Made by a program: the position numbers and the translations under genes. Shown here piece after piece: positions 1-64,000 of a stretch of DNA of 64,000 bases. This DNA comes from Halorarum halophilum (GTDB lineage: Archaea; Halobacteriota; Halobacteria; Halobacteriales; Haloferacaceae), in the NCBI RefSeq assembly GCF_013401515.1, contig NZ_CP058529.1, positions 1,984,001 to 2,048,000 of the forward strand, in the 5' to 3' direction. Within the stretch, counting starts at the first letter, position 1. Each line of letters opens with the position of its first letter. The notes under the pieces were generated by a model. It did no database searches and was not told the origin of the DNA. It worked only from the letters and a program-made list of their open reading frames with translations.

Positions 1-1
1 A

Positions 2-178
2 CGCGGCCGGGGAGGCGACCCCGGGTCGGTGGTCGAGTACAACGACTACCTCGTCCTCGGTGGCGACCGGCTCGGCGAGACGCCGTGGTTCGGGTGGATC
101 GGTTCGTTCGGCGTCTACACCGCCGCGCTGACCGGGGCGGAACTCGACGCGATGGACGCGGAGCTCCGGACCGGGTAG
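2..178 (+). CDS. C-terminus of LamG/concanavalin-like domain protein (partial)
   Basis: The last 58 codons of a gene that begins before the window, ending at TAG 176-178. The reading frame is unambiguous and uses typical haloarchaeal codons. The tail reads FGVYTAALTGAELDAM, which matches the closing strand and helix of LamG-like jelly-roll domains, where a strand is followed by an A-L-x-x-E-L motif. Such domains bind sugars in secreted or surface proteins. The catalytic or anchoring part, if any, lies outside the window. The gene is convergent with the ATP-grasp gene that ends at 283. Confidence 0.6.
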   Translation, partial: RGRGGDPGSVVEYNDYLVLGGDRLGETPWFGWIGSFGVYTAALTGAELDAMDAELRTG

Positions 179-282
179 CCGACCGACCGTCGAGTCGGGG
201 CCCGGGGTCCGGACGGTTCGAGACCCGTCCTCCCGCTCGGTGGCGGTCGGGGTCCTCGGCGGCGGTCGACGGACCCCGTGGC

Positions 283-1515
283 CTACCCGAATCTGCTCCG
301 GAGCTTCTGGCGGATGCCGCGGAGGAACACTCCCGGGTCGTCGAGGTGGGTGTAGTCGAAGTAGGGGTGGCGGTAGAACGACGAGAGCATCTCCCTGGCG
401 GTCTCGACGAGGCCCGGCGGGTCGACGTACGGGGACTCGTCGCGGAGGACGCTGACGAGGTAGCCGAGTTCGCCGCGGAGCGAGTGGCTCCCCCGGTCGA
501 GTTCGTAGCTCGGATCGATCTCGTCGGCCCGCCCGGTCGCCTGGAGCCAGTAGTAGTACGGGAAGTCCGCGCCGGCGTGGACCGTCGAGGGGAGCGACTG
601 CCACATGCGGGGGTTGATCTCGGTGAGCACGAACTCGCCCGTCTCCTCGTGTTGCATGTACTCGATGCAGGCGAGGCCGTGCCAGTCGAGTTCGGCGAGC
701 AGGTCCCGGGCGACTCGTTCGAGTTCCGGGATGTACACCGACCGGCGGTAGACGCCGCCGCCGCCGACGTAGGAGTCGCCGCGGATCTGTCGGTGCTGGA
801 ACGTCGCCAGCGGCTCGCCGTGGTCGTACAACCCGGCGAACATGTACTCGTCCGCCTTCGGCACGAACTCCTGGACGATGGGGACGTGGCGCATCGTCTC
901 GCGGAGGGCGTCGACGTCCGGCGTCTCGCCGGGGCGGAGGTGGGTCACGTCCTTCGCCGTGTCGGCCTCCCCGGGCGGGAACGAGTCGACGTACGCGTCG
1001 GTGAGGAGGTTGTACCGCGACTTGACGATGAGGTCGTCGCTCCAGTCGTCGACCTCGTCGAGCGTGCGGGTCTCGGGCGCGGGGACGCCGGCGGCCTCGG
1101 CGGCCTCGGCGAGCAGCATCCGGTCCGCGACGCGCTCCAGCGAGTCGAGCGACGGCACCACGAGATCGAGGTGCTCGTCGAACTCGTCCTCGTACCGGGA
1201 GAACACGTACGCGTCCTCCTCGCGGAGGGGGATGGCCGTTCGGACGTCGTCGCGGGCGGCGACCTCCAGGAGGGCGTCCTTGTAGGCTAGCAGGTCCTCG
1301 CGCGGCGGCGGGAGTTCCACCCGTTCGTGGCAGAACCGGGACGCGAACACGGGCGGGTACGCGTGCTCCGACGCGACGACGGTGTTGATCCCGCGGGTAC
1401 CGAGCGAGCGCACGCATGGGTAACTGCTCTCCGGCCCGAGTTCGGTCGAAAGGAGCACCGACTCGGACCCGTCCGGAGTATCGGTCGTGTCGTCCGGCGA
1501 ATTACCAGGTGACAT
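283..1515 (-). CDS. ATP-grasp domain protein (predicted carboxylate-amine ligase)
   Basis: 410 residues. The N-terminal third looks like a Rossmann-type preATP-grasp domain. The ATP-grasp fold follows, with a nucleotide-contacting lysine at about 165 (LIVKSR), a hinge segment VPIVQEFVPKADEY near 212-224 and the metal-binding signature EINPRM at 299-304. The family joins a carboxylate to an amine or thiol through an acyl-phosphate. The C-terminal 90 residues are helical and carry many aromatics. The substrate cannot be read from the sequence. Haloarchaeal relatives often sit near cell-surface or sugar genes, and a LamG-like gene converges on this one. The ATG at 1513-1515 is the first in frame after the acidic start typical of this group. 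Confidence 0.85.
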   Translation of the reverse strand: MSPGNSPDDTTDTPDGSESVLLSTELGPESSYPCVRSLGTRGINTVVASEHAYPPVFASRFCHERVELPPPREDLLAYKDALLEVAARDDVRTAIPLREEDAYVFSRYEDEFDEHLDLVVPSLDSLERVADRMLLAEAAEAAGVPAPETRTLDEVDDWSDDLIVKSRYNLLTDAYVDSFPPGEADTAKDVTHLRPGETPDVDALRETMRHVPIVQEFVPKADEYMFAGLYDHGEPLATFQHRQIRGDSYVGGGGVYRRSVYIPELERVARDLLAELDWHGLACIEYMQHEETGEFVLTEINPRMWQSLPSTVHAGADFPYYYWLQATGRADEIDPSYELDRGSHSLRGELGYLVSVLRDESPYVDPPGLVETAREMLSSFYRHPYFDYTHLDDPGVFLRGIRQKLRSRFG

Positions 1516-1935
1516 GTTCTAGACGTTTTGGCTCGGTGTTCGGAGCGGACGAACCTCTCAATCGCACTCTATGTCCATGATTCTACGACTGTCATGAGGG
1601 TGTCGATGGTTCAGATCGATGAACGAAAGTTGAAAGGTCCCTATCCTCCGGTAGGGTAGTCGTACTCGAAGCGGGAGGGACGTGGGACGGAATAGCGGAA
1701 CGTTACGAGCCGTCAGCGCGCACGAATACGGCGAACGCTCCCCCACAGGTGGCGCGGTCGACCGGGGCGGCCGTGAGTGAGCGTCTCCCCGACCCAGCGA
1801 GGGCGGTGCATCGTCGTGCGCCGCAGTTGGACGGGCGTATACGGGGATACGGACAGCATAACCAAGAGGGGGTGGGCGATGGGCGTCGCGCGACACCCGT
1901 CGACCGACCGGTGGTCACCTCGCGCGCACGATCGT
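1516..1935. other. Intergenic region, no gene seen
   Basis: 420 bases upstream of the ATP-grasp gene (which reads leftward) and downstream of the hypothetical gene at 1936. Open frames here have arginine/proline-rich compositions expected of non-coding GC-rich DNA. The part next to 1515-1640 is less GC-rich and probably holds the ATP-grasp promoter. No tRNA or strong hairpin was found. Confidence 0.4.
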
Positions 1936-2280
1936 TCAGCGGCGCCAGCGGTGACGCGGGTGGACCCACGCCCACCCGTCTACCGCCTCGCTCCGGAGGT
2001 AGTCGCCCTTCCGCCGGTGGCCGTCGGTGTCGACCGCACCGAGTTCCCCGAGGCCCGCAGCGTCGAACGTGGTGACCGCGACGCCGTGGAGCATGTTGTC
2101 CCAGAACACCGCGCGCTCGCAACACTCGGTGAGTCCGAGCAGTTCCCTGCGACCCTCGTCGGCGTCGAGGAGGTGTCGAGTCGTGGCGATGGCGTCCGTG
2201 GCGGTCCGGTGTTCGGCGATGGTCCAGGCGAGTTCCCCCGCGAGGTGGGTGAGCGCACCGTGGTTGGTGGTTCCTGACAT
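1936..2280 (-). CDS. Hypothetical haloarchaeal protein
   Basis: 114 residues starting at ATG 2278-2280. I do not recognise the family. The protein begins with a helical stretch containing several His and Thr residues (HGALTHLAGELAWTIAEH). It has a paired Cys (ECCERAVFW) in the middle and a tryptophan/histidine/arginine-rich end (GWAWVHPRHRW). Acidic composition and G/C third positions favour real coding. It lies 142 bases from the DUF5789 gene on the same strand and could be cotranscribed with it. The cytoplasm is the likely location, since no signal or membrane segment is present. Confidence 0.6.
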   Translation of the reverse strand: MSGTTNHGALTHLAGELAWTIAEHRTATDAIATTRHLLDADEGRRELLGLTECCERAVFWDNMLHGVAVTTFDAAGLGELGAVDTDGHRRKGDYLRSEAVDGWAWVHPRHRWRR

Positions 2281-2422
2281 GTGCCGTGACTCACCCGTCG
2301 AAGGGGCCGGGGATATGGGTGAGCCAGAGGCGTGGCGAAAGTGAAAGTGGTACTCCTGCTCCGAGGATCGGTACTCCCCGGGCTCAGCGGGGTGACTGGA
2401 TCCGCAGGTACCACCCGGCCGA

Positions 2423-2749
2423 TCAGAACGACTCGTCTTCCGTCGCCTGCGACTCCTCCTCCGTGTCGTCGGAGACGCCGCGATCGGAGTAGTTCGCGCG
2501 GCCGACCGAGTCGCGGGGCATCTGGCTGAGCGCCATCTCGCGGACGTCGTCGGCGGACTCGAACGTGTCCTCGCCCATCGGCCCGAACAGCTCCTCGATC
2601 GTGATCGGGTCGGCGTTCGTCCGTTGCATCTCGCGGTCGCCGACCTCGTCGATCAGTTCCTCGGAGCTGAGCGGGTACGAGAGCTCCTCGAGCGCGGGGT
2701 TGACGTCGCCGAAGTTGACGCCCTCCTCTCGGCTGTCGTCGTCGGACAT
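2423..2749 (-). CDS. DUF5789 family protein, copy 1
   Basis: 108 residues, very acidic. The core contains YPLSSEELIDEVGDREM, ITIEELFGPMGEDTFES and EMALSQMPRDSVGR, followed by a low-complexity acidic tail ending TEDESF. This matches the small haloarchaeal DUF5789 family, whose function is unknown. The fold appears mainly helical, cytoplasmic, without metal ligands. A close paralogue lies at 5303-5632 with the same order of motifs and a 75-base stretch of identical DNA. The ATG at 2747-2749 gives the usual start MSDDDS. Confidence 0.85.
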   Translation of the reverse strand: MSDDDSREEGVNFGDVNPALEELSYPLSSEELIDEVGDREMQRTNADPITIEELFGPMGEDTFESADDVREMALSQMPRDSVGRANYSDRGVSDDTEEESQATEDESF

Positions 2750-3498
2750 ACTCGGATGGTCGGTCGCCTGGGGGATACATCTTGTCGCCGACCCGCGTTC
2801 GATCGGGCCCCGTGGTACGCCGATTCCTCGCCGCGACGACGCGGTGATACCGTCGACGATGGGGCGTGCGACCGGGAGCGACAGGGGAGCATAGCCGAAC
2901 TCGACGCTCGAGGGGAATTCACGTCACAACCGTCCTCACTGTCATATACCGGCCTTTAATTCGATCGAGAAGCTACGAATGAAAGGACACATCTGGTGTC
3001 CCGTGTGCCCACGGCGGCCCGATGCGGGTGCGATGGTCAACGTATCGATATGTCGGGCCGCCCTCCATCACCTGGGCCACCTGAGGGAACGTGGAGGAAC
3101 ACGGGAGACGTCGGGTGATCAAACCGTTTCGCCCCCACCGAACGGTTCGTCGACAGGCACGGTCGCATTCCGGTCGCGACCGTCCCGACGTCCTCGTGGC
3201 CGCCCTTCCGCGATGTCCGACGAGCGGCCGTTTCGGATGGGGAGTTATCCGTCACACGCCCACCTCGGTTCGCGCATCGCCCCCAACTCGTCCGTCCCCG
3301 GTATCCTCGGTTTCCATTCGGGATAGCGCTCCCCCTGTCCCACGGCTGATTCACGGGGTCGCGCTCGTTGCCGGTCCACGCGAAGTCGACGGCCGTGATG
3401 GACAGCCGGCACCTACGGCCGACCGTGATTCGCTTCGAGGTGAGCGACGTCGAGGGGTAGGGGACCCGGTCCGACGCCCTCGTCCGTCCTGTGGGGGC
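2750..3498. other. Long intergenic region, no convincing gene
   Basis: 749 bases between two leftward genes. Open frames on both strands are rich in Arg, Pro, Gly and Ser and lack the acidic bias of the neighbours. The section 2930-2990 is AT-richer (tatatacc, tttaattcg) and may be the promoter region for copy 1 of DUF5789. I see no RNA gene and no repeat. Confidence 0.35.
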
Positions 3499-3810
3499 TC
3501 AGGGCGAGCGAAATTCGATGTGGCCCTCGCTCGACACCCGCGCGAGGAATCCGCCGTACTCCAACTCGACGACTAGCTCGTCGCTGGCCCTGTCGGAGTG
3601 GGACCGGAACAGGCCGTCGAGCGCGTCCGGGTCGATCACGTCGGAGAAGATGGGCAACTCCCGGGGTTCCGTTTCGGTGAGCTCGCTGACCGCACAGACG
3701 AGTTCCTCGCTCACCCTGTCCGTCCTGGGGTCGAATCGCGTTCGCTTGGCGACGAGGGTGGACGATTCGTCTCGCTGGTTCGTGTACTTCGATCTGGTGT
3801 ACTCGGTCAT
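3499..3810 (-). CDS. HalOD1 output domain protein
   Basis: 103 residues from ATG 3808-3810. The second half has the HalOD1 pattern: a helix SEELVCAVSELTETEPRELP, then IDPDALDGLF, then two beta strands around LVVELEYGGFLARV and a final EGHIEFR. HalOD1 is a haloarchaeal domain found alone or at the end of two-component regulators; its output role is predicted, not proven. The N-terminal 30 residues are basic and probably disordered. A perfect inverted repeat covers the likely TATA region upstream (3850-3866). The frame continues upstream without a stop, but that part has non-coding composition, so I chose the internal ATG. Confidence 0.8.
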   Translation of the reverse strand: MTEYTRSKYTNQRDESSTLVAKRTRFDPRTDRVSEELVCAVSELTETEPRELPIFSDVIDPDALDGLFRSHSDRASDELVVELEYGGFLARVSSEGHIEFRSP

Positions 3811-3849
3811 GAGAAGGGGAAAACTCCTGTGGAACGGGACGCTGGCCCT

Positions 3850-3866
3850 TCGTTTAAAATAAACGA
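3850..3866 (-). promoter_or_regulatory. Inverted repeat over HalOD1 promoter
   Basis: TCGTTTA-AAA-TAAACGA is a perfect 7-base inverted repeat with a 3-base spacer in an AT-rich island. It lies 40-56 bases upstream of the HalOD1 start codon and overlaps the best TATA-like sequence there. A dimeric HTH repressor site is the simplest reading. The regulator could be the HTH-10 protein encoded divergently at 4015, but nothing in the sequence proves that. Confidence 0.45.
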
Positions 3867-4014
3867 CGAAATGATGTCTCACTGACCGAATTTGGATGTA
3901 CCTTCGAGCCGTTGCTCGGCGGGTGATACGGTGGGACGACGTCGATAGGGAAGGGTGGCAGGCCCATGCTCGAGCCGTGCCACTCCTTATCCCGACGAGA
4001 CCCGAATTCGCGCT

Positions 4015-4668
4015 ATGGCCACCGTCGCCGAGTTCACGATACCGGCGGGCGACTTCCCCCTCGGGCGCGCCTTCGAGGAGTTTCCCGAGGTGACGGTCGA
4101 ACTGGAGCGCGTCGTCCCGACTGGCGACGCGATCGTCCCCTACTTCTGGGTCCACGGGATCGACCACGTCCCGGCCGAGGAGTTCGACGCCGCGTTCCGG
4201 CACCGCCCGCAGGTGTCGGTGGTCCAGTCGGTCGACGAACTCGACGAATCGTCCCTGAAGCGGGTGACGTGGACGCCGGAGTACGGGGGTGTCCTGCGAT
4301 CGATCGTGGAGACGGATGTCGTCCTCGTCTCCGGGATCGGAACCGCGGAGAACTGGACGTTCGAGATCCGAAGCGAGGGTCGGGACGAGATCGCCGCGTT
4401 CCGGGCGTTCTGCCGCGAGCGCGGCGTTCCCGTCGAGGTACGCTCCCTCCGTTCGCTCGAGTCCGTCCAGGGGGACCGCGAGTACGACCTGACGGACGCC
4501 CAGCGGGAGGCGCTGGTGCTCGCGCTACAGTCCGGGTACTTCGACGACCCCCGCAGGACGAAACTGGAGGGGATCGCGGAGGAACTGGGGATCACCCGCC
4601 AGTCGCTCGCCGCGCGGCTCCGGCGGGGACACTACCGCCTCATCGAGAACACGCTGGTGAACCCGTAG
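4015..4668 (+). CDS. HTH-10 (bacterio-opsin activator-type) regulator
   Basis: 217 residues. Residues 1-155 form a mixed alpha/beta sensor-like region without recognisable cofactor motifs, similar to the N-terminal halves of short Bat-like regulators. Residues 160-217 are the HTH-10 domain: YDLTDAQREALVLALQSGYFDDPRR is followed by LEGIAEELGITRQSLAARLRRG, which is the helix-turn-helix. Such proteins bind DNA and activate or repress nearby genes in haloarchaea. I chose ATG 4015 rather than upstream in-frame codons because a TATA-like element (ccttatc) sits about 27 bases before it, as in leaderless transcripts. It is divergent from the HalOD1 gene. Confidence 0.85.
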   Translation: MATVAEFTIPAGDFPLGRAFEEFPEVTVELERVVPTGDAIVPYFWVHGIDHVPAEEFDAAFRHRPQVSVVQSVDELDESSLKRVTWTPEYGGVLRSIVETDVVLVSGIGTAENWTFEIRSEGRDEIAAFRAFCRERGVPVEVRSLRSLESVQGDREYDLTDAQREALVLALQSGYFDDPRRTKLEGIAEELGITRQSLAARLRRGHYRLIENTLVNP

Positions 4669-4692
4669 GGCGGACCGGGCGTCGCTCGGACA

Positions 4693-4709
4693 CGGACTGC
4701 ATCAGTCCG
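4693..4709 (+). terminator. Hairpin after HTH-10 gene
   Basis: CGGACTG-CAT-CAGTCCG is a perfect 7-bp stem with a 3-base loop, 25 bases after the stop codon at 4668. No T-run follows, so it may be an mRNA 3-prime end structure rather than a classical terminator. Confidence 0.35.
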
Positions 4710-5302
4710 ATGGGGAGCGCGTCGATGTCGATGTCCCGTTCGTCCCCTCACGGTCGGGAGTTCGACACGCCGTCGAGTGTTCGACGCGGAGGACAGCGAG
4801 ACCCCCCTTCAGTGACTTCGACGGAGCCCTCCAGAATCGGGGTCGCCAGTCGAAGTCGGAGAGGGATCCCCGCGGGGCACCCCTCGCACTGGCGGGTCGT
4901 TTCGATCGTGGAAGCGGGAACGTGGTTCGGGTTTCGGACGTGGACGACGCTGGAGTCGCCGTGAACTGGTACCCGAAAACCGCAAGAAGCGGAACGCGCG
5001 AGTGTCGTTCATCCCCGACCTCGTGTGCCTCTGCGTCGCGTTCCGCGGCTCCGATCCGGTGACTATGCCTACGGGGCGAGAGACTGGAGCACGTGTCCCG
5101 CCATTAGATTCCAGTAGCGTGAGACGGGAAGTTCTATAGCCTAATTCTTTAGGCGTGCCTCGAGTCCGGTGCGTCGCTATCGGAGCGTCGAGTGGCGCTG
5201 TCAGCGGGGGTTCTCGATCCGTCGATTTCGGTCCGGAGGAGCGGGTTACTCCGGTTCCGAAAGGCGGACGAAGCCGGAATCGGGGCTGACCCGGGGGGGA
5301 GG
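4710..5302. other. Intergenic region with a perfect palindrome at 5139-5154
   Basis: Convergent gap between the HTH-10 gene and DUF5789 copy 2, without a credible gene. GCCTAA-TTCT-TTAGGC at 5139-5154 is a perfect 6-base inverted repeat in an AT-richer spot. It resembles the half-sites of DtxR-type boxes but with reversed arm order compared with the TTTAGG-N4-CCTAAA sites near 52.1 kb. Since no gene start is adjacent, a hairpin role is as likely as an operator. Confidence 0.35.
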
Positions 5303-5632
5303 CTAGAAGGACTCGTTCTCGCTCTCGCCGGTCCCTTCGAGCGTGTCGTTCGAGACGCCGCGGTCGGAGTAGCGCTGACGGCCGACCGAGTCGCGAGGCA
5401 TCTGGCTGAGAACCATCTCGCGGACGTCGTCGGCGGACTCGAACGTGTCCTCGCCCATCGGCCCGAACAGCTCCTCGATCGTGATCGAGCCGACGTTCGT
5501 CCGCCCGAGCTCCCGCGCGCCGTACTGCTCGACCAGTTCGCTCCTCGTGATGGGGAACGAGAGCCCCTCCAGCACGGGCTTGATGTCGGTGAAGTCGACG
5601 CCTTCGTCCCGGTCGGTTTTGGGTTGCGACAC
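5303..5632 (-). CDS. DUF5789 family protein, copy 2
   Basis: 109 residues if translation begins at GTG 5630-5632, which gives VSQPKTDRDEGVDFTD and aligns with the start of copy 1 (MSDDDSREEGVNFGD). The frame is open for 13 more codons to an ATG at 5669-5671, but that extension does not align. It shares ITIEELFGPMGEDTFES and SQMPRDSVGR with copy 1 and ends ENESF. Small, acidic and cytoplasmic, with unknown function. The two copies keep the same spacing between conserved motifs (a constant offset of 2880 bases), so they arose by duplication or are kept alike by gene conversion. Confidence 0.82.
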   Translation of the reverse strand: MSQPKTDRDEGVDFTDIKPVLEGLSFPITRSELVEQYGARELGRTNVGSITIEELFGPMGEDTFESADDVREMVLSQMPRDSVGRQRYSDRGVSNDTLEGTGESENESF

Positions 5633-5870
5633 GGTGAGAAGGTCGGCTGGGAGTCGGAAACCGATTGTCACCAGTCGCTGACCACTCGCAGGCTCGTTTG
5701 GTCACGTGGTTTCTCCGGGCGGAACTGGTGACCGTGGCTGGATCTCCGAAAAGCGCATCGACGGTCGATGTCGGAGGACGCGTCGAGGTGTATCGAGAAC
5801 GCGGCCCGCCGTTCGACTCGCTGGGTCGATCGCCGACCGGGAGGGAAGAACGACCGATGCGGTGAGCGCG

Positions 5871-6112
5871 GACTGGTTCCACCGCCACCTCCGCATCTCA
5901 GTGCGTCCCGTCCTCCGGCTCTACCTCGTCCAAGGCATCGAGGCCCACCAGCAGAACTCCGTGCTCACCCTCGACGACGGGGCTACCCCGCGGCGTTCCA
6001 TCACTGCGACAACCAGGGGTCCTACTTCCCCGAATCGGTCTACCCCGAGGTCGAGTCGTACCTGCCCGGCGTTGGCGCGTTTTCCACTCGCTACGGACCG
6101 CTCGGCGTTCGT
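5871..6112 (+). pseudogene. Fragment of IucA/IucC-type siderophore synthetase
   Basis: Two adjacent frames join into one family-like segment. The first has VRPVLRLYLVQGIEAHQQN then SVLTLDDG. After a shift in the G-run at 5979-5982 the next frame continues YPAAFHHCDNQGSYFPES and EVESYLPGVGA. The order EAHQQN, a short strand with LDDG, then a D-N-Q-G motif and LPG is typical of the C-terminal half of NRPS-independent siderophore synthetases (IucA/IucC). No start, no N-terminal ATP-binding half and no continuation after LPGVGA are present, so this is a dead remnant. The assignment rests on motif memory and needs a profile search. Confidence 0.5.
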
Positions 6113-6278
6113 CGAGGTTCTCGAAATGACGCCATACCCTCGATCAACACACCGTCGTACTTTGTCCTAAACTCCCCCATCCATATAGCACCCAAATGAA
6201 ACCAGAATAATAAGACTGTGTCCGAATATTTTGAATGTGCCAATATTTTATCTATCTATGTGCATTATCTGTAGGACG

Positions 6279-6848
6279 ATGTCCGAGGATTTCCCACTGC
6301 CGGACGACCTGCCAGTACCGGAAGATGATGGAGCGGCTGATCACCTCCAGGGGATGGAGATGCCCGACGTGTCACTTCCAGCGACCGACGGCACGACGGT
6401 TGACCTTCAAGAACTCCCCCCGCGGACGGTTGTCTACGTCTATCCATTGACGGGGCGGCCAGACGAGGATGTGATTCCGGACGGTTGGGAAGCCGTCCCT
6501 GGTGCCCGTGGTTGTACCCCCGAGTCACGCGGGTTTCGCAGCCACTACGACGAACTCCGAGATAACGGAGTCGGGGAGGTGTTCGGGCTGTCTACGCAGA
6601 CGAGTGAGTACCAACGTGAGGCCCGCGATCGCCTGCAGCTCCCGTTCGAGATGCTCAGCGATGCCGAGCGGGAGCTGGCGACCGAACTCGACTTGCCGAG
6701 GTTTACCATCGAGGGAGACAGGTATCTGAATCGGTTGACGTTGATCGTCACCGATGGACGGATCGAACACGTCTTCTATCCGATCTTCCCGCCAGACGAA
6801 CACGCGAGCGAGGTTCTGGAGTGGGTACAGGACAACCCCGGTGAATAG
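6279..6848 (+). CDS. Peroxiredoxin, AhpC/TSA (BCP-like) family
   Basis: 189 residues. A thioredoxin fold is visible: VVYVYPLTGRP (strand), the loop GARGCTPESRGFRSHYDEL with the peroxidatic Cys79, and later FGLSTQTSEYQREARDRLQLPFEMLSD. It should reduce hydroperoxides in the cytoplasm. The second cysteine that many BCP enzymes carry five residues after the first is replaced by Arg, so a 1-Cys mechanism or an external partner is inferred. ATG 6279 is preferred over upstream TTG 6231 and ATG 6258, because AT-rich TATA-like sequence (attttatcta) lies about 27-33 bases before it. It sits intact between two decayed genes. Confidence 0.85.
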   Translation: MSEDFPLPDDLPVPEDDGAADHLQGMEMPDVSLPATDGTTVDLQELPPRTVVYVYPLTGRPDEDVIPDGWEAVPGARGCTPESRGFRSHYDELRDNGVGEVFGLSTQTSEYQREARDRLQLPFEMLSDAERELATELDLPRFTIEGDRYLNRLTLIVTDGRIEHVFYPIFPPDEHASEVLEWVQDNPGE

Positions 6849-6922
6849 TCCGTACGACTTGATGGGACCATCGACTCCATTTAGCCAACCCGTTCGAGTC
6901 CGGAGCCGCTTGAGGAGATCAA

Positions 6923-7103
6923 CTGAGTCGCAGGCGCTACTACGACGCGTCCGTCGCCCTCGTCGGGCCGGAGCGCGCGAACCTCCGCGGCGCGGACGTA
7001 TGGACGACGACGGAACCACTCGTCGAGGCGGCATAGGCCATCGCGAGCATCGTCGGCGATTGCGGGGAGGTCACGGACGAGCGATGGACGGTACTTTGGG
7101 GCG
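6923..7103 (+). pseudogene. Possible gene remnant before the MFS gene
   Basis: In one frame the DNA reads RRYYDASVALVGPERANLRG, then ADVWTTTEPLVEAA, then TAG at 7034-7036, then AIASIVGDCGEVTDERWTVLWGDG. Both parts have third-position G/C and a protein-like composition, and they look like one C-terminal segment interrupted by a stop. No start codon or longer homologous part is present. I do not recognise the family. It lies directly before a frameshifted transporter, which supports the view that this stretch is decaying. Confidence 0.35.
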
Positions 7104-8388
7104 ATGGTGATGACGCGGCTCGACACGCGACGCGTCCGGTGGGTGATGTGGGGCGCTCTCGCGTTCGGGTACGTGCTCATGAGTTTCACCCGCGTCTCGA
7201 CGGCAGTGCTGGCGGAGTCGCTGACGCGCGCGTTCCGCATCACGGCGACGGAACTCGGGTTGCTCCACTCGTCGTTCTTCTACCTGTACGCCGTCATGCA
7301 GTTGCCCGCCGGGTTGCTCGCGGACCGGTACGGCCCGCGTCGCCGGAACGGGCACGTTCGTCATGGGCCTCGGTGCCGTCGCGTTCGCGATGAGCGATTC
7401 GTTCCTCGTGGGCTTTCTTGCCCGCGCACTCGTGGGCCTCGGCGGGAGCGTCATCTTCCTCGCCATCCTCCGGTTCGCCGTGACGTGGTTCCGGGCGGAC
7501 GAGTACGCCACCGTGACGGGCATCACTATCGGCGTCTCGGCGCTCGGCGGCATCGTCGCGACGACGCCACTCGCCATCGCCGCGTCCGTCGCCGGGTGGC
7601 GGGCATCGATGCTCGCCGTGGGGTCGTTCTGTGTCGTCAGCGCCCTCGTCATCTTCCTGTTGGTCCGTGACCGACCGGCCGACCCGGTCGACGACGAGTC
7701 GTCCGAACTGGCCGCCGACGGCGCACCCACGTCGCTCCGTGCCGGCTTGCGGTCTGTCCTCGGCGGCCCGGACGTGTGGGTCCTCGGCGTCATCCAGTTT
7801 CTGATTCTCGGCGTCAACTTCACCGTCATCGGCCTGTGGGCCGTCCCGTACCTCGTCCACCTCTACGACCTGTCCGTCGCGCGTGCGTCGCTGTTCGTCC
7901 TCGCGGGTAACGTCGGCCTCCTCGTTGGGTCCCCGCTGTTCGGGCGGGTCGCTGACCGCACCGCAGCCCACGCCGCACTGGTGTTGTTCTCGACGCTCGT
8001 GTTCTGCGTCGCCTACGGCACCATCACGGCCCTCGGAACGCCACCGCTCGTCCTCGTCGGCGTCCTCTTCTTCGCGGCAATGTTCGTCAACGGCGGAATC
8101 TCGCTCGTGTTCACCGTCGGGCGTCGGCGGCACCCCGACGAGGTGAGCGGAACGGTGGGCGGGACGATAAACAGCGTCGGCTACTTCGGGGCCGCCGTCG
8201 TGCCCGCGGTGATGGGCACGGCCCTCGATGTCTTCTGGACCGGAAAGACGGTCGGCGGCACGCCCATCTACACCTTTACGGGCTATCGCGTCGCGTTCGG
8301 GATCGCCACGGCCGCCGGCCTCGGGGGCCTCGCGTGTGCACTGTGGATTCACCGGACGCGGCGGACCCCCGAACGAAGGGCAACGTGA
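7104..8388 (+). pseudogene. MFS transporter, interrupted by a frameshift
   Basis: The protein starts MVMTRLDTRRVRWVMWG and runs through two membrane segments to the MFS loop signature LLADRYGPR. It then leaves frame near 7338-7341. The other frame resumes VAGTGTFVMGLGAVAFA and continues to 8388 with the remaining membrane helices. Corrected, it would be about 428 residues with 12 helices, the normal length. The shift needs one base gained or two lost (ccg-cgt-cgc-cgg against ccg-c-gtc-gcc-gga). The rest is free of stops, so the lesion is recent or a sequencing error. The substrate is unclear; siderophore or organic-acid export would fit the remnant at 5.9 kb but is speculative. Confidence 0.8.
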
Positions 8389-8527
8389 CGGACATCCTCT
8401 CCATCCGGACCAGAGCCGTTCGAAAGCTGAACTGGGCGAAGCAGTCGCAGAGGGGCGTCTCCTCGCGGGAGTCGATGTTCACCCCGACCACCCCGGAGAG
8501 CGGCCGCTACCTATCAGGAGATGCGGA

Positions 8528-8546
8528 AAAGGGGGTATATATCCAG
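8528..8546 (-). terminator. Pyrimidine/T-rich end of tRNA-Pro transcript
   Basis: On the minus strand the tRNA is followed by ATATATACCCCCTTTTCC. An oligo-T stretch shortly after a tRNA is a usual archaeal stop signal. Confidence 0.4.
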
Positions 8547-8619
8547 TGGGCCGGCGCAGATTCGAACTGCGGTTACGGCCACCCGAAGGCCGAAGGATAC
8601 CAAGCTACCCCACCGGCCC
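8547..8619 (-). tRNA. tRNA-Pro (anticodon CGG)
   Basis: 73 bases without encoded CCA. The acceptor stem GGGCCGG pairs with CCGGCCC, with discriminator A. The anticodon arm is CGGCC-TTCGGGT-GGCCG, so the loop positions 34-36 read CGG and decode CCG proline codons. The T arm is CGCAG-TTCGAAT-CTGCG. The D arm begins GGGTAGCTTGGTA, typical of archaeal tRNA-Pro. No intron is visible. The gene lies 80 bases downstream of the end of trmY, which is read in the same direction. Confidence 0.92.
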
Positions 8620-8698
8620 GCATTCGAACCGTCGCCACGCGTTCCTTTAACGCTTCCGAAAGGGACGCCCTCGGGGACTCACGCGCCCGTCGACCGAC

Positions 8699-9289
8699 TC
8701 AGTACGAGGTGTATCCCTCGGTGTCGAGGTAGTTGTGGGCGACCACGATGGCGTGGTCCGCGTGGATCGCTTCGGGACCGAGTCGGAGGCGCGCGTCCGC
8801 CCGGTCCGCGAGCAACTCCGCCTCCCGGTCGGCGAACTCCGAGTGGTCCGAGAGCACGAAGGTCGGGTCGGCCGGCGGCTCGCGCTCGGCTGCCGGCTCG
8901 CCGTCCTCGTGGAGCTGGACGAGCGTCCCCTCCAGCGCGTCGAGCGTGTCGGCGAGACCCATGCGGTACAGCTCCACGCCCGGGCTCACCTCCGCCGGCA
9001 TGTGACCGATGGCGTCCTCCCGGTTCGACAGGGCGTCGCGGACCCGAGCGGCCGTGCTCCGCTCGTCCGGGTGCAGGCCGCGGGCACTCGCGCCGTCGAA
9101 CCTGACCGTGTACTCGTCCCGGAGCACGAGGTGGACGCGGCTGTCCGCCCGGATGCCGTGCGAGAGGAACAGCCCGGCGTTCACGCAGCGGGCGAGGAGG
9201 TCGAGCCGCCCCGCCGCCCCGGGGAGGTCCTCCAGCGGGAAGTCGGGGTCCGTGGGGGCGTCGTGACCGCAGACGACGAACTGGCGCAT
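8699..9289 (-). CDS. trmY: tRNA pseudouridine(54)-N1-methyltransferase TrmY
   Basis: 196 residues. TrmY methylates N1 of pseudouridine 54 in the T loop of tRNA, giving the archaeal m1-psi54, using SAM. It is a SPOUT (trefoil-knot) enzyme. The start MRQFVVCGHDAPTDPDF and the block CVNAGLFLSHGIR with VHLVLRDEYTVRFDG are hallmark family segments. RGLHPDERSTAARVRDAL, with GHMPAEVSPGVELYR, is also conserved. The SAM-binding knot includes TFVLSDHSEF. ATG 9287-9289 was chosen because the family begins at MRQF; the frame stays open for 25 more codons. The substrate of TrmY is made by Pus10, encoded at 31003. Confidence 0.93.
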   Translation of the reverse strand: MRQFVVCGHDAPTDPDFPLEDLPGAAGRLDLLARCVNAGLFLSHGIRADSRVHLVLRDEYTVRFDGASARGLHPDERSTAARVRDALSNREDAIGHMPAEVSPGVELYRMGLADTLDALEGTLVQLHEDGEPAAEREPPADPTFVLSDHSEFADREAELLADRADARLRLGPEAIHADHAIVVAHNYLDTEGYTSY

Positions 9290-9450
9290 ACGACGACTCG
9301 CGGCCACACCGTCCTGTTCCTTCCGGTCCGGTTTCGTTTGTAAAAGAGTGGAACGCATGTCCACTAATAATACGAATTCGGGGAAATATCACAAGTTGAG
9401 ACGGGATACCACGACAATGACTGAACTCGGCGTCTCACCATTCGGCACAC

Positions 9451-9458
9451 TTTTATGT
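9451..9458 (+). promoter_or_regulatory. TATA-like box for the peptide ABC operon
   Basis: TTTTATGT stands out in GC-rich surroundings, about 50 bases before the start codon at 9504. With a start site near 9478 this leaves a short leader containing gagaggg, which can serve as the ribosome binding site. Confidence 0.4.
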
Positions 9459-9503
9459 ACCAGATAACCATGACAGAGTATCCCAGCAGAGAGGGACACA
9501 CTC

Positions 9504-11195
9504 ATGACAGACGACGATATCAAGCGCGTGTTCGATCGAATCGACCGCCGGTCATTCCTCGCAGGTACGGGGGCGGCCGGCGTGACCGCCCTCGCCGGCT
9601 GTTCCGGCGGCGGCGGCAACGGCGGCGGCAACGGTGACGGGAACGGCGGGGGCAACGGAGGCGGCTCGACCGACACGCCCACGTCCGACTCGGGCGGCAG
9701 CGGCGGGACGCTCAACCTCGCGCAGGTGAAGAGCCCCCTCGAGTTCGACCCCATCGTCCTGAACGACGTCCCGTCCGATCAGGTGGCGTCCCAGATCTTC
9801 GACGGACTGTACACGTACGACGAGAGCACCGGTATCGTTCCGGAGCTCGCGACGGGCGAACCCGAAGTGACCAACGACGGCACCCGGTACGTCATCGAGA
9901 TGACCGGCGACGCCACGTTCCACAACGGGGACCCGGTCACCGCCGAGGACGTGAAGTACACCCTGGAGGCGCCGGTCGCCGAGGAGACCGACAACGCCTC
10001 GACGTTCAACATGATCGACTCGATCACGGTCCAGGACGAGACCACGCTCCAGATTGACCTGAAGTACCCGTACGGGGCGTTCATGACCTCGCTGGTGATG
10101 GGCATCGTGCCGAAGTCGGTCCGCGAGGAGGACAAGGAGGCGTTCAACACGTCGAACCCGGTCGGCGCCGGGCCGTTCAAGTTCGACAGCTGGCAGGAGG
10201 GGAGCCACGTCGACATCGTCCGGTACGACGACTACTGGGGCGAGCCGATGGCGAACCTCCAGAAGATCCACTTCTCGCCGGTGGAGGAGGCGACGACCCG
10301 CGTCACCACGCTCCGCAACGGCGAGAACGACGTCATCGAGGAGATCCCGCCGAAGCTCTACTCGACCGTCCGCGACATCCAGGACGCCAGCATCGACGAG
10401 GTCCCCGGAATCGGGTACTTCTACCTGGCGTTCAACTGTAACGAAGGCCCGACGACCGACCCGAAGGTTCGCGAAGCGGTGGACTACTGCTTCTCGATGG
10501 ACAGCGCGGTGTCGAACTACGTCGAACCGACGGGCGTTCGCCAGTACAGCCCGTTCCCGGCCTCGATCACCAAGGACTGGGGCTTCCCCATCGACCAGTG
10601 GAAGAACATCCCCCACGACAAGAACATCGAGGAGGCGAAGGCGCTGTTCGAGGAGGCCGGCGTCTCGATGGACTACTCCTGGCGGATCATCGTGCCGCCG
10701 GACGACAAGCGCGAACAGATCGGGATCACGGTGTCCAACGGCCTCAAGGAGGCCGGGTTCAACAACGTCTCCGTCCAGCGGCTGGACTGGGGCGCGTTCC
10801 TCGACCAGTACGTCTCGGGGAGCGAAGACGACATGAATATGTACACGCTCGGCTGGTCCGGCTCGCCGGACCCGGACGCGTTCACCTACTACATGTTCGG
10901 GCAGACCGAGGACACGCTTGGCGTCACGGACGGGACGTTCTACACCCAGACCAGCGATCGTGCCGCGGCGGCCACTCAGAAGATCGTCGACGCCCGCGAG
11001 TCCGCGGACCGTGAGGAGCGCAAACAGCTGTACACCGAGGCGGTCACGACGATTCTCGAGGACCGCGCCCACCTGCCGGCGTACAACCTCAAGAACAGCT
11101 TCGGCGTGAAGGACTACGTCAACGACTTCACGTCCCACCCGGTCAGCTCGTTCCACATCGTCAGCGACCACAACAACGTGTCGGTCGACAAGTAA
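9504..11195 (+). CDS. Peptide/nickel-type ABC substrate-binding lipoprotein (SBP family 5)
   Basis: 563 residues. A Tat signal (DRRSFLAGTG, residues 14-23) is followed by the lipobox LAGC with Cys33, so the protein is exported folded and lipid-anchored outside the membrane. A 40-residue Gly/Asn/Ser/Thr spacer (34-72) follows, then the SBP family 5 domain: FDPIVLNDVPSDQVASQIFDGL, PELATGEP, FHNGDPVTAEDVKYTLEAP and NPVGAGPFKF are its usual blocks. It binds oligopeptides or similar ligands and delivers them to the two permeases encoded next. The gap to the first permease gene is 82 bases and contains an AT-rich stretch (ttatatttgc), so a second promoter there is possible. Confidence 0.93.
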   Translation: MTDDDIKRVFDRIDRRSFLAGTGAAGVTALAGCSGGGGNGGGNGDGNGGGNGGGSTDTPTSDSGGSGGTLNLAQVKSPLEFDPIVLNDVPSDQVASQIFDGLYTYDESTGIVPELATGEPEVTNDGTRYVIEMTGDATFHNGDPVTAEDVKYTLEAPVAEETDNASTFNMIDSITVQDETTLQIDLKYPYGAFMTSLVMGIVPKSVREEDKEAFNTSNPVGAGPFKFDSWQEGSHVDIVRYDDYWGEPMANLQKIHFSPVEEATTRVTTLRNGENDVIEEIPPKLYSTVRDIQDASIDEVPGIGYFYLAFNCNEGPTTDPKVREAVDYCFSMDSAVSNYVEPTGVRQYSPFPASITKDWGFPIDQWKNIPHDKNIEEAKALFEEAGVSMDYSWRIIVPPDDKREQIGITVSNGLKEAGFNNVSVQRLDWGAFLDQYVSGSEDDMNMYTLGWSGSPDPDAFTYYMFGQTEDTLGVTDGTFYTQTSDRAAAATQKIVDARESADREERKQLYTEAVTTILEDRAHLPAYNLKNSFGVKDYVNDFTSHPVSSFHIVSDHNNVSVDK

Positions 11196-11277
11196 CGTTA
11201 GCCGGCCCCTCGCGGCCGTTCCCGTTTCACTTATATTTGCCTCCCCGTAACGCACGCCAACGACACCAACTGAGATA

Positions 11278-12276
11278 ATGGGACGCGCACAGTACACGAT
11301 ACGACGCATACTCCAGGCGATCCCGGTCCTGTTCGGCGTCGCCGCCATCACCTACTTCCTGATGGAGGCGATGCCGGGCGACCCGGTGAGCATCATGCTC
11401 GGACCGTCGCCGAGCGCAGCACAGGCCGAGGCCATCCGCGCGAAGTACGGGCTCAACCAGCCCGTGTGGGTTCGGTTCCTGAACTACCTGATCGACGCGA
11501 TTCAGCTCGATCTGGGCCAGAGCATGTACTACAAGGTCCCCGTCACGCAGAAGATCGCTGAACGGTTGCCGGTGACGCTGCTACTGCTGGCGTCGAGTTT
11601 CTCGTTCGCCATCGTGACGGCGGTACCGCTCGGCATCATCTCCGCCAAGCGGCGGAACAAGCCGACCGACCACGTGGCGCGCGTCGTCGCGCTGCTGGGC
11701 GTGTCGACGCCGTCGTTCTGGATCGGCCTGATGCTGATCATCGTCTTCGCCTACCGGCTGGACGTGCTGCCGGCGACGAACCTCATCCTCCCGTGGGCGC
11801 CGGTCGCGGCCATCGAGGGTGCAAGTAACCGCTGGGAGGTGCTCGTCACGTCGGGGAAACACCTCCTGTTGCCGACGCTGTCACTGGGGACGCTCCAGAT
11901 GGCGGCGCTCACCCGCATCGAGCGCTCCTCGATGCTCGAGGTGCTCGGTCAGGAGTACGTGAAGCTCGCCCGCGCCTACGGCGTGAGCGAGCGGACCATC
12001 CTCCGAAAGCACGCCTTCCGGAACGCACAGCTCCCGCTCATCACGCTGCTCGGGCTCCAGCTCACCAGCGCCATCGGCGGCGCGGTACTGACCGAGACCG
12101 TGTTCTCGATCAACGGGATGGGGCGGCTCATCATTACCGCCATCAACAACCAGGACTTCGCGCTGGTCGTCGGCACCACGCTGGTGTTCGGCGTCGTGTT
12201 CGTGGTCGGCGTCATCCTCACCGACCTGTCGTACGCGTACGTCGACCCGCGCGTCACCTTCGACGAGGCAGAGTAA
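11278..12276 (+). CDS. Peptide ABC transporter permease, DppB/OppB type
   Basis: 332 residues with six predicted membrane helices. It begins with the family motif YTIRRILQAIPVLFGVAAITY and MPGDP. The cytoplasmic EAA loop that contacts the ATPases is GQEYVKLARAYGVSERTILRKHAFRN. The helix-rich C-terminus ends in LSYAYVDPRV, as is usual for DppB-like subunits. It forms the translocation pore with the DppC-type subunit whose gene starts three bases after the last base of this gene. It should sit in the cell membrane and import peptides delivered by the binding protein upstream. Confidence 0.93.
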   Translation: MGRAQYTIRRILQAIPVLFGVAAITYFLMEAMPGDPVSIMLGPSPSAAQAEAIRAKYGLNQPVWVRFLNYLIDAIQLDLGQSMYYKVPVTQKIAERLPVTLLLLASSFSFAIVTAVPLGIISAKRRNKPTDHVARVVALLGVSTPSFWIGLMLIIVFAYRLDVLPATNLILPWAPVAAIEGASNRWEVLVTSGKHLLLPTLSLGTLQMAALTRIERSSMLEVLGQEYVKLARAYGVSERTILRKHAFRNAQLPLITLLGLQLTSAIGGAVLTETVFSINGMGRLIITAINNQDFALVVGTTLVFGVVFVVGVILTDLSYAYVDPRVTFDEAE

Positions 12277-12278
12277 CC

Positions 12279-13319
12279 ATGGCTACGACGCACGACACCA
12301 AGACGGAATCCGAGCTGGACACGGAGTTCGAGGACGAGTCGACCGGCGAGCAGCCGGAAGCTAACGTCGGGTGGCGGTACACGCTCTCGCAGGTCCGGCG
12401 CGACCCGACGGCGCTCGCCGGGCTCGCCATCATCGGCGTCGCGACGGTCGTCGCGATCATCGCCTTCATCGACGGCGTGCTCTTCAACTACCTCGACAGG
12501 TACGCGGTGTTCGCCGGCATGGGAATCGAACAGTACGCCATCGCGAAGGCGGTGTGGGTGAGCCCGATCGCCGAGACCGGCGCCCCCATCCTGCGCCCGC
12601 CGGCGTTCATGAGCAACCAGCTGTACCCGGGCGACCCGGGGACGCTCGCGCACCCGCTCGGCACGGACCACCGCGGACGGGACGTGCTCGTCCGGCTGTT
12701 CTACGGGACCCGCATCGCCATCACCGTCGGCGTCGTGTCGACCGGGGTGGCGATGATCGTCGGGATGATCGTCGGCTCCGTCGCCGGCTACTACGGCGGC
12801 CTCGTCGACGACGCGCTGATGCGGGCGGCAGAGACGCTGTACGCCATCCCGTTCCTCGTGCTCGTCATCGTGTTCATGGTGGCGTTCGGCCGCAGCCTCA
12901 CGTTCGCGATGATCGGCGTCGGGGTGGCCACCATCCCGACGTTCGCGCGGCTCATCAGGTCGCGCGTGCTGTCCGTCCGCGAGGAGGACTACGTCGAGGC
13001 GGCCCGCGCCGCGGGCGTCCGGGACCGCAACATCATCATGCGGCACGTCATCCCGAACAGTTTCGCGCCCGTGCTGGTGCAGGCGACGCTGCAGGTCGGC
13101 GTCTCCATCCTCATCATCGCCGGCATCTCGTTCCTGGGGTACGGCGCCCAGCCGCCGACGCCGTCGTGGGGACAGATGCTCAACAACTCGCGGGACTACA
13201 TGCTGCCGAACCCGTGGTTCAGCATCTGGCCGGGCCTCGCCATCCTCGCCACCGTGGTCGGGTTCAACCTGCTCGGTGACGGCCTGCGAGACGCACTCGA
13301 CCCGCGGATCAACAACTAA
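12279..13319 (+). CDS. Peptide ABC transporter permease, DppC/OppC type
   Basis: 346 residues. A polar acidic N-terminal tail of about 45 residues precedes the first helix (ALAGLAIIGVATVVAIIAF). The signature HPLGTDHRGRDVLVRLFYGTRIA lies near residues 127-149, then the core helices, then the EAA loop EEDYVEAARAAGVRDRNIIMRHVIPN. It pairs with the DppB-type subunit. Compared with bacterial DppC it has about 60 extra residues between helix 1 and the signature, containing FAGMGIEQYAIAKAVW; this outer loop is of unknown function. The stop codon overlaps the next start (taATG). Confidence 0.93.
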   Translation: MATTHDTKTESELDTEFEDESTGEQPEANVGWRYTLSQVRRDPTALAGLAIIGVATVVAIIAFIDGVLFNYLDRYAVFAGMGIEQYAIAKAVWVSPIAETGAPILRPPAFMSNQLYPGDPGTLAHPLGTDHRGRDVLVRLFYGTRIAITVGVVSTGVAMIVGMIVGSVAGYYGGLVDDALMRAAETLYAIPFLVLVIVFMVAFGRSLTFAMIGVGVATIPTFARLIRSRVLSVREEDYVEAARAAGVRDRNIIMRHVIPNSFAPVLVQATLQVGVSILIIAGISFLGYGAQPPTPSWGQMLNNSRDYMLPNPWFSIWPGLAILATVVGFNLLGDGLRDALDPRINN

Positions 13320-14494
13320 TGAGTCAGTCAGAGCCACTACTGAAAGTCGAGAACCTGAAGACCCAGTTCTTCACCGAGGAGGGGACCGTCCGCGCCGTGG
13401 ACGGCGTGAGCTTCGAGGTACAGCAGGGCGAACTCGTCGGGCTCGTCGGCGAGTCGGGCGCCGGGAAGTCCGTCGCCGCCCAGTCGATCATGCGGCTCGT
13501 CGAGGAGCCCGGGCGCATCGTCGACGGGACGGTGACGTACAAGGGCCGGAAGCTGGTCGACATCCAGGAGCGCCCCGACGGCACCCTCGAGGAGTCCGAG
13601 GAGATGCTCTCCCAGCGGGAGATGCGCACTGACATCCGCGGGAGGGAGATCGCCATCATCTTCCAGGACCCGATGGAGTCGCTCAACCCGGTGTTCACGG
13701 TCGGCGGACAGCTCAGGGAGTTCATCGAGCTGAACCGCGAAGTGTCCGGGTCCGAGGCGAAGAAGATCGCGATCGACATGCTCCGCGAGGTGGGCATCCC
13801 CGAGCCCGAGACGCGGTACGACGAGTACCCCCACCAGTTCTCGGGCGGGATGCGCCAGCGCGTCCTCATCGCGATGGCGCTCGCCTGCGAGCCGAGCCTC
13901 ATCATCGCGGACGAGCCGACGACCGCGCTCGACGTCACCGTCGAGGGGCAGATCCTCGACCTCGTCGACGACCTCCGGGAGAAGTACGGCACCGCGTTCC
14001 TCTGGGTCACACACGACATGGGCGTCGTGGCCGAGATCTGCGACAGCGTGAACGTGATGTACCTCGGCGAGGTCATCGAACAGGCGGGGGTCGACGACCT
14101 GTTCTACGACACCAAACACCCGTACACCGAGGCGCTGCTCCGCTCGATCCCCCGTCCCGACCGGACGGTGGAGTCGCTCGACCCCATCAGCGGGGTGATG
14201 CCGGAGGCGATCAACCCGCCGTCTGGCTGTCGGTTCCACACCCGCTGTCCCGACGCCAGGGAGGTGTGTCGCGAGGCCCACCCGAAGCACGGGCCGCCGG
14301 AGGAGGGGGCGACGACCGACGACCCGACACCCCCCGACCAGGGGACGACCGGGGACGAGCGAGACCACCTCGTCTCCTGCGTGAAGTACGAGGCGGTCGG
14401 GTACGAGCACAGCGAGCCGCTGGAGAACGAGTCGACCGACGCGTTCGCCGGCGGACTGAGCGAGCTGCGTGCAGGGGGTGAGGACGGTGAGTGA
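13319..14494 (+). CDS. Peptide ABC transporter ATPase, DppD/OppD type
   Basis: 391 residues. Walker A is GESGAGKS, the Q loop [11 protein letters not shown], the ABC signature FSGGMRQRV and Walker [13 protein letters not shown], followed by the H loop WVTHDMGVV. The C-terminal oligopeptide domain has GCRFHTRCP with further Cys residues (REVCREAH and SCVKYE). These Cys spacings match the motif that in some DppD proteins holds an iron-sulphur cluster; that role here is inference. An acidic, Pro/Thr-rich insert (about 325-345) is typical of halophiles. The gene starts on the last base of the permease stop codon and overlaps the next ATPase by eight bases, indicating translational coupling. Confidence 0.93.
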
Positions 14495-15770
14495 GTCCGA
14501 CACGCTGCTCCGGGTGGAGAACCTCACCAAGCACTTCAGCCAGTCGAGCGGCTTCCTCGACACGTTCTTCTCGGACCCGCCGGTGCGGGCCGTCGACGGC
14601 GTGAGCTTCGACATCCGCGAGGGCGAGACGCTCGGGCTCGTCGGCGAGTCCGGCTGCGGCAAGTCGACGCTCGCGCGCACGATCCTCCGCCTGGTCGACC
14701 CGACCGACGGCGCGGTGTACTTCAAGGGCGAGAACCTCGCGGAGCTGTCCGGGAGCAACCTCCGGGAACAGCGCCGCGACATGCAGATGATCTTCCAGGA
14801 CCCCCAGTCGAGCCTCGACCCCCGGATGAAGGTCGGCCCGATCGTCGAGGAGCCGATGAAGGCCCACGGGCTGTACGAGGGCGAGCGCGAGGAGCGCGTC
14901 CGCGACCTCCTGGAGAAGGTGGGGCTCGACCCCCAGCACTACAACCGCTACCCGCACCAGTTCTCGGGGGGCCAGCGCCAGCGCATCAACCTCGCCCGCG
15001 CGCTCGCCGTGAACCCGGACTTCATCGTCTGCGACGAGCCGGTGTCCGCGCTGGACGTGAGCATCCAGGCACAGGTGCTCAACACGATGCAGGAGCTCCA
15101 GGACGAGTTCGGGCTGACGTACCTGTTCATCGCCCACGACCTCTCCGTCATCCGGCACATCTCCGACCGCGTCGCCGTGATGTACCTCGGCAAGGTCGCC
15201 GAACTCGCCGAGACGGAGGAGCTGTTCGAGAACCCGCAGCACCCCTACACCGACGCGTTGCTCGACTCGATCCCGGTGCCCGACCCCCGGGCGCGGGGAC
15301 AGCGCGGCGTGCTCGAAGGCGACGTCCCGTCGCCGATCGAACCGCCATCGGGCTGCCGGTTCCGCACCCGGTGTCCGGAGTTCATCCAGCCGGCGGAGTA
15401 CGCGATGGACGAGGGGACGTGGGACGACGTCCTGTCGTTCACCCGCGCGGTGAAGCGCCGGAGCTTCGAGGCGTCCGACCGGGCGACGGTCCGCCGCGAG
15501 TTCTTCGGGAGCGACCTCCCCGGCGGCGAGGCCGGCGAGCACGTCGAGCGCGCGCTGGACGAGATACTCGCCGGTGACTGGAAGGACGCCGCGGAGCGGC
15601 TCTCCGAGGCGTTCGAGGAGCCGAGCATCTGCGCACGGGAGGTGCCGAGCTACACGGTCGAGCCGGAGTACGGCACGGGCGAGCACTTCGCCGCGTGTCA
15701 CCTCCACCGCGACGAGGACCTCTCCATGGAGGACACCGGCACCGAGGGCACCGCGACCGCGGACGACTGA
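14487..15770 (+). CDS. Peptide ABC transporter ATPase, DppF/OppF type
   Basis: 427 residues from GTG 14487, which is preceded by the purine-rich gggggtgagg. Walker A is GESGCGKS, the Q loop [13 protein letters not shown], the signature FSGGQRQRI and Walker [13 protein letters not shown]. It powers transport together with the DppD-type subunit. The C-terminal oligopeptide domain is unusual. Between [14 protein letters not shown] and the later Cys (PSICAREVP) there are about 85 residues, rich in acidic helices, where most family members have about 10. The last Cys lies in FAACHLH. This is the last gene of the operon; the next gene converges on it after 40 bases. Confidence 0.92.
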
Positions 15771-15810
15771 AGTCGCTCCCGAGAGCCTCTTTTCCTTCAG
15801 AACGGCCTAC

Positions 15811-16302
15811 TCACTCGACCCTGAACGTCGTCGAGTCCGCTGGCCGTCCCGAGCGAGTCCCGACGAACGCGCGGAGTTCGTGCTCGCCGGGATCGAGGGG
15901 GACGGATCGGGCTCCCTCGTCGGTGACCCGCTTCACCCGGCCGTCCCAGGTCCAGGTGAACGTCTTCCGCTCGCGGGCCCGGAACGTCAGTTCGCCCCGG
16001 CCGCCCGGGTCCCGGCGGGGCTCGTCGCTCGCCTCGAGCAGCCCGTCGACCTCCCACCCCCAGCGCCGGCGGGACGCGGTCGGCACCTCGACGGGCACCG
16101 GGTACGCGTTCCTGATCTCCACGCGGATACTGATCGGGTCGTCGGGGGCGTAGCTGTCCCTGTCGGTGGCGACGGAGATCGAGAGGCCGCGCCGGAGAAG
16201 CCGGCGCGGGAGGAGCCGGGAGACGGCGGCGCCGAGGTAGTCGCGGGTTTCGTCGAAGCCGTACCGGTCCGACTCCCCCGGCCTGTGACGCGGCTGTGGC
16301 AC
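15811..16302 (-). CDS. Hypothetical protein with Ig-like (BsuPI/DUF-type) beta domain
   Basis: 163 residues. After a basic N-terminal segment (RLLPRRLLRRG), a beta-sandwich pattern follows: ISVATDRDSYAPDDPISIRV, then NAYPVPVEVPT, FRARERKTFTWTWDG and LDPGEHELRAFVGT. This alternation, with Y-x-P-x-D-P-I and a W-x-W-D-G strand, resembles intracellular proteinase inhibitor (BsuPI) and related Ig-like domains in haloarchaea. No signal peptide or membrane helix is seen. The function is unknown. Downstream of, and in the same direction as, the Tat-exported papain-like gene at 16419; the gap is 116 bases, so a joint transcript and a protease/inhibitor pairing are possible but untested. Confidence 0.72.
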   Translation of the reverse strand: MPQPRHRPGESDRYGFDETRDYLGAAVSRLLPRRLLRRGLSISVATDRDSYAPDDPISIRVEIRNAYPVPVEVPTASRRRWGWEVDGLLEASDEPRRDPGGRGELTFRARERKTFTWTWDGRVKRVTDEGARSVPLDPGEHELRAFVGTRSGRPADSTTFRVE

Positions 16303-16418
16303 GGGTCGAGGGAGGAGGCGGCACGGCTTCGACCTGTCGGTCTAGGGTGTCGATGTCGGTCGAGTGGCCGAGTTCCGGGAGCCGAGGAAGCCAGCATCGA
16401 GCCAGGACCCGGCGACGC

Positions 16419-17828
16419 TTACCGTTCGAATCCCCCCCGCCGGCGACACGCCGTGACCGCGCCGCCGAGGCCGACCGCCGCGCCGCCGACCAGCGCCGCC
16501 AGCGTCGAGGGGCCCAGGTCGTCGAGGGGGCCCTCCCCCGTGGCCGACAGTTCACCGTCGCCGGGGTCGGAGATCGACGCCCGGAACGTCCGGGCCTCCC
16601 CGGCGTCGAGGTGGCCCTCGCGGCTGGTCGAGAGGAGCTCCCCGTCGAGGCCCGCCGACCGCACGTCGAGGGTGTACGGGGTGTCCTTCGCGGCCGTGAC
16701 GACGATCCGGTAGTCGCCGGGTTCGGCGCCGTACCGGTACCGGAGCGCGGCCCCGCCGGCCGCGTCCTCGTTCATGAACGCGGCGCGGTCGCGCGACACC
16801 GGCCGACCCTCGGGGTCGAGGACGGACAGCGACCCGGCGGGCGACCGCATCGTGACCGCGAGCATCGGGAACAGTCCGCGCCCCCCGCCGTTCGACCCCG
16901 AGTCGTCGTCCGGGTCGGTGCGGAGGCGGATGCGGCGGTCGGCGCGGTTCGCCACGAAGCCGTCGTAGCCGTCGTACGAGACCGTCGTCGGGGAGTCGGC
17001 CGTCGACACCCGAATCCGCCGGGCCTCCCGCCCCGCGTCGGTCCGATACGTTCGCGCGCCGTAGTTCGGGTCGTACACCAGCAGGTCCGTCCCGCCGCCG
17101 CGGCGCCGGTAGTCGTACACGAGTACCTGGTGGTAGAGCCGCGAGGTGCCCGCGAGGAGGGTGACGCTCGCGGTCCCGTCGGCGTCCACGGCGTGCTTCA
17201 CGGCCTCGAGTTCGCGGCCGTAGTCGATCGCGGACGGCCGGACGAGCGCGCGGCGACCGAGCCACGCCTCGACGTCGAGGAGCTGTGCGGTCTGGTAGAG
17301 GTCGATCTCGTCGGCGACTGGCTCGGCCCCGTCGTCGAACGGCTCCGTCGGGCCCGCGAACGCCGACGCCGACTCGCGGTCGAGCGGGATGCGGTCCGGC
17401 CGCTCGTAGTACGACTGCGCGGCGAAGCACATCCCGTAGCAGTGGCCGTTCGTCGCCGAGAGCTGGTTCACGGAGACGTACACCTGGGTCGAGACGGCCT
17501 CCACGAGCGAGTCGGGCAGCGACGTCGCCGTCGGCCCGGAGGCGAGCGCGAACAGCGGCCCCGTCCAGTTCCGCTCGACGGTGCGGCGAACCTCGTCGCG
17601 GGTCACCGCGTCGTGGGCGTGGTCGGGGAAGAGTTCGCTCCGGGTCGACCAGTTCCGGAAGCCGAACGCGTGAACCGTCGGGTCGAACGGGTCGTCGGAC
17701 TCGACGGAACCGGCGAACCCGGTCGCAGCCGCACGGCCGGCGGCGCGCACGCCCGTCGTGCCCGCGAGCCCCGCGGCACCGACGCGGGCGAGGAAGCGCC
17801 GGCGCTCGAGACACCGTTCCTGTGGCAT
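16419..17828 (-). CDS. Tat-exported papain-like cysteine-protease-fold protein, membrane-anchored
   Basis: 469 residues. A Tat signal (RRRFLARVGAAGLAG, about 9-23) starts the protein. Residues 125-260 show papain-like spacing: NGHCYGMCFAAQSYY with Cys130 and Cys134, then LYHQVLVYDY with His233, then LLVYDPNYG with Asp253/Asn255. A Cys, His, Asp/Asn order with a strand after His is the mark of C39/C1-like cysteine peptidases. The region 300-430 looks like a beta-rich prealbumin-type domain. A hydrophobic helix near 442-461 (LAALVGGAAVGLGGAV) and a basic tail would anchor it, facing outward. No exact family is recognised; amidase or transglutaminase-like activity is also possible. Confidence 0.72.
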   Translation of the reverse strand: MPQERCLERRRFLARVGAAGLAGTTGVRAAGRAAATGFAGSVESDDPFDPTVHAFGFRNWSTRSELFPDHAHDAVTRDEVRRTVERNWTGPLFALASGPTATSLPDSLVEAVSTQVYVSVNQLSATNGHCYGMCFAAQSYYERPDRIPLDRESASAFAGPTEPFDDGAEPVADEIDLYQTAQLLDVEAWLGRRALVRPSAIDYGRELEAVKHAVDADGTASVTLLAGTSRLYHQVLVYDYRRRGGGTDLLVYDPNYGARTYRTDAGREARRIRVSTADSPTTVSYDGYDGFVANRADRRIRLRTDPDDDSGSNGGGRGLFPMLAVTMRSPAGSLSVLDPEGRPVSRDRAAFMNEDAAGGAALRYRYGAEPGDYRIVVTAAKDTPYTLDVRSAGLDGELLSTSREGHLDAGEARTFRASISDPGDGELSATGEGPLDDLGPSTLAALVGGAAVGLGGAVTACRRRGGFER

Positions 17829-17959
17829 CGTTGATGGCTTCGGCGGGGGTGACTTAACGGTTCAGGTCCCGCGAGCGGTCGGCTCCGATCGGACGTTCGA
17901 CAACGGACACTGGTGTGTAGGAGGGCGTTCGGCCGGGTATCGTCGGTCGGAAGGTGGTC

Positions 17960-20290
17960 CTACTCCTCCCCGCCGTCGGCGTCGCCGACCCACTCCATGC
18001 CGCCGTCGACGGCGGTGGCCCGGCCGTCGTTCGCCCCCGCGCCTCGGGCCGGATTCCCGGGTCCGGCCCCGGCCCTCGCGTCGAGGTCCGTCTCGAACTG
18101 GGAGAGGGCGTCGTCCAGATCCAGCGCCCGGTCGGCGAGGTCGTCGGCGACGTGGACGACCTCCCCGAGCGAGGCGGTCTGTTGCTCGGCGGCCGCGGCG
18201 ACGTCGTCGGCCTCGTCGGCCGTCTCCCGCGCGGTCTCGCGTACGTCGTCCATCATCGCCGCCACCTCCTCGGCGCTCGCGGCCTGATCGTCGGTCGCGC
18301 CGTCGATGTCCTGCATCCCGTCGTTCGCCTCCTCAACCAGGTCGGCGATCGAGCGGAGCGCGTCCGCGGCGGTCCCCACCGTCTCGGCGCCCTCGCCGAG
18401 GCGTTCCCGGGCGCCCCGCATGTCGTAGGCGGTCGTCACGGTCTGGTCCCGGATGTCCGAGAGCAGCGTCTCGATCTCGTCGGCGCGCTCCTGGGCCTCC
18501 GTCGCGAGCGACTTCACCTCGTCGGCGACGACCGCGAACCCCTCGCTCCCCTCGCCCGCGCGGGCGGCCTCGATGTTCGCGTTGAGCGCGAGCAGGTTCG
18601 TCCGGTCCGCGATCGAGGAGACGGTCGCGGTGACCTCGCCGATCTCGTCCATCCGCTCGACGAGCGCCTCGACCTCCGCGACCGCGGACTCGGTGCGCTC
18701 CTCCACGTCCGCGACCGCCTCGACCGCGTCCTCCGCCGCGCCGCGGCCCTCCCGGGCCTCCTCGGCTGTCTCCTCCGCCGTTGCCGCAACGCCGCCGGCG
18801 GTGGAGGCGACCTCCTCGACGGTCGCGGAGACCGTGTTCATCTCGTCGGCCGCCTCGCCCAGGCGCTCGCGCTGCGTCGCGGTGTCGGCGCTCACCTCCG
18901 TCATCGACTCGGCGACCCGGTCGCTCACCCCGCCGACCTCGCTCGCGCTCGACGCGAGGTCGCCGCTGGCGTCGCGGACCTCGTCCGCGAACGACTGCAC
19001 CTCGTCGATGGTCGCCTCCAGCTCCCCGAGCACGTCGTTCAGCTCGCCCCCGAGACGACGGATCGCCGCGGCGTCGCTCTCGGGGTCGACGCGTGCCGTG
19101 AGGTCGCCGTCGGCCACGCTGGCGATGACCGAGCCGTAGTGGGCCGTCTTCTCCTCGAGGTGGGCGGTGAGCTCCTCGGCCTCGCGCTGGGCGCGCAGGG
19201 CGTCCGACTCGGCGCGTTCCGCGTCCCCGATGCGCTCGCGGAGCCCCCGCCGCATGGCGTCGAAGCCGGCGTACAAGTCGCCGAGTTCGTCCTCGCGGTC
19301 GCTCTCGATCGGCACGTCGAGTTCGCCGGCCTCCAGATCCCGCGCGGTCCCGGTCAGGTCCCGGAGCGCGAGGACGGTCGGACGCTCGACCGCGAGCGTG
19401 AACCCGACGAGCAGCAGTCCGACGACGCCGAGCAGGCCGAGCACGCGGAGGCCGACGGCGTCCGCGATCCCGAACAGCGTCGACGGCGGCGCGCTGGAGG
19501 CGACCGCGAGGTTCGCGCCGTCGATCGGTTCGTGGGCGACGACCGCGCGGCCGTACCCGCCGGAGACGGACGAATCGAGCGTTCCGATCCCGGCGCTCCC
19601 GTTCAGACCGGCGACGATGGCCGGCGACTGGACGCCCGCGCCGGCGACGTACTGGGTGCCGACGGTCGAGGGCGATCCGGTGTCGAGGACGACGACGCCG
19701 TCGTCGTCGACGACGCGGGTCCGCGACCCCTGCACCGTCGTCTCGAGGAGTTCGGCGATCACCGTGACGTTGAGTTCGGTGACGAGCGTCCCGCCCGTGT
19801 TCACCTGCGTGAACAGCACCCACGATCTGTGGCCGTCCCGCTCGACGTACTCGACGCCGCTCACGTCCTCGGGTGGCGCGAGCCCGACGTCCTCGAGCTC
19901 CTTTCCGGCGAGGTCGCGTTCGGAGCTGGCGGAGATCTCGCCGCCGTACTCCGCGTAGTGGACGGCCCTGACGCGGTCGGCCCCGATGGCGCGCGCGTTG
20001 AGCACCGTCTGGAGTTGCCAGTCGCGCGCCTGGCTGTCGGTCGTTCCGGTCGTCACCCGCGAGAGCTCGCCCGCGGTCGTCGCGTCGGCCCGGCCGACGT
20101 CGTCGAGGACCGTCTGGAGCAGGCCGCGTTGCATGCTCGCCTGTCCCTCGAGCCCGTGCCGCTCCTCGGTCTTGACCCGGTCGGTCACGTCGACGTAGAC
20201 GGCGGCCCCCACCAGTCCGCTGACGAGCAGGACCACGAGGACGCCCACGCCAACCTTCGCGGTGTAGCTCCGTCGTGGGTCCACGTTCAT
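17960..20290 (-). CDS. Methyl-accepting chemotaxis transducer
   Basis: 776 residues. A membrane helix (about 13-35) is followed by an external sensor of about 250 residues with a Cache-like strand pattern ([25 protein letters not shown]). A second helix (about 287-306) precedes a HAMP domain ([21 protein letters not shown]) and a long antiparallel coiled coil. The signalling tip [18 protein letters not shown] is near residues 561-578, flanked by Glu/Gln/Ala-rich methylation helices. It relays extracellular signals to CheA/CheW and the archaellum motor. The sensed compound cannot be deduced. The acidic tail ends in [14 protein letters not shown] and [11 protein letters not shown], without a CheR-binding pentapeptide. 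Confidence 0.93.
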
Positions 20291-20675
20291 CGGCGATACC
20301 TCCGTCCGGCCCGACGTTGCTGGCTCATCGTTGTAATAACGCTGCCCGCCTGGCCCGGGGACGCGCCGGCGGGACGGCGACTACCTGTGCCAGTGTGAGT
20401 GACACGTTTTACGGTATCGGGCCGATTATCAGCGGCGAGACTACTCGGGACGGTCGTCGAGTTCGGTCATCGGTTCCCCCTGAATTCAGACGATGTGTTG
20501 CACTCGTCCGGCGGGTCGACGACGACGAAGTGGTCATCCCGGAGGTCGTGAGCGTGGAAAAGGGGGTTCGCGGACATCTGAACCGCGACGCGATAGGCGA
20601 CTCACGGCGAAGGCCGAAACGGAGTCCGAGTCTCTTGGGTGGTGATTTTTACCCTCTCCGCGCCGTCGTTCACGT
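20291..20675. other. Divergent promoter region, MCP and ggt
   Basis: 385 bases between divergently read genes. The sequence gatttttacc at 20642-20651 lies about 27 bases before the ggt start and fits a leaderless TATA box. Near the MCP start the stretch catcgttgtaataacgctg is AT-richer and may be its promoter. No small gene is convincing. Confidence 0.45.
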
Positions 20676-22298
20676 ATGAACGAGCCCGACCTCGATCGCT
20701 TCGCCTCGCGCCGCTCGACGGTGTACGGCCAGCGGGGCGTCGTCGCGACCAGCCAGCCGCTCGCCTCGCAGGCGGGTATCTCCGTCCTGGAGGACGGCGG
20801 CAACGCCTTCGACGCCGCCGTCGCCACGGCCGCCGCGCTGAACGTCGTCGAGCCGACCTCGACCGGCCTCGGCGGCGACGTGTTCGCGCTGTACCGCACC
20901 GCCGACGGCGAGGTGGGCGCGATGCGCTCGTGCGGGCCGGCGCCGGAGGGCGCGACCGTGGAGAACGTCCGCGAGGCAGTCGCCGACGAGGAGGGCGTCG
21001 ACCCCGCGGACGCCGAGATGCCGGGAACGGGCGCGCACGCGGTCACGGTGCCGGGCACCGCGCGCGGCTGGGAGACGACAGCCGAGACGTTCGGGGAGAT
21101 GTCGCTGGGGGAACTGCTCCAGCCGGCCATCCGCTACGCGACGGAGGGCTACCCCGTCTCCGAGGTCGTCGCCGCCCAGTGGCAGCACGGGGAGGAGCTG
21201 TTCGAGTCCGCGCACGCGCGCGAGGCGTTCCTCTTCGACGGCGAGGCGCCGGACGTGGGCCAGCGGGTCACGCTCCCGAAACTCGGCGCGACGATGGAGC
21301 GCATCGCCGACGAGGGCGCGGACGTTGTGTACGAGGGCGAGATCGCCGAGCAGATCGCGAACGAGGTGCAGGAGGGCGGCGGGTTCATGACCGTCGATGA
21401 CCTCGCCTCGTTCGAGCCGGAGTTCCTCGACCCCGTCTCCACGACGTACAACGGCGTCGAGGTGTTCGAGCTCCCGCCGAACAACCAGGGGCTCATCGCG
21501 CTGGAGGCGCTCAACGTCGCCGAGGAACTCGGCGCCGGCGAGCACGACGTCGACTCGCCCGAGCGCGTCCACTACTTCTCGGAGGCCCTGAAGCTCGCGT
21601 TCCGCGACGGCCACCGCTACATCACCGACCCCGAGTTCGAGAACCACCCGCCGCTCGCCTCGAAGGACTGGGCCCGGAAGCGCGCTGAGGAGGTGGGCGA
21701 GACGGCCAACCACGACGTCACCTTCGGCGTCCCCGACGCGAACGCAGAGGACGCCGACACCGTCCTGCTCTGCGTCGCCGACGACGAGGGCAACGTCGTC
21801 TCCTACATCAACTCCCGGTTCGCCGGCTTCGGCTCCGGGCTCGTCGCCGGCGACACCGGCATCGCGCTCCAGAACCGGGGCTCGTCGTTCTCGCTCGACC
21901 CGGAGCACCCGAACAGGCTCGAACCGGGCAAGCGCCCGTTCCACACGCTCATCCCGGGGCTGGCGAAGTTCGCCGAGGACGACTGGGCCGCGTTCGGCGT
22001 CATGGGCGGGTACATGCAGCCACAGGGCCACCTCCAGGTGATCTCGAACGTGGTCGACTACGGCCTGCCGCTCCAGGCGGCGCTCGACCGGCCACGCTGG
22101 CGCTACCGCGAGGACGACACGCTGGCGCTGGAGCCGCACTTCGACTCGCACGTCGCCGCGAAACTCGCCCGGAAGGGCCACGACGTGCGGACGCTCCCCT
22201 CGGGACAGTTCGGCGGCGCACAGATCGTCCGCAACGAGGAGGGGACGCTCTCGGCGGCGACGGAGCCGCGGAAGGACGGGAACGCGCAGGGGTACTGA
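20676..22298 (+). CDS. ggt: Gamma-glutamyltransferase (glutathione hydrolase type)
   Basis: 540 residues. The N-terminal block GVVATSQPLASQAGISVLEDGGNAFDAAVA and EPTSTGLGGDVFALYR are family signatures. The enzyme cleaves itself before a catalytic threonine; here that is Thr362 in EDADTVLLCVADDEGN. The substrate pocket follows, with SYINSRFAGFGSG and PGKRPFHTLIPG, and the GG motif appears as GVMGGYMQPQGH. It transfers or hydrolyses gamma-glutamyl groups. Unlike many bacterial enzymes it has no signal peptide, so a cytoplasmic role is likely; haloarchaea use gamma-glutamylcysteine as their main thiol, which is a plausible substrate. Confidence 0.93.
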   Translation: MNEPDLDRFASRRSTVYGQRGVVATSQPLASQAGISVLEDGGNAFDAAVATAAALNVVEPTSTGLGGDVFALYRTADGEVGAMRSCGPAPEGATVENVREAVADEEGVDPADAEMPGTGAHAVTVPGTARGWETTAETFGEMSLGELLQPAIRYATEGYPVSEVVAAQWQHGEELFESAHAREAFLFDGEAPDVGQRVTLPKLGATMERIADEGADVVYEGEIAEQIANEVQEGGGFMTVDDLASFEPEFLDPVSTTYNGVEVFELPPNNQGLIALEALNVAEELGAGEHDVDSPERVHYFSEALKLAFRDGHRYITDPEFENHPPLASKDWARKRAEEVGETANHDVTFGVPDANAEDADTVLLCVADDEGNVVSYINSRFAGFGSGLVAGDTGIALQNRGSSFSLDPEHPNRLEPGKRPFHTLIPGLAKFAEDDWAAFGVMGGYMQPQGHLQVISNVVDYGLPLQAALDRPRWRYREDDTLALEPHFDSHVAAKLARKGHDVRTLPSGQFGGAQIVRNEEGTLSAATEPRKDGNAQGY

Positions 22299-22418
22299 GG
22301 CCGGATCGGACGTCGGAGCGTCCCTCTGGCAACCCGCGCGCGCGAGAGATACAGAAAGGGAGCGGCGGTGAGTTCGAAGCCCGGAAAGCACTTACCCACC
22401 GTCCGCCACCCCGACACG

Positions 22419-23399
22419 ATGCCCTCCCGACGCAGCTACCTCGCCGGACTCACCGCGCTACTCGCGGGCTGTACCGGCCCCGGATCCCCGACGGACACCC
22501 CGCCCGGCTCGAACACCCGTTCACCGACGGGGACCCCGACCGACCCGCGGTCCCCGACGCCGACCGACGGAGTCGGCACCTGCTGTTACCACGTCATCAC
22601 CATGACCGCCGACGAGTCCGACCACGACGCGGTGGCGGACGCGTGGACGGAGTCGGTCGCCGACCTGACCGAGCGACGGCGCGCCATCGTCGACGGGTCG
22701 CTCGGCGGCGAGACGACCGTGGAGGACTGGCGCGGCCACCCTCTGGAGGCGGGGTCCTACCTCGAGGCCGACGGGACGTACTACCGCGTGGACGAGACCG
22801 TCGTGGAGGAACGGACCGTCACCACCTACCGCTTCGAGATGCGCGTCCCCGCCCGGGAGGAACCCGACGGTGACCCGCTCGCGTACGACGACCTGACGGC
22901 GGCGGAGCGTCGCGTCGTCGACGCCGGCCTGGACGGCTGGGAACCGGGCGACCCCGGCTTCGGCGTCGGCTACGGCTGGGTGTTCGAGTCCGACGAGGAA
23001 CGCGATGACTGCCGGTTCCTCGACGGCGACACGTACTTCGTCGAGTACGAGGGCGAAGTCGTCTCGTTGTGGCACGACGGAACCGGGGAGACGGTGCTGA
23101 CGACGTACCGGTACGCGTTCCCCGAGGTGGCGACCGACCGGGCGTCGTTCACCGACCTCGTCGTCCGGGAGGCGGTCGGGAACGTCGCCGACGCGGGCTT
23201 CGACGACGACGCCGCTGCCGTCGCCGAGGACCTGTTCACCTCGGGCCACTACCGCTCGGAGAACCCCGCGACCGACGCCGAGCAGGCGGTCGCCTACTGG
23301 TGCAACGACTTCACCGCGCCACACGGCGGCTACGGCGACGCGTACGTCCGGTACGAGGGCGACCTCTACGAGGTGACGGTCGAGGAAGTGATGAGCTAG
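22419..23399 (+). CDS. Tat lipoprotein with repeated domain, unknown function
   Basis: 326 residues from ATG 22419. The start MPSRRSYLAGLTALLAGC combines a twin-arginine motif with a lipobox, so it should be a lipid-anchored exported protein. A Pro/Thr/Ser linker follows to about residue 55. The rest contains two similar units: Y-x-V-x-E-x-VVE with TTYRFEM and a helix AAERRVVDAGL, then VEYEGEVVSLW with TTYRYAF and a helix VREAVGNVADAGF. A third half-unit (YVRYEGDLYEVTVEEV) ends the protein. The pattern suggests a duplicated alpha/beta domain. I do not recognise the family. Upstream in-frame codons exist, but the signal peptide fixes the start. Confidence 0.8.
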   Translation: MPSRRSYLAGLTALLAGCTGPGSPTDTPPGSNTRSPTGTPTDPRSPTPTDGVGTCCYHVITMTADESDHDAVADAWTESVADLTERRRAIVDGSLGGETTVEDWRGHPLEAGSYLEADGTYYRVDETVVEERTVTTYRFEMRVPAREEPDGDPLAYDDLTAAERRVVDAGLDGWEPGDPGFGVGYGWVFESDEERDDCRFLDGDTYFVEYEGEVVSLWHDGTGETVLTTYRYAFPEVATDRASFTDLVVREAVGNVADAGFDDDAAAVAEDLFTSGHYRSENPATDAEQAVAYWCNDFTAPHGGYGDAYVRYEGDLYEVTVEEVMS

Positions 23400-23426
23400 T
23401 CGGCGTGGACGGATCGGACGGTCGAG

Positions 23427-24809
23427 TCAGTCCAGGTCGTCGTACGGCCAGCGCCCGCCCATCTTCAGCTCCTGCTCGTAGCCGTCGTCGATGGCCCGGG
23501 CCATCTCGGCCCGGGAGCGGTGGGGCGTCTCGACGTCGTCGCTCGCCAGCCGTGCGACCGCCTCGGCGACGAGGACGGCGACGTCCCGGAGGTCGCGGGA
23601 GTCCAGTTTGTCGAGCGTGTCGGCGTGGGTGTGACCCCAGCCGCGGCCGGACGTCTCGGAGGCCGTCGAGGTCATCACCGCGGGGACGCCCTCCTGGACG
23701 AACGCCCACTGGTCGCCGTGCGGGGAGACGGTATCGTCGGTCGAGAGCGGGGCGTCCATCTCGTCGGTGACGTCGTCGAACACCGCCTCCACCGACTCGA
23801 AGCCGTTCGACCCCACGCGGAGCGACCGGCTGGAGCAGGCGCCGTCGAGGTTCACGACGCACTTCACGGAATCGAGGTCGAGCGTCTCGGCGGCGTGGTA
23901 GGCGCCCCAGAGGCCGATCTCCTCGGAGCCGAACGTGATGCAGCGGACGCGGGTGTCGAGGTCCACGTCGGTCAGCAGTCGGCCGACCTCGGCGACGAGC
24001 GCGGAGCCGGCGCCGTTGTCGTTCGCGCCGTCGCTGACGTCGTGGGCGTCGACGTGGGCCGTCAGCAACACAGCCTCCTCGGCTCCGCCGGTTTCACCGG
24101 CTTCACCGCGGTCCTCCGGACCGCGCGGACCCACGTCGGCGACGACGTTCCGCGACGTGGTCGGCTCGTTCCGGCAGTCCACCGAGACGGTGACCTCACA
24201 GCCCTCCTCGGCGTAGCGAGCCAGCCGCGCGCCGGCCTCGCGGGAGACGCCCAGCGCGGGGATGGGGCCGGGGCGCTGGTGGTAGCCGACCTCGCCGGTC
24301 GGCGGGACCGACCCCTCGACGTGGTTGCGGAACAGGAACGCGACGGCGCCGTGGTCCGCGGCGTTGACGTACTTCTCCATCCGGTGGATCCACCGGTCGG
24401 CGTCCTCGGGGGTGTCCGAGGAGGCGAGCGCGACCGCCCCGTCGAGGTCGTCCGCGGCCGCCTCGAACTCGTCGTAGGTGCCGTCGCCGACGTCGACGAC
24501 GCGGCCGGTCGCCTCGCCCGACGGGCAACCGGGGAGCGCGAGAACGTCCTGCTGGCCCTCGTGGACCCGGTGGTGGGGTTCGTGGATCTCGAGGGAGGAA
24601 CTGCCGCGCCACCAGCCCGGGACGTCGAACTCCTCGACGTGCGGGTCGCGCAACCCCGCCTCCGCGAAGGCGTCGCGGACGACCGCCGCGCCGCGGCGCT
24701 CGCCCTCCTGTCCGGCCATGCGGTTTCCCACGTCGACGAGGTCCGTGAGCACGTCCCAGGCGAACCCGCTGGTCTGTGCGTCGCCGACGACTGCGTCGGG
24801 GAGTCTCAT
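23427..24809 (-). CDS. M28 family zinc aminopeptidase, paralogue 1
   Basis: 460 residues starting MRLPDAVVGDAQ (ATG 24807-24809; an open extension upstream is ignored). The order is an N-terminal lid, a protease-associated insert (about 100-220, with WIHRMEKYVNAADHGAVAF) and an M28 catalytic core. Zinc ligands appear as H252 and D264 in AHVDAHDVSDGANDNGAG, the general base Glu296/Glu297 in GSEEIGLWG, D322 in VNLDGA and His in GWGHTHAD. It should remove N-terminal residues from peptides. No signal peptide is visible, so a cytoplasmic location is likely. The gene at 57701 encodes a clear paralogue with the same plan. Confidence 0.9.
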   Translation of the reverse strand: MRLPDAVVGDAQTSGFAWDVLTDLVDVGNRMAGQEGERRGAAVVRDAFAEAGLRDPHVEEFDVPGWWRGSSSLEIHEPHHRVHEGQQDVLALPGCPSGEATGRVVDVGDGTYDEFEAAADDLDGAVALASSDTPEDADRWIHRMEKYVNAADHGAVAFLFRNHVEGSVPPTGEVGYHQRPGPIPALGVSREAGARLARYAEEGCEVTVSVDCRNEPTTSRNVVADVGPRGPEDRGEAGETGGAEEAVLLTAHVDAHDVSDGANDNGAGSALVAEVGRLLTDVDLDTRVRCITFGSEEIGLWGAYHAAETLDLDSVKCVVNLDGACSSRSLRVGSNGFESVEAVFDDVTDEMDAPLSTDDTVSPHGDQWAFVQEGVPAVMTSTASETSGRGWGHTHADTLDKLDSRDLRDVAVLVAEAVARLASDDVETPHRSRAEMARAIDDGYEQELKMGGRWPYDDLD

Positions 24810-25002
24810 GGTCGGACGTTCGGGTACAGTCACAAAGGCTCCCGGGTGCCGGCGGTCCGCGACCGAGATTCGAGCACGTCGCGTGGCCCCTCGCCGTCGG
24901 GACCGACGGACGCCACCGTCACCCGCCACCGATTAGTAATCCGACATCCATATTCGGGCGTCGATGGCGGGAAATTAATGGCTCACGCTTATCCGACCGG
25001 AT

Positions 25003-25869
25003 ATGCTAACTCGTGTCATGGGGACGCACGAGGATCGGATTCTCCGTCTCGTCACGGATGCCAGGAATCGGGCGATACTATCGGCCCTCGACGGGGCCGC
25101 CGGTCCGCTTCACGTCGAGGAGCTGGCGGAGCGTCTCGTGGCCCGCGAATCCGCGGTGTTCGAACCGTCCGCGCACGGCGAGGAGCTCGAACGCGTTCTC
25201 ATCACGTTACACCACAATCGCCTCCCGAAGCTCGCGGACGCCGGACTGGTCGAGTACGACCGCGACGGGAACGTCGTCTCCGCCGTCGACCACACGACGG
25301 CCGACCCCGAGTGGCTGGAGTTTGAGATGCTGGACGAGCTACTGGCCCGGTTCCGGCCGGACCGCCGGCCGGACGAGGACGCCGTCGGCGTGATCGAGGG
25401 CAGGGAGGACGTGTACGACTACACCCGACGGCTCGCCGACGAGGCCGAGGACGAACTGTTCCTCATCTACCTCTCGGACGACCTGCTCGACGAGGGGTGC
25501 CTCCCGCACGCGAGAAACGCCATCGACCGGGGCGTGAACTTACGTGTCGGCTCGCAGAATCCGGACGTTCGCGAGTTCTTCCGCACGAACCTCCCCGAGG
25601 CGACCCTCTGGGAGCCACAACTGGACTGGGCGAACGACCCATCGTGCTATCCGCGAGTGGACCGACTCATCCTCGCGGACCGGGAGAAGGTCGCGTTCGG
25701 ACTTCTGGACGGACCGGACTCCGACGGGAAGAGCACGGAGACGGCGATGGTGGGCGAGGGCAAGCGGAACCCACTCGTCGTGCTCGTGCGCGAGCTGCTG
25801 GGACCGCGGCTCGACCACCTCGACCATCAGAGCGCGGACTTCACCGACCGGCTCCCGAACGAAACGTGA
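25003..25869 (+). CDS. Winged-helix regulator with C-terminal TrmB-like domain
   Basis: 288 residues. Residues 8-110 form a DUF7344-type winged helix: VTDARNRAILSALDGAAGPL, LHVEELAERLVARE and ITLHHNRLPKLADAGLVEYD. Residues 130-275 resemble the phospholipase-D-like part of TrmB-type regulators, with REDVYDYTRRLADEAEDELFLIYLSDDLL and repeated short strands. The basic HKD motifs of active enzymes are missing, which fits a ligand-sensing role. It probably binds DNA in response to a metabolite. A promoter with attaatg and ccgacatccat precedes it; MGTHED (25018) is an alternative start. Confidence 0.8.
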   Translation: MLTRVMGTHEDRILRLVTDARNRAILSALDGAAGPLHVEELAERLVARESAVFEPSAHGEELERVLITLHHNRLPKLADAGLVEYDRDGNVVSAVDHTTADPEWLEFEMLDELLARFRPDRRPDEDAVGVIEGREDVYDYTRRLADEAEDELFLIYLSDDLLDEGCLPHARNAIDRGVNLRVGSQNPDVREFFRTNLPEATLWEPQLDWANDPSCYPRVDRLILADREKVAFGLLDGPDSDGKSTETAMVGEGKRNPLVVLVRELLGPRLDHLDHQSADFTDRLPNET

Positions 25870-26024
25870 CCGGTACACCGGTCGTACGGTAGCACCTCGT
25901 CGGTCGGAAGGATACGATCGACCGGAAGGCCCGCCGAACGACACCCCCTTCTCCCGCCGAACCGTGTCAGGGAGTCCCGAGGAGTCGCCAACTTCATGTT
26001 CCATGCTACCGAATACCGCAATAG

Positions 26025-26294
26025 ATGCCGGAGCCCAGTTCGCTGACCGACACGGACAGACGCGTCCTCAGCTACCTGCAGGACTCGGGCGCCGACTACC
26101 CGGCGCTCGTCGCTGGAAACACCGGGGTACACATCCCCCTCGTCGAGCGCCGCATCTCGGTGCTGGTCGAGTACGGGCTCCTCGAACGGGTCACCGGCGA
26201 GTCGGTCTATCGGATCACCGCCGACGGCGAGTCCGCCCTCGCGAGTTTCGACGGCGGGACCGAAGTCGGACGCTCCACCGCGGACGCGGAGTGA
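26025..26294 (+). CDS. Small winged-helix DNA-binding protein
   Basis: 89 residues. LTDTDRRVLSYLQDSGADYP and ALVAGNTGVHIPLVERRISVLVEYGLLERV form a helix-turn-helix, and SVYRITADGESALA is the wing. This is the DUF2250/PadR-like layout of small haloarchaeal regulators. The last 20 residues are acidic and unstructured. Its target is unknown. It lies alone between the TrmB-like gene and the convergent pcp gene, 21 bases from the end of pcp. Confidence 0.82.
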   Translation: MPEPSSLTDTDRRVLSYLQDSGADYPALVAGNTGVHIPLVERRISVLVEYGLLERVTGESVYRITADGESALASFDGGTEVGRSTADAE

Positions 26295-26315
26295 GATCCG
26301 GGCTCGCCCCGGCGG

Positions 26316-26963
26316 CTACTCCGCCCGCTCCAGCGCGATCTCGAACGCGACGCCGACGGCCCGCTCCGACAGTTCGAGCGGGAGGCTTGGCGTCAGGCTC
26401 CCGCCGCGTGCCGCCTCGCCTTCCTGCGCCTTTCTCGCCGCCTGTCCGGGCGTCGCCGGTAGGTGGAGGAAGCCGGCGGGCGCGTCACGTCCGGTCGCGT
26501 CGAGGTGCGCGAGCGTCCAGTACAGGAGGTGGTTACAGAGATGCGTCCCGGCGGTGTTCGACAATCTGGCCGGGACGCCGGCGTCCAGGCACGCCTCGAC
26601 AGTCCGGCGGACCGGCACCGTCGCGAGGTACCCGTCCCGTCCGTCGGGGTCGATCCGCTCGTCTACCGGGTCGTCGCCGGCGTTGTCGGGGACGCCGACC
26701 GCGTCCGCGGCGTTGACCGCGACCCGTTCGACCGAGACGCCGCTCCGCCCGGCCGCGAGTCCAGTCGCGACGACGGCCACCGGGTCGTGCTCGTCGAGGA
26801 GGGCGCGCATCCGGTCGCCGGCGTCCTCGAACGCGACGGGGAGTACCTCGCCGACCACGTCGTGGCCGGCGAGCCTCGCCCCGTCGAGCGCCCGGGCGAC
26901 GTCGCCGGAGGGGTTCGTCTCGTGTTCGCCGAACGGCTCGTATCCAGTACAGAGGAGGGCCAT
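26316..26963 (-). CDS. pcp: Pyroglutamyl-peptidase I
   Basis: 215 residues from ATG 26961-26963. The family (peptidase C15) removes N-terminal pyroglutamate from peptides in the cytoplasm. The start MALLCTGYEPFGEHETNPS is characteristic. The catalytic Glu lies in SVERVAVN, the Cys in NTAGTHLCNHLLYW and the His in FLHLPATPGQA, so the triad is complete. Length and motif order are normal. The frame is open upstream for 29 codons, but those have no family similarity. With gamma-glutamyltransferase and the M28 enzymes it forms a set of peptide-degrading functions in this part of the window. Confidence 0.92.
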   Translation of the reverse strand: MALLCTGYEPFGEHETNPSGDVARALDGARLAGHDVVGEVLPVAFEDAGDRMRALLDEHDPVAVVATGLAAGRSGVSVERVAVNAADAVGVPDNAGDDPVDERIDPDGRDGYLATVPVRRTVEACLDAGVPARLSNTAGTHLCNHLLYWTLAHLDATGRDAPAGFLHLPATPGQAARKAQEGEAARGGSLTPSLPLELSERAVGVAFEIALERAE

Positions 26964-27057
26964 ACCTGCGAGGCGACCGGGGCCGATAAAAGTGTTCGCG
27001 AGTCGACCGGCGGGCGTTTTCGAGGCGACGACCCGGCACGGTTCGACCACTCCGACG

Positions 27058-28527
27058 TCACCGGAGCAGCGACGCGACGCGTCGCGCGTCGACGTGACCG
27101 CACGCCAGGACGAGTCCCGCGAAGACCGTCGCGCCGGAGAGGACGACGCCGAGGAGCGTTACGAGTCCCCCGACGTGCGGGAGCAGCACCGCGACCGCGG
27201 CGAACATCCCGGCGGTGAGCAGGCACGTGCCGGCCGCGTGGCGGGCGACGCGACGGACGCGGAAGCCCAGTTCCTGGTGGATGAAGTAGACGTTCGACGA
27301 CGTGTACACGGAGTAGGTGATGACGGTGGCGAGGGCGGCACCGACGACGCCCATCGCCGGGATGAGCAGGAGGTTGAGGACGAAGTTGGCGACGGCCATC
27401 GTCCCCTTGATCAGCGCCCGTGACCGCGCCCGCCCAAGGTAGTCCAGGCCGTCGGTCGTCACCTTGTCCACCGCGTTGACGAAGATGAAGCCGCTGTACA
27501 CCTGGACGACGGGGACGGCGGGGAGGTAGTCCGTCCCGAAGACGTACCGGATCATGGGGCCGGCGACGAGGACGAGTCCGACGCAGGCGGGGACGTACAG
27601 CAGCAGCACGTACGAGAGCGACTCCTCGTAGATGCGGGCGGCGGTGTCGAGGCGGTCGCCGTCCCGCTGTTCGGCGAGCGCGGGGGAGATGGTGAACCCG
27701 AGCGAGGCGGCGGGCATCGAGACGAAGTCCGAGACCTGTTTGGCGATGGCGTAGAACCCGACCGCGGTCGTGTTGAGCAGCATCCCGACGAGGATGACGT
27801 CGACCTTCTTGTCGAGGACGTTCGCCCCCCGGGTCGCGGTGAGGGGGACGCTGTACTCCAGAACGCGGCGTCGGAGGCCACCCTCCCGCTCGGTGGCGGC
27901 GGTCAGTTTCGGAACGATCCGCGTGTAGAGCACGTACAGGCCGACGAGACCGGCGGCGACGTACCCGGCGACGTAGCCCAGGAACGCGCCGAGCGCCCCG
28001 AGTCCGAGGAGAACGAACCCGACGACCGCGAGCAGGCGGACGACGCTGTCGACGACGCGGACCAGGGCGCTCCACTCGACCCGGTTGAACCCCTGGAACA
28101 CCGAGGTGAGGTAGCCGTTGAGTGCCGAGAACCCGACGTACAGCGCGCCGACGACGAGGAACGGTGCGAGCGCGGGTTCGTCCAGCGCGCGGGCGAGTAT
28201 CCCGTTGCCGAGGGTCAGAACGGCGCCGACGACGGTGACCAGCGCGAGCATGGCGAGGGCGCCGATCCGGAGGACGTGCCGTACCTGTCCGGAGTCCCCC
28301 TCGGCGTACTCGGTGACGTACCTGGCGGTGGACTTTGGGAGCCCGAGGGTCCCGAAGATACCCGCGACGCCCAGGACCGAGACGGCGAAGGTCAGCAGTC
28401 CGTACCCCGCGGGGCCGAGCAGGTACCGGGCGAGGAGGATGAGGGCGGCCGCACTCGCGAGGGTGCTGACGACGTCCGCGACGAACGTCGCTTTGACACC
28501 TCTCGCGAGTCGAGTTGTGAGATCCAT
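27058..28527 (-). CDS. Lipid-linked oligosaccharide flippase (MATE/Wzx-like)
   Basis: 489 residues with 12-14 hydrophobic helices across the whole length. The first helix segment TFVADVVSTLASAAALILLARYL, with LGPAGYGLLTFAVSV, is the usual opening of polysaccharide exporters. FQGFNRVEWSALVRVVDSVVRL and GANVLDKKVDVILVGMLL are conserved loops. Proteins of this kind flip lipid-bound sugars across the membrane for glycoprotein or exopolysaccharide assembly; in Haloferax AglR has such a role in N-glycosylation. No glycosyltransferases lie next to it here, so the pathway cannot be assigned. Confidence 0.88.
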   Translation of the reverse strand: MDLTTRLARGVKATFVADVVSTLASAAALILLARYLLGPAGYGLLTFAVSVLGVAGIFGTLGLPKSTARYVTEYAEGDSGQVRHVLRIGALAMLALVTVVGAVLTLGNGILARALDEPALAPFLVVGALYVGFSALNGYLTSVFQGFNRVEWSALVRVVDSVVRLLAVVGFVLLGLGALGAFLGYVAGYVAAGLVGLYVLYTRIVPKLTAATEREGGLRRRVLEYSVPLTATRGANVLDKKVDVILVGMLLNTTAVGFYAIAKQVSDFVSMPAASLGFTISPALAEQRDGDRLDTAARIYEESLSYVLLLYVPACVGLVLVAGPMIRYVFGTDYLPAVPVVQVYSGFIFVNAVDKVTTDGLDYLGRARSRALIKGTMAVANFVLNLLLIPAMGVVGAALATVITYSVYTSSNVYFIHQELGFRVRRVARHAAGTCLLTAGMFAAVAVLLPHVGGLVTLLGVVLSGATVFAGLVLACGHVDARRVASLLR

Positions 28528-28774
28528 TCGTTTGGGGACGTTCGCACCGCCCGCGGCGGTGGCGGGACGGTCGCGACTCGGTCACTCCGATGGCCGAACG
28601 GGACTTCGTTATGGACGCGCTGACCGCGCCGCCGGTTCGGGGTTCTGGACCGCACGGCCCCGACGAATCACCTGAAAAGTCGGCCCGGACCGCTCGTTCG
28701 CCGTCGCTTCCGGGGTTACCCCGTCGCTAGCGAAGCGGTGAAAGTTGCCTCGTGCCGCTTCGACCTCGCGTCGC

Positions 28775-29974
28775 TTACCAGTCGTACGCCTCGCGCGGGT
28801 CGACGCTGTCGGCCTCGCGGTCGAACACGTGGCGGCCCTCGACGACGACGTGCTGGCTGCTCGTCTCGAACCGGTGGAACGGGCCGTCCCAGACCACCAG
28901 GTCCGCGTCGGTCCCCTCCGCGAGCGAGCCGACGCGCTCCTCGATGCCGAGGATCGCCGCGGGGTTCGTCGTCACCACGTCCAGGGCGACCTCCTCGGGG
29001 AGGCCCGCCCTGACCGCGAGGCCGACGCAGACGTCGAGGTGCTGCTGGGGGAGCACCGGCGCGTCCGTCTGGATGGCGACCGTCACGCCCTCCTCGTGGA
29101 GGATGCCGGGCGTCTCGAAGGTGATGTTCCGGAGTTCGTACTTCGAGGCCGACGAGAGCGACGGGCCGACGATGGCCGGCACGTCGCGCGCCACGAACTC
29201 CTCGGCGATGACGTGGCCCTCGGTGGCGTGCTCGATTGAGAGGTCCTCGATGCCGAACTCCTCGGCGATGCGGAACACCGTCATGATGTCGTCCGCGCGG
29301 TGGGCGTGGACGCGGAGCGGGAGATCGCCGGTGAGCACCCGCGCGAGGTTCTCGTCGCCGAGGTCGCGCTCGAACGGCTCGCCCTCCTCCTCGGCGGCCT
29401 CCTTTCGCTCCAGGTAGTCCTCTGCGGCCATGAACGAGGCCCGGAGCGTCGCCGCGACGCCCGGCCGGGTCGACGGCTGGCGACCCTCGCGCTCGCCGTG
29501 GAACCGCTTGGGGTTCTCGCCCATCGCGGCCTTCATGCCGTCCTCGCGGACGAGCATCGCGTCGGCGGTGCGGCCGTGGGTCTTCATCGAGCAGATGATG
29601 CCGCCGATGACGTTGCCAGAGCCCATCCGCGAGGAGACGGTCGTCACGCCGTTCTGGAACGCGTGTTTCAGCTCCTCGTCGCGGGGGTGGAAACCGTCGA
29701 GGGCGTTGACGTGGGGCGTCGTCGCGCTCGTCCCCTCGTTGAAGTCGCCGTCCTCGGGTTCGCCCCACTCGGCCATGCCGGCGTGGCTGTGGGCGTCGAT
29801 CAGCCCCGGCGTCACCTGCATGCCCTCGGCGTCGATGACCTCCGCGTCGTCGGGCGCCTCGACGTCGCCGACGGCGACGACCTCGCCGTCCTCGACGAGC
29901 ACGTCGCCCTCGATCGTCCCCCGTTCCGTCTGCGTGTGGACGGTGCCGTTCCGCACCACGAGTGCCTGGCTCAT
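28775..29974 (-). CDS. Amidohydrolase family protein (imidazolonepropionase-like)
   Basis: 399 residues from ATG 29972-29974. An N-terminal beta domain precedes the metal site DAHSHAG (His62, His64). Further ligands are likely in VHAHRADD, LSIEHATEGH and QTDAPVLPQQ, the last providing the Asp. The fold ends with the family signature TNPAAILGIEERVGSLAEGTDADLV. It hydrolyses a cyclic amide or amine; the substrate is unknown. A distinctive stretch NGVTTVSSRMGSGNVIGGI lies before the second histidine pair and matches haloarchaeal members of this group. Cytoplasmic. Confidence 0.88.
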   Translation of the reverse strand: MSQALVVRNGTVHTQTERGTIEGDVLVEDGEVVAVGDVEAPDDAEVIDAEGMQVTPGLIDAHSHAGMAEWGEPEDGDFNEGTSATTPHVNALDGFHPRDEELKHAFQNGVTTVSSRMGSGNVIGGIICSMKTHGRTADAMLVREDGMKAAMGENPKRFHGEREGRQPSTRPGVAATLRASFMAAEDYLERKEAAEEEGEPFERDLGDENLARVLTGDLPLRVHAHRADDIMTVFRIAEEFGIEDLSIEHATEGHVIAEEFVARDVPAIVGPSLSSASKYELRNITFETPGILHEEGVTVAIQTDAPVLPQQHLDVCVGLAVRAGLPEEVALDVVTTNPAAILGIEERVGSLAEGTDADLVVWDGPFHRFETSSQHVVVEGRHVFDREADSVDPREAYDW

Positions 29975-30478
29975 GGACTCGGCTTCGCGCGGGGGCGCCA
30001 AACTGTTTCGGTTCGAAACGGTGGTCGCGATCACCGGAGAGTCCCGTATCGCGTCCCATGGAACGCCGTGTCACTCGGTTGCACGGCAGGAGAATCGTTA
30101 AGTGAACGCCGTCGAAGGTGTTCAGTACCGACGCAAGTCGGCCGGACTCCGATGATCGCCACTCACCACGCCGGCACACTCGCTCACGCGACCAGTGCCG
30201 GCTATGGCGGGTGGCGGTCCGCGACCCCCATGCCGTGCGGCAAGGGGAACGCCAACGGACTCCGGTTCGACGTACGGTCCGCCTCCATCGCCGCGTGAAC
30301 GCGACGACGTTTCGGGCGCACGCCCGAACGGAGGCGGACTCTCTCGTCCTTCCTACCGTTCGGGTTCCCGTCCAGCACCGTCCGCGTTCCCGCGGCCACT
30401 CCCACGGAATCGATCCGCGCGACGTCGCCGTCGTGCGGGCGAGTGGCCCAGGACGCGTTCGACTCGCGCAGGGAGCCT
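29975..30478. other. Intergenic region, no gene seen
   Basis: 504 bases between divergently read genes. The part next to 29974 (gaatcgttaagtg, 30090-30105) is AT-richer and may hold the amidohydrolase promoter. Open frames on both strands are Arg/Ser/Pro-rich and unconvincing. Confidence 0.35.
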
Positions 30479-30817
30479 ATGTCGGTCCAACTGGCCCGAC
30501 TGGCCGATGCCAGCATGACAGTCGCGGTGTCCCGTGCCGCCCCCGGCGACCTCGCCGCGGGCGTCGAGACGAAGCTCAGCCGGATCGACGGTGTCCGCGC
30601 CGTCGAGTCCCAGGAGCTGTGCGGCCTCCAGCCCGGGCTGAACGACGTGGCCGTCGAGGTCGAGGTCACGCTCGCGCTGGACGCCGACCTCCCCGACGAG
30701 CCGTCGGCGGTCGCCGACGCGCTCGAGGACGCCTTCGGCGTCTCGGCGGTGACCGTCGAGGCGACGCGGGGCGTCCCGCCCGATCCCGCCGACGGCGCCG
30801 CGGCCGACGTGGTCTGA
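30479..30817 (+). CDS. Small hypothetical haloarchaeal protein upstream of pus10
   Basis: 112 residues from ATG 30479. After MSVQLARLADASMTVAVSRA the sequence has an alternating pattern with LSRIDGVRAVESQELCGLQPGL and VEVEVTLALDADLPDE, ending in an acidic helix (AVADALEDAFGVSAVTVEA). A beta-alpha-beta-beta-alpha order like a ferredoxin-fold or ACT-type small domain is suggested. There is a single Cys. No known family comes to mind. It is 185 bases upstream of pus10 in the same direction and may be linked to it. Confidence 0.6.
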   Translation: MSVQLARLADASMTVAVSRAAPGDLAAGVETKLSRIDGVRAVESQELCGLQPGLNDVAVEVEVTLALDADLPDEPSAVADALEDAFGVSAVTVEATRGVPPDPADGAAADVV

Positions 30818-31002
30818 CGCGCCGACACGGGTCGGCCGTCCGCCGACCAGGCCCGGCCACCCTCGGACGGTGACCGCGCCGGCGCCGGTTCCGACTCCGA
30901 CGCCGACTCCGGCACCGCGAACCACCGGTCCCCGCCGGCCCTCCAGCCGCCGCCGGCCGTTCAAACGAAAGACGGTAGTGGCCGCCCCGACGAGGGGGCG
31001 CC

Positions 31003-32286
31003 ATGGACGTTCTCTCGCCCGCCCGCGACCTCCTCGCGACCGGGCCCCTCTGTGACAACTGCCTCGGTCGGCCGTTCGCCGAACGCTCGTTCGGCCTCGG
31101 CAACGCCGAGCGCGGCCGCGGCCTCCGGGTCGCGCTCGCGCTCGCGGACGACGACGACTTCTCCGCCGGCGATCCCGCAAACTGCTGGGTCTGCGAGGGC
31201 GCGACCGCACGGTTCGACGAGTGGGCCGAGCGCGCCGTCGCCGCCGTCGAGGGTATCGAGTTCGCCACCTACCAGGTCGGCACCCGCGTGCCGCCCCTGG
31301 CCGAGGAGAACGGCCTCCTGCTCCGGGAGGACGCCGGACTGGACCCCGAGGCCGGCGAACCGCTGCGCAAGGAGTTCAACCGCGAGGTCGGCAAGCGGTT
31401 CGGCCAGTTGACCGGCGCCGAGGTGGAGTTCGGTCGCCCGGACGTGCAGTTCCTCCTCGACCTGGAGGCCGACCGCGTCGAGGCCACCGTCAACTCGGCG
31501 TTCGTCTACGGACGCTACCGGAAGCTCGAGCGGGACATCCCCCAGACGGAGTGGCCCTGCTCGGACTGTCGGGGCTCCGGCCGGGACGGCTCCGACCCGT
31601 GCCCCACCTGCGACGGGACGGGCTACCTCTACCCCGAGAGCGTCCAGCAACTCACCGCGCCCGTCGTCGAGGACGTGATGGACGGCGTCGACTCCGTGTT
31701 CCACGGCGCCGGCCGCGAGGACGTGGACGCGCTGATGCTCGGCACCGGCCGCCCGTTCGTCATCGAGGTCGAGGAACCCCGCCGCCGCGACGTCGACGTG
31801 GAACGACTGGAGGCCGACATCAACGCGTTCGCCGACGGGAAGGTCGAGGTGGAGGGCCTCCGGCGCTGCACCCACGCGATGGTCGAACGGGTGAAGGGGC
31901 TCGACGCGAGCAAGCGCTACCGCGCCGCGGTCGAGTTCGGCGACGAGGTGACGGCGGAGGGGCTGGCCGAGGCGCTCGAAGCGCTCGACGGCGCGGTCGT
32001 GGAGCAGTACACACCGAACAGGGTCGACCACCGCCGGGCGGCGAAGACGCGCGTCCGGACGGTCCACGACGTCGCGGGCGAACTCGAGGACCCGCGCCAC
32101 GCCACCGTCGAGGTCCACGGCGAGGGCGGCCTCTACATCAAGGAGCTCATCTCGGGCGACGAGGGCCGGACGGAACCGAGCCTCGCGGGCCTGCTCGGCG
32201 TCGACGCGGTCGTGACCGCGCTCGACGTGCTCGAAGTCGAGGGCGAGGACGAGCCGTTCGAGGACGAGGAGTTCTTCCTGGACTGA
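31003..32286 (+). CDS. pus10: tRNA pseudouridine(54/55) synthase Pus10
   Basis: 427 residues. Pus10 forms pseudouridine 55, and in many archaea also 54, in the T loop of tRNA. The N-terminal THUMP-containing part has the zinc site CDNC (17-20) with CWVC (66-69). A second Cys cluster, CSDC and CPTC, lies at about 186-206. The catalytic block is GREDVDALMLGTGRPFVIEVEEP, with the nucleophilic Asp in VDALMLG. The C-terminus has the PSUS-like motif VHGEGGLYIKELISGDEGRTEPS. The second Cys pair lies in an insert that I cannot assign. TrmY, which methylates pseudouridine 54, is encoded at 8699. Confidence 0.93.
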   Translation: MDVLSPARDLLATGPLCDNCLGRPFAERSFGLGNAERGRGLRVALALADDDDFSAGDPANCWVCEGATARFDEWAERAVAAVEGIEFATYQVGTRVPPLAEENGLLLREDAGLDPEAGEPLRKEFNREVGKRFGQLTGAEVEFGRPDVQFLLDLEADRVEATVNSAFVYGRYRKLERDIPQTEWPCSDCRGSGRDGSDPCPTCDGTGYLYPESVQQLTAPVVEDVMDGVDSVFHGAGREDVDALMLGTGRPFVIEVEEPRRRDVDVERLEADINAFADGKVEVEGLRRCTHAMVERVKGLDASKRYRAAVEFGDEVTAEGLAEALEALDGAVVEQYTPNRVDHRRAAKTRVRTVHDVAGELEDPRHATVEVHGEGGLYIKELISGDEGRTEPSLAGLLGVDAVVTALDVLEVEGEDEPFEDEEFFLD

Positions 32287-32338
32287 GTCGGGCTGATTCA
32301 ATTCGACCAACGGCAACGGCGCTTCCCGGCTGGCCTCC

Positions 32339-32548
32339 GTTCACGCGAGGGAACGAAGTGAGCGAGGGTGAACTCGGGAGAGCTTCGCTCTCCCGTAGCT
32401 CGGCGAACCCGGACGTTCGCGAGAGCACAGCCCTCGTGAGCTCGCGGGACGTGTCCCGCGAACGACGCAAGCACTGAGCGGACGAAGGAACCGAGTGAGC
32501 GAAACGCGCAGCGAGGCTTGAGAGCCGAGAACCGCGGGGGCTTTCGGG
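32339..32548. repeat. Hairpin cluster and repeat copy C after pus10
   Basis: GTTCAC (32339-32344) pairs with GTGAAC (32368-32373). GGGAGAGC-TTC-GCTCTCCC (32376-32394) is a perfect 8-bp hairpin. GCGGGAC-gt-GTCCCGC follows near 32445. From about 32464 to 32548 the sequence, read on the minus strand, begins cccgaaagcccccgcgg and ends gtgcttgcg. It matches the start of the repeat copies at 39051 and 63472. Non-coding, between pus10 and a small gene. Confidence 0.6.
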
Positions 32549-32651
32549 GTCATCTCGAGGGAGACGTTGCGACTCGACCGACTAGCCACCAGGACTAGAA
32601 GTGACCGACGATTTTTCCGTGTGAACTCCCAAGGCCGCGTGCACCGCTACC

Positions 32652-32810
32652 ATGTGCCACCACGGTGAACTCGCGGAGTGGGAGGAGATCCGCGAACGAC
32701 TCGGCGAGGAGGAGCCGACCGACGAACCGGTCGAGGCGGACGAGCAAGTCCCCGAGAGCGATGACGGGGACGACCGTCCCGAGGTCCCGACGCAGCCGGC
32801 CGACGACTGA
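32652..32810 (+). CDS. Small acidic haloarchaeal protein (MCHHGE type)
   Basis: 52 residues: MCHHGELAEWEEIRERLGEE, then an acidic, Pro-rich tail ending PTQPADD. The MCHH start followed by an E-W/Y-E-x-I/L-R-E helix is a pattern I recall from very short haloarchaeal proteins. Cys2, His3 and His4 could bind a metal, possibly in a homodimer; this is inference. Codon use and acidity match the neighbours. It lies 101 bases before rnhB, in the same direction. Confidence 0.7.
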   Translation: MCHHGELAEWEEIRERLGEEEPTDEPVEADEQVPESDDGDDRPEVPTQPADD

Positions 32811-32911
32811 GGCGCCTGTCGCGCCCGAGCCGGACAGTCTCTCTTCTTTCGATCGTACGCGGCACCGTCCGCATGACAACGGCTTAGTCGTCGCCGTCCC
32901 ATCGACCGCCA

Positions 32912-33562
32912 ATGCTCGGCGCCGACGAGGCCGGAAAGGGACCCGTACTCGGCCCGATGGTCGCGGCCGCGGTCCGCGCACCCGAGGGGGCGATCCCCGA
33001 CGGCGTCGACGACTCGAAACGGCTCGCGCCCGCACGCCGGGAGGAACTCGATGCGCTCCTCCGCGAGCACCCCGAGGTCTCCGTCGGCGTCGCCGTCGTC
33101 CCGACGACCCGCATCGACGACCCCGGGACGGACATGAACCTGCTCACCGTCGCCGGGCAGGTCGAGGCGCTCGCGGCAGTGGCCGAGGACGGCGACGAGG
33201 CGGTCGTCGACGCCGGCGACGTGAGCGAGACGCGCTTCGCCCGCCGGGTGTGCGAGGGCGTCGCCGACGCGAACCCGGCGGTCGAGGTCGACGTCCGCGG
33301 CGAACACGGGGCAGACGAGTCGTACCCGATCGTCGCGGCCGCGAGCGTCGTCGCGAAGGTGGAGCGGGATCGCCGCGTCGCCGCCATCGCCGACGAGTAC
33401 GGCGAGGTCGGCAGCGGCTACCCCTCCGATCCGACGACCCGGGACTTCCTCCGGGAGTACGTGGAGGAGCACGGCGACCTGCCCGACTGCGCCCGCCGGT
33501 CGTGGGCGACGTGTGCGGACGTGCTCGCGGCGGCGGAGCAGTCCGCGCTGGAGGAGTTCTGA
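32912..33562 (+). CDS. rnhB: Ribonuclease HII
   Basis: 216 residues. RNase HII cuts RNA in RNA:DNA hybrids and initiates removal of ribonucleotides in DNA. The start MLGADEAGKGPVLGPMV carries the first two acidic metal ligands (DEAGKG). DDSKRL follows; AVVDAGDV carries the third Asp and ADESYPIVAAASVVAKVERD the fourth. Then come the family blocks VGSGYPSDPTTRDFL and RRSWATC. Length is normal for an archaeal enzyme. A tandem hairpin array begins on its stop codon. Confidence 0.94.
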   Translation: MLGADEAGKGPVLGPMVAAAVRAPEGAIPDGVDDSKRLAPARREELDALLREHPEVSVGVAVVPTTRIDDPGTDMNLLTVAGQVEALAAVAEDGDEAVVDAGDVSETRFARRVCEGVADANPAVEVDVRGEHGADESYPIVAAASVVAKVERDRRVAAIADEYGEVGSGYPSDPTTRDFLREYVEEHGDLPDCARRSWATCADVLAAAEQSALEEF

Positions 33563-33670
33563 TCGCGAGCGGCCCCAGGACGCCGCGAGCGTGTTTCGAC
33601 CTCGCGCGGCCCCACGAGGCCGTGCGAGTGTGACGACATCGCGTGGCCCAAGGAGGCCACGCGAGTGTTT
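33561..33670. repeat. Tandem array of three 36-37-base hairpin units
   Basis: Units lie at 33561-33596, 33597-33633 and 33634-33670, and a fourth begins at 33671 but diverges. Unit 3 has TCGCGTGGCC-caagga-GGCCACGCGA, a perfect 10-bp stem. Unit 2 has CTCGCGCGGCC-ccacga-GGCCGTGCGAG, an 11-bp stem with one G-T pair. Unit 1 folds imperfectly. Stem bases differ between units while pairing is kept, so structure is conserved rather than sequence. It starts inside the rnhB stop codon. Confidence 0.7.
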
Positions 33671-33822
33671 GATCGCGAGCGTCTGATGAACCGGAGCGAC
33701 CCCACGGAGCGGATGAGTACGAGCGGGTTTCGAAACGAGCCGGCAACCATCCGGCTACTGGAGCTCAGAACCGGACTGCGGGGGGACTGTCCACGACGAC
33801 CGCAGTTCGGCGGAACGGGACG

Positions 33823-34167
33823 TTACGCGTGGGGTTCACCGTGTTCGGTCACGTGGTCGAGCCACGTCTCGACGTTCGGGTCGACCCGGTATCGAGCGGT
33901 ACGACTCCTCGCATCGTAGTCCACGAGACCGGCGTTCGCCAGTTTGGGGAGGATCGAGTGGTGAAGGTAGACGGCGACGTGGGCCTCCCCCGCGTGCTGC
34001 CCGTGCTGTTCGCACACGAACTGCTCGAGGGCGTCGACGGTCGCCACGTGGGTCGAGTAGTACCGGAAGTACCAGAGAACCGTGCGGCAGTGCTCGTCCG
34101 CGAGTACCCCCAGTAGCTCGTCGTCCGCCCTCGAAACCGCTTCGGGCGGGATGGTGAGGTCCTTCAT
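33823..34167 (-). CDS. DUF7344-type winged-helix protein
   Basis: 114 residues. ADDELLGVLADEHCRTVLWYFRYY is the first helix pair, and ATVDALEQFVCEQHG with AHVAVYLHHSILPKLANAGLVDYDA is the helix-turn-helix with wing. DPNVETWLDHVTEH ends the domain. These small proteins are common haloarchaeal regulators; the ligand and targets are unknown. It resembles the N-terminal domain of the gene at 25003 (LHH-N-LPKLADAGLVEYD). It is a single gene with a short upstream region. Confidence 0.85.
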   Translation of the reverse strand: MKDLTIPPEAVSRADDELLGVLADEHCRTVLWYFRYYSTHVATVDALEQFVCEQHGQHAGEAHVAVYLHHSILPKLANAGLVDYDARSRTARYRVDPNVETWLDHVTEHGEPHA

Positions 34168-34295
34168 CCCTCCCCCGTCAGCCTTCCACTGGATTCTATG
34201 CGGGGCTTGCTGGTGCCGGGTGGGAGCCCTGACGACTGCTGTTGCGGAGCGGGAAGTCGACAGAATATCCCGCAGCCACGCGGACGGAACCGTCG

Positions 34296-35849
34296 TCAGC
34301 GCTCGGTCAGCAGCACGCGCAGGATGTCCCCGTAGGCGGGCCGGGTGATGAGCACCCCGACGAGCACGCCGAGGATGGTGAAGATGGCGAAGCCCTGGAG
34401 GTCTCCGAGCGACAGCACCGCCAGCGGCGACATCGCGACGATGGTCGTGGCGGCGGCGGCGCCGATGACCCAGAACGCCTTGCGGAAGCGCGACTGGAAC
34501 ACCCGTCTGGAGTTCACGTCCCCCTCGCTCATCACCTCGTCGGCGATGATGACGAGGTCGTCCACCCCGGTCCCGATGACCGCGATGAAGCCGGCGATGA
34601 CCGCCAGATCCAGCGGGTACTGGATGAGCGCGGCGAAGCCGAGCAGCGCGTATACCTCGGACATCGCGGTGACGACCATCGGGGCCGCGACCTGGGGGTC
34701 GCCGTACCGGAGGAACACGACGACGCTCACCGTGAGGACGGCGATGATGCCGATGATGAGCGAATCGGTCCGGAACGTCTCACCCTGGGTCGCCGTGATG
34801 GAGGTCGTCGTCCCCTGGTCGACCGCGAGCGGCGCCGGGAGCGCACCAGCGCGGAGGTCGACCGCGACCTGCTGGGCGTCCGAGAAGTTCCCCGTCACCA
34901 GGATGAACGTCGGGTTCTCCGCCCACTCGCCGCTCCGCATCGACTGTGCGAGGCCGGGGTCCATCCCGAACGAGGAGACCACGTTGCCGTCGCGGACGAC
35001 GAGGATGCACGGCTGGGTGTTCCCGGGGTTCGACTCGTAGGTACAGGTGGTGCCGCCCTGCTGGGCGACGCCCGTGTCGACGAACGACTGCTGGACGCGC
35101 TGGGCCTCGCCGTCCTTCACCGCGACCTGGACGTGCGGTCCGGGCCCCTGCTCGCCCTGCTGGGCGCCGCCGATGCGCTGGAAGTCCTCCTGCCGGATGA
35201 CGGTCGTGTTCGTGTACCCAGACCCGTTCTCGGACGGGTGGTAGGCCACGATGCTGACGCTCCCGCGAGAGCTTACCAGTTCGAGCACGTCGGAGCGGTC
35301 CTGGTTGGGGACCTGGACGAGCACGAAGTCCTCGCCGCCGGTGGTCGTGGTCGTCGTGACGCTCCCGCCGGAGAGGCCGGCCTCGTTGATCTTCGATTCG
35401 AGCACGCGGACGGTCTCCTGGAGCGTGGTGTCGGTCACCCCGTCCGTAACGTCGCCGTGGGCGTACCCCGCCTGGTCGAGCGCCGTAGACAGTTCGTCGG
35501 TGGTGACGTTCCGGTCCACGACCTCGACGGTCCCGGTCGTGGGCCCGGTCTGCCGGGCGATGACGTCGTTGGCGTCGGTTCCGTCGAGGTTCGCCGCGAC
35601 GGAGCGTTCGACGTCAGCGAGGCTCTCGTTGCCGATCTCGACCTCCTGTGCGGTGATGCCCACCACCGGCGCGCGGACCCGCGTACCGCCCGACAGGTCG
35701 AGGCCGTACTTCAGGTTCGTCGCCGTGTCCGGCGCGGACGGGCCCTGGTTCCCGAACCCGGGTGCGAAGAGGAACACCGTGGAGAGGAGGAGCACGACGA
35801 CGAGCAGGACGACCCGCCAGTTGTCGCGCATCGAGCTCAGGAGGCTCAT
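34296..35849 (-). CDS. secD: Protein-export membrane protein SecD
   Basis: 517 residues. The first helix (WRVVLLVVVLLLSTVFLF) is followed by the signature YGLDLSGGTRVRAPVVG, then a large extracytoplasmic domain (about 70-340) and five more helices from about 345. In that part, GVDDLVIIADEVMSEGDV and FRKAFWVIGAAAATTIVAM are conserved. SecD and SecF together assist protein release outside the membrane after Sec translocation. The gene starts inside the end of secF (ATGA overlap), so the two are translationally coupled. The order secF-secD is usual in archaea and the reverse of bacteria. Confidence 0.93.
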   Translation of the reverse strand: MSLLSSMRDNWRVVLLVVVLLLSTVFLFAPGFGNQGPSAPDTATNLKYGLDLSGGTRVRAPVVGITAQEVEIGNESLADVERSVAANLDGTDANDVIARQTGPTTGTVEVVDRNVTTDELSTALDQAGYAHGDVTDGVTDTTLQETVRVLESKINEAGLSGGSVTTTTTTGGEDFVLVQVPNQDRSDVLELVSSRGSVSIVAYHPSENGSGYTNTTVIRQEDFQRIGGAQQGEQGPGPHVQVAVKDGEAQRVQQSFVDTGVAQQGGTTCTYESNPGNTQPCILVVRDGNVVSSFGMDPGLAQSMRSGEWAENPTFILVTGNFSDAQQVAVDLRAGALPAPLAVDQGTTTSITATQGETFRTDSLIIGIIAVLTVSVVVFLRYGDPQVAAPMVVTAMSEVYALLGFAALIQYPLDLAVIAGFIAVIGTGVDDLVIIADEVMSEGDVNSRRVFQSRFRKAFWVIGAAAATTIVAMSPLAVLSLGDLQGFAIFTILGVLVGVLITRPAYGDILRVLLTER

Positions 35850-36715
35850 CGCGCCACCCCCTCGTACTTGTACCAGCGAAGGAGGCTGAGGTTGAGCATG
35901 TAGGTGTTCATCAGGTCGGTCGCGAGCCCGAACACGAGGATGATACCGATGCTCGAGAGCAGGCCGATCCCGAGCAGCGTCGCGGTCAGCGCCATCACCG
36001 CCATCGCGGCCAGCGAGGTGAGCGTCATCGTCACGCCGGTCCGCATCGCGCGATGGGTGGACTCGTAGAAGTCACCCGACCGCCGGAGGATGTGGTTGTT
36101 CAACAGGATGTCCGAGTCGACGGAGTACCCGATGAGCATCAGCAGCGCGGCGACGGTCCCCAGCGTGAGTTCGATGCCGAAGACGTTCATCAGCGCGACC
36201 GGGATGACGATGTCCGAGAACGCCGAGATGACGACGGCGATGCTCGGCACGAACGTCCGGAACATCCCGAACACCAGCACCGCCATGCCGGCGAACGCGA
36301 CGCCGATGCCGAGGAGCGCGAGGAGCTGCGTGTCCGACCCGAAGCTCGGGGAGATGGAGCTGATAGAGCGGACCTCGAAGCCCGCCTGCTCGGCCTGCGT
36401 CTCGAGCTGCGACGTCGACGCGTCGGCCTCCTTGAACGTCACAATGTAGACGTCGCTCCCCTGGACCGACTGGATGCTGTCGGGTTCGGCGGAGAACGCC
36501 GACTGGATCTGTTCCTGGGCGTTCCCCCCGTCCACGGTGACGCGGAGTTCGGTCCCACCCGTGAACTCCACACCGGGGGTCACCGGCGACCCCGTCGTCG
36601 CGTAGAAGCCCGCGATGACGAGGAGGGCGACCGCGAGCACGGCGAGAGGAACCGCCGCGAGTTGACGGTTCGTGTACCGGGTGTAATCGACCTCCGGTAC
36701 CTCGAAACTAGCCAT
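35846..36715 (-). CDS. secF: Protein-export membrane protein SecF
   Basis: 289 residues from ATG 36713-36715. The first helix (LAAVPLAVLAVALLVIAGFYA) is followed by VTPGVEFTGGTELRVTV, the counterpart of the SecD signature. A small external domain comes next, then five helices with GYSVDSDILLNNHILR and RAMRTGVTMTLTSLAAMAVM. SecF is the partner of SecD in the membrane complex. Codons before MASFEV are open but have no family similarity and an arginine/serine-rich composition, so the internal ATG is preferred. Confidence 0.93.
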   Translation of the reverse strand: MASFEVPEVDYTRYTNRQLAAVPLAVLAVALLVIAGFYATTGSPVTPGVEFTGGTELRVTVDGGNAQEQIQSAFSAEPDSIQSVQGSDVYIVTFKEADASTSQLETQAEQAGFEVRSISSISPSFGSDTQLLALLGIGVAFAGMAVLVFGMFRTFVPSIAVVISAFSDIVIPVALMNVFGIELTLGTVAALLMLIGYSVDSDILLNNHILRRSGDFYESTHRAMRTGVTMTLTSLAAMAVMALTATLLGIGLLSSIGIILVFGLATDLMNTYMLNLSLLRWYKYEGVAR

Positions 36716-37325
36716 GCAGGCGACTCCCCACGCGCCCTGAATAAGCCTTCTTATGTTCGAACACGGATGGTACGCGGACTGACGGAACGGGGGTACTTCC
36801 ACGGTGGAGATGGAGTGTGCACACGACAGGTTCGGAACGGCGGCGCGAGTTGCAGTGTGCTCTCGCAGCAGGTAGGTCGACTTCTCGCCACGACGCTCTC
36901 TGGAGGAGATCGAGCGAATCCCAGGCACCTTGGACGACGTATCCGAACCATCGGCCCCGACCATCTAGCTGCACACTCGGGAGCGTCGGCTTCAGAGACG
37001 CCGAGAGTAGCAGAACCGACCATATCGGCGGACAGTACGCCCAAATGCAGGAGTATTGGCCACCAGTGTGCCAAATGATAGCACTTGGAAAAGGGCACGG
37101 CTTTGGCCGCCGCGAAATTTTTGATATCGCACTATCCACTTTGCGGCAATATTTTCTTGTTCTGGCGTGCTCTGGCTACAAGAGCCTCGAACCGTCCGAA
37201 AACGCCCGATAACTGGCCCACAGATCGGAGTTCTACGGCTTCTAGATGTTTCCACACCGAACAGCGCGACGGCTGTCCTCCCTCACGGCGACAGGCCGAT
37301 GTACGTCGCGCACCTACAGTGGCCC
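36716..37325. other. Intergenic region of atypical composition
   Basis: 610 bases between divergent genes. From about 37060 to 37240 the DNA is clearly AT-richer than its surroundings (aaatttttgatatcgc, caatattttcttgttctgg). Neither strand has a convincing open frame, and no tRNA or terminal repeats were seen. It may hold the promoters of secF and of the gene at 37326, or a remnant of acquired DNA. Confidence 0.4.
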
Positions 37326-37637
37326 ATGACCGGCGAGACGGCAACACGACTCGTACTCTCGTATCCGAACGGGCTCTCGGAGTGGGGACACGACCAGATC
37401 GAGACGGAGCGGTACCGGCGCTACCTCCGGCGCGTCTTCGAGACCCCGACCGTCGGCGACGAGTCCGAGGAGTTCGTCGACGTGGGCTGTTGCGGGAGTT
37501 CGCTGGACCTCACCTTCCGCGTCGAGGACGTCGAGGGCGGGGACCGGGTCGACGACGACACCGAAGTCGAACTGGTCCCCCGCGACGGGGAGGTCGAGGG
37601 GGGCTGGCGGGTCCAGAGCGCCGGAGGGCCACGGTGA
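37326..37637 (+). CDS. Hypothetical haloarchaeal protein (DUF7968-like)
   Basis: 103 residues from ATG 37326. The pattern TATRLVLSYPNGLSEWGHDQ, then TERYRRYLRRVFE, then EEFVDVGCCGSSLDLTFRV is that of a small haloarchaeal family I recall as DUF7968. The paired Cys in VGCCG is the most conserved feature; no function is known. The acidic end has VDDDTEVELVPRDGEVEGGW. ATG 37299 is an alternative start. Cytoplasmic. Confidence 0.75.
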   Translation: MTGETATRLVLSYPNGLSEWGHDQIETERYRRYLRRVFETPTVGDESEEFVDVGCCGSSLDLTFRVEDVEGGDRVDDDTEVELVPRDGEVEGGWRVQSAGGPR

Positions 37638-37724
37638 ACAGGGGCGGCGGCGAGGAGTGGCGCGCAGGTGCTGGAAAGCAGTAGAATTGGTGGGAAAACG
37701 AGGGAACGACCAGAAGACGAGTAC

Positions 37725-38273
37725 TCAGGGAAGGTAGCGGACGACGACGACCCCTGGCGCCGAACGAATCTCGACGCGGTTGACCCCGAGGCGGGCGGCG
37801 CGGGCGAGCGTCCCGTCGCGGTCCTCGAGCACGTCGGCGACGGCCTCCTCCGTCTGCTCCTCGGGCACGGTGATGACGTGGAGTTCGCCGGTTCCGGCCC
37901 GTTCCACGCGGGTGAGTTCGCCCACGTCCTGCTCGGCGGCGACGTCGAGGCTGTTCCGCGTCGGCGGTTCGTCGCCCTCCTCCAGCGCGAGTTCGCGACG
38001 CTCCTCGACCTCCACCAGTCGCCAGACGACGTTCATCGGCGGGTCGGGCGTGAGGACGCCCTCGACGGCCTCGCCCTCCTCCACGCCGGGGTTCGAGGAG
38101 AGCGTGAGCACCTGCCCGGAGTCGACGTCGCGGAGCACGGCCGAGTCCTCCTCTGCGTGGGTGACGAGGAACGTTCCCTCCATCCGTTCCGGGTCGCCCT
38201 CCGGCCCGTCCTCGGTCGGTTCCCCGGACAGCGCGCGTTCGAGCGCGTCGACGTCGAGGTCGCGGTCGGTCAT
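37725..38273 (-). CDS. DUF5812 family protein
   Basis: 182 residues, acidic. ERMEGTFLVTHAEEDSAVLRD starts a beta-rich domain, then VEEGEAVEGVLTPDPPMNVVWRLVEVEE. After a linker a second small domain, with ELHVITVPEEQTEEAVADVLEDRDG and VEIRSAPGVVVVRYLP, closes the protein. This matches the haloarchaeal DUF5812 family. An OB-like first part is suggested by the strand pattern and might bind nucleic acid, but that is inference. It starts at the ATG at 38271-38273. Confidence 0.85.
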   Translation of the reverse strand: MTDRDLDVDALERALSGEPTEDGPEGDPERMEGTFLVTHAEEDSAVLRDVDSGQVLTLSSNPGVEEGEAVEGVLTPDPPMNVVWRLVEVEERRELALEEGDEPPTRNSLDVAAEQDVGELTRVERAGTGELHVITVPEEQTEEAVADVLEDRDGTLARAARLGVNRVEIRSAPGVVVVRYLP

Positions 38274-38379
38274 GGGTCGCAGTACGCGCCTGGCCGGTTT
38301 CGGAGTTTCGTTCCCGGCCGACGTCGACCGGGGTTCTATCCGGCCGAGCGGGGTTCTCGGCCGAGTGCGATCGTACGAT

Positions 38380-38952
38380 TCAGCGTCGGAGCCAGTGGAC
38401 GACGCCGACGAGCGCGGCGCCGAGGACGGGGATCAACCACCCCACGACCTGCGGAAGCCCGTAGAGGAACGCCACGACCGGCGCGAGCGGACCCGACGGC
38501 GGGGGCCGGGTGATCGTCTCGCCGTCGAGCGTGAACGCCTCCGGCATCCCCGCGACCAGACCGAGATACAGCGAGAGGACGAACAGGTAGCCGGCGATCG
38601 CGAGGCCGGCCTCGTAGCCGGGTCTCCGCGAGAACCCACGGCGTCGCGAACGCGCGACCAGCAGCACCGGCGCGATCGTCGGCGCGACGGCCGCGAGGCC
38701 GACGAGGAAGAAGAACGCCCGAACGACCGAGAAGCGGGCGCCGGCGGTCGCCCCGAACAGCCGGACGAGCGCGAGCGCGAAGACGAGCGTGAGCAGGACC
38801 GCGACCGCCCCGCCGACGACGACGTAGCTCCGGAACAGCCACGAGTCGCTCGCGCGGAAGGCGTACGGGAACGCCCCGAACACGCCCCCGTACGTTCGGG
38901 TTCGCTCGTCGGGGTTCGTGGTCGGGTCTTCGGCGCCCGTCTCCGATGCCAT
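38380..38952 (-). CDS. Haloarchaeal membrane protein, unknown function
   Basis: 190 residues with four to five helices: about 43-66 (VVVGGAVAVLLTLVFALALV), 77-101, 112-133 and 163-187. The N-terminal 40 residues are polar and contain TYGGVFGAFPYAFRASDSWL, a segment that recurs in small haloarchaeal membrane proteins. The loop after helix three holds FTLDGETITRPPPSGP. No catalytic motif is visible. The function is unknown. Confidence 0.75.
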   Translation of the reverse strand: MASETGAEDPTTNPDERTRTYGGVFGAFPYAFRASDSWLFRSYVVVGGAVAVLLTLVFALALVRLFGATAGARFSVVRAFFFLVGLAAVAPTIAPVLLVARSRRRGFSRRPGYEAGLAIAGYLFVLSLYLGLVAGMPEAFTLDGETITRPPPSGPLAPVVAFLYGLPQVVGWLIPVLGAALVGVVHWLRR

Positions 38953-39050
38953 TGTCGCGGGTTGGAGGCGACGGCTGTTAATCCCCTCGTCCTCGGTTGT
39001 CTATTATCTTGGAATGGCTGCTACCGCATCGACTGCGCCGAAGGCGACCG

Positions 39051-39144
39051 CGAAAGCCCCCTCGCCTCTCGACTCGGGCGCCTCGCTGCGGTGCTTGCTT
39101 CGTCGTCCTTCGCCGAGAGGCGAGGCCCCTTTCAGTCCCACCCG
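39051..39144 (+). repeat. Non-coding repeat, copy A
   Basis: It begins cgaaagccccctcg, contains ctgcggtgcttgc and ends with gcccctttcagtcccaccc. The same order of blocks occurs at 63472-63596, and the first part in reverse at 32464-32548. It lies in the 453-base gap between the membrane protein gene and pgi, which has no gene. An inverted copy of the end block follows at 39276. Confidence 0.65.
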
Positions 39145-39275
39145 CCGGTGTTCCCGCCAAGTGTCGCCGCCCGACTACCCGCGTGCACGCCGTCGGTAGT
39201 CAGAGATCGACGCTCGGCTGACTGCCCGGCGCACCACGAGTGGCAGTCAGGTTCGACGCTAGCCCGTCCAAGCCT

Positions 39276-39297
39276 CGGGTGGGGCTTGAAAGGGGCC
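39276..39297 (-). repeat. Inverted copy of the repeat end block
   Basis: The + strand reads gggtggggcttgaaaggggc, which is the reverse complement of the 39124-39144 end block with one extra and one changed base. The two face each other 131 bases apart and can form a stem of about 20 bp. Confidence 0.6.
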
Positions 39298-39405
39298 AGG
39301 GCTTTCGAACTGTTCACAGTCGGCCAATCGTACTCACAGACGAACCGAGGGATACCACGGAACGAGGGGGCAACCGTTTTCGGCCCCCGGACCGCGCACT
39401 CACAC

Positions 39406-40689
39406 ATGCAGGCCGACATCGGGAACGCGCTCGACGGGGCACTCGGCCTCGACCGCGCGGCCCTCGACGACCTCGACGACCGCGTCGCCGACGCCCACGA
39501 GCGAATCGCCAGCGGGCGCCGGGAATCGGAGCACGGCTACGCCGCGCTGAACCTCCCAGAGACGTGCGACCCCGAGCCCATTCGGGAGGCGGCCGCGGGG
39601 TTCGATCCCGAGTCGGTGCTCACGGTCGGCATCGGAGGGAGCGCGCTCGGCGCCGCGACCATCACCGACGCGCTCGACTCCCCGGTGGACGCCTACTACC
39701 TCGACAACGTCGACCCAGCGTGGGTCCGCGACCTCCTCGATTCCCTCGACCTCTCCGAGACGGTCCTGAACGTCGTCTCGCGCTCCGGCACCACGGCGGA
39801 GACGCTGGCGAACTTCCTCGTCGTCCGCGAGGCGATGACGGACGCCGGCGTCGACTGGACCGAGCGGACCGTCGTCACGACCGGCGCCGAGGGGAACCTC
39901 CGCGCGATGGCCGAGAAGCACGACCTCCCGGCGCTCGACGTCCCCGAGGGCGTCCCCGGGCGCTTCTCGGCGCTGTCGACCGTCGGGCTGTTCGCCGCCG
40001 CGGTCGCCGGCCACGACCTCGACGAACTCCTCGCTGGCGCCGCGAGCGAGGCAGAGAAACTCTCAGGGTCGCTGTACGACTCGCCGGGGTACGCCTACGG
40101 CGCAGTCTCGTACGCGCTGGCGGAACGCGGCGCGGCCGTGAACGCGATGATGCCGTACGCCGAGTCGCTGGAGCGCTTCGCCGAGTGGTACGCCCAGCTC
40201 TGGGCCGAGTCGCTCGGGAAGGACGGCCGCGGCCAGACCCCGGCACGGGCGCTCGGCGCGACCGACCAGCACTCCCAGCTCCAGCTCTACCGCGCCGGCC
40301 CTGCCGACAAGCTCGTCACGCTCGTCCGACCGCGCGAATCGGCCGACGCTGGCATCCCCGAGACGGAGCTCGAGGGGCTCGAGTACCTCGGCGGCTCCTC
40401 GCTCGGCGACCTGCTGGACGCGGAGTTCCGGGCGACGGAGGCGAGCCTCGCGGCGGCCGGTCGCGAGAACGTCCGGCTCGAGATCAACCGCGTCGACGAG
40501 CGCGGCCTCGGCGAACTCCTGTACGCCACGGAGGCCGCCTGCGTGCTGTACGGCGAACTCGCGGGCGTCTCGACGTTCACACAGCCGGCCGTCGAGTGGG
40601 GCAAGAAGGCGGCGCGCGGCCTGCTCGGCGGCGGCGACTTCCCCGAGGCCGACGCCGTCAGGGGGAAGCGCACGCTGGAGATCGACTGA
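39406..40689 (+). CDS. pgi: Glucose-6-phosphate isomerase
   Basis: 427 residues from ATG 39406. It interconverts glucose 6-phosphate and fructose 6-phosphate, here most likely for gluconeogenesis. The SIS-domain motif VLTVGIGGSALGAATITDAL and NVVSRSGTTAETLA bind the phosphate. GKDGRGQTPARALGATDQHSQ contains the conserved catalytic Glu/His region, and the C-terminal PAVEWGKKAARGLL holds the active-site lysine. The length is that of the short archaeal type within the PGI superfamily. The start is leaderless-like. The next gene begins on the last base of its stop codon (tgATG). Confidence 0.94.
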   Translation: MQADIGNALDGALGLDRAALDDLDDRVADAHERIASGRRESEHGYAALNLPETCDPEPIREAAAGFDPESVLTVGIGGSALGAATITDALDSPVDAYYLDNVDPAWVRDLLDSLDLSETVLNVVSRSGTTAETLANFLVVREAMTDAGVDWTERTVVTTGAEGNLRAMAEKHDLPALDVPEGVPGRFSALSTVGLFAAAVAGHDLDELLAGAASEAEKLSGSLYDSPGYAYGAVSYALAERGAAVNAMMPYAESLERFAEWYAQLWAESLGKDGRGQTPARALGATDQHSQLQLYRAGPADKLVTLVRPRESADAGIPETELEGLEYLGGSSLGDLLDAEFRATEASLAAAGRENVRLEINRVDERGLGELLYATEAACVLYGELAGVSTFTQPAVEWGKKAARGLLGGGDFPEADAVRGKRTLEID

Positions 40690-41507
40690 TGGACGGCGAG
40701 CGGGAGGCGGCCGGGGGGGACGCGTCGACGTCCGGACCGAACGACGCGACGGCCGAGGCGGAGGGGACGACCGCGTCGGCGGCGGACGTCGACGTGAACC
40801 GGGTCGTGCTCCGGTTCGGCCAGTCGCTGCTGATGCTGGTCGCGGCGTTCGTCGCGGCCGCGGCCCTGCTCCCATGGGCCGAACGGATCGGACTGGCGCT
40901 CGGCGCCGCACCCGAATCGCCGGAACTCGCGGCGATCCGGGGCGCCGGACAGTTCGTCGGCTTCGCGCTCGCCGCGATCGTCTTCCTGACGTACGCCGGC
41001 GATCGGGACCTCGTGACCGCCAGGATCCCGGGAGGACGAAACGCCGGCCTCGGACTCCTGACCGCGGCCGGGATGGTGCTCGCCCAGTTCGCCCTCCTGC
41101 TCGCGCTCGGCGCGGTCGGAGTCGAGGTCGCGACGAACCGCGCGCTCACCCCCGGTCAGGAGGCGCCACGGTACTTCCTCTACATGGTCCCGGTGTCGAT
41201 CCTCGTCGTCGGGCCGGCCGAGGAACTGGTGTTCCGGGGCGTCGTCCAGGGCGAACTCCGGAAGGCGCTGCCGGCGGCGCCGGCCATCGGGCTGGCGGCG
41301 TTCCTCTTCGGCTCCATCCACTTCACCGCGGGCACGGGAACGCTCGCCGGACAGGCCGCCTACGTGCTCGTCGCCACGCTGCTCGCCATCCCGCTCGGCT
41401 ACCTGTACGAGCGGACACGGAACCTCGTCCTCCCCGCGCTCGCCCACGGCCTGTACAACGCGGCGCTGTACGCCATCCAGTACGCCGACGCGACCGGGCT
41501 GGTCTGA
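40689..41507 (+). CDS. CPBP family intramembrane metalloprotease
   Basis: 272 residues. A 35-residue acidic tail precedes about seven helices. The glutamate motif PAEELVFRG (Glu178, Glu179, Arg183), FGSIHF with His211, and LAHGLYN with His253 and Asn257 are the active-site motifs of the CPBP (Rce1/Abi) family. These enzymes cleave within or near membranes, for example prenylated proteins or signalling peptides. The substrate is unknown. Its start overlaps the stop of pgi by one base, so it is probably translated by coupling, an unusual link between glycolysis and membrane proteolysis. Confidence 0.9.
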   Translation: MDGEREAAGGDASTSGPNDATAEAEGTTASAADVDVNRVVLRFGQSLLMLVAAFVAAAALLPWAERIGLALGAAPESPELAAIRGAGQFVGFALAAIVFLTYAGDRDLVTARIPGGRNAGLGLLTAAGMVLAQFALLLALGAVGVEVATNRALTPGQEAPRYFLYMVPVSILVVGPAEELVFRGVVQGELRKALPAAPAIGLAAFLFGSIHFTAGTGTLAGQAAYVLVATLLAIPLGYLYERTRNLVLPALAHGLYNAALYAIQYADATGLV

Positions 41508-41609
41508 ACTGGATTCGACTCCGGCCGGCCGGTCCGGGGCGGGGTTTTCGTGGAGAACAAGGTCGTCGGTGAAACCGCTAGACTGAGGTCCGATTCGGAG
41601 AAAGGAGAG

Positions 41610-42068
41610 TCAGGCGGGGTTCTTCCGCGCCAGTTCGCTGCCGCAGATCGGACACCGGTCGTGGTTCTCGTCGAACTCGCGGCCACAGCCCGCACACTGG
41701 AACGTCCAGTCGCGCTGCTCGGAGATGCCCTCCTGCGCGATGACCTCCACAGTGACGCCGAGCTTGTCGGCGACGTTCTGCATCGCGTAGTCGTCGGTGA
41801 CGAGCGTCGCGTCCAGTTCGAACGCCGCCGCGAGCAGTCGCGTGTCGGTGTCCGAGAGCGTCTCCTCGTCGCCGGTCTCGCCGGAGGCCCGGCGCACCTG
41901 CTCGACGGTCTGGTCGTCGGGGACGTGGATGTGCATCCCCGCGCCCTCCATCGCGTCGAACCGGAAGGCGTGTTCGCCCTCCAGTTCCTCCTGGACCATC
42001 GGGATCGAGGCCGTCGGCTCGTCGGTGTGGTACTCGTGGATGAACGCCGACGAATCGAGTACTTGCAT
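41610..42068 (-). CDS. nob1: rRNA maturation endonuclease Nob1
   Basis: 152 residues. A PIN nuclease domain (about 1-110) has acidic residues at VLDSSAF (Asp5), LSDTDTRLL and LVTDDYAMQNVAD. The zinc ribbon follows with CAGC and CPIC (about 125-142). Nob1 cuts the 3-prime end of 16S rRNA in late small-subunit assembly. Order and length fit archaeal Nob1. The gene follows the PRC-barrel gene with a one-base gap, so both are on one transcript. infB, also a translation gene, is read in the opposite direction from 42600. Confidence 0.92.
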   Translation of the reverse strand: MQVLDSSAFIHEYHTDEPTASIPMVQEELEGEHAFRFDAMEGAGMHIHVPDDQTVEQVRRASGETGDEETLSDTDTRLLAAAFELDATLVTDDYAMQNVADKLGVTVEVIAQEGISEQRDWTFQCAGCGREFDENHDRCPICGSELARKNPA

Positions 42069-42069
42069 C

Positions 42070-42318
42070 CTACGACGTGTCGACGACGATGTAGTCCTTC
42101 ACCGCCTGCACGTGGCCGACGGGGACGTGGACCTGACCCGATTCGTCGCGCTCGAACGGGATGCGGCCCGGCGAGAGGTTCTCGTTCGGCGAGACCAGCA
42201 GGTCCGAGAGCGACCCGGTCTTGAGGTCCATCGTGATGTTGTACAGCATTCCGAGTTCGGTTCCGTCCGAACCCATGACGGCCTTGCCCGAGAGGTTCTC
42301 GGCGAGGATGTCGACCAT
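42070..42318 (-). CDS. PRC-barrel domain protein
   Basis: 82 residues consisting of one PRC barrel: DILAENLSGKAVMGSDGTELGMLYNI, then MDLKTGSLSDLLVSPNE, RIPFERDESGQVHVPVGHVQAVKDYIVV. PRC barrels are small beta folds linked to RNA metabolism, and haloarchaeal CdpB proteins of this type help SepF and FtsZ in cell division. Which applies here cannot be told from sequence alone. Cotranscription with nob1 and divergence from infB favour an old link to ribosome biogenesis. No membrane segment. Confidence 0.88.
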   Translation of the reverse strand: MVDILAENLSGKAVMGSDGTELGMLYNITMDLKTGSLSDLLVSPNENLSPGRIPFERDESGQVHVPVGHVQAVKDYIVVDTS

Positions 42319-42599
42319 ACGCGTGCAAACTCAGTGGGGCGTCATAAACGCCACGCCACCGTCTGACGCGGGGCGGACGGGGACAGGGACGGGTGTGGGC
42401 GGGAGTTGGACCCGCCGATCGATACGCCACCGACCCAGGCACCGCAACCGTCGCAGTCGCCCTCGAGTCGCGGGAAACCGTGGGACTGCGGGGCGAATCG
42501 GAGACTTTCGTGCCCGGCTCGTCCGACCTCGCCGATTCGAAGCTCTTACGACCACGCCACGACAGTCTCCGGTAACGACCGTTCTTCGGGGATTTCGCC

Positions 42600-44408
42600 A
42601 TGTCAGACACAGATGCCGACACGACCACGGACGCAGACGCCCTCCGCACGCCCATCGTCGCCGTGCTGGGACACGTCGACCACGGGAAGACGACGCTGCT
42701 CGACCGCATCCGCGGCTCGGCCGTCCAGGAGGGCGAGGCCGGCGCCATCACCCAGCACATCGGTGCGACCGCCGTCCCGCTGGAGACGGTCTCGGAGATG
42801 GCCGGCGCGCTGGTCGACCCGGACGACTTCGACCTCCCCGGCCTGCTGTTCATCGACACGCCGGGCCACCACTCGTTCTCGACGCTCCGCGCCCGCGGCG
42901 GCGCGCTCGCCGACATCGCGGTGCTCGTCGTCGACGTGAACGACGGCTTCCAGCCCCAGACCGAGGAGGCGATCGACATCCTCAGACGCACGGGCACGCC
43001 GTTCGTCGTCGCCGCGAACAAGGTCGACACGACGCCCGGGTGGAACCCGCAGGAGGGAGAACCCATCCAACGGTCGCTGGAGGCCCAGTCCGATCGCGCG
43101 GAGTCGCGGCTGAACGAGAACCTCTACGAACTCATCGGCGACCTCTCGGACGAGGGCTTCTCCGCCGACTTCTACTGGCGCGTCCAGGACTTCCAGGGGA
43201 ACATCGGGATCGTCCCGCTGTCGGCGATGACCGGCGAGGGGGTCCCGGACCTGCTCACCGTCCTCATGGGGCTCTCCCAGCGCTTCCTGAAGTCGGAGAT
43301 GTCCATCGACGTCGCCGGCCCCGGCAGGGGCACTGTCCTGGAGGTGAAAGAGGAGCGCGGCTTCGGCGCGACGCTGGACGCGGTGCTGTACGACGGCGTC
43401 ATCCGGACGGGCGACACCATCGTCGTCGGCGGGCAGTACGACCCCATCGTCACGGAGGTTCGCGCGCTATTGCAGCCGCGTCCCAACGCGGAGATGCGCA
43501 CCGAGAAGCGGTTCGAGAAGGTGCCGGAGGTCGCGGCCGCTGCGGGCGTGAAGATCGCCGCGCCGGACCTCGACGAGGCGATGGCCGGCGCGCCGGTGCG
43601 GGTCGTCCGCGATCAAACGGAGGAGGAGGTCGTCGCGGAGGTGCGGGAGGAACTCGCCGAGATCGAGGTCGAGACGGCCGAGGACGGCGTCGTCGTCAAG
43701 GCCGACACGCTCGGGAGCCTCGAGGCGATGGCGAACGCGCTGGAGGAGGCGGAAATTCCCATCCTCCGGGCGGAGGTCGGCGACATCGCCCCGCGCGACG
43801 TCGCCGTCGCCGAGACCGCCAACGAGGAGACCCACCGGGTCATCCTCGGGTTCAACGTCGACGTGCTCGCGAACGCGGAGGAGGAGCTCGAGACGAGCGA
43901 CGTCCGCCTGTTCGCGGACGACGTCATCTACCAGCTGGTCGAGGAGTACGAGGAGTACGTGGACGACCTCCAGCGCAGCCAGCAGGAGACGGTGCTCGAT
44001 CAGATCGTCCGGCCGGCCCGGTTCCGCATCCTGCAGGACCATACGTTCCGGCAGAACGATCCCGCCGTCGTCGGCGTCGAGATCGTCGCGGGGACCGTCC
44101 AGAACAACCGCCACGTCGCGAAGTTCCAGGGGAGCGAGCCGAGGCGGATCGGCCAGCTCTCGGGCATCCAGCACCAGGGGGACGACGTGGACGAGGCCCG
44201 CGCCGGCGAGCGCGTCTCGGTCGCCATCGACGGGCCGACCGTCGGCAGACAGATCGAGGAGGGCGACGAACTGTGGATCGAACTCCCGGAGAAGCACGCG
44301 AAGATCCTCGAACAGGAGCTCTCGGACGAGATCCCGGCGGACGAACTGGAGGCGCTCAACGCCTACCTGCAGACGCGGCGGAAGACCGACCCCTTCTGGG
44401 GGAAGTAA
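42600..44408 (+). CDS. infB: Translation initiation factor IF-2 (aIF5B)
   Basis: 602 residues. A GTPase domain with GHVDHGKTT (G1), DTPGHHSF (G3) and AANKVD (G4) starts at about residue 20. Then follow domains II to IV, with RGTVLEVKEERGFGATLDAVLYDG and VVVKADTLGSLEAMANAL, and a helical C-terminus ending PFWGK. It promotes joining of the ribosomal subunits with initiator tRNA. The length matches archaeal aIF5B, which lacks the long N-terminal extension of eukaryotes. No intein is present at the G1 loop, a frequent insertion site in archaea. Confidence 0.94.
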   Translation: MSDTDADTTTDADALRTPIVAVLGHVDHGKTTLLDRIRGSAVQEGEAGAITQHIGATAVPLETVSEMAGALVDPDDFDLPGLLFIDTPGHHSFSTLRARGGALADIAVLVVDVNDGFQPQTEEAIDILRRTGTPFVVAANKVDTTPGWNPQEGEPIQRSLEAQSDRAESRLNENLYELIGDLSDEGFSADFYWRVQDFQGNIGIVPLSAMTGEGVPDLLTVLMGLSQRFLKSEMSIDVAGPGRGTVLEVKEERGFGATLDAVLYDGVIRTGDTIVVGGQYDPIVTEVRALLQPRPNAEMRTEKRFEKVPEVAAAAGVKIAAPDLDEAMAGAPVRVVRDQTEEEVVAEVREELAEIEVETAEDGVVVKADTLGSLEAMANALEEAEIPILRAEVGDIAPRDVAVAETANEETHRVILGFNVDVLANAEEELETSDVRLFADDVIYQLVEEYEEYVDDLQRSQQETVLDQIVRPARFRILQDHTFRQNDPAVVGVEIVAGTVQNNRHVAKFQGSEPRRIGQLSGIQHQGDDVDEARAGERVSVAIDGPTVGRQIEEGDELWIELPEKHAKILEQELSDEIPADELEALNAYLQTRRKTDPFWGK

Positions 44409-44526
44409 CGCCCGTCACCCGGACGAAGCCGCACGACCCCGAGGCTCCGATTCGCCGTCCCGTCGCCGTGTTTTCGGAGTAAGTTATTTGTTGGTCACGG
44501 CCATCGCACACGACCGGCGAGTGCCG

Positions 44527-44778
44527 ATGAGTGTCCACGACCCACGGAGCGACAGCGTTCGCGTCACGGCCGGATCGCAGTCACAGCCGCCCTCCCGACA
44601 CGATCTGTTGCTCGCTGCCATTCCAACGCTGATACTCCTCGGGTTCCTGCTGGACCACGTCGGAGCGCTCCCGTTCGCGAGGGGCGCGGTCGTCGGGCCC
44701 GGGCTGGCGGCGATGCTCGTCGGCTACGCGCTGTTCGTCGAAGCGCCGGGCGGGCCGCGTGCGCCGCCCGAGAACTAG
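44527..44778 (+). CDS. Small membrane protein, two helices
   Basis: 83 residues from ATG 44527 (GTG 44521 is possible). A polar start with SDSVRVTAGSQSQPPSRHD is followed by helices DLLLAAIPTLILLGFLLDHV and GPGLAAMLVGYALFVEAP. This type of short two-helix membrane protein is common in haloarchaea and has no known role. It is 118 bases after infB and read in the same direction. Confidence 0.7.
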   Translation: MSVHDPRSDSVRVTAGSQSQPPSRHDLLLAAIPTLILLGFLLDHVGALPFARGAVVGPGLAAMLVGYALFVEAPGGPRAPPEN

Positions 44779-44796
44779 TTGGACTGAATCAGGACG

Positions 44797-45177
44797 TCAG
44801 CGGGCCGTCGGTTCGATGTCGTCGCCGACGGCGTTCATCACCTGTGCGGCGGCGCTGGCGGCGAGTCCGCGCGCCACCTCGTCGCGGTCGGTCTGGTCGA
44901 GCCCGGTTTCGAGGTCGTCCAGGTCGGGCGCGAAGCCCGCGCTGACCGCGTGGCCGACGGGCGGACGGACCGCGACGGTCGCCTGTGGACCCTCCGTCCC
45001 GTAGGAGAGTTCCGAGCCGACCGCGTAGCCGTCCGGGAGATACGATTCGGTGCGCGAGACGATTCCGGCGACCGCCCGCCGAAGAGCGTCCTTCTGCTCG
45101 ACGGTGAGGTCGATCTCCTCGGGCCGACCGGCATCGACGACGCCCGGCGCTCCGGCGTACGGGTTATTGCCGTTCAT
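44797..45177 (-). CDS. DUF5811 family protein
   Basis: 126 residues from ATG 45175-45177: MNGNNPYAGAPGVVDAG, then LTVEQKDALRRAVAGIVSRTES and YLPDGYAVGSELSYG with TVAVRPPVGHAVSAGFAPD. The last helix is EVARGLAASAAAQVMNAVGDD. This is the layout of the haloarchaeal DUF5811 family, of unknown function. It is cytoplasmic and of normal length. It converges with the small membrane gene, leaving 18 bases between the ends. The 269-base gap on its 5-prime side has no gene. Confidence 0.85.
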   Translation of the reverse strand: MNGNNPYAGAPGVVDAGRPEEIDLTVEQKDALRRAVAGIVSRTESYLPDGYAVGSELSYGTEGPQATVAVRPPVGHAVSAGFAPDLDDLETGLDQTDRDEVARGLAASAAAQVMNAVGDDIEPTAR

Positions 45178-45446
45178 TGAGGATGTAGCTCCAGTTGGCG
45201 GTTCCGGGGGATAAAGGCGTCGGCGGTGGCGAACGCCGGCGTTGCGCGAACGAGGCCGAGATCGCCGGCGAGGACTCGTCCCGACGCCGTCGGATTCGAC
45301 CCATCCGTGCGCCGGCGAAACCGGAAGACGGAGCCCCGATTCGGAACGGTTCGTGGTGGGCATCGACTCTGTCGACTTTCCCGGTCGTCACTGTGGGTCA
45401 ACCGCCGGGATTATCCTCTCCAGACTCGCGAACGCTCACCCGGCGA

Positions 45447-45929
45447 TCACGCGATCGGTTCGCTCTCGCCGTAGGCAGCCACCACGACGGCCGCGGTGTA
45501 GGCGTCCTCGCTGGTCTCCGCGCTCGCGAGGAGGATCCGTTCGTCCTCGAACGTCCAGTCCCGGAGCTCCCGCCCCGCGGCGAGCCCCTCCGCGACGGTC
45601 GTCCGGATCGACTCGGGATCGGTCCCGTCAGCCTCGTAGAACAGTCCCGGACCGGGGCCGGTCGCCCAGCCGAGGCCGGCGACGATCGCCTCGGTCTCGT
45701 GGGCGTCGGCGGGGGTGGCGGCCGCGCGGGCCTGCACGACTGTCAGGCGGTTCCCGGCCGGCCCGAGGTCAGGCGCGCGCTCGATCTCGTGGACGGCGGC
45801 GTCGGCAGGGACGACCGAGGACACCGCGACCAGGTTGTAGTTGTGGAGGTTGGCGTCGGCGAGCGCGGCGTCGTAGGCCGCCATCGCGGTCGGCCCGTGG
45901 CCGCTGCCGCCGGCGACGTGGATGTCCAT
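45447..45929 (-). CDS. Pyruvoyl-dependent arginine decarboxylase (PvlArgDC)
   Basis: 160 residues from ATG 45927-45929. The family makes agmatine from arginine. The precursor cleaves itself at a serine to form a pyruvoyl group; the site is NYNLVAVSSVVP, with the Ser-Ser pair. Further blocks are GSGHGPTAMAAYDAAL and GLGWATGPGPGLFYEADG. In archaea agmatine is needed for agmatidine in the wobble position of tRNA-Ile2 and for polyamines. The protein should form a trimer of processed dimers in the cytoplasm. Confidence 0.9.
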   Translation of the reverse strand: MDIHVAGGSGHGPTAMAAYDAALADANLHNYNLVAVSSVVPADAAVHEIERAPDLGPAGNRLTVVQARAAATPADAHETEAIVAGLGWATGPGPGLFYEADGTDPESIRTTVAEGLAAGRELRDWTFEDERILLASAETSEDAYTAAVVVAAYGESEPIA

Positions 45930-46073
45930 GTCGGTACGCGGTGGGCCGGGTGAAAAGGGGTGTCGAATACGAGTGGTCTCGGGGAGACGACCGGCAGCGG
46001 TTTGGAGTTCCGTCGTCGCTCGTGTGGTGGTCTGGAAGCAGACCACTACCCCTGAGCGTCATGACGGCCCAGG

Positions 46074-46164
46074 CCTCCCCAGCCGATTGCGCTTCTCGCG
46101 CTCCTCGCTCATCCCTCGCACGACGTCGGCCGCGCACAGAGGCCAGCCGGCACGCGCCACCGCG
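46074..46164 (+). repeat. Non-coding repeat type 2, copy 1
   Basis: It starts cctccccagccgatt and contains the core ctcgctcatccctcgcacg, ending cgcgccaccgcgg. A second copy lies at 63610-63702, with a 41-base identical core. It sits in the 282-base gap between the arginine decarboxylase and the PAN gene, both read leftward. Confidence 0.65.
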
Positions 46165-46211
46165 GCTGTTTAGGTCGAACGTCGAAAACCAAGATCGGGA
46201 AGAAGTCGCCT

Positions 46212-47444
46212 TCAGTACTGGTACGCGCCGAAGCCGTCGTGGGTCACCGCGCCCTCGTCGCCGGCCTCGACCTTGTCGCGGGCGTCCTCGAAGTCCTGAC
46301 GGGTCACCGTGGTCCGCTCGTCGCGGATGGCGAACATCCCCGCCTCGGTACACAGCGCCGCGATGTCCGCGCCGGAGTAGCCGTCGAGACCCTCCGCCAG
46401 GTCGGCGAAGGCGACGTCGTCGTCGACGGTCATGTCGTCGGTGTGGATGTCGAGGATGCGCTCGCGACCCCCCACTGCGGGCTTGGGCACCTCGATGAGG
46501 CGGTCGAAGCGGCCGGGCCGGAGGATCGCCTCGTCGAGCATGTCGAAGCGGTTGGTGGCGGCGATGATGCGGATCTCGCCGCGCTCGTCGAAGCCGTCCA
46601 TCTCCGAGAGCAGCTGCATCATCGTCCGCTGGACCTCCGCGTCGCCGGAGGTCTTCGAGTCCGTCCGCTTGGCCGCGACGGCGTCGATCTCGTCGATGAA
46701 GATGACGGCGGGCTCGCGCTCGGAGGCGAGGTCGAACAGGTCGCGGACGAGCCGTGCGCCCTCGCCGATGAACTTCCGAACGAGTTCGGAGCCGGCCATC
46801 TTGATGAACGTCGCGTCGGTCTCGTTGGCGACGGCCTTCGCCAGCATCGTCTTGCCGGTGCCCGGCGGGCCGTGGAGCAGGACGCCGCTCGGCGGTTCGA
46901 CGCCGACCGCCCGGAACTGTTCGGCGTTCACGAGCGGCGCCTCGACGGCCTCGCGCACCTCGCGCACCTGGTCGTCGATGCCGCCGATGTCGTCGTAGGT
47001 CACCTCTGGCGACGCGTCGACCTCCATCGCCTGCGCCCTGGCGTCGGTCTCGTCGTCGAGCACCGTCTGGACGCTGAACGAGTCGTTGATGGCGACCCTG
47101 TCGCCGGGGTCGAGTTCGTCCTCGAGGCGGGAGGAGACGTCGGTGAGCACCTCTTGGTTGTTGCCGTGCTGTTTGATGACCGCGCCGTCGGCGGTGAGCT
47201 CCTCGACCGTGGCGATGTACAGCGAGGAGGTCTTCAGCGCCTCGTTACGGCGTTTCAGTTCGTCGACCTCGCCCTGCAGGTCGTCCCCGCGGGCTTCGGC
47301 TCGGTCGAGCCGGTCGTCCAGTTCGTCGTTCACCTGCACGAGCCGCGTGAAGTGCTGGCGCAGGGCCTCCAGCCGCTCCGCCTCGCTCATGTCCGGATCG
47401 AGGTCGAGGCGCGGACGGTCTGGGAGGGACGGACTCCGGGACAT
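46212..47444 (-). CDS. pan: Proteasome-activating nucleotidase (PAN)
   Basis: 410 residues. An N-terminal coiled coil (about 20-75, rich in Leu/Glu/Arg) is followed by an OB domain and the AAA+ module. The motifs are GPPGTGKT (Walker A), VIFIDEIDAVA (Walker B) and the pore loop KFIGEGARLVRD; GRFDRLIEVPKP holds the arginine finger region. PAN unfolds proteins and feeds them to the 20S proteasome as a hexamer. The protein ends FGAYQY, in which the penultimate residue is Gln instead of the Tyr of the usual HbYX docking motif. Confidence 0.93.
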   Translation of the reverse strand: MSRSPSLPDRPRLDLDPDMSEAERLEALRQHFTRLVQVNDELDDRLDRAEARGDDLQGEVDELKRRNEALKTSSLYIATVEELTADGAVIKQHGNNQEVLTDVSSRLEDELDPGDRVAINDSFSVQTVLDDETDARAQAMEVDASPEVTYDDIGGIDDQVREVREAVEAPLVNAEQFRAVGVEPPSGVLLHGPPGTGKTMLAKAVANETDATFIKMAGSELVRKFIGEGARLVRDLFDLASEREPAVIFIDEIDAVAAKRTDSKTSGDAEVQRTMMQLLSEMDGFDERGEIRIIAATNRFDMLDEAILRPGRFDRLIEVPKPAVGGRERILDIHTDDMTVDDDVAFADLAEGLDGYSGADIAALCTEAGMFAIRDERTTVTRQDFEDARDKVEAGDEGAVTHDGFGAYQY

Positions 47445-47713
47445 TCGTACGACGAGTTAGGCTGCGCCGTTAATGTGGCTTTGGGTCTCGGGAGGTTTTT
47501 CAGACGGCGCGTCTCCCGTTTCCAGATCACGCCGCACGTCGGCGCTCGCTCGTCCTCCGTCCTCCACCATCGTTGCCGTGTTTCAATCGAGAACCGTTCC
47601 GAAGCTGGAAACCGGTGAGGTGTCCGGAGTCTCGAAGTCGTGGGGGGTCGAGTGAGGGGAGGTGCGGGGCCGAAATCCGACCGGGGAGACGTGTCGATCG
47701 CCCGTGTCGCAGC

Positions 47714-49510
47714 CTACAGGTCGAGCAGATCCTCGGCCCGTCCGAGGTACTCGTCGTAGACGCCGATGGCCGATTCGATCGGCTCCGGCGAGGTCATGTC
47801 GATGCCCGCGACCTCGAGCACGTCGATGGGGTACTCGGCGCCCCCGACCTCGAGCGCGTCGCGGTAGTCCGCGGCAGCCGGTTCTCCCTCCTCGAGGATC
47901 CGCTCGACGATGGCCGCCGCCGCCGAGATACCCGTCGAGTACTGGTAGACGTAGAAGTTGTAGTAGAAGTGCGGGATGCGCATCCACTCGCGTCGGATGT
48001 GGTCGTCGACGCGGCTGTTCGCGTAGAACTCCTCCTTGAGACCGCCGTACAGGTCGTCGAAGACGTCCGGCGTCAGGGGCTCGCCCGCCTCGGCGTGCTC
48101 GTGGATCGCCTGCTCGAACGCGGCGAACATCGTCTGGCGGAACAGCGTGGATCGGAAGCGTTCGAGGTACTGGTCGAGCGCGTGCACCCGGAGCTCCTCG
48201 CTCTCGGCGTTCTCGAGCAGGTACTCGGTCAGCAGCGTCTCGTTCACCGTCGAGGCGACCTCGGCGACGAAGATCTCGTAGCTCGCATACTGCCAGGGCT
48301 GGGCGCCCTTCGCCAGTTCGGAGTGCATCGAGTGGCCGAGTTCGTGGGCCAGGGTGTACATCGAGGAGACGTCGTCCTGGTAGTTCATCATGATGAACGG
48401 CTGGGTGTCGTAGGTCCCAGCGGAGTACGCCCCGGAGCGCTTCCCGCGGTTCTCGTACACGTCGACCCAGCGCGACTCCAGTCCCTCGGCCATCCGCTCC
48501 TGGTACGGCTCGCCGAGCGGCGCGACGGCCTCGATGACCAGTTCCTTCGCCTGCTCGTACGGGATCTCGGGCCCCTCGTCGCCCGTCAGCGACATGTAGA
48601 GGTCCCACATCTCAAGGTCGTCCACGTCGAGCGCGCGGCGCTTCAGGTCGGCGTGCCGCTGGAGGGAGTCGAGGTTGTCCCGCACCGTGTTCACGAGGTT
48701 GTCGTACACTTCGACGGGGACGTTCGGGCCGTCGAGCGCGGCCTCGCGGGCCGTCTCGTAGTTGCGGGCCTCCGCCATCTTCACGTCCTTCTTCACCGAC
48801 TTCGAGAGCGTCGTGCCGACCGCGTTCCGCACGTCAGTCCAGCGCTCGTAGAAGGACTCGTGGACACGCTGGCGGAACTCGCGGTCCGGCTTCTGGAGCA
48901 GCGTCGTGAAGTTCCCCTGGGAGAGCTCGATCTCCTCGCCGTCGGGACCCTCCACGGTCGGGAACGTCATATCCGCGTCCGTCAGCATCGAGTACGTCTC
49001 GCTCGGCGCGTTAGTGACCTCGGAGAGGTCCGCGAGGAGCTCCTCCACCTCGGCCGAGCGCGTGTGCGGCTTCATCCGCAGCACGTCGTCGAAGTAGTGC
49101 TCGTATTCGGCCAGCGCGGGTTCCTCCTCGAGGAACGCCTCGATGTCGTCTCCCTCTAGCCCCTGGAGTTCGGGTTCGAGGAAGCTCGCGGCGCTCGACG
49201 CCTCGGAGGAGAGCGACCCCGCCTTCGCGGCCATGGCCTGGTACTCCTGATCGCGCGTGTCCTCGTTCGACCGGAGGTTGGCGTACTGGACCACCTGCGA
49301 CACCTGCCGCATGACCTCCTCGTACGTCTCCAGCAGCTCGCGCAGCGTCGCGGCGCTCTCGGTCGTCCGCCCCTCGTACGCGCGCACGTCATCGATCGCC
49401 TCCTGTGTCGCCTCGTAGGCGTCATCCCACTCCTCGTCGGAGGCGTAGATGGAGCCGATGCTCCACTTGTACTCCGCCTCGATCTCTGACCGCTCGGGAA
49501 CCGAACTCAT
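47714..49510 (-). CDS. pepF: Oligoendopeptidase F
   Basis: 598 residues, M3 family. The zinc motif HELGHSMHS is at about 389-397, with the third ligand Glu in VAEVASTVNE. The N-terminal part is helical, as is usual for PepF, with YKWSIGSIYASDEEWDDAYE as start. The C-terminal IPHFYYNFYVYQYSTGISAA is strongly conserved. The enzyme cleaves short peptides (about 7-17 residues) in the cytoplasm and may work after the proteasome, whose activator PAN is encoded next to it. Normal length. Confidence 0.94.
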   Translation of the reverse strand: MSSVPERSEIEAEYKWSIGSIYASDEEWDDAYEATQEAIDDVRAYEGRTTESAATLRELLETYEEVMRQVSQVVQYANLRSNEDTRDQEYQAMAAKAGSLSSEASSAASFLEPELQGLEGDDIEAFLEEEPALAEYEHYFDDVLRMKPHTRSAEVEELLADLSEVTNAPSETYSMLTDADMTFPTVEGPDGEEIELSQGNFTTLLQKPDREFRQRVHESFYERWTDVRNAVGTTLSKSVKKDVKMAEARNYETAREAALDGPNVPVEVYDNLVNTVRDNLDSLQRHADLKRRALDVDDLEMWDLYMSLTGDEGPEIPYEQAKELVIEAVAPLGEPYQERMAEGLESRWVDVYENRGKRSGAYSAGTYDTQPFIMMNYQDDVSSMYTLAHELGHSMHSELAKGAQPWQYASYEIFVAEVASTVNETLLTEYLLENAESEELRVHALDQYLERFRSTLFRQTMFAAFEQAIHEHAEAGEPLTPDVFDDLYGGLKEEFYANSRVDDHIRREWMRIPHFYYNFYVYQYSTGISAAAAIVERILEEGEPAAADYRDALEVGGAEYPIDVLEVAGIDMTSPEPIESAIGVYDEYLGRAEDLLDL

Positions 49511-49558
49511 GGCCGTGAGTACCCGTCGCCGGCCCTAAGTCTTGTCACACCGCCCCGG

Positions 49559-50674
49559 TCACGACTCCCTGTTCTCGGCCACGAGCAGGCGGACCCCGGG
49601 CGCGCGACGGAACGTCTCCGACCGGGTGACCCGGCAGCCGGCGAAGGCGATCCACCGCCGGACGTCGTCGACGTCGTGGGTCCGGCCGCCGAGGGTGACG
49701 AGGTACGCGAGGTCGACGAACGCGACACCGAGGTCCGCGAGGCCCGTCGGGCCGTCGCCCTCGAACTGGTCGAGGATAACGAGGCGGCCGTCGGGGGCCA
49801 GCGACTCGGTCGCGCGCTCGAGCAACTGCTCGCACTCCTCGGCGTCGTGGGCGTGCAGGACGTTGAAGAGGAGGACGAGGTCGAAGTCGGTGGCCGAGGC
49901 AGATTCGTCATCTCCGCCGAGGTTAGTAGCCGAGGCGGCCTCGTCTTCCCCGCCGAGGTAGTCCTCGTCGTACTCGTCCGTCTGGTAGTCCCCGCCGCGG
50001 AGCGCTACCCGGTCCTCGACGCCCGCCGCCGCGACCGACTCCTCGGCGACGCCGAGCGCCGCCTCGCGGTCGAACAGCGTCACCTCGGCGCCACGCTCGG
50101 CGAGTTCGACCGCATAGGCGCCGTGGCCTCCGCCGAGGTCCAGCACGCGCTTCCCAGCGACGTCGCCGAGGGTGTCGCTCACCGGGTCGACCAGCAGCGT
50201 CGCGGCCGCGCGGAACCCCTCCTGGGTCGTCTCCCACCCGCCCTCGTCGTCGCCGAGCCAGTCGTAGATGGTCTCCCCGGGGTCGCCCGTCCTGACGGCC
50301 AACTCGACGTGTTCGCGCCAGTACGGCAACACGACGTCGACCCAGAAACGGAGCCACGGGCCGAGGTTGGTGTCGTTCGCGTCGGTGAGCCACTTCCGGG
50401 TCAGGTTCGTCGTGTAGTAGAGCCGGCCGTCGCGGCCGAGGTAACCGGTCTCCGCGAGCAGTTCGGCGAGCGCCCGGACGCCGCGTTCGTCGCAGTCTAG
50501 GTCGCGCGCGAGTTCCCCGACCGTGCGCGGCTCCTCGAGTTCCTCGAACAGGTCGAGGTCGAGGGCCGTGACCGCGGCGTGGAGCGCCCCGGCGCCGTAC
50601 AGGTCGGTGATGGCGGCCGGGGCGAGGTTCGCGCGGAGCGCGACGCGATCGACGATTCCCGGTCTGACCGGCAT
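49559..50674 (-). CDS. O-methyltransferase-like SAM-dependent methyltransferase
   Basis: 371 residues. The N-terminal winged-helix dimerisation domain (about 20-100, TVGELARDLDCDERGVRALAE and LAETGYLGRDG) is typical of plant-type O-methyltransferases and their prokaryotic kin. The SAM site is VLDLGGGHGAYAVELA (about 177-192). FDLVLLFNVLHAHD and GGRTHDVDDVRRWIAFAG close the fold. An acidic loop before the fourth strand is a tandem duplication of 12 residues (LGGEDEAASATN and LGGDDESASATD). The substrate, likely a hydroxylated small molecule, is unknown. Confidence 0.87.
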   Translation of the reverse strand: MPVRPGIVDRVALRANLAPAAITDLYGAGALHAAVTALDLDLFEELEEPRTVGELARDLDCDERGVRALAELLAETGYLGRDGRLYYTTNLTRKWLTDANDTNLGPWLRFWVDVVLPYWREHVELAVRTGDPGETIYDWLGDDEGGWETTQEGFRAAATLLVDPVSDTLGDVAGKRVLDLGGGHGAYAVELAERGAEVTLFDREAALGVAEESVAAAGVEDRVALRGGDYQTDEYDEDYLGGEDEAASATNLGGDDESASATDFDLVLLFNVLHAHDAEECEQLLERATESLAPDGRLVILDQFEGDGPTGLADLGVAFVDLAYLVTLGGRTHDVDDVRRWIAFAGCRVTRSETFRRAPGVRLLVAENRES

Positions 50675-50888
50675 CAGCGGGCCTCCAGTGGGGTCGAAGC
50701 CATATCGGAGAGACGGCGGACCGACGGATAACCGTCATGGGTAAAGCATATACAGCGATACGAAACCGCGGCTCGCCGGCCACAGGGCGGCCGAGGGGCA
50801 CGTTCCGCGGCCCGCCGTCCGGTTCGCGTGATAGGTCGCAGAAGAGGGATCGACGCGTCGTGACTCGTCCCGGGAGCCGTTCTCGCCG

Positions 50889-52088
50889 TCAGGCGTCCCC
50901 GGTGACGATGTCCGCGACCCGCTGCCGGTCGAACAGCTCCGCGTCGCCGGTCACCTCGCCGAACACCTCGGGGTACAACTGCTTCGCACCCCGTTCGGTC
51001 AGGAACAGGTTGTGAATCGGCCCCTGGTACAGGTAGCCGCCCCGGTAGACCCGCCCGTTCTGCACGGCCGTCAGTTCGCCGCCGACGGGGTGGTTCCGCA
51101 TGAACTCGAGCACCGTGTCGCGGAACTCGGCCGCGGACTTCCGCTCGTGGGCCCGCAGCATGATCACGTCGGGATCGATCTCGAGCATCGTCTCGTAGTC
51201 GATCCGTCCCCTATCGGTCGTGCTGATCCCGTGGATACCGGTACCCGAGAGCGCGTCGCTGACCCCGAGGTCGCGCCACTGCTTCTTGCTCGTCCCCCTG
51301 TCGTTCAGCCGGTACGGCGAGAACGCCTCCGGCTCGTCGCTCCCCTCGTAGACGAGCAGCACGTTGGGCCGCTCGTCGGCCGGCGGGAGGCGCGTCTGGA
51401 CGTCGGCGAGGAACTCGTCGTGGAGCGATTCGAACGCCCGGTACCGCTCCTGCTCCTGGAACAGCTCCGCGACCTTCTCGAACGCCTCGTAGAGGGTGTA
51501 GTACCGGTAGTCGTGCCACTCGTCCTCGCGGCGGAAGATGAGGTTCCCGAGGAACGGCCCGACGTTCCCCGCGATCTCCTCGACGTCGTCCCGTGACCAC
51601 TCGAACCAGTTGACGAGCATCTCCGGGTCCATCACGTGGACGTCGCCGTCGAGTTCGTAGAAGACCTCCTTCGACATGTCTGCGGCGCCCGGGTCGTTCG
51701 CCTCGAGTCGCTCGCGGTCGACGCTGACCCCGGGAAGCTCGTCGTAGACGTACGTGTAGTACCGGCTCGCCCCGCCGACGCCGACCAGTCCCTCGGCCCG
51801 CCCGAGCGCGACGCTCATGTCGGCGTATCCCCCGCCGTAGGGGAGCCACGTCTCGGGCACCGACTCGAACGTGAGCTCCCCGACCGGTTCCATCGAGACC
51901 GAGTAGGAGCCCCCTTCGGTCCCCGTCGATTCGTCCGCGGGCGAGGTCCCGTCGATCGCCGTGGGCGTCGCGTTCCCGCCCGACTCGTCGGCACAGCCGG
52001 CGAGCAGGCTTCCGCCGACGACCGCGGCACCGTATCCGAGGTAGTCCCGCCGAGTCCGTCCGTCCCGTTCCGCGAGTTCGCGTTCCAT
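50889..52088 (-). CDS. Iron-siderophore-type ABC substrate-binding lipoprotein
   Basis: 399 residues. The start has a Tat motif (TRRDYLGYGAAVVGG) and a lipobox LLAGC, so it is exported and lipid-anchored. A Thr/Ser-rich linker is followed by a two-lobed domain of the FecB/BtuF type: TWLPYGGGYADMSVALGRAEGLVGV, then LYEAFEKVAELFQEQERYRAF as the connecting helix, then PNVLLVYEGSDEPEAFSPY and IDPDVIMLRAHER. Such proteins bind iron-siderophore or related complexes. No permease or ATPase lies next to it, so it must use one encoded elsewhere. Two TTTWGG-N4-CCTAAA palindromes stand in its promoter. Confidence 0.85.
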   Translation of the reverse strand: MERELAERDGRTRRDYLGYGAAVVGGSLLAGCADESGGNATPTAIDGTSPADESTGTEGGSYSVSMEPVGELTFESVPETWLPYGGGYADMSVALGRAEGLVGVGGASRYYTYVYDELPGVSVDRERLEANDPGAADMSKEVFYELDGDVHVMDPEMLVNWFEWSRDDVEEIAGNVGPFLGNLIFRREDEWHDYRYYTLYEAFEKVAELFQEQERYRAFESLHDEFLADVQTRLPPADERPNVLLVYEGSDEPEAFSPYRLNDRGTSKKQWRDLGVSDALSGTGIHGISTTDRGRIDYETMLEIDPDVIMLRAHERKSAAEFRDTVLEFMRNHPVGGELTAVQNGRVYRGGYLYQGPIHNLFLTERGAKQLYPEVFGEVTGDAELFDRQRVADIVTGDA

Positions 52089-52091
52089 GGT

Positions 52092-52107
52092 TTTTGGCTC
52101 GCCTAAA
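52092..52107 (-). promoter_or_regulatory. Candidate metal-repressor operator 1
   Basis: TTTTGG-CTCG-CCTAAA lies four bases upstream of the start codon at 52088 and shares the arm pattern of operator 2. A repressor bound here would cover the transcription start. The motif resembles DtxR/IdeR half-sites (TTAGG). Confidence 0.5.
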
Positions 52108-52127
52108 CCGGTAAAGCGGTGCCGATT

Positions 52128-52143
52128 TTTAGGATTGCCTAAA
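52128..52143 (-). promoter_or_regulatory. Candidate metal-repressor operator 2
   Basis: TTTAGG-ATTG-CCTAAA is a perfect inverted repeat with a 4-base spacer, 36 bases from operator 1. On the minus strand it lies just upstream of a TATA-like GCTTTACC, in the BRE position. Two such sites before an iron-type binding protein fit control by a DtxR-family repressor (SirR/Idr type in haloarchaea). Confidence 0.6.
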
Positions 52144-52229
52144 TTGATGCCATGCCGGTAATCCGGAGTACGGGGCACTTCTGCGCCGTTAGGGAGCGTG
52201 TCTCGCTCGACGGGATCCGCTCCGGGGCG

Positions 52230-53243
52230 TCACTCGGCGGTGTCTCCCGATCGCTCCGCGTCGACGGTTCCGACGTCGGGTGCCGGCGCGTCGCTCCCGA
52301 CGCGCTCCCTGAGTTTCCCCAGGACGACGCAGCCGACGTAGATCGCGACGGCGATGAGGACGATGACGCCCCCGGCGGTCGCCTCCGCGTAGTAGGAGAC
52401 GCCGATCCCGAGGATGACCGCCAGTTGGGCGAGGACGATCGACGCGAGCAACGACTGGGAGAAGCTCCGAGACACCTGCGTGGCACCGGCGACGGGTACG
52501 ACGAGCATCGCGGCGACGAGGATGACGCCCATGATCTGCATGGCGCCGACCACCACCAGCGCGGTGAGCATCACCATCACGCGGTTGTACCAGCTGACGG
52601 GGATCCCGGAGACCTCCGCCGCCACCTCGTCGAACGTGACGTACAGCAACTGGTTCCGAGTGACAGCGACGGTCGCGACGATTACGCCGAACAGGACGAG
52701 CAGGATGGCGGCGTTCTCCGCGGACACCGTCGCGAGGTTTCCGAACAGGTACTGGTTGATACCGACCGCGAGTCCGCCCGCGTTGAGGCTGATGAGGACG
52801 GTGCCGAGCGCGAACCCCGTGGACAGCACGATCGCCATCGAGACGTCGTTGTAGGCGTCCGTGTGCTCCGAGATGAGTTCGATGAACAGCGCCGCGATCA
52901 CCGCGACCACGACCGCCGAGAGATAGGGGGAGACGTCGAGGTTCAGCACGGCGTTGACGAACAGGCCGACGGCGACCCCCGCGAAGGCGGTGTGGGCGAG
53001 CGCGTCGCCGATGAGCGCGAGCTGCCGGTGGACGAGGAACGTCCCGATGAGCGGGGCCATCACTCCGATACAGAGTCCGACGAGGATCGCCCGGTGCATG
53101 AACGGGTACTGGAGCAGTTCGAGCCCCGTCACCGCGGCCAACCGGAACATGAGTTCCGACCACAGGGAGAGAACCCAGTACAGCGGCGCGAGGAACGGCT
53201 CGATCGGACTCGCCTGGAGCGGTAGAGCCTGCGTCCCGGTCAC
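52230..53243 (-). CDS. Zinc/manganese-type ABC transporter permease (ZnuB/MntB family)
   Basis: 337 residues with eight to nine helices. Conserved segments are FMHRAILVGLCIGVMAPLIGTFLVHRQLALIGDALAH, then ALGTVLISL, then FDEVAAEVSGIP (loop contacting the ATPase) and MQIMGVILVAAMLVVPVA. The C-terminal 40 residues are acidic and disordered. It builds the membrane channel of a metal uptake system with the ATPase encoded at 53240, whose stop overlaps this start by four bases (ATGA). Zinc, manganese or ferrous iron are all possible ligands. Confidence 0.92.
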   Translation of the reverse strand: MTGTQALPLQASPIEPFLAPLYWVLSLWSELMFRLAAVTGLELLQYPFMHRAILVGLCIGVMAPLIGTFLVHRQLALIGDALAHTAFAGVAVGLFVNAVLNLDVSPYLSAVVVAVIAALFIELISEHTDAYNDVSMAIVLSTGFALGTVLISLNAGGLAVGINQYLFGNLATVSAENAAILLVLFGVIVATVAVTRNQLLYVTFDEVAAEVSGIPVSWYNRVMVMLTALVVVGAMQIMGVILVAAMLVVPVAGATQVSRSFSQSLLASIVLAQLAVILGIGVSYYAEATAGGVIVLIAVAIYVGCVVLGKLRERVGSDAPAPDVGTVDAERSGDTAE

Positions 53244-54031
53244 GAGGAATCACCCACCACCCTCGCGGACGTCCCGAACGCCCGCCCGACCGCGTCGCTT
53301 TCGACGAACTCGTCGGTCGACCCGTCGAAGTAGACCTCCCGGTTGAGACAGACGACGCGCTCGGCGTGGTCGGTGACCGCCCCGAGGTCGTGCTCGATCA
53401 GCAGGATCGTGATCCCGTCCGCGTTGAGCGCCTCGAGCAGGTCGTAGAACGCGTCGACCGACTCGACGTCGACGCCGACGGTCGGCTCGTCGAGCACGAG
53501 GAGGTCCGCCTCGCTGGCCAGCGCTCGCGCGATGAACGCCCGCTGGCGCTGCCCGCCGGAGAGACGAGTGACGCGGCGGTCCGCGAACGCGGCCATCCCG
53601 ACGACGTCGAGGGCGTGATCGACGATCCGCCGGTCCTCCTCGGAGAGGCGGCCGAAGCCGACGTGGGGGAACCGTCCCATCTTCACCACCTCGCGGACCG
53701 TGATCGGCATCTCCTTCGACGCGCTCGCCTCCTGGGCGACGTAGCCGATGCGCGCGCCGTCGTCGAACGTGCGTGCCGGTTCGCCGAACAGCCGGGCGGT
53801 GCCTTCGTCCGGACGGAGGAGTCCGAGCATGAGCTTCATCAGCGTCGACTTCCCCGACCCGTTCGGGCCGACGACGGCGACGTACTCGCCCGCGTCGATC
53901 CGGATCGAGACGTCCTCGACGACCGGCGTCGCGGTGTAACCGAAGTCGACGTCTTTCAGTTCGATGACCGCGTCCGTCGACGCGGCGTCGATCGATTCCG
54001 TCTCCGTGTCGGTGGTCGTGTTCATCTCCAT
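53240..54031 (-). CDS. Zinc/manganese-type ABC transporter ATPase (ZnuC family)
   Basis: 263 residues. Walker A GPNGSGKS, the Q loop YVAQEASASKEMPITV, the ABC signature LSGGQRQRAF, Walker B LLVLDEPTVGVD and the H loop LLIEHDLG are all present. A Thr-rich acidic tail of 20 residues precedes the domain. It energises metal import with the permease at 52230 and the binding protein at 54033; the gap to the binding-protein gene is a single base. The ATP-binding core is of normal ZnuC length. Confidence 0.93.
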   Translation of the reverse strand: MEMNTTTDTETESIDAASTDAVIELKDVDFGYTATPVVEDVSIRIDAGEYVAVVGPNGSGKSTLMKLMLGLLRPDEGTARLFGEPARTFDDGARIGYVAQEASASKEMPITVREVVKMGRFPHVGFGRLSEEDRRIVDHALDVVGMAAFADRRVTRLSGGQRQRAFIARALASEADLLVLDEPTVGVDVESVDAFYDLLEALNADGITILLIEHDLGAVTDHAERVVCLNREVYFDGSTDEFVESDAVGRAFGTSARVVGDSS

Positions 54032-54032
54032 C

Positions 54033-55100
54033 TCACTCGAAGTTCCGCCACTGCTCGTTCCAGCCGTCGGGACCGGCGTCCTCGGGCGACGTGTTCCCGA
54101 GGACGATCTCGAACGTCGGCATGTTGATGTTGTACGCGATCTCCTCGTACCCCCAGTCGTTCTCGACCCAGTCCTCTCGGACGCCCGCGTACGGAGTCAC
54201 CGGGTAGTACCCCTCCACCGCGGTCTCGGCGACCAGTTGCTTTGCAGGCCGCCGCGTCTCGAACACCCCCGCGCCGACGTACTTGATGTCGTTCTCGTCG
54301 ATCACCCGCTTCGCCTCGGCGATGTCGGACGGCTTCACGTCCCCGCTCGCGGCGAGGTTGGTGACGAGCGGCCTCATCCGGACGCCGTAGCGGACGCCGA
54401 TGTACTGGAAGGCGTTGTGCGCGGCCAGCTGCACCACGTCCCGACTCGCCTTCTCGAAGATCCGTTCGTAGTCTGCGTCGATGCGGTCGAGCACGTCCGT
54501 CTTGTACGAGGAGGCGTTGTCGCGGAACGCCCCCTCGTGTTCGGGAAGGAGTTCGACGAACCCCTCCGTGATGTTGTCGACGGACTGGGCGGCACGCCGG
54601 GGATCCAGCCAAAAGTGGGGGTCCTTGCCGCGACCCTCCCCGACGCCCTCCTCGTCCGGGTCCAGGCTAGCGGCGAGCGACACGAGTTCGACGTTCTCGC
54701 GGACGTTGATCAGGTGAGTGTCGACGTCGTCGTCCTCGAGCGTCCGGATCGCCCGGTCGGCCCACGGCTGGAAGTCCTCGCCGACGTGGACGAACGCGTC
54801 CGCCTCGATGATGTCCCGCGTGACGCTCGCGTCCGGCTCCCAGCCGTGACCGTGGAGGCCGGTCGGGACCAGGTTCTTCACCCGCAGGGGCGTTCCGTCG
54901 GCGATCTTCCGGGCGAAGTCGTAGAAGCTGAAGAACGAGGCCACCGCGACCGGGTCGTCGTCGTCCGTCGCCCCCGAGGCGCCGACACGGCTGTCGCCGA
55001 GACAGCCGGCGGCGCCGACGGCGAGGACGCTGCCGGCGGCAGCGAGCGTTCGACGACGCGAGCACCGGGGTCCTGTCCCCGCGTATGGATCGTCGCTCAT
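54033..55100 (-). CDS. Zinc/manganese-type ABC substrate-binding lipoprotein (ZnuA family)
   Basis: 355 residues. The signal is Tat-like (SRRRTLAAAGSV) with lipobox GAAGC. The cluster A-I domain has metal-binding His residues in GLHGHGWEPDA, in KDPHFWLDP and in LAAHNAFQYIGVRYG, with a fourth acidic ligand expected after VFETRR. ADAFVHVGEDFQPWADRAI is also typical. The family's His-rich loop is short and acidic here (DPDEEGVGEGRGKD), which points slightly to manganese rather than zinc. It is the first gene of the operon. A hairpin and a palindrome lie in its upstream region. Confidence 0.9.
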   Translation of the reverse strand: MSDDPYAGTGPRCSRRRTLAAAGSVLAVGAAGCLGDSRVGASGATDDDDPVAVASFFSFYDFARKIADGTPLRVKNLVPTGLHGHGWEPDASVTRDIIEADAFVHVGEDFQPWADRAIRTLEDDDVDTHLINVRENVELVSLAASLDPDEEGVGEGRGKDPHFWLDPRRAAQSVDNITEGFVELLPEHEGAFRDNASSYKTDVLDRIDADYERIFEKASRDVVQLAAHNAFQYIGVRYGVRMRPLVTNLAASGDVKPSDIAEAKRVIDENDIKYVGAGVFETRRPAKQLVAETAVEGYYPVTPYAGVREDWVENDWGYEEIAYNINMPTFEIVLGNTSPEDAGPDGWNEQWRNFE

Positions 55101-55137
55101 GCTCGCCCACCCCCCACGACGCTCATGCGGCCCGACG

Positions 55138-55160
55138 CCGACCGGAGCGTCCCCGGTCGG
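55138..55160 (-). promoter_or_regulatory. Leader hairpin upstream of znuA-like gene
   Basis: CCGACCGG-agcgtcc-CCGGTCGG is a perfect 8-bp stem with a 7-base loop, 38-60 bases before the start codon. It probably lies in the 5-prime leader, since the AT-rich promoter is further upstream. A role in leader stability or metal sensing is possible. Confidence 0.4.
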
Positions 55161-55186
55161 TGCCCAACCCGCAGCCGAACCAAATT

Positions 55187-55202
55187 ATTAGACTCATCTA
55201 AT
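55187..55202. promoter_or_regulatory. Palindrome in the znuA-like / multicopper oxidase divergent promoter
   Basis: ATTAGA-CTCA-TCTAAT is a perfect inverted repeat with a 4-base spacer in the only AT-rich part of this 312-base region. It has the same 6-4-6 architecture as the 52.1 kb operators but different arms. It overlaps the probable promoter of the metal ABC operon and may also influence the oxidase gene. Confidence 0.55.
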
Positions 55203-55412
55203 TCTCTGTTTGTCCCCACCATACAAATACTATTCGTTCAACTTAACCACGGTTCACAGGCGTGCGCCGACGAGCGCTCGGGGAGGTGATCGACACGTGA
55301 CATTTGGGCGATACCGTCGAGAAATGGCCGTTCAGCCCCGCTCTCCAGTCTTTCTCGGATCCCGGGAACCGTCTCCACTTCATATGTTCTCGGCCGTCCG
55401 AGATGAACCTGT

Positions 55413-56555
55413 ATGACGAGCGAAATCGGCGCTCCCGGCGACGGCATCTCACGACGACGGTTCCTGGCGGCCTCCGGGGCGGTCGGCGTCTCCGCGGCGG
55501 CCGGCTGTGTGACGACCTCGCAGCCGACGGTCTCCCGGGTCGATACCGGTGCACAGGCGATGACGAGCGACCTCCCGACCACTGGTAGGCCCGAGGTGGT
55601 CGACCTGGCCGAGCGCGACTACGAGGTGACGCTGAAGGCGGTGTCGGCGGTCCACCACGTCCACCCGGGCGAGACGATGAACGGCCCCATCACGCTCCCG
55701 GTCGTCTGGGCCTGGCAGGCCGACGACAGCACCCCCTCGGTCCCCGGTCCGGTCCTGCGCGTCGAGGAGGGCGCGGAGTTCAACGTCACCCTCGACAACT
55801 CGGGGATGGACATGCCCCACACGTTCCACGTCCACGGCCTCCGCAAGACGTGGGAGAACGACGGCGTCCCGACGACGACCGGCGTCACCGTCGGCCCCGG
55901 CGAGACGCACACCTACGAGTTCACCGCGAACGTGGCCGGCACCCACCTCTACCACTGCCACTACCAGACGCCCCGGCACATGGACATGGGGATGTACGGG
56001 ATCCTCCGCGTCGAGCCGGAGGGATACGAGCGCGCGGACAGGGAGTACTACATGACGGTGAAGGAGTGGGACACCCGGCTCTCCCGCCAGTACGGCGGCG
56101 AGGACGTGGGCTACGACCTCACCAGCCGGGGGATGGACACGTTCACCATCAACGGGAAGTCCGCGCCCGCGACGTTCCACCCCGAGACGGGGTCGCCGAT
56201 CGTCGTCGAACCCGGCGACACCGTCAGGCTCCACTGGGTGAACGCGGGCTTCCACAGCCACCCGCTGCACCTCCACAACCACCGGTTCCGGGTCGTGGAG
56301 AAGGACGGGTCGGCGATCCCGGAGGGGATGCAGCTGATGCAGGACGTCGTGAACGTCGCCCCGGCCGAGCGCTACACGGTCGAGTTCGAGGCGGACGCGG
56401 ACCCCGGCATCTACCTGATGCACTGCCACAAGGTGGACCACGTCCGCAACGGCTCCTCGTACCCCGGCGGGATGCTCTCGGCCGTGGTGTACACCCCGGT
56501 GATGGACACCGACCTCTTCCGGCAGGTCATGGCGTACGCCGGCTACGAGGCGTGA
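55413..56555 (+). CDS. Two-domain multicopper oxidase (laccase-like)
   Basis: 380 residues. A Tat signal (SRRRFLAASG) with lipobox-like AAAGC directs export. Domain 1 (about 60-205) has HTFHVHG (136-142) and HLYHCHYQTPRHMDMGM (178-194), with Cys182, His189 and Met194 as possible type 1 copper ligands. Domain 2 (about 206-370) has HSHPLHLHNHRF (281-292) and MHCHKVDH (336-343), with Cys338, His343 and Met354. The four His-x-His blocks should form the type 2/3 trinuclear site between subunits, as in trimeric two-domain laccases. A type 1 site in both domains would place it in the A type. The next gene encodes a halocyanin, a likely electron partner. Confidence 0.9.
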   Translation: MTSEIGAPGDGISRRRFLAASGAVGVSAAAGCVTTSQPTVSRVDTGAQAMTSDLPTTGRPEVVDLAERDYEVTLKAVSAVHHVHPGETMNGPITLPVVWAWQADDSTPSVPGPVLRVEEGAEFNVTLDNSGMDMPHTFHVHGLRKTWENDGVPTTTGVTVGPGETHTYEFTANVAGTHLYHCHYQTPRHMDMGMYGILRVEPEGYERADREYYMTVKEWDTRLSRQYGGEDVGYDLTSRGMDTFTINGKSAPATFHPETGSPIVVEPGDTVRLHWVNAGFHSHPLHLHNHRFRVVEKDGSAIPEGMQLMQDVVNVAPAERYTVEFEADADPGIYLMHCHKVDHVRNGSSYPGGMLSAVVYTPVMDTDLFRQVMAYAGYEA

Positions 56556-56557
56556 CC

Positions 56558-57610
56558 ATGTCCGGGCACACCGACGGCGCACCCGGACGGGGCTCCGGGT
56601 ACACCCGACGGACGGTGCTGGCGGGGACGGGCGCCGCCCTCGGGGCGTGCCTCCTCCCCGGGCAGGTCCGCGCGGCCGGCGAGGACCCGACCGACCTGAC
56701 GGAGTGGTTCGCCGACACCGACGGCGCGACGGAGGTCGTCGACGAGCGGGGCACGGACGCCGTGACGGTCGCCGTCGGCGTCGACGCCAACGGCGGGGCG
56801 TTCGGGTTCGGCCCGCCGGCGGTCCGCGTCGACCCGGGGACAGAGGTGACCTGGGAGTGGACCGGCAACGGCGGCAGCCACAACGTCGTCGCCGAGGACG
56901 GCTCGTTCGGCTCCGAGTACGACGACGCGGCCGGAACGACGTTCGCGTACACCCCCACGGAGTCCGGCGTAATCCGGTACGCCTGCGCCCCGCACAAGGC
57001 GATGGGGATGCGCGGCACGCTGGTCGTCGGCGACGCGGCGGTCACCTTCCCCGGTGGGGCGACCGGCGGCGACGCCGAGACCCCGACCGGGACGCCCGAG
57101 CCGGAGCAGTTGGGTCCGATGCGGTCGTTCGACGGCTGGCTCGACGGGACGAGCAACTACCGGGGCGTGGCCGACCGCCGCGGCGAGGCCGAGGTGACGG
57201 TGAAGGTCGGCGCGACGGGCAACGGCGGCGAGTTCGCGTTCGAACCCGCCGCGGTTCACGTCGACCCGGGAACGGTCGTCCGCTGGGAGTGGGTCGGCAC
57301 CGCCGGTGCCTACGACGTCGTCGATCCGGCGCTCGGTTACGCGAGCGAACAGGTCCAGGGGACGGGGAAGACGTTCGCGCTCCGGTTCGACGGCGACGGC
57401 CTCTCGAAGTACGAGTGCACGGAGTACGGCGACCAGGGGATGCGGGGCGTCGTCCTGGTGGGCGAGGGACCGGTCGGGGAACTGACCTGGCGGGGCGTCG
57501 GCGCCGCCGCCGGCGTCGCCGGCCTGGTCGCGGCCCCCATCGCGCTCGGCGTCAGGTACCACTTCGAGAACGTGACGGGCGGGGGCGGCCCCGACCGCCC
57601 CGAGAGCTGA
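56558..57610 (+). CDS. Membrane-anchored protein with two halocyanin domains
   Basis: 350 residues, starting two bases after the oxidase stop. A Tat-type signal (TRRTVLAGTGAALGA) starts it. Halocyanin domain 1 (about 55-158) has full type 1 copper ligands: His108 in GGSHNVV, then Cys143, His146 and Met151 in YACAPHKAMGMRG. Domain 2 (about 205-302) aligns closely but has Tyr252 in place of the first His (GAYDVV) and Tyr290 in place of the second (YECTEYGDQGMRG); Cys287 and Met295 stay. So only domain 1 should bind copper normally. A C-terminal helix (312-332) anchors it facing outward. It likely carries electrons to or from the oxidase. Confidence 0.9.
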   Translation: MSGHTDGAPGRGSGYTRRTVLAGTGAALGACLLPGQVRAAGEDPTDLTEWFADTDGATEVVDERGTDAVTVAVGVDANGGAFGFGPPAVRVDPGTEVTWEWTGNGGSHNVVAEDGSFGSEYDDAAGTTFAYTPTESGVIRYACAPHKAMGMRGTLVVGDAAVTFPGGATGGDAETPTGTPEPEQLGPMRSFDGWLDGTSNYRGVADRRGEAEVTVKVGATGNGGEFAFEPAAVHVDPGTVVRWEWVGTAGAYDVVDPALGYASEQVQGTGKTFALRFDGDGLSKYECTEYGDQGMRGVVLVGEGPVGELTWRGVGAAAGVAGLVAAPIALGVRYHFENVTGGGGPDRPES

Positions 57611-57700
57611 CCGACACGCCCGCGTCGGGACTCGGCGTCACGATCTCGGCCGAACGGTCGCCACCCCCGGATTTTTGCCGACGCTCGGCCACTCACACCC

Positions 57701-59020
57701 ATGGACGACATCGCCGACGCCGTGGGACGGGCGTGGCTCGACGACCGACCCTGGGCGTTCCTCACGGACCTCACTGCGATCGGGAACCGGATGGGCGGGA
57801 GCGAGGGGGAGGCTCGCGCCGCCCGACTGGTCGCCGACGCCTTCGAGGACGCCGGCCTTCGCCGCGTCCGCCAGCAGTCGTTCGAGGTGAACGAGTGGCG
57901 ACGCGGGCGGACCGAACTCGAACTCGTCGCCCCGGATCGCCGGGAGTTCGAGGCCATCGCGCTGCCGTACTGCCCCGCCGGCGACGTTCGGGGGGAACTG
58001 GTCGACGTCGGCTACGGCACCCCCGCGGAGATCGACGAGGTCGACGTGGAGGGGAAGGTCGCCGTGGCGAGCACGACGACCCCCTCGGGCGGGCGGTTCG
58101 TCCACCGGATGGAGAAGTACGGCTACGCCGCCGAGGCCGGCGCCGAGGCGTTCGCGTTCGTCAACCACGTCCCCGGACAACTCCCGCCGACGGGGTCGCT
58201 CACGTTCGGCGAGGAGGCGTCCATCCCGGCGGTCGGCGTGAGCAAGGAGACCGGCGCGTGGCTGTCGGAGTACGCCGGCGAGGACGGCGTCGTCGAACTG
58301 ACCGTCGAGGCGGAGACGGTTCCGGGCGAGAGTCGGAACGTCCTCGGCGCGGTCGGCCCGGACACCGACGAGGCCGTGCTCGTGCTCGCCCACTACGACG
58401 CCCACGACATCGCCGAGGGGGCGCTCGACAACGGCTGCGGGATCGCGACCCTCCTCGTCGCCGCCCGGATCCTCGCCGAGGCGGACCTCGACATCGGCGT
58501 CCGGTTCGGCGCGGTGGGCTGTGAGGAGACCGGACTGCTCGGCTCGGAACACCTCGCGTCCATGACCGACTTCGACTCCGTGAAGGCGGTCGTGAACGTC
58601 GACGGCGCGGGTCGGTTCCGCAACCTCGTCGCGATGAGCCACACCTCGGCGGCGACCGCCGACGTCGCCCGGCGAATGAGCCGGGCCACGCGCCACCCCA
58701 TCGAAGTGCGCGAGGAGCCCCACCCGTTCTCGGACCAGTGGCCGTTCGTGCGAGCCGGCGTCCCCGCGCTCCAGCTCCACTCGGACAGCGGCGAGCGCGG
58801 CCGGGGGTGGGGTCACACCCACGCGGACACGCGGGACAAGGTCGACGACCGGAACGTCAGGGAGCACGGCGCGCTCGCCGCGCTGCTCGTGCGCGAACTC
58901 GCCGAGGAGTCGGTCGAGATCCCCGCGCTCGACGAGTACGAACTGGAGGAGGCGTTCCGCGAGGCGGAGTTCGAGCCGGGCATGAAGGCCGCGGGGCTGT
59001 GGCCCGAGGACTGGGACTGA
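57701..59020 (+). CDS. M28 family zinc aminopeptidase, paralogue 2
   Basis: 439 residues with the same plan as the gene at 23427: IGNRMGGSEGEARAARLVADAFEDAGL, a protease-associated insert (RFVHRMEKYGYAAEAGAEAF), then the core. Zinc ligands are His231 and Asp243 (AHYDAHDIAEGALDNGCG), the Glu pair in GCEETGLLG, Asp in VNVDGA and His in GWGHTHAD. No signal peptide is present. It should trim peptides in the cytoplasm. ATG 57701 lies about 27 bases after a TATA-like gatttttgcc, so it is probably leaderless. Confidence 0.92.
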   Translation: MDDIADAVGRAWLDDRPWAFLTDLTAIGNRMGGSEGEARAARLVADAFEDAGLRRVRQQSFEVNEWRRGRTELELVAPDRREFEAIALPYCPAGDVRGELVDVGYGTPAEIDEVDVEGKVAVASTTTPSGGRFVHRMEKYGYAAEAGAEAFAFVNHVPGQLPPTGSLTFGEEASIPAVGVSKETGAWLSEYAGEDGVVELTVEAETVPGESRNVLGAVGPDTDEAVLVLAHYDAHDIAEGALDNGCGIATLLVAARILAEADLDIGVRFGAVGCEETGLLGSEHLASMTDFDSVKAVVNVDGAGRFRNLVAMSHTSAATADVARRMSRATRHPIEVREEPHPFSDQWPFVRAGVPALQLHSDSGERGRGWGHTHADTRDKVDDRNVREHGALAALLVRELAEESVEIPALDEYELEEAFREAEFEPGMKAAGLWPEDWD

Positions 59021-59057
59021 GCGCGGGTTCCGGCTCGCCCCGCGTCAGCACGGGCTC

Positions 59058-59858
59058 CTACAGGCCGTCCAGAATTTCGTCGGCGACCCGCGCCCGAACC
59101 AGCCCGTCCCGTCGTCGGTCGCCGAACACCTCCCGGACGGTCTCCATCGCCACTGGGTCCCGTTCGAACGTCAGGTCGGGGTAGTCGACGCCGACGAGCA
59201 CGAGCGGTTCGGGAGGAGCCGTCGGGACGCCCCACTCGTCGGCGAGGCGTTCGGCCGAGAGCACCTGATCGACCCGGTCGAGCCCCGCGTCGCCGCCGGC
59301 GACGCCGTGGACGACCCCCGCCAGCCGACGGACGAAGTGCCGCGGGAACCCCCCACCGGCGACGCGGAGGACGAGGAACTCGCCGTCGCGGGCGACCGAG
59401 CAGTCCACGTCGCGGACCGTGCCGTTCCCATCCGTCGTCAGGTTGTGGAAGTCGTGCTCGCCCGAGAGTCGCGCGGCGGCCTCACGTGCCCGGGAGACGG
59501 AGGCCTCGGGCGCGTAGAGGTGGTACCGGTAGGTCCGTCGCACCGCGTCGTGGGTCGCGTGGAAGTCGGCGGGCGCGTCGGCGTGGGCCCAGGCCCTGAC
59601 ATGCCCCGGGAGTTCGGCGTTGAACGCGCGGGGCGTCAGCCAGTCGGGGGCGTCGAACGCGACCGTCTGCGCGACCGCCGAGACGCCGGCGTCCGTCCGG
59701 CCGGCGGCGGCGTACCCCGGCGGCTTCCGGTCGTCGTCGCCGAACACGTCGAGCGCGCGGAGCGCGTCGAACAGCGTCCCCTCGACGGTCGGCACGTCCG
59801 GCTGGCGCTGGAAGCCGTAGAACGGCCGGCCGTCGTAGGCGACGCGGAAGGCGCGCAC
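59058..59858 (-). CDS. truA: tRNA pseudouridine(38-40) synthase TruA
   Basis: 266 residues from GTG 59856-59858 (VRAFRVAYDGRPFYGFQRQ). TruA converts uridines 38-40 in the anticodon arm to pseudouridine. The catalytic Asp is in AAGRTDAGVSA; NAELPGHVRAWAHADAPADFHATHDA and RRTYRYHLY are family blocks, and GGGFPRHFVRRLAGVVHGVA forms part of the RNA cleft. The frame is open far upstream, but only the internal GTG matches the family start. The gene follows the beta-propeller lipoprotein with a 25-base gap. Confidence 0.92.
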   Translation of the reverse strand: MRAFRVAYDGRPFYGFQRQPDVPTVEGTLFDALRALDVFGDDDRKPPGYAAAGRTDAGVSAVAQTVAFDAPDWLTPRAFNAELPGHVRAWAHADAPADFHATHDAVRRTYRYHLYAPEASVSRAREAAARLSGEHDFHNLTTDGNGTVRDVDCSVARDGEFLVLRVAGGGFPRHFVRRLAGVVHGVAGGDAGLDRVDQVLSAERLADEWGVPTAPPEPLVLVGVDYPDLTFERDPVAMETVREVFGDRRRDGLVRARVADEILDGL

Positions 59859-59883
59859 GGGTGCCGCGAGGGACGCGGTCGAC

Positions 59884-61263
59884 TTAGGCGGCGCGTTCGA
59901 GCGGGAGCGCCACGACAGACGCGTCGCCGGTGCCGACCAGCGCGTACCCCCCGGCGACCTCGACGGTGAACAGGGACGCACGCTCGCCAAACGACCGGCG
60001 GCGGGTCGCCTCGCCCGCGTCGGCGTCGACGGCGTACAGCGACCGCCCCTCGGCGTACCCCTCGACGACGGCGACGTCGGCGCTCGCGGCGGTCGGCCAC
60101 GCGTACCGCTCGCGCGGGTCGAACGACCAGCGGTGCTCGCCGTCGGGGAGCCCGAACGCCTCGGTTCGCGCCCCGCCGCCGCGGGTGTACAGCGTCCCCC
60201 GATCCGGGCCGAGTAGGAGGGGGTGGCCACCGTGAACGGGGGCGCGCCACGCGACCGAGCCGTCCGTGTCCAGCGCCAGCGTCTCGTCACCGGCGGCGTA
60301 CAGTACCCCCCGGTCACGGTCGAGGAGTGCCTCGCGGACCGGACGGCGTTCCCCCCACTCGCGCGTACCGTCGAAGGCGTACCAGTGGACGGGTCGGCCC
60401 ATCGTGTCGTCGTCGCCGAGGAAGAACACGCGATCGGCGGTCGCGGCGAGGGCGCGCCCCTCCGTCCCGGTGTCCACGTCGAAGCGCTTGCTCCCGTCGT
60501 GATCGAGGCAGGTGAGTTCCGTGCCGGCGGCGACGACGACGCCCTCGGGGGAGACCGCCACGTCCGCGACGCCGGCGAACGGATACGACCAGCGCAGCGT
60601 GCCGTCGGCGACGTCCACCGCGAACAACTCGGTGGGTAGCGGTTCCTCCGGCGTATCGTGGGAGTGTTCGGGCTCGAAGAACTCCCTCGACGTGACGTAG
60701 ACCGTCCCGTCGTGGACGCCGCGGACCGCCAGCGAGCGTTCGTGGCGCATGCTCCAGCCGACCTCGCCGGTCGCCCGGTCGAGCGCGCGGAGCGCTGTCC
60801 ACTCGTACTCGTCCGCGTGCCCCGTGACGGCGAACACGCGGTCGTCGGTGACGGTGACGCCCCACCGGTCGTCGCCGTCGTTCGGTTCGGCGTAGGCTCG
60901 CCCTTCGAGTTCACCCGGCGTCGACGTGTGCCACAGTTCGGTCCCGTCGGTCGGGTCCAGCGCGGCGACGGCGCTCGGGCCGCCCTCCGACGAGAGCGAT
61001 GCGTAGACGGCTCCGTCGTGCGTGTCCAGCCCGAGGACGTGCTGCTCCTCGACCGAGCGCGTCCACGCCGGCTTCCACTCCGGGAGGTCGTCCGGGGGCG
61101 TCGAGGAGGGCTCGGTCAAGGGGTCGTTCGTCCCGCTCCCGGTCGGCGACGCGGACGGCGAGTCGGTCGGTTCTCGGGTTCCGCCGGTCCGATCCGAGCA
61201 GCCGGCGACGGCGGGGAGGAGGGCTGCGCCTGCCAGTCTCAGCGCGGTTCTGCGGGAGACCAT
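59884..61263 (-). CDS. PQQ-like beta-propeller lipoprotein
   Basis: 459 residues from ATG 61261-61263. A Tat-like signal (SRRTALRLAGAALL) and lipobox AVAGC start it, then a Thr/Ser/Pro linker to about residue 60. The rest is a set of WD/PQQ-like blades with the repeated pattern strand-A-L-D-x-x-T-G-x-x-x-W, as in LRALDRATGEVGWSMRH and LFAVDVADGTLRWSYPF. About seven blades can be counted. Such proteins act outside the cell as scaffolds, or bind PQQ when special residues are present, which I cannot confirm. Function unknown. Confidence 0.85.
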   Translation of the reverse strand: MVSRRTALRLAGAALLPAVAGCSDRTGGTREPTDSPSASPTGSGTNDPLTEPSSTPPDDLPEWKPAWTRSVEEQHVLGLDTHDGAVYASLSSEGGPSAVAALDPTDGTELWHTSTPGELEGRAYAEPNDGDDRWGVTVTDDRVFAVTGHADEYEWTALRALDRATGEVGWSMRHERSLAVRGVHDGTVYVTSREFFEPEHSHDTPEEPLPTELFAVDVADGTLRWSYPFAGVADVAVSPEGVVVAAGTELTCLDHDGSKRFDVDTGTEGRALAATADRVFFLGDDDTMGRPVHWYAFDGTREWGERRPVREALLDRDRGVLYAAGDETLALDTDGSVAWRAPVHGGHPLLLGPDRGTLYTRGGGARTEAFGLPDGEHRWSFDPRERYAWPTAASADVAVVEGYAEGRSLYAVDADAGEATRRRSFGERASLFTVEVAGGYALVGTGDASVVALPLERAA

Positions 61264-61352
61264 GCCCTGACGCCGCGTCGCGCCCGGCATAAGCCTTCTA
61301 CTCGTTCGTCGGCGGGGGAGCTATCGATGTGTTGGCGAGGGGTTCCGCCCGC

Positions 61353-61889
61353 TCAGGCCTCGTGGAGCGTCACGTCGAGGTCGCCGTCGGCGACCTCCGC
61401 GGTCATCATCGTCGCGCCGTCGGCCCTGCCGACCCCCGTGGCCGAACCCGGATTCAACAGGCGAACGCCGTCGTGGACCTCGTCCTCGACCTCGTGGCTG
61501 TGGCCGCCGATCCCGACCATCGGCTCGTCGGCCCTCGCCCGGGTCGTGTCGGCGACGGCGTCCAGCCAGTCGTCCCGCCCCATGACGACCCCCTCGGTGC
61601 TGGATACCGCGCGCTCGACGGGGTTGACGATGCCGTGGACGACGACGAACGTGACGCCGCCGGCCTCGACGGACGCGACCGCGGGCAGGTCGACGTCGTC
61701 GGGGTCGGCGTTCCCGTACACGGCGGTCAGGTCCGGGGCGAGTTCGCGCACCTCGGCGAGCGCCTCGTGCGAGCCGAAGTCCCCGGCGTGGACGACGTGG
61801 TCGGCCGCGCGGACGCGGTCGCGGAACGGTGCGGGGAGCTGGTCCGCCTGCTCGGGGACGTGCGTGTCGGAGAGGATGGCGACCTCCAT
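61353..61889 (-). CDS. Metallophosphoesterase, YfcE/MJ0936 type
   Basis: 178 residues from ATG 61887-61889. The five metal motifs of the calcineurin-like family are present: ILSDTHVPEQ, HAGDFGS, YGNADPDD, VVHGIVNP and GGHSHEVED. LLNPGSATGVGRADGATMM is the usual YfcE ending. Such small enzymes hydrolyse phosphodiesters, often cyclic nucleotides, using two metal ions, Mn or Ni. Cytoplasmic and of normal length. Its physiological substrate is unknown. Confidence 0.92.
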   Translation of the reverse strand: MEVAILSDTHVPEQADQLPAPFRDRVRAADHVVHAGDFGSHEALAEVRELAPDLTAVYGNADPDDVDLPAVASVEAGGVTFVVVHGIVNPVERAVSSTEGVVMGRDDWLDAVADTTRARADEPMVGIGGHSHEVEDEVHDGVRLLNPGSATGVGRADGATMMTAEVADGDLDVTLHEA

Positions 61890-61987
61890 ACGACCGAGAT
61901 GTCGGACCGTCAATAAAATCTGGCGAGACGAGGCCCCGCATCCCACGAAGCGCGAACCGCGAACCCTGAACCGTGAGCCGTGCCCGG

Positions 61988-63304
61988 TTACGCGAAGTCG
62001 TCGTACGTCGGCCGGTCGTGCTCGCCGGGGAACTCGTCCACGGGCGCGGTCGTCTGGTCGCCAGACCGCATGTCCTTCACCGTCACGTTGCCGTCCGCGA
62101 GGTCCTGCTCGCCGACGATGACGACAGTCTCGGCGTTCACCGAGTCGGCGTAGCCCATCTGGGCGCCGAAACTCCGGCCCGCGAGGTCCGACTCGACGAC
62201 GTTGCCACGCTCGCGCAGGTCGCGGGCGACGCGCGCGGCGACGTCCCGGGTGTCGCCGACCCGGAGGACGTAGTAGTCCGTCGACAGCTCCGCGTCCGGC
62301 ATGACGCCGGCGCGTTCGAGCAGGAGCGTCAGCGGGGCGTATCCGGGGGCGACGCCCACCGCGGGAGTGGGCTGGCCGCCGAACTCCTCGATGAGGTCGT
62401 CGTAGCGCCCGCCGCCGAACACCGAGCGGGACACCTCGCCCGTCGAGTCGAAGCACTCGAAGACGGCGCCGGTGTAGTAGTCGAGCCCCCGTGCGGTCCG
62501 CAGAGAGAGGTCGCAGTGCTCGCCGGCCCCGAAGTCGTCGGTCGCCGCCAGCACCGCCTGCAGGTTCTCGACGGCGTCCGCCAGCCCCTCGGCCTCCGGC
62601 GCGAACTCGGTGAGTTCGTCGAGGTTCGCGGGGTCGGTGACGTCGAGCAGCGCGTCGAACTCGCGGGCCTGGTCGTACGCCAGGCCGGCGTCGTACAGCA
62701 GGTCGAGGTACTCGTCCTCGTCGACCTTCTCGGACTTGTCGACCGCGCGGATGGCGTCGGTCACGTCCACGTCGGCGTCGAACGAGCGGAGGAGGCTCCC
62801 GAGGATGTCGCGGTGGGAGACACGGAACTCGAAGTCGTCCGCCGTGAGCCCCAGGCCGGTGAGCGCGTCGGCCGCCACGGCGAGCACCTCCGCGTCGGCC
62901 TCCGGTTCGCTGGAGCCGAAGATGTCGACGTTCGTCTGGTAGAACTCCCTGAAGCGCCCCTGCTGGACCTGCTCGTAGCGCCAGAACGGTCGAGTGGACA
63001 TCCACTTCACGGGTTTGGACAGCTCCTGGGCCTTCGCGGCGTACATCCGCGCGACCGTCGGGGTCAGCTCCGGGGCGAGGGTGACGTGCCGGCCGCCGTG
63101 GTCCTCGAAGGCGTACAGCTCGTCGACGATGTCGTCGCCGCTCTTGTCGGTCCACATCTCGGCCCGCTCGAGCCGCGGGGTCTCGATCTCCCGGAAGCCG
63201 TACCGCCGGCCGGCGTCCTCGACGGCGTCGATGACCTCCCGGCGGGCGGCCATCTCGGGGGGATAGAAGTCGCGGAACCCCTTCAGGCGCTCGTACGTTG
63301 GCAT
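61988..63304 (-). CDS. hisS: Histidyl-tRNA synthetase
   Basis: 438 residues. A class II synthetase that loads histidine onto tRNA-His. It starts MPTYERLKGFRDFYPPEMAA. Motif 2 is WRYEQVQQGRFREFYQTNVDIFG, the histidine-binding loop RTARGLDYYTGAVFEC and motif 3 SVFGGGRYDDLIEEFGG with AVGVAPGYAPL. The C-terminal anticodon domain follows from about residue 335. ATG 63302-63304 is the only plausible start. It lies 98 bases from the phosphoesterase gene in the same direction. Confidence 0.94.
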   Translation of the reverse strand: MPTYERLKGFRDFYPPEMAARREVIDAVEDAGRRYGFREIETPRLERAEMWTDKSGDDIVDELYAFEDHGGRHVTLAPELTPTVARMYAAKAQELSKPVKWMSTRPFWRYEQVQQGRFREFYQTNVDIFGSSEPEADAEVLAVAADALTGLGLTADDFEFRVSHRDILGSLLRSFDADVDVTDAIRAVDKSEKVDEDEYLDLLYDAGLAYDQAREFDALLDVTDPANLDELTEFAPEAEGLADAVENLQAVLAATDDFGAGEHCDLSLRTARGLDYYTGAVFECFDSTGEVSRSVFGGGRYDDLIEEFGGQPTPAVGVAPGYAPLTLLLERAGVMPDAELSTDYYVLRVGDTRDVAARVARDLRERGNVVESDLAGRSFGAQMGYADSVNAETVVIVGEQDLADGNVTVKDMRSGDQTTAPVDEFPGEHDRPTYDDFA

Positions 63305-63471
63305 GGTTCGGGGTTTCGCGTGATTCGGTTTAAGGTCGTGGTTCTTCGGTGTGGGCGCGTGCTATCTCGAACCGTCGTCCACGAAGGTGAACACGATCAC
63401 CTCGAACGTGCTCGCCGCGATAGCCCCCCGGTGTTCGGATTCGCTGTCAAATTGGTTGCCGGTCCTCAGTT

Positions 63472-63596
63472 CCCGAAAGCCCCCGCGGCTGTCGGCTCCC
63501 GCGAGACACGCTATGCTCCTCGGCTCGCTGTACTCGCCTGCGGTGCTTGCGGCCTTGGGGGTCGCCGACAGCCGCGGCCCCTTTCAGTCCCACCCG
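63472..63596 (+). repeat. Non-coding repeat, copy B
   Basis: It begins cccgaaagcccccgcgg, contains cctgcggtgcttgcgg and ends with gcccctttcagtcccaccc, the same block order as copy A at 39051-39144. The end block is base-for-base identical over 21 positions. It lies directly before a copy of the type 2 repeat. Confidence 0.65.
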
Positions 63597-63609
63597 ACCG
63601 CAGCCTCGC

Positions 63610-63702
63610 CCTCCCCAGCCGATTCGCTCGTCGCTGCGCTCCTCGCTCATCCCTCGCACGACGTCGGCCGCGCACAGGGCGCGGCCGCCGCGCGCCACCG
63701 CG
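63610..63702 (+). repeat. Non-coding repeat type 2, copy 2
   Basis: It starts cctccccagccgatt, like the copy at 46074, shares a 41-base identical core (from cgctcctcgctcatccctcg through gcacag) and ends cgcgccaccgcg. It stops two bases before the stop codon of the acetyltransferase gene, so it may also serve as that gene's 3-prime end. Confidence 0.65.
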
Positions 63703-63704
63703 AG

Positions 63705-64000
63705 TCAGTTCGCACGATACCGAAGCCCGAACTCGCGTTCGAGCACGTCGTGCCAGTCCTCCTTCGCAACCGAATCCTCGGACTCGTTGCCGTCGACGAT
63801 GCGCGTCAACGAATCCGCGCGCAACTTCACGTGGCCCTCGTCGGTCGCCATCGAGACGACCGGGTCGCCGGTGAACGGCGATTCGGGGGCGGACTGGAGG
63901 TAGTCGCAGGTCGCCTCGAAGTAGGAGAGCTCCCGGGGGACGTCGCTGAACAGGTAGCGGTCCTGCCAGTCGTCGTCGCCGGGTTCGCGGTACTGTGTCA
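63705..64000 (-). CDS. C-terminus of arylamine N-acetyltransferase (partial)
   Basis: The last 98 codons of a leftward gene that begins beyond the window; the stop is at 63705-63707. The sequence has LSYFEATCDYLQSAPESPFTG, then DPVVSMATDEGHVKLRADSLTRI, then an acidic end VLEREFGLRYRAN. The pattern Y-x-x-x-C-x-x-x-Q-x-S-P-x-S-x-F followed by two strands is that of NAT enzymes, which move an acetyl group from acetyl-CoA to aryl amines. The Cys-His-Asp active site lies outside the window. Confidence 0.8.
   Translation of the reverse strand, partial: TQYREPGDDDWQDRYLFSDVPRELSYFEATCDYLQSAPESPFTGDPVVSMATDEGHVKLRADSLTRIVDGNESEDSVAKEDWHDVLEREFGLRYRAN

Follow-up and report, generated by a model that had tools for sequence, protein, structure and literature searches.

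What remains of a blue-copper domain once both of its histidine ligands have given way to tyrosine, and what could such a domain do beside a multicopper oxidase (MCO)? The question is raised by two genes of Halorarum halophilum that lie within a window of 64,000 nucleotides, the whole stretch of DNA analysed here. An initial annotation of this window described an MCO encoded next to a dual halocyanin whose first cupredoxin domain (D1) is regular and whose second (D2) has lost both His ligands, and it considered the pair a candidate for an undescribed system. Few metal sites in biology have been studied as much as the ligand sets of cupredoxins. A literature search, in which subscription papers were mostly outside the scope, found no report of cupredoxins with a His-to-Tyr exchange or of ligand-less cupredoxins.

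The MCO-halocyanin gene pair

The two genes share one strand (Table 1), and two bases separate the stop codon of the MCO from the start codon of the halocyanin, as initially annotated. Pfam searches identified two Cu-oxidase domains in the MCO and Copper-bind in the halocyanin. Each N-terminus has a twin-arginine signal, in line with the proposed Tat-dependent export of both proteins. Gene starts at MCO-halocyanin loci were based on homologue alignment; codon-based gene finding placed several of them late.

Table 1. Positions of the gene pair, its domains and the neighbouring importer in the window
Feature	Position	Strand	Description
MCO	55413..56555	+	380 aa; two-domain; Tat signal and lipobox-like AGC (Cys32)
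MCO domain 1, Cu-oxidase_3	55737..56021	+	residues 109-203; Pfam, conservation and codons
MCO domain 2, Cu-oxidase_2	56115..56456	+	residues 235-348; Pfam, alignment to 3g5w/2zwn and conservation
Dual halocyanin	56558..57610	+	350 aa; Tat signal, two cupredoxin domains, C-terminal membrane helix
Halocyanin D1	56753..57031	+	residues 66-158; T1 ligands His108/Cys143/His146/Met151
Halocyanin D2	57188..57463	+	residues 211-302; plastocyanin fold, Tyr252/Cys287/Tyr290/Met295
Tyr252 codon TAC	57311..57313	+	first His-ligand position of D2
Tyr290 codon TAC	57425..57427	+	second His-ligand position of D2
Halocyanin C-terminal membrane helix	57488..57574	+	residues 311-339; predicted model, pLDDT 49-66
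ZnuABC-type importer	52230-55100	-	ABC-3 permease, ATPase, ZnuA-type binding protein; Pfam; family scores leave metal undecided

The multicopper oxidase

Each MCO domain contains a complete set of type 1 (T1) copper ligands, consisting of His136, Cys182, His189 and Met194 in domain 1 and of His283, Cys338, His343 and Met354 in domain 2, where Met354 is located just past the Pfam match. The trinuclear-site histidines are His139, His141, His181 and His183 in domain 1 and His286, His288, His337 and His339 in domain 2. Both T1 sets and all eight trinuclear-cluster histidines are kept in every aligned haloarchaeal homologue, which bears out the earlier suggestion that both domains have T1-type ligands. 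Among solved structures, the closest relatives by sequence, the blue copper oxidase of N. europaea (3g5w) and a metagenome laccase (2zwn), resemble the MCO in their two-domain layout, in the T1-type ligands of their first domain and in the pattern of trinuclear-site histidines, but carry Asp at the position of Cys338. With Cys at this position, the MCO has a full second T1 ligand set.

Type A two-domain MCOs are defined by a T1 site in both domains, and their criteria include the trinuclear His set, a homotrimeric assembly with an inter-subunit trinuclear site, and copper in both T1 sites (PMC13151041). Judged from its sequence, the MCO has the ligand pattern of type A, with one T1 set per domain and the full trinuclear His set; a solved structure with this pattern was not found among its closest matches. 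The single-chain structure model, obtained from six sequences, had a pLDDT of 47. In six orthologues, Ala28, Ala30, Gly31 and Cys32 are invariant and provide a lipobox-like ..AGC after the twin-arginine signal. The MCO is therefore probably a lipoprotein.

Assignments to other copper enzyme families were rejected. The MCO scored 65.9 bits with the model of the copper nitrite reductase NirK (TIGR02376) against an equivalog cut-off of 296.3 (true NirKs in related loci scored 373 and 419), and it was far under the NCBIfam cut-offs for the CueO, laccase and CopA equivalogs. An MCO orthologue (E<=1e-80) was found in 236 of the 392 haloarchaeal genomes that were sampled. Some orthologues adjoin a single-domain halocyanin and others no halocyanin, and a halocyanin is thus not an obligatory part of the MCO operon.

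The halocyanin and its second domain

The TIGR03102 halocyanin model matches the protein in two stretches with 221.7 bits (cut-off 93.8). D1 has the His/Cys/His/Met set that was initially annotated and that is present in every dual halocyanin examined. In D2, inspection of the codons confirmed Tyr at both His positions together with the retained Cys287 (TGC at 57416) and Met295 (ATG at 57440). Since these residues differ from the T1 set found in D1, D2 is classed as a cupredoxin-fold domain and not as a blue-copper domain. The fold itself is retained, as had been proposed: D2 was predicted with a pLDDT of about 90, and its model matches plastocyanin 1bxu with a Z score of 13.9 and an rmsd of 1.4 over 89 residues. 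The C-terminal helix is consistent with a membrane anchor. Overall, the protein resembles the TIGR03102 dual halocyanins in both stretches, the Tat signal, the membrane anchor and the D1 ligands, but it differs from them by the absence of both histidines in D2, by a new and conserved Tyr/Asp/Tyr/Arg signature and by a charged face.

Conservation of the tyrosine-type domain

The pattern Y-x-C-x2-Y-x3-G-M-x-G was matched in 36 of the 392 genomes. Inspection of the loci identified a Tyr-type D2 in 25 genomes from 8 genera and 5 families, including the genome of the window; the other matches comprised five genomes with the motif of loci L130 and L133, described below, and six at loci elsewhere. 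Named carriers are Halogeometricum pallidum, Halorarius litoreus, Halorarius halobius, Haloglomus halophilum, Halomarina sp. BND7 and Haloprofundus sp. MHR1, some of which may duplicate other sampled genomes, as L135 and L110 are identical and L159 and L106 nearly identical. In 24 of the 25 genomes the Tyr-type halocyanin is encoded immediately downstream of an MCO orthologue, and in the remaining one beside a truncated MCO. At L131:6394-7704 the Tyr-type halocyanin is intact, and only the last 98 residues of the upstream MCO were found.

Tyr252, Cys287 and Met295 are each present in 33/33 Tyr-type rows and Tyr290 in 32/33, with a single member having His at position 290. The derived D2 residues Asp256 and Arg296 are both conserved in 33/33 rows. 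In 23 non-redundant rows, D2 contains more invariant columns than D1 (30% vs 23%) and has a higher mean identity (0.672 vs 0.644). The dN/dS ratio of D2 was 0.06-0.34 in 13 close pairs, and that of D1 was similar. Across the 23 rows, four ligand-loop positions are 5% hydrophobic and 55% charged in D2, compared with 67% and 23% in D1; in canonical D2 domains, the same four positions by the old copper site are 58% hydrophobic. According to these residue frequencies, the hydrophobic electron-transfer patch around the old D2 copper site has turned charged.

A random mutation, which the initial annotation had considered, would have left the pair unconserved or the relatives with normal histidines. 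Because the same D2 is found in 25 of 392 genomes, the tyrosines do not reflect chance, and on the evidence of the alignments they constitute a selected variant. Conservation, dN/dS and the well-modelled plastocyanin fold indicate that D2 has been kept and changed and is not decaying.

Lineage, origin and other ligand losses

In a halocyanin tree that was built with the two ligand columns removed, the Tyr rows belong to one well-supported group (97/96; 99/96 in a second tree). On the best tree, this group also contains the halocyanin of L132, which adjoins NirK and has kept both D2 histidines. A constraint tree in which only the Tyr rows make up the clade was not rejected (p-AU 0.199). Thus, a single origin of the Tyr state is allowed but, given the placement of L132, not proven. 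The main subclades of the MCO tree are found again in the halocyanin tree, which agrees with co-inheritance of the two genes. The Tyr group of the MCO tree includes three MCOs whose partners are of the His type, and the data therefore also contain either an exchange of partners or a misplaced long branch.

None of the 14 dual halocyanins encoded beside NirK has a Tyr ligand in D2, and their alignment shows that the first His is kept in all 14. For some NirK-linked halocyanins, pattern reading had pointed to Tyr as the first ligand, but in the alignment these residues occupy other positions. Both combinations, MCO with Tyr-type halocyanin and NirK with His-type halocyanin, are found within a few kilobases of each other in L101 and L136. 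Since NirK-linked D2 domains are devoid of the Tyr ligands and both types coexist at these two loci, the Tyr state follows the MCO-linked lineage.

D2 ligands have also changed elsewhere. Two NirK-linked dual halocyanins (L174:4301-5431 (-) and L176:4223-5353 (-)) have His/Cys/Gly/Met in D2, and an independent ligand loss resulted in Leu/Cys/Tyr/Met in L130:6137-7333 (+) and L133:7636-9819 (-), where the neighbouring MCO belongs to the same family but is more distant (60.8% identical). The genome from which L101 derives (G145:C1) has an equal MCO score and the motif at both 12063 and 2933399, at the two ends of one contig, perhaps because of terminal redundancy of the assembly.

Gene neighbourhood

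The initial annotation had linked the pair to the adjacent metal importer through the oxidation of Mn, Fe or Cu. The importer genes are divergent to the pair, and among the sampled loci an importer near the pair recurs weakly in L095 only, with a binding protein that is 37% identical; it was not found in the other sampled loci, including L094 of the same genus. Following this survey, the coupling to the importer was dropped, and no evidence was found for any of the three metals as a substrate. Between the importer and the MCO, positions 55178-55211 of the window contain an A+T-rich imperfect inverted repeat with TTAGA-CTCA-TCTAA, which resembles a metal-regulator operator and is putatively assigned to the importer.

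Other neighbours are confined to parts of the sample. In L110-L113 and L135-L137, which form one subclade, the upstream region encodes a DUF7521 protein and divergent regulators of the HTH_10 and HTH_20 types. In L110:6165-7419 (-), these divergent genes encode HTH_10, HTH_20 and a small DUF7521 membrane protein, a trio that recurs at MCO and NirK loci. In one genus (L108, L109, L115-L118), Gluconate_2-dh3 and GMC oxidoreductase genes are located upstream of the pair on the same strand, for example at L115:5449-8903. They are directly upstream in L108, L109, L115 and L117, and a gene on the opposite strand intervenes in L118. Together with the pair, these proteins possibly constitute an extracellular dehydrogenase-to-oxidase chain in which the dehydrogenase is the source of electrons. 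In Halomarina sp. BND7, L158:2630-7993 contains two radical-SAM/RiPP sets (Htur_1727 and CGCGG families) and DUF2249 genes near the Tyr-type pair.

Comparison with known copper enzyme-cupredoxin systems

Operons of an MCO and a halocyanin/plastocyanin have been reported in Haloferax mediterranei (PMC11218638). Compared by their parts only, these strongly regulated operons combine similar components to the pair of the window, but they encode an extra TM protein. In view of these operons, the description as an undescribed system was too strong; the novelty lies in the Tyr/Cys/Tyr/Met domain and in the lineage that carries it. A halocyanin has also been suggested as electron donor of NirK (PMC8301774), and in haloarchaeal NirK-halocyanin pairs or fusions the gene of a copper enzyme likewise adjoins that of a halocyanin or is fused with it. 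These systems differ in that NirK has no trinuclear site and in that none of the 14 linked dual halocyanins carries Tyr in D2. In L181:4482-5939 (-) and L182:4608-6104 (+), NirK and a C-terminal halocyanin domain are combined in one polypeptide that is above the cut-offs of both TIGR02376 and TIGR03102. By analogy, these fusions show that copper enzymes with two domains can have a halocyanin as their dedicated partner. Structural matching of the two cupredoxin domains of the halocyanin model returned among the top matches 9cck, an MCO of N. maritimus with a tethered C-terminal cupredoxin domain; different from the pair of the window, oxidase and cupredoxin are part of a single polypeptide.

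Possible functions of the pair

We favour, at about an even chance, a membrane-attached copper redox pair outside the cell, in which an O2-reducing MCO is served by a dedicated, anchored halocyanin with D1 as electron carrier. Copper occupancy, the direction of electron flow, the MCO trimer and the docking role of D2 are parts of this reading that we infer. The MCO, a putative Tat lipoprotein with two T1 sites and one trinuclear site, would reduce O2 to water, and electrons would pass between the normal blue-copper site of D1 and one of the T1 sites of the MCO. D2, which lies between D1 and the membrane helix, would have lost its T1 copper, its former copper pocket being filled by the Tyr pair, and its charged face would act as a dock or spacer that positions D1 against the MCO trimer. 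The docking or structural role, already suggested by the initial annotation, is plausible because the hydrophobic electron-transfer patch has been lost. Counting against a metal-free D2, Cys and Met are invariant although a domain without metal has no obvious need for them, and a residual site in D2 is therefore possible. That Tyr/Tyr/Cys/Met form a new site which evolved specifically for the two-T1 MCO, either by binding a metal (Cu(I), or Fe or Cu with a novel geometry) or as a metal-free redox relay, appears rather doubtful.

The residual ligands could also indicate that D2 is a Cu(I) loading domain or chaperone, in which Cys and Met bind copper shielded by the tyrosines and pass it to the MCO or to D1. 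The invariance of Cys287 and Met295 in all 33 Tyr-type rows, the survival of Cys and Met in the independent losses leading to Leu/Cys/Tyr/Met and His/Cys/Gly/Met, the charged face in place of an electron-transfer patch, and copper P-ATPases near some MCO orthologues without adjacent halocyanin would fit this role. However, canonical domains show the same invariance of Cys and Met, which folding could explain, and copper-transport genes do not recur beside Tyr-type loci in the neighbour survey. We know of no Cys/Met/Tyr chaperone with a cupredoxin fold, and we consider such a function unlikely.

The proximity of NirK or NOR to the MCO (<=8 kb in L101, L114, L136, L123, L125, L126 and L164) raises the question of whether the pair serves denitrification or the handling of nitric oxide. 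Under denitrification, the MCO and halocyanin/plastocyanin operons of Hfx. mediterranei are increased by 3 to 7.7 log2 and ZnuABC by 4.3 to 4.6 (PMC11218638), an induction that would favour this role if those MCOs belong to the subfamily described here; HTH_10 regulators, of the kind named in the same study, are divergently upstream in one subclade. Yet NirK is absent from the genome of the window and from 12 of the 24 other Tyr-type genomes, and the NOR query had no match in the genome of the window. These genomes without NirK weaken a strict role in denitrification, and we regard the proposal as quite improbable.

D2 could also provide a second electron step, by a new metal centre (e.g., Fe(III) or Cu(II) bound by Tyr/Cys/Tyr/Met) or by a metal-free Tyr/Cys hopping relay; in favour of this, the four side chains are jointly conserved and accompanied by the new invariants Asp256 and Arg296. 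However, the oxygen of Tyr is farther from the backbone than the N-delta of His in T1 sites, and the geometry of a metal in D2 would therefore have to change. In addition, the electron-transfer patch is gone, and the member with His at position 290 indicates that the Tyr pair is not strictly required. Such a second step seems very improbable to us.

Oxidation of Mn, Fe or Cu by the MCO on behalf of the importer would fit their divergent arrangement, but the importer is on the opposite strand and near the pair in the window and in L095 only, which makes this proposal exceedingly improbable. Decay of D2 after duplication would agree with the repeated loss of His ligands in dual halocyanins but is contradicted by a constraint equal to that of D1, by dN/dS and column conservation, and by Tyr, Cys, Met, Asp and Arg residues conserved across five families, and is hardly credible.

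Concluding remarks

With Cys, Met and a new residue signature fixed across families and tyrosines in place of both histidines, the clade is a natural experiment on the capabilities of a blue-copper fold that lacks its histidines.
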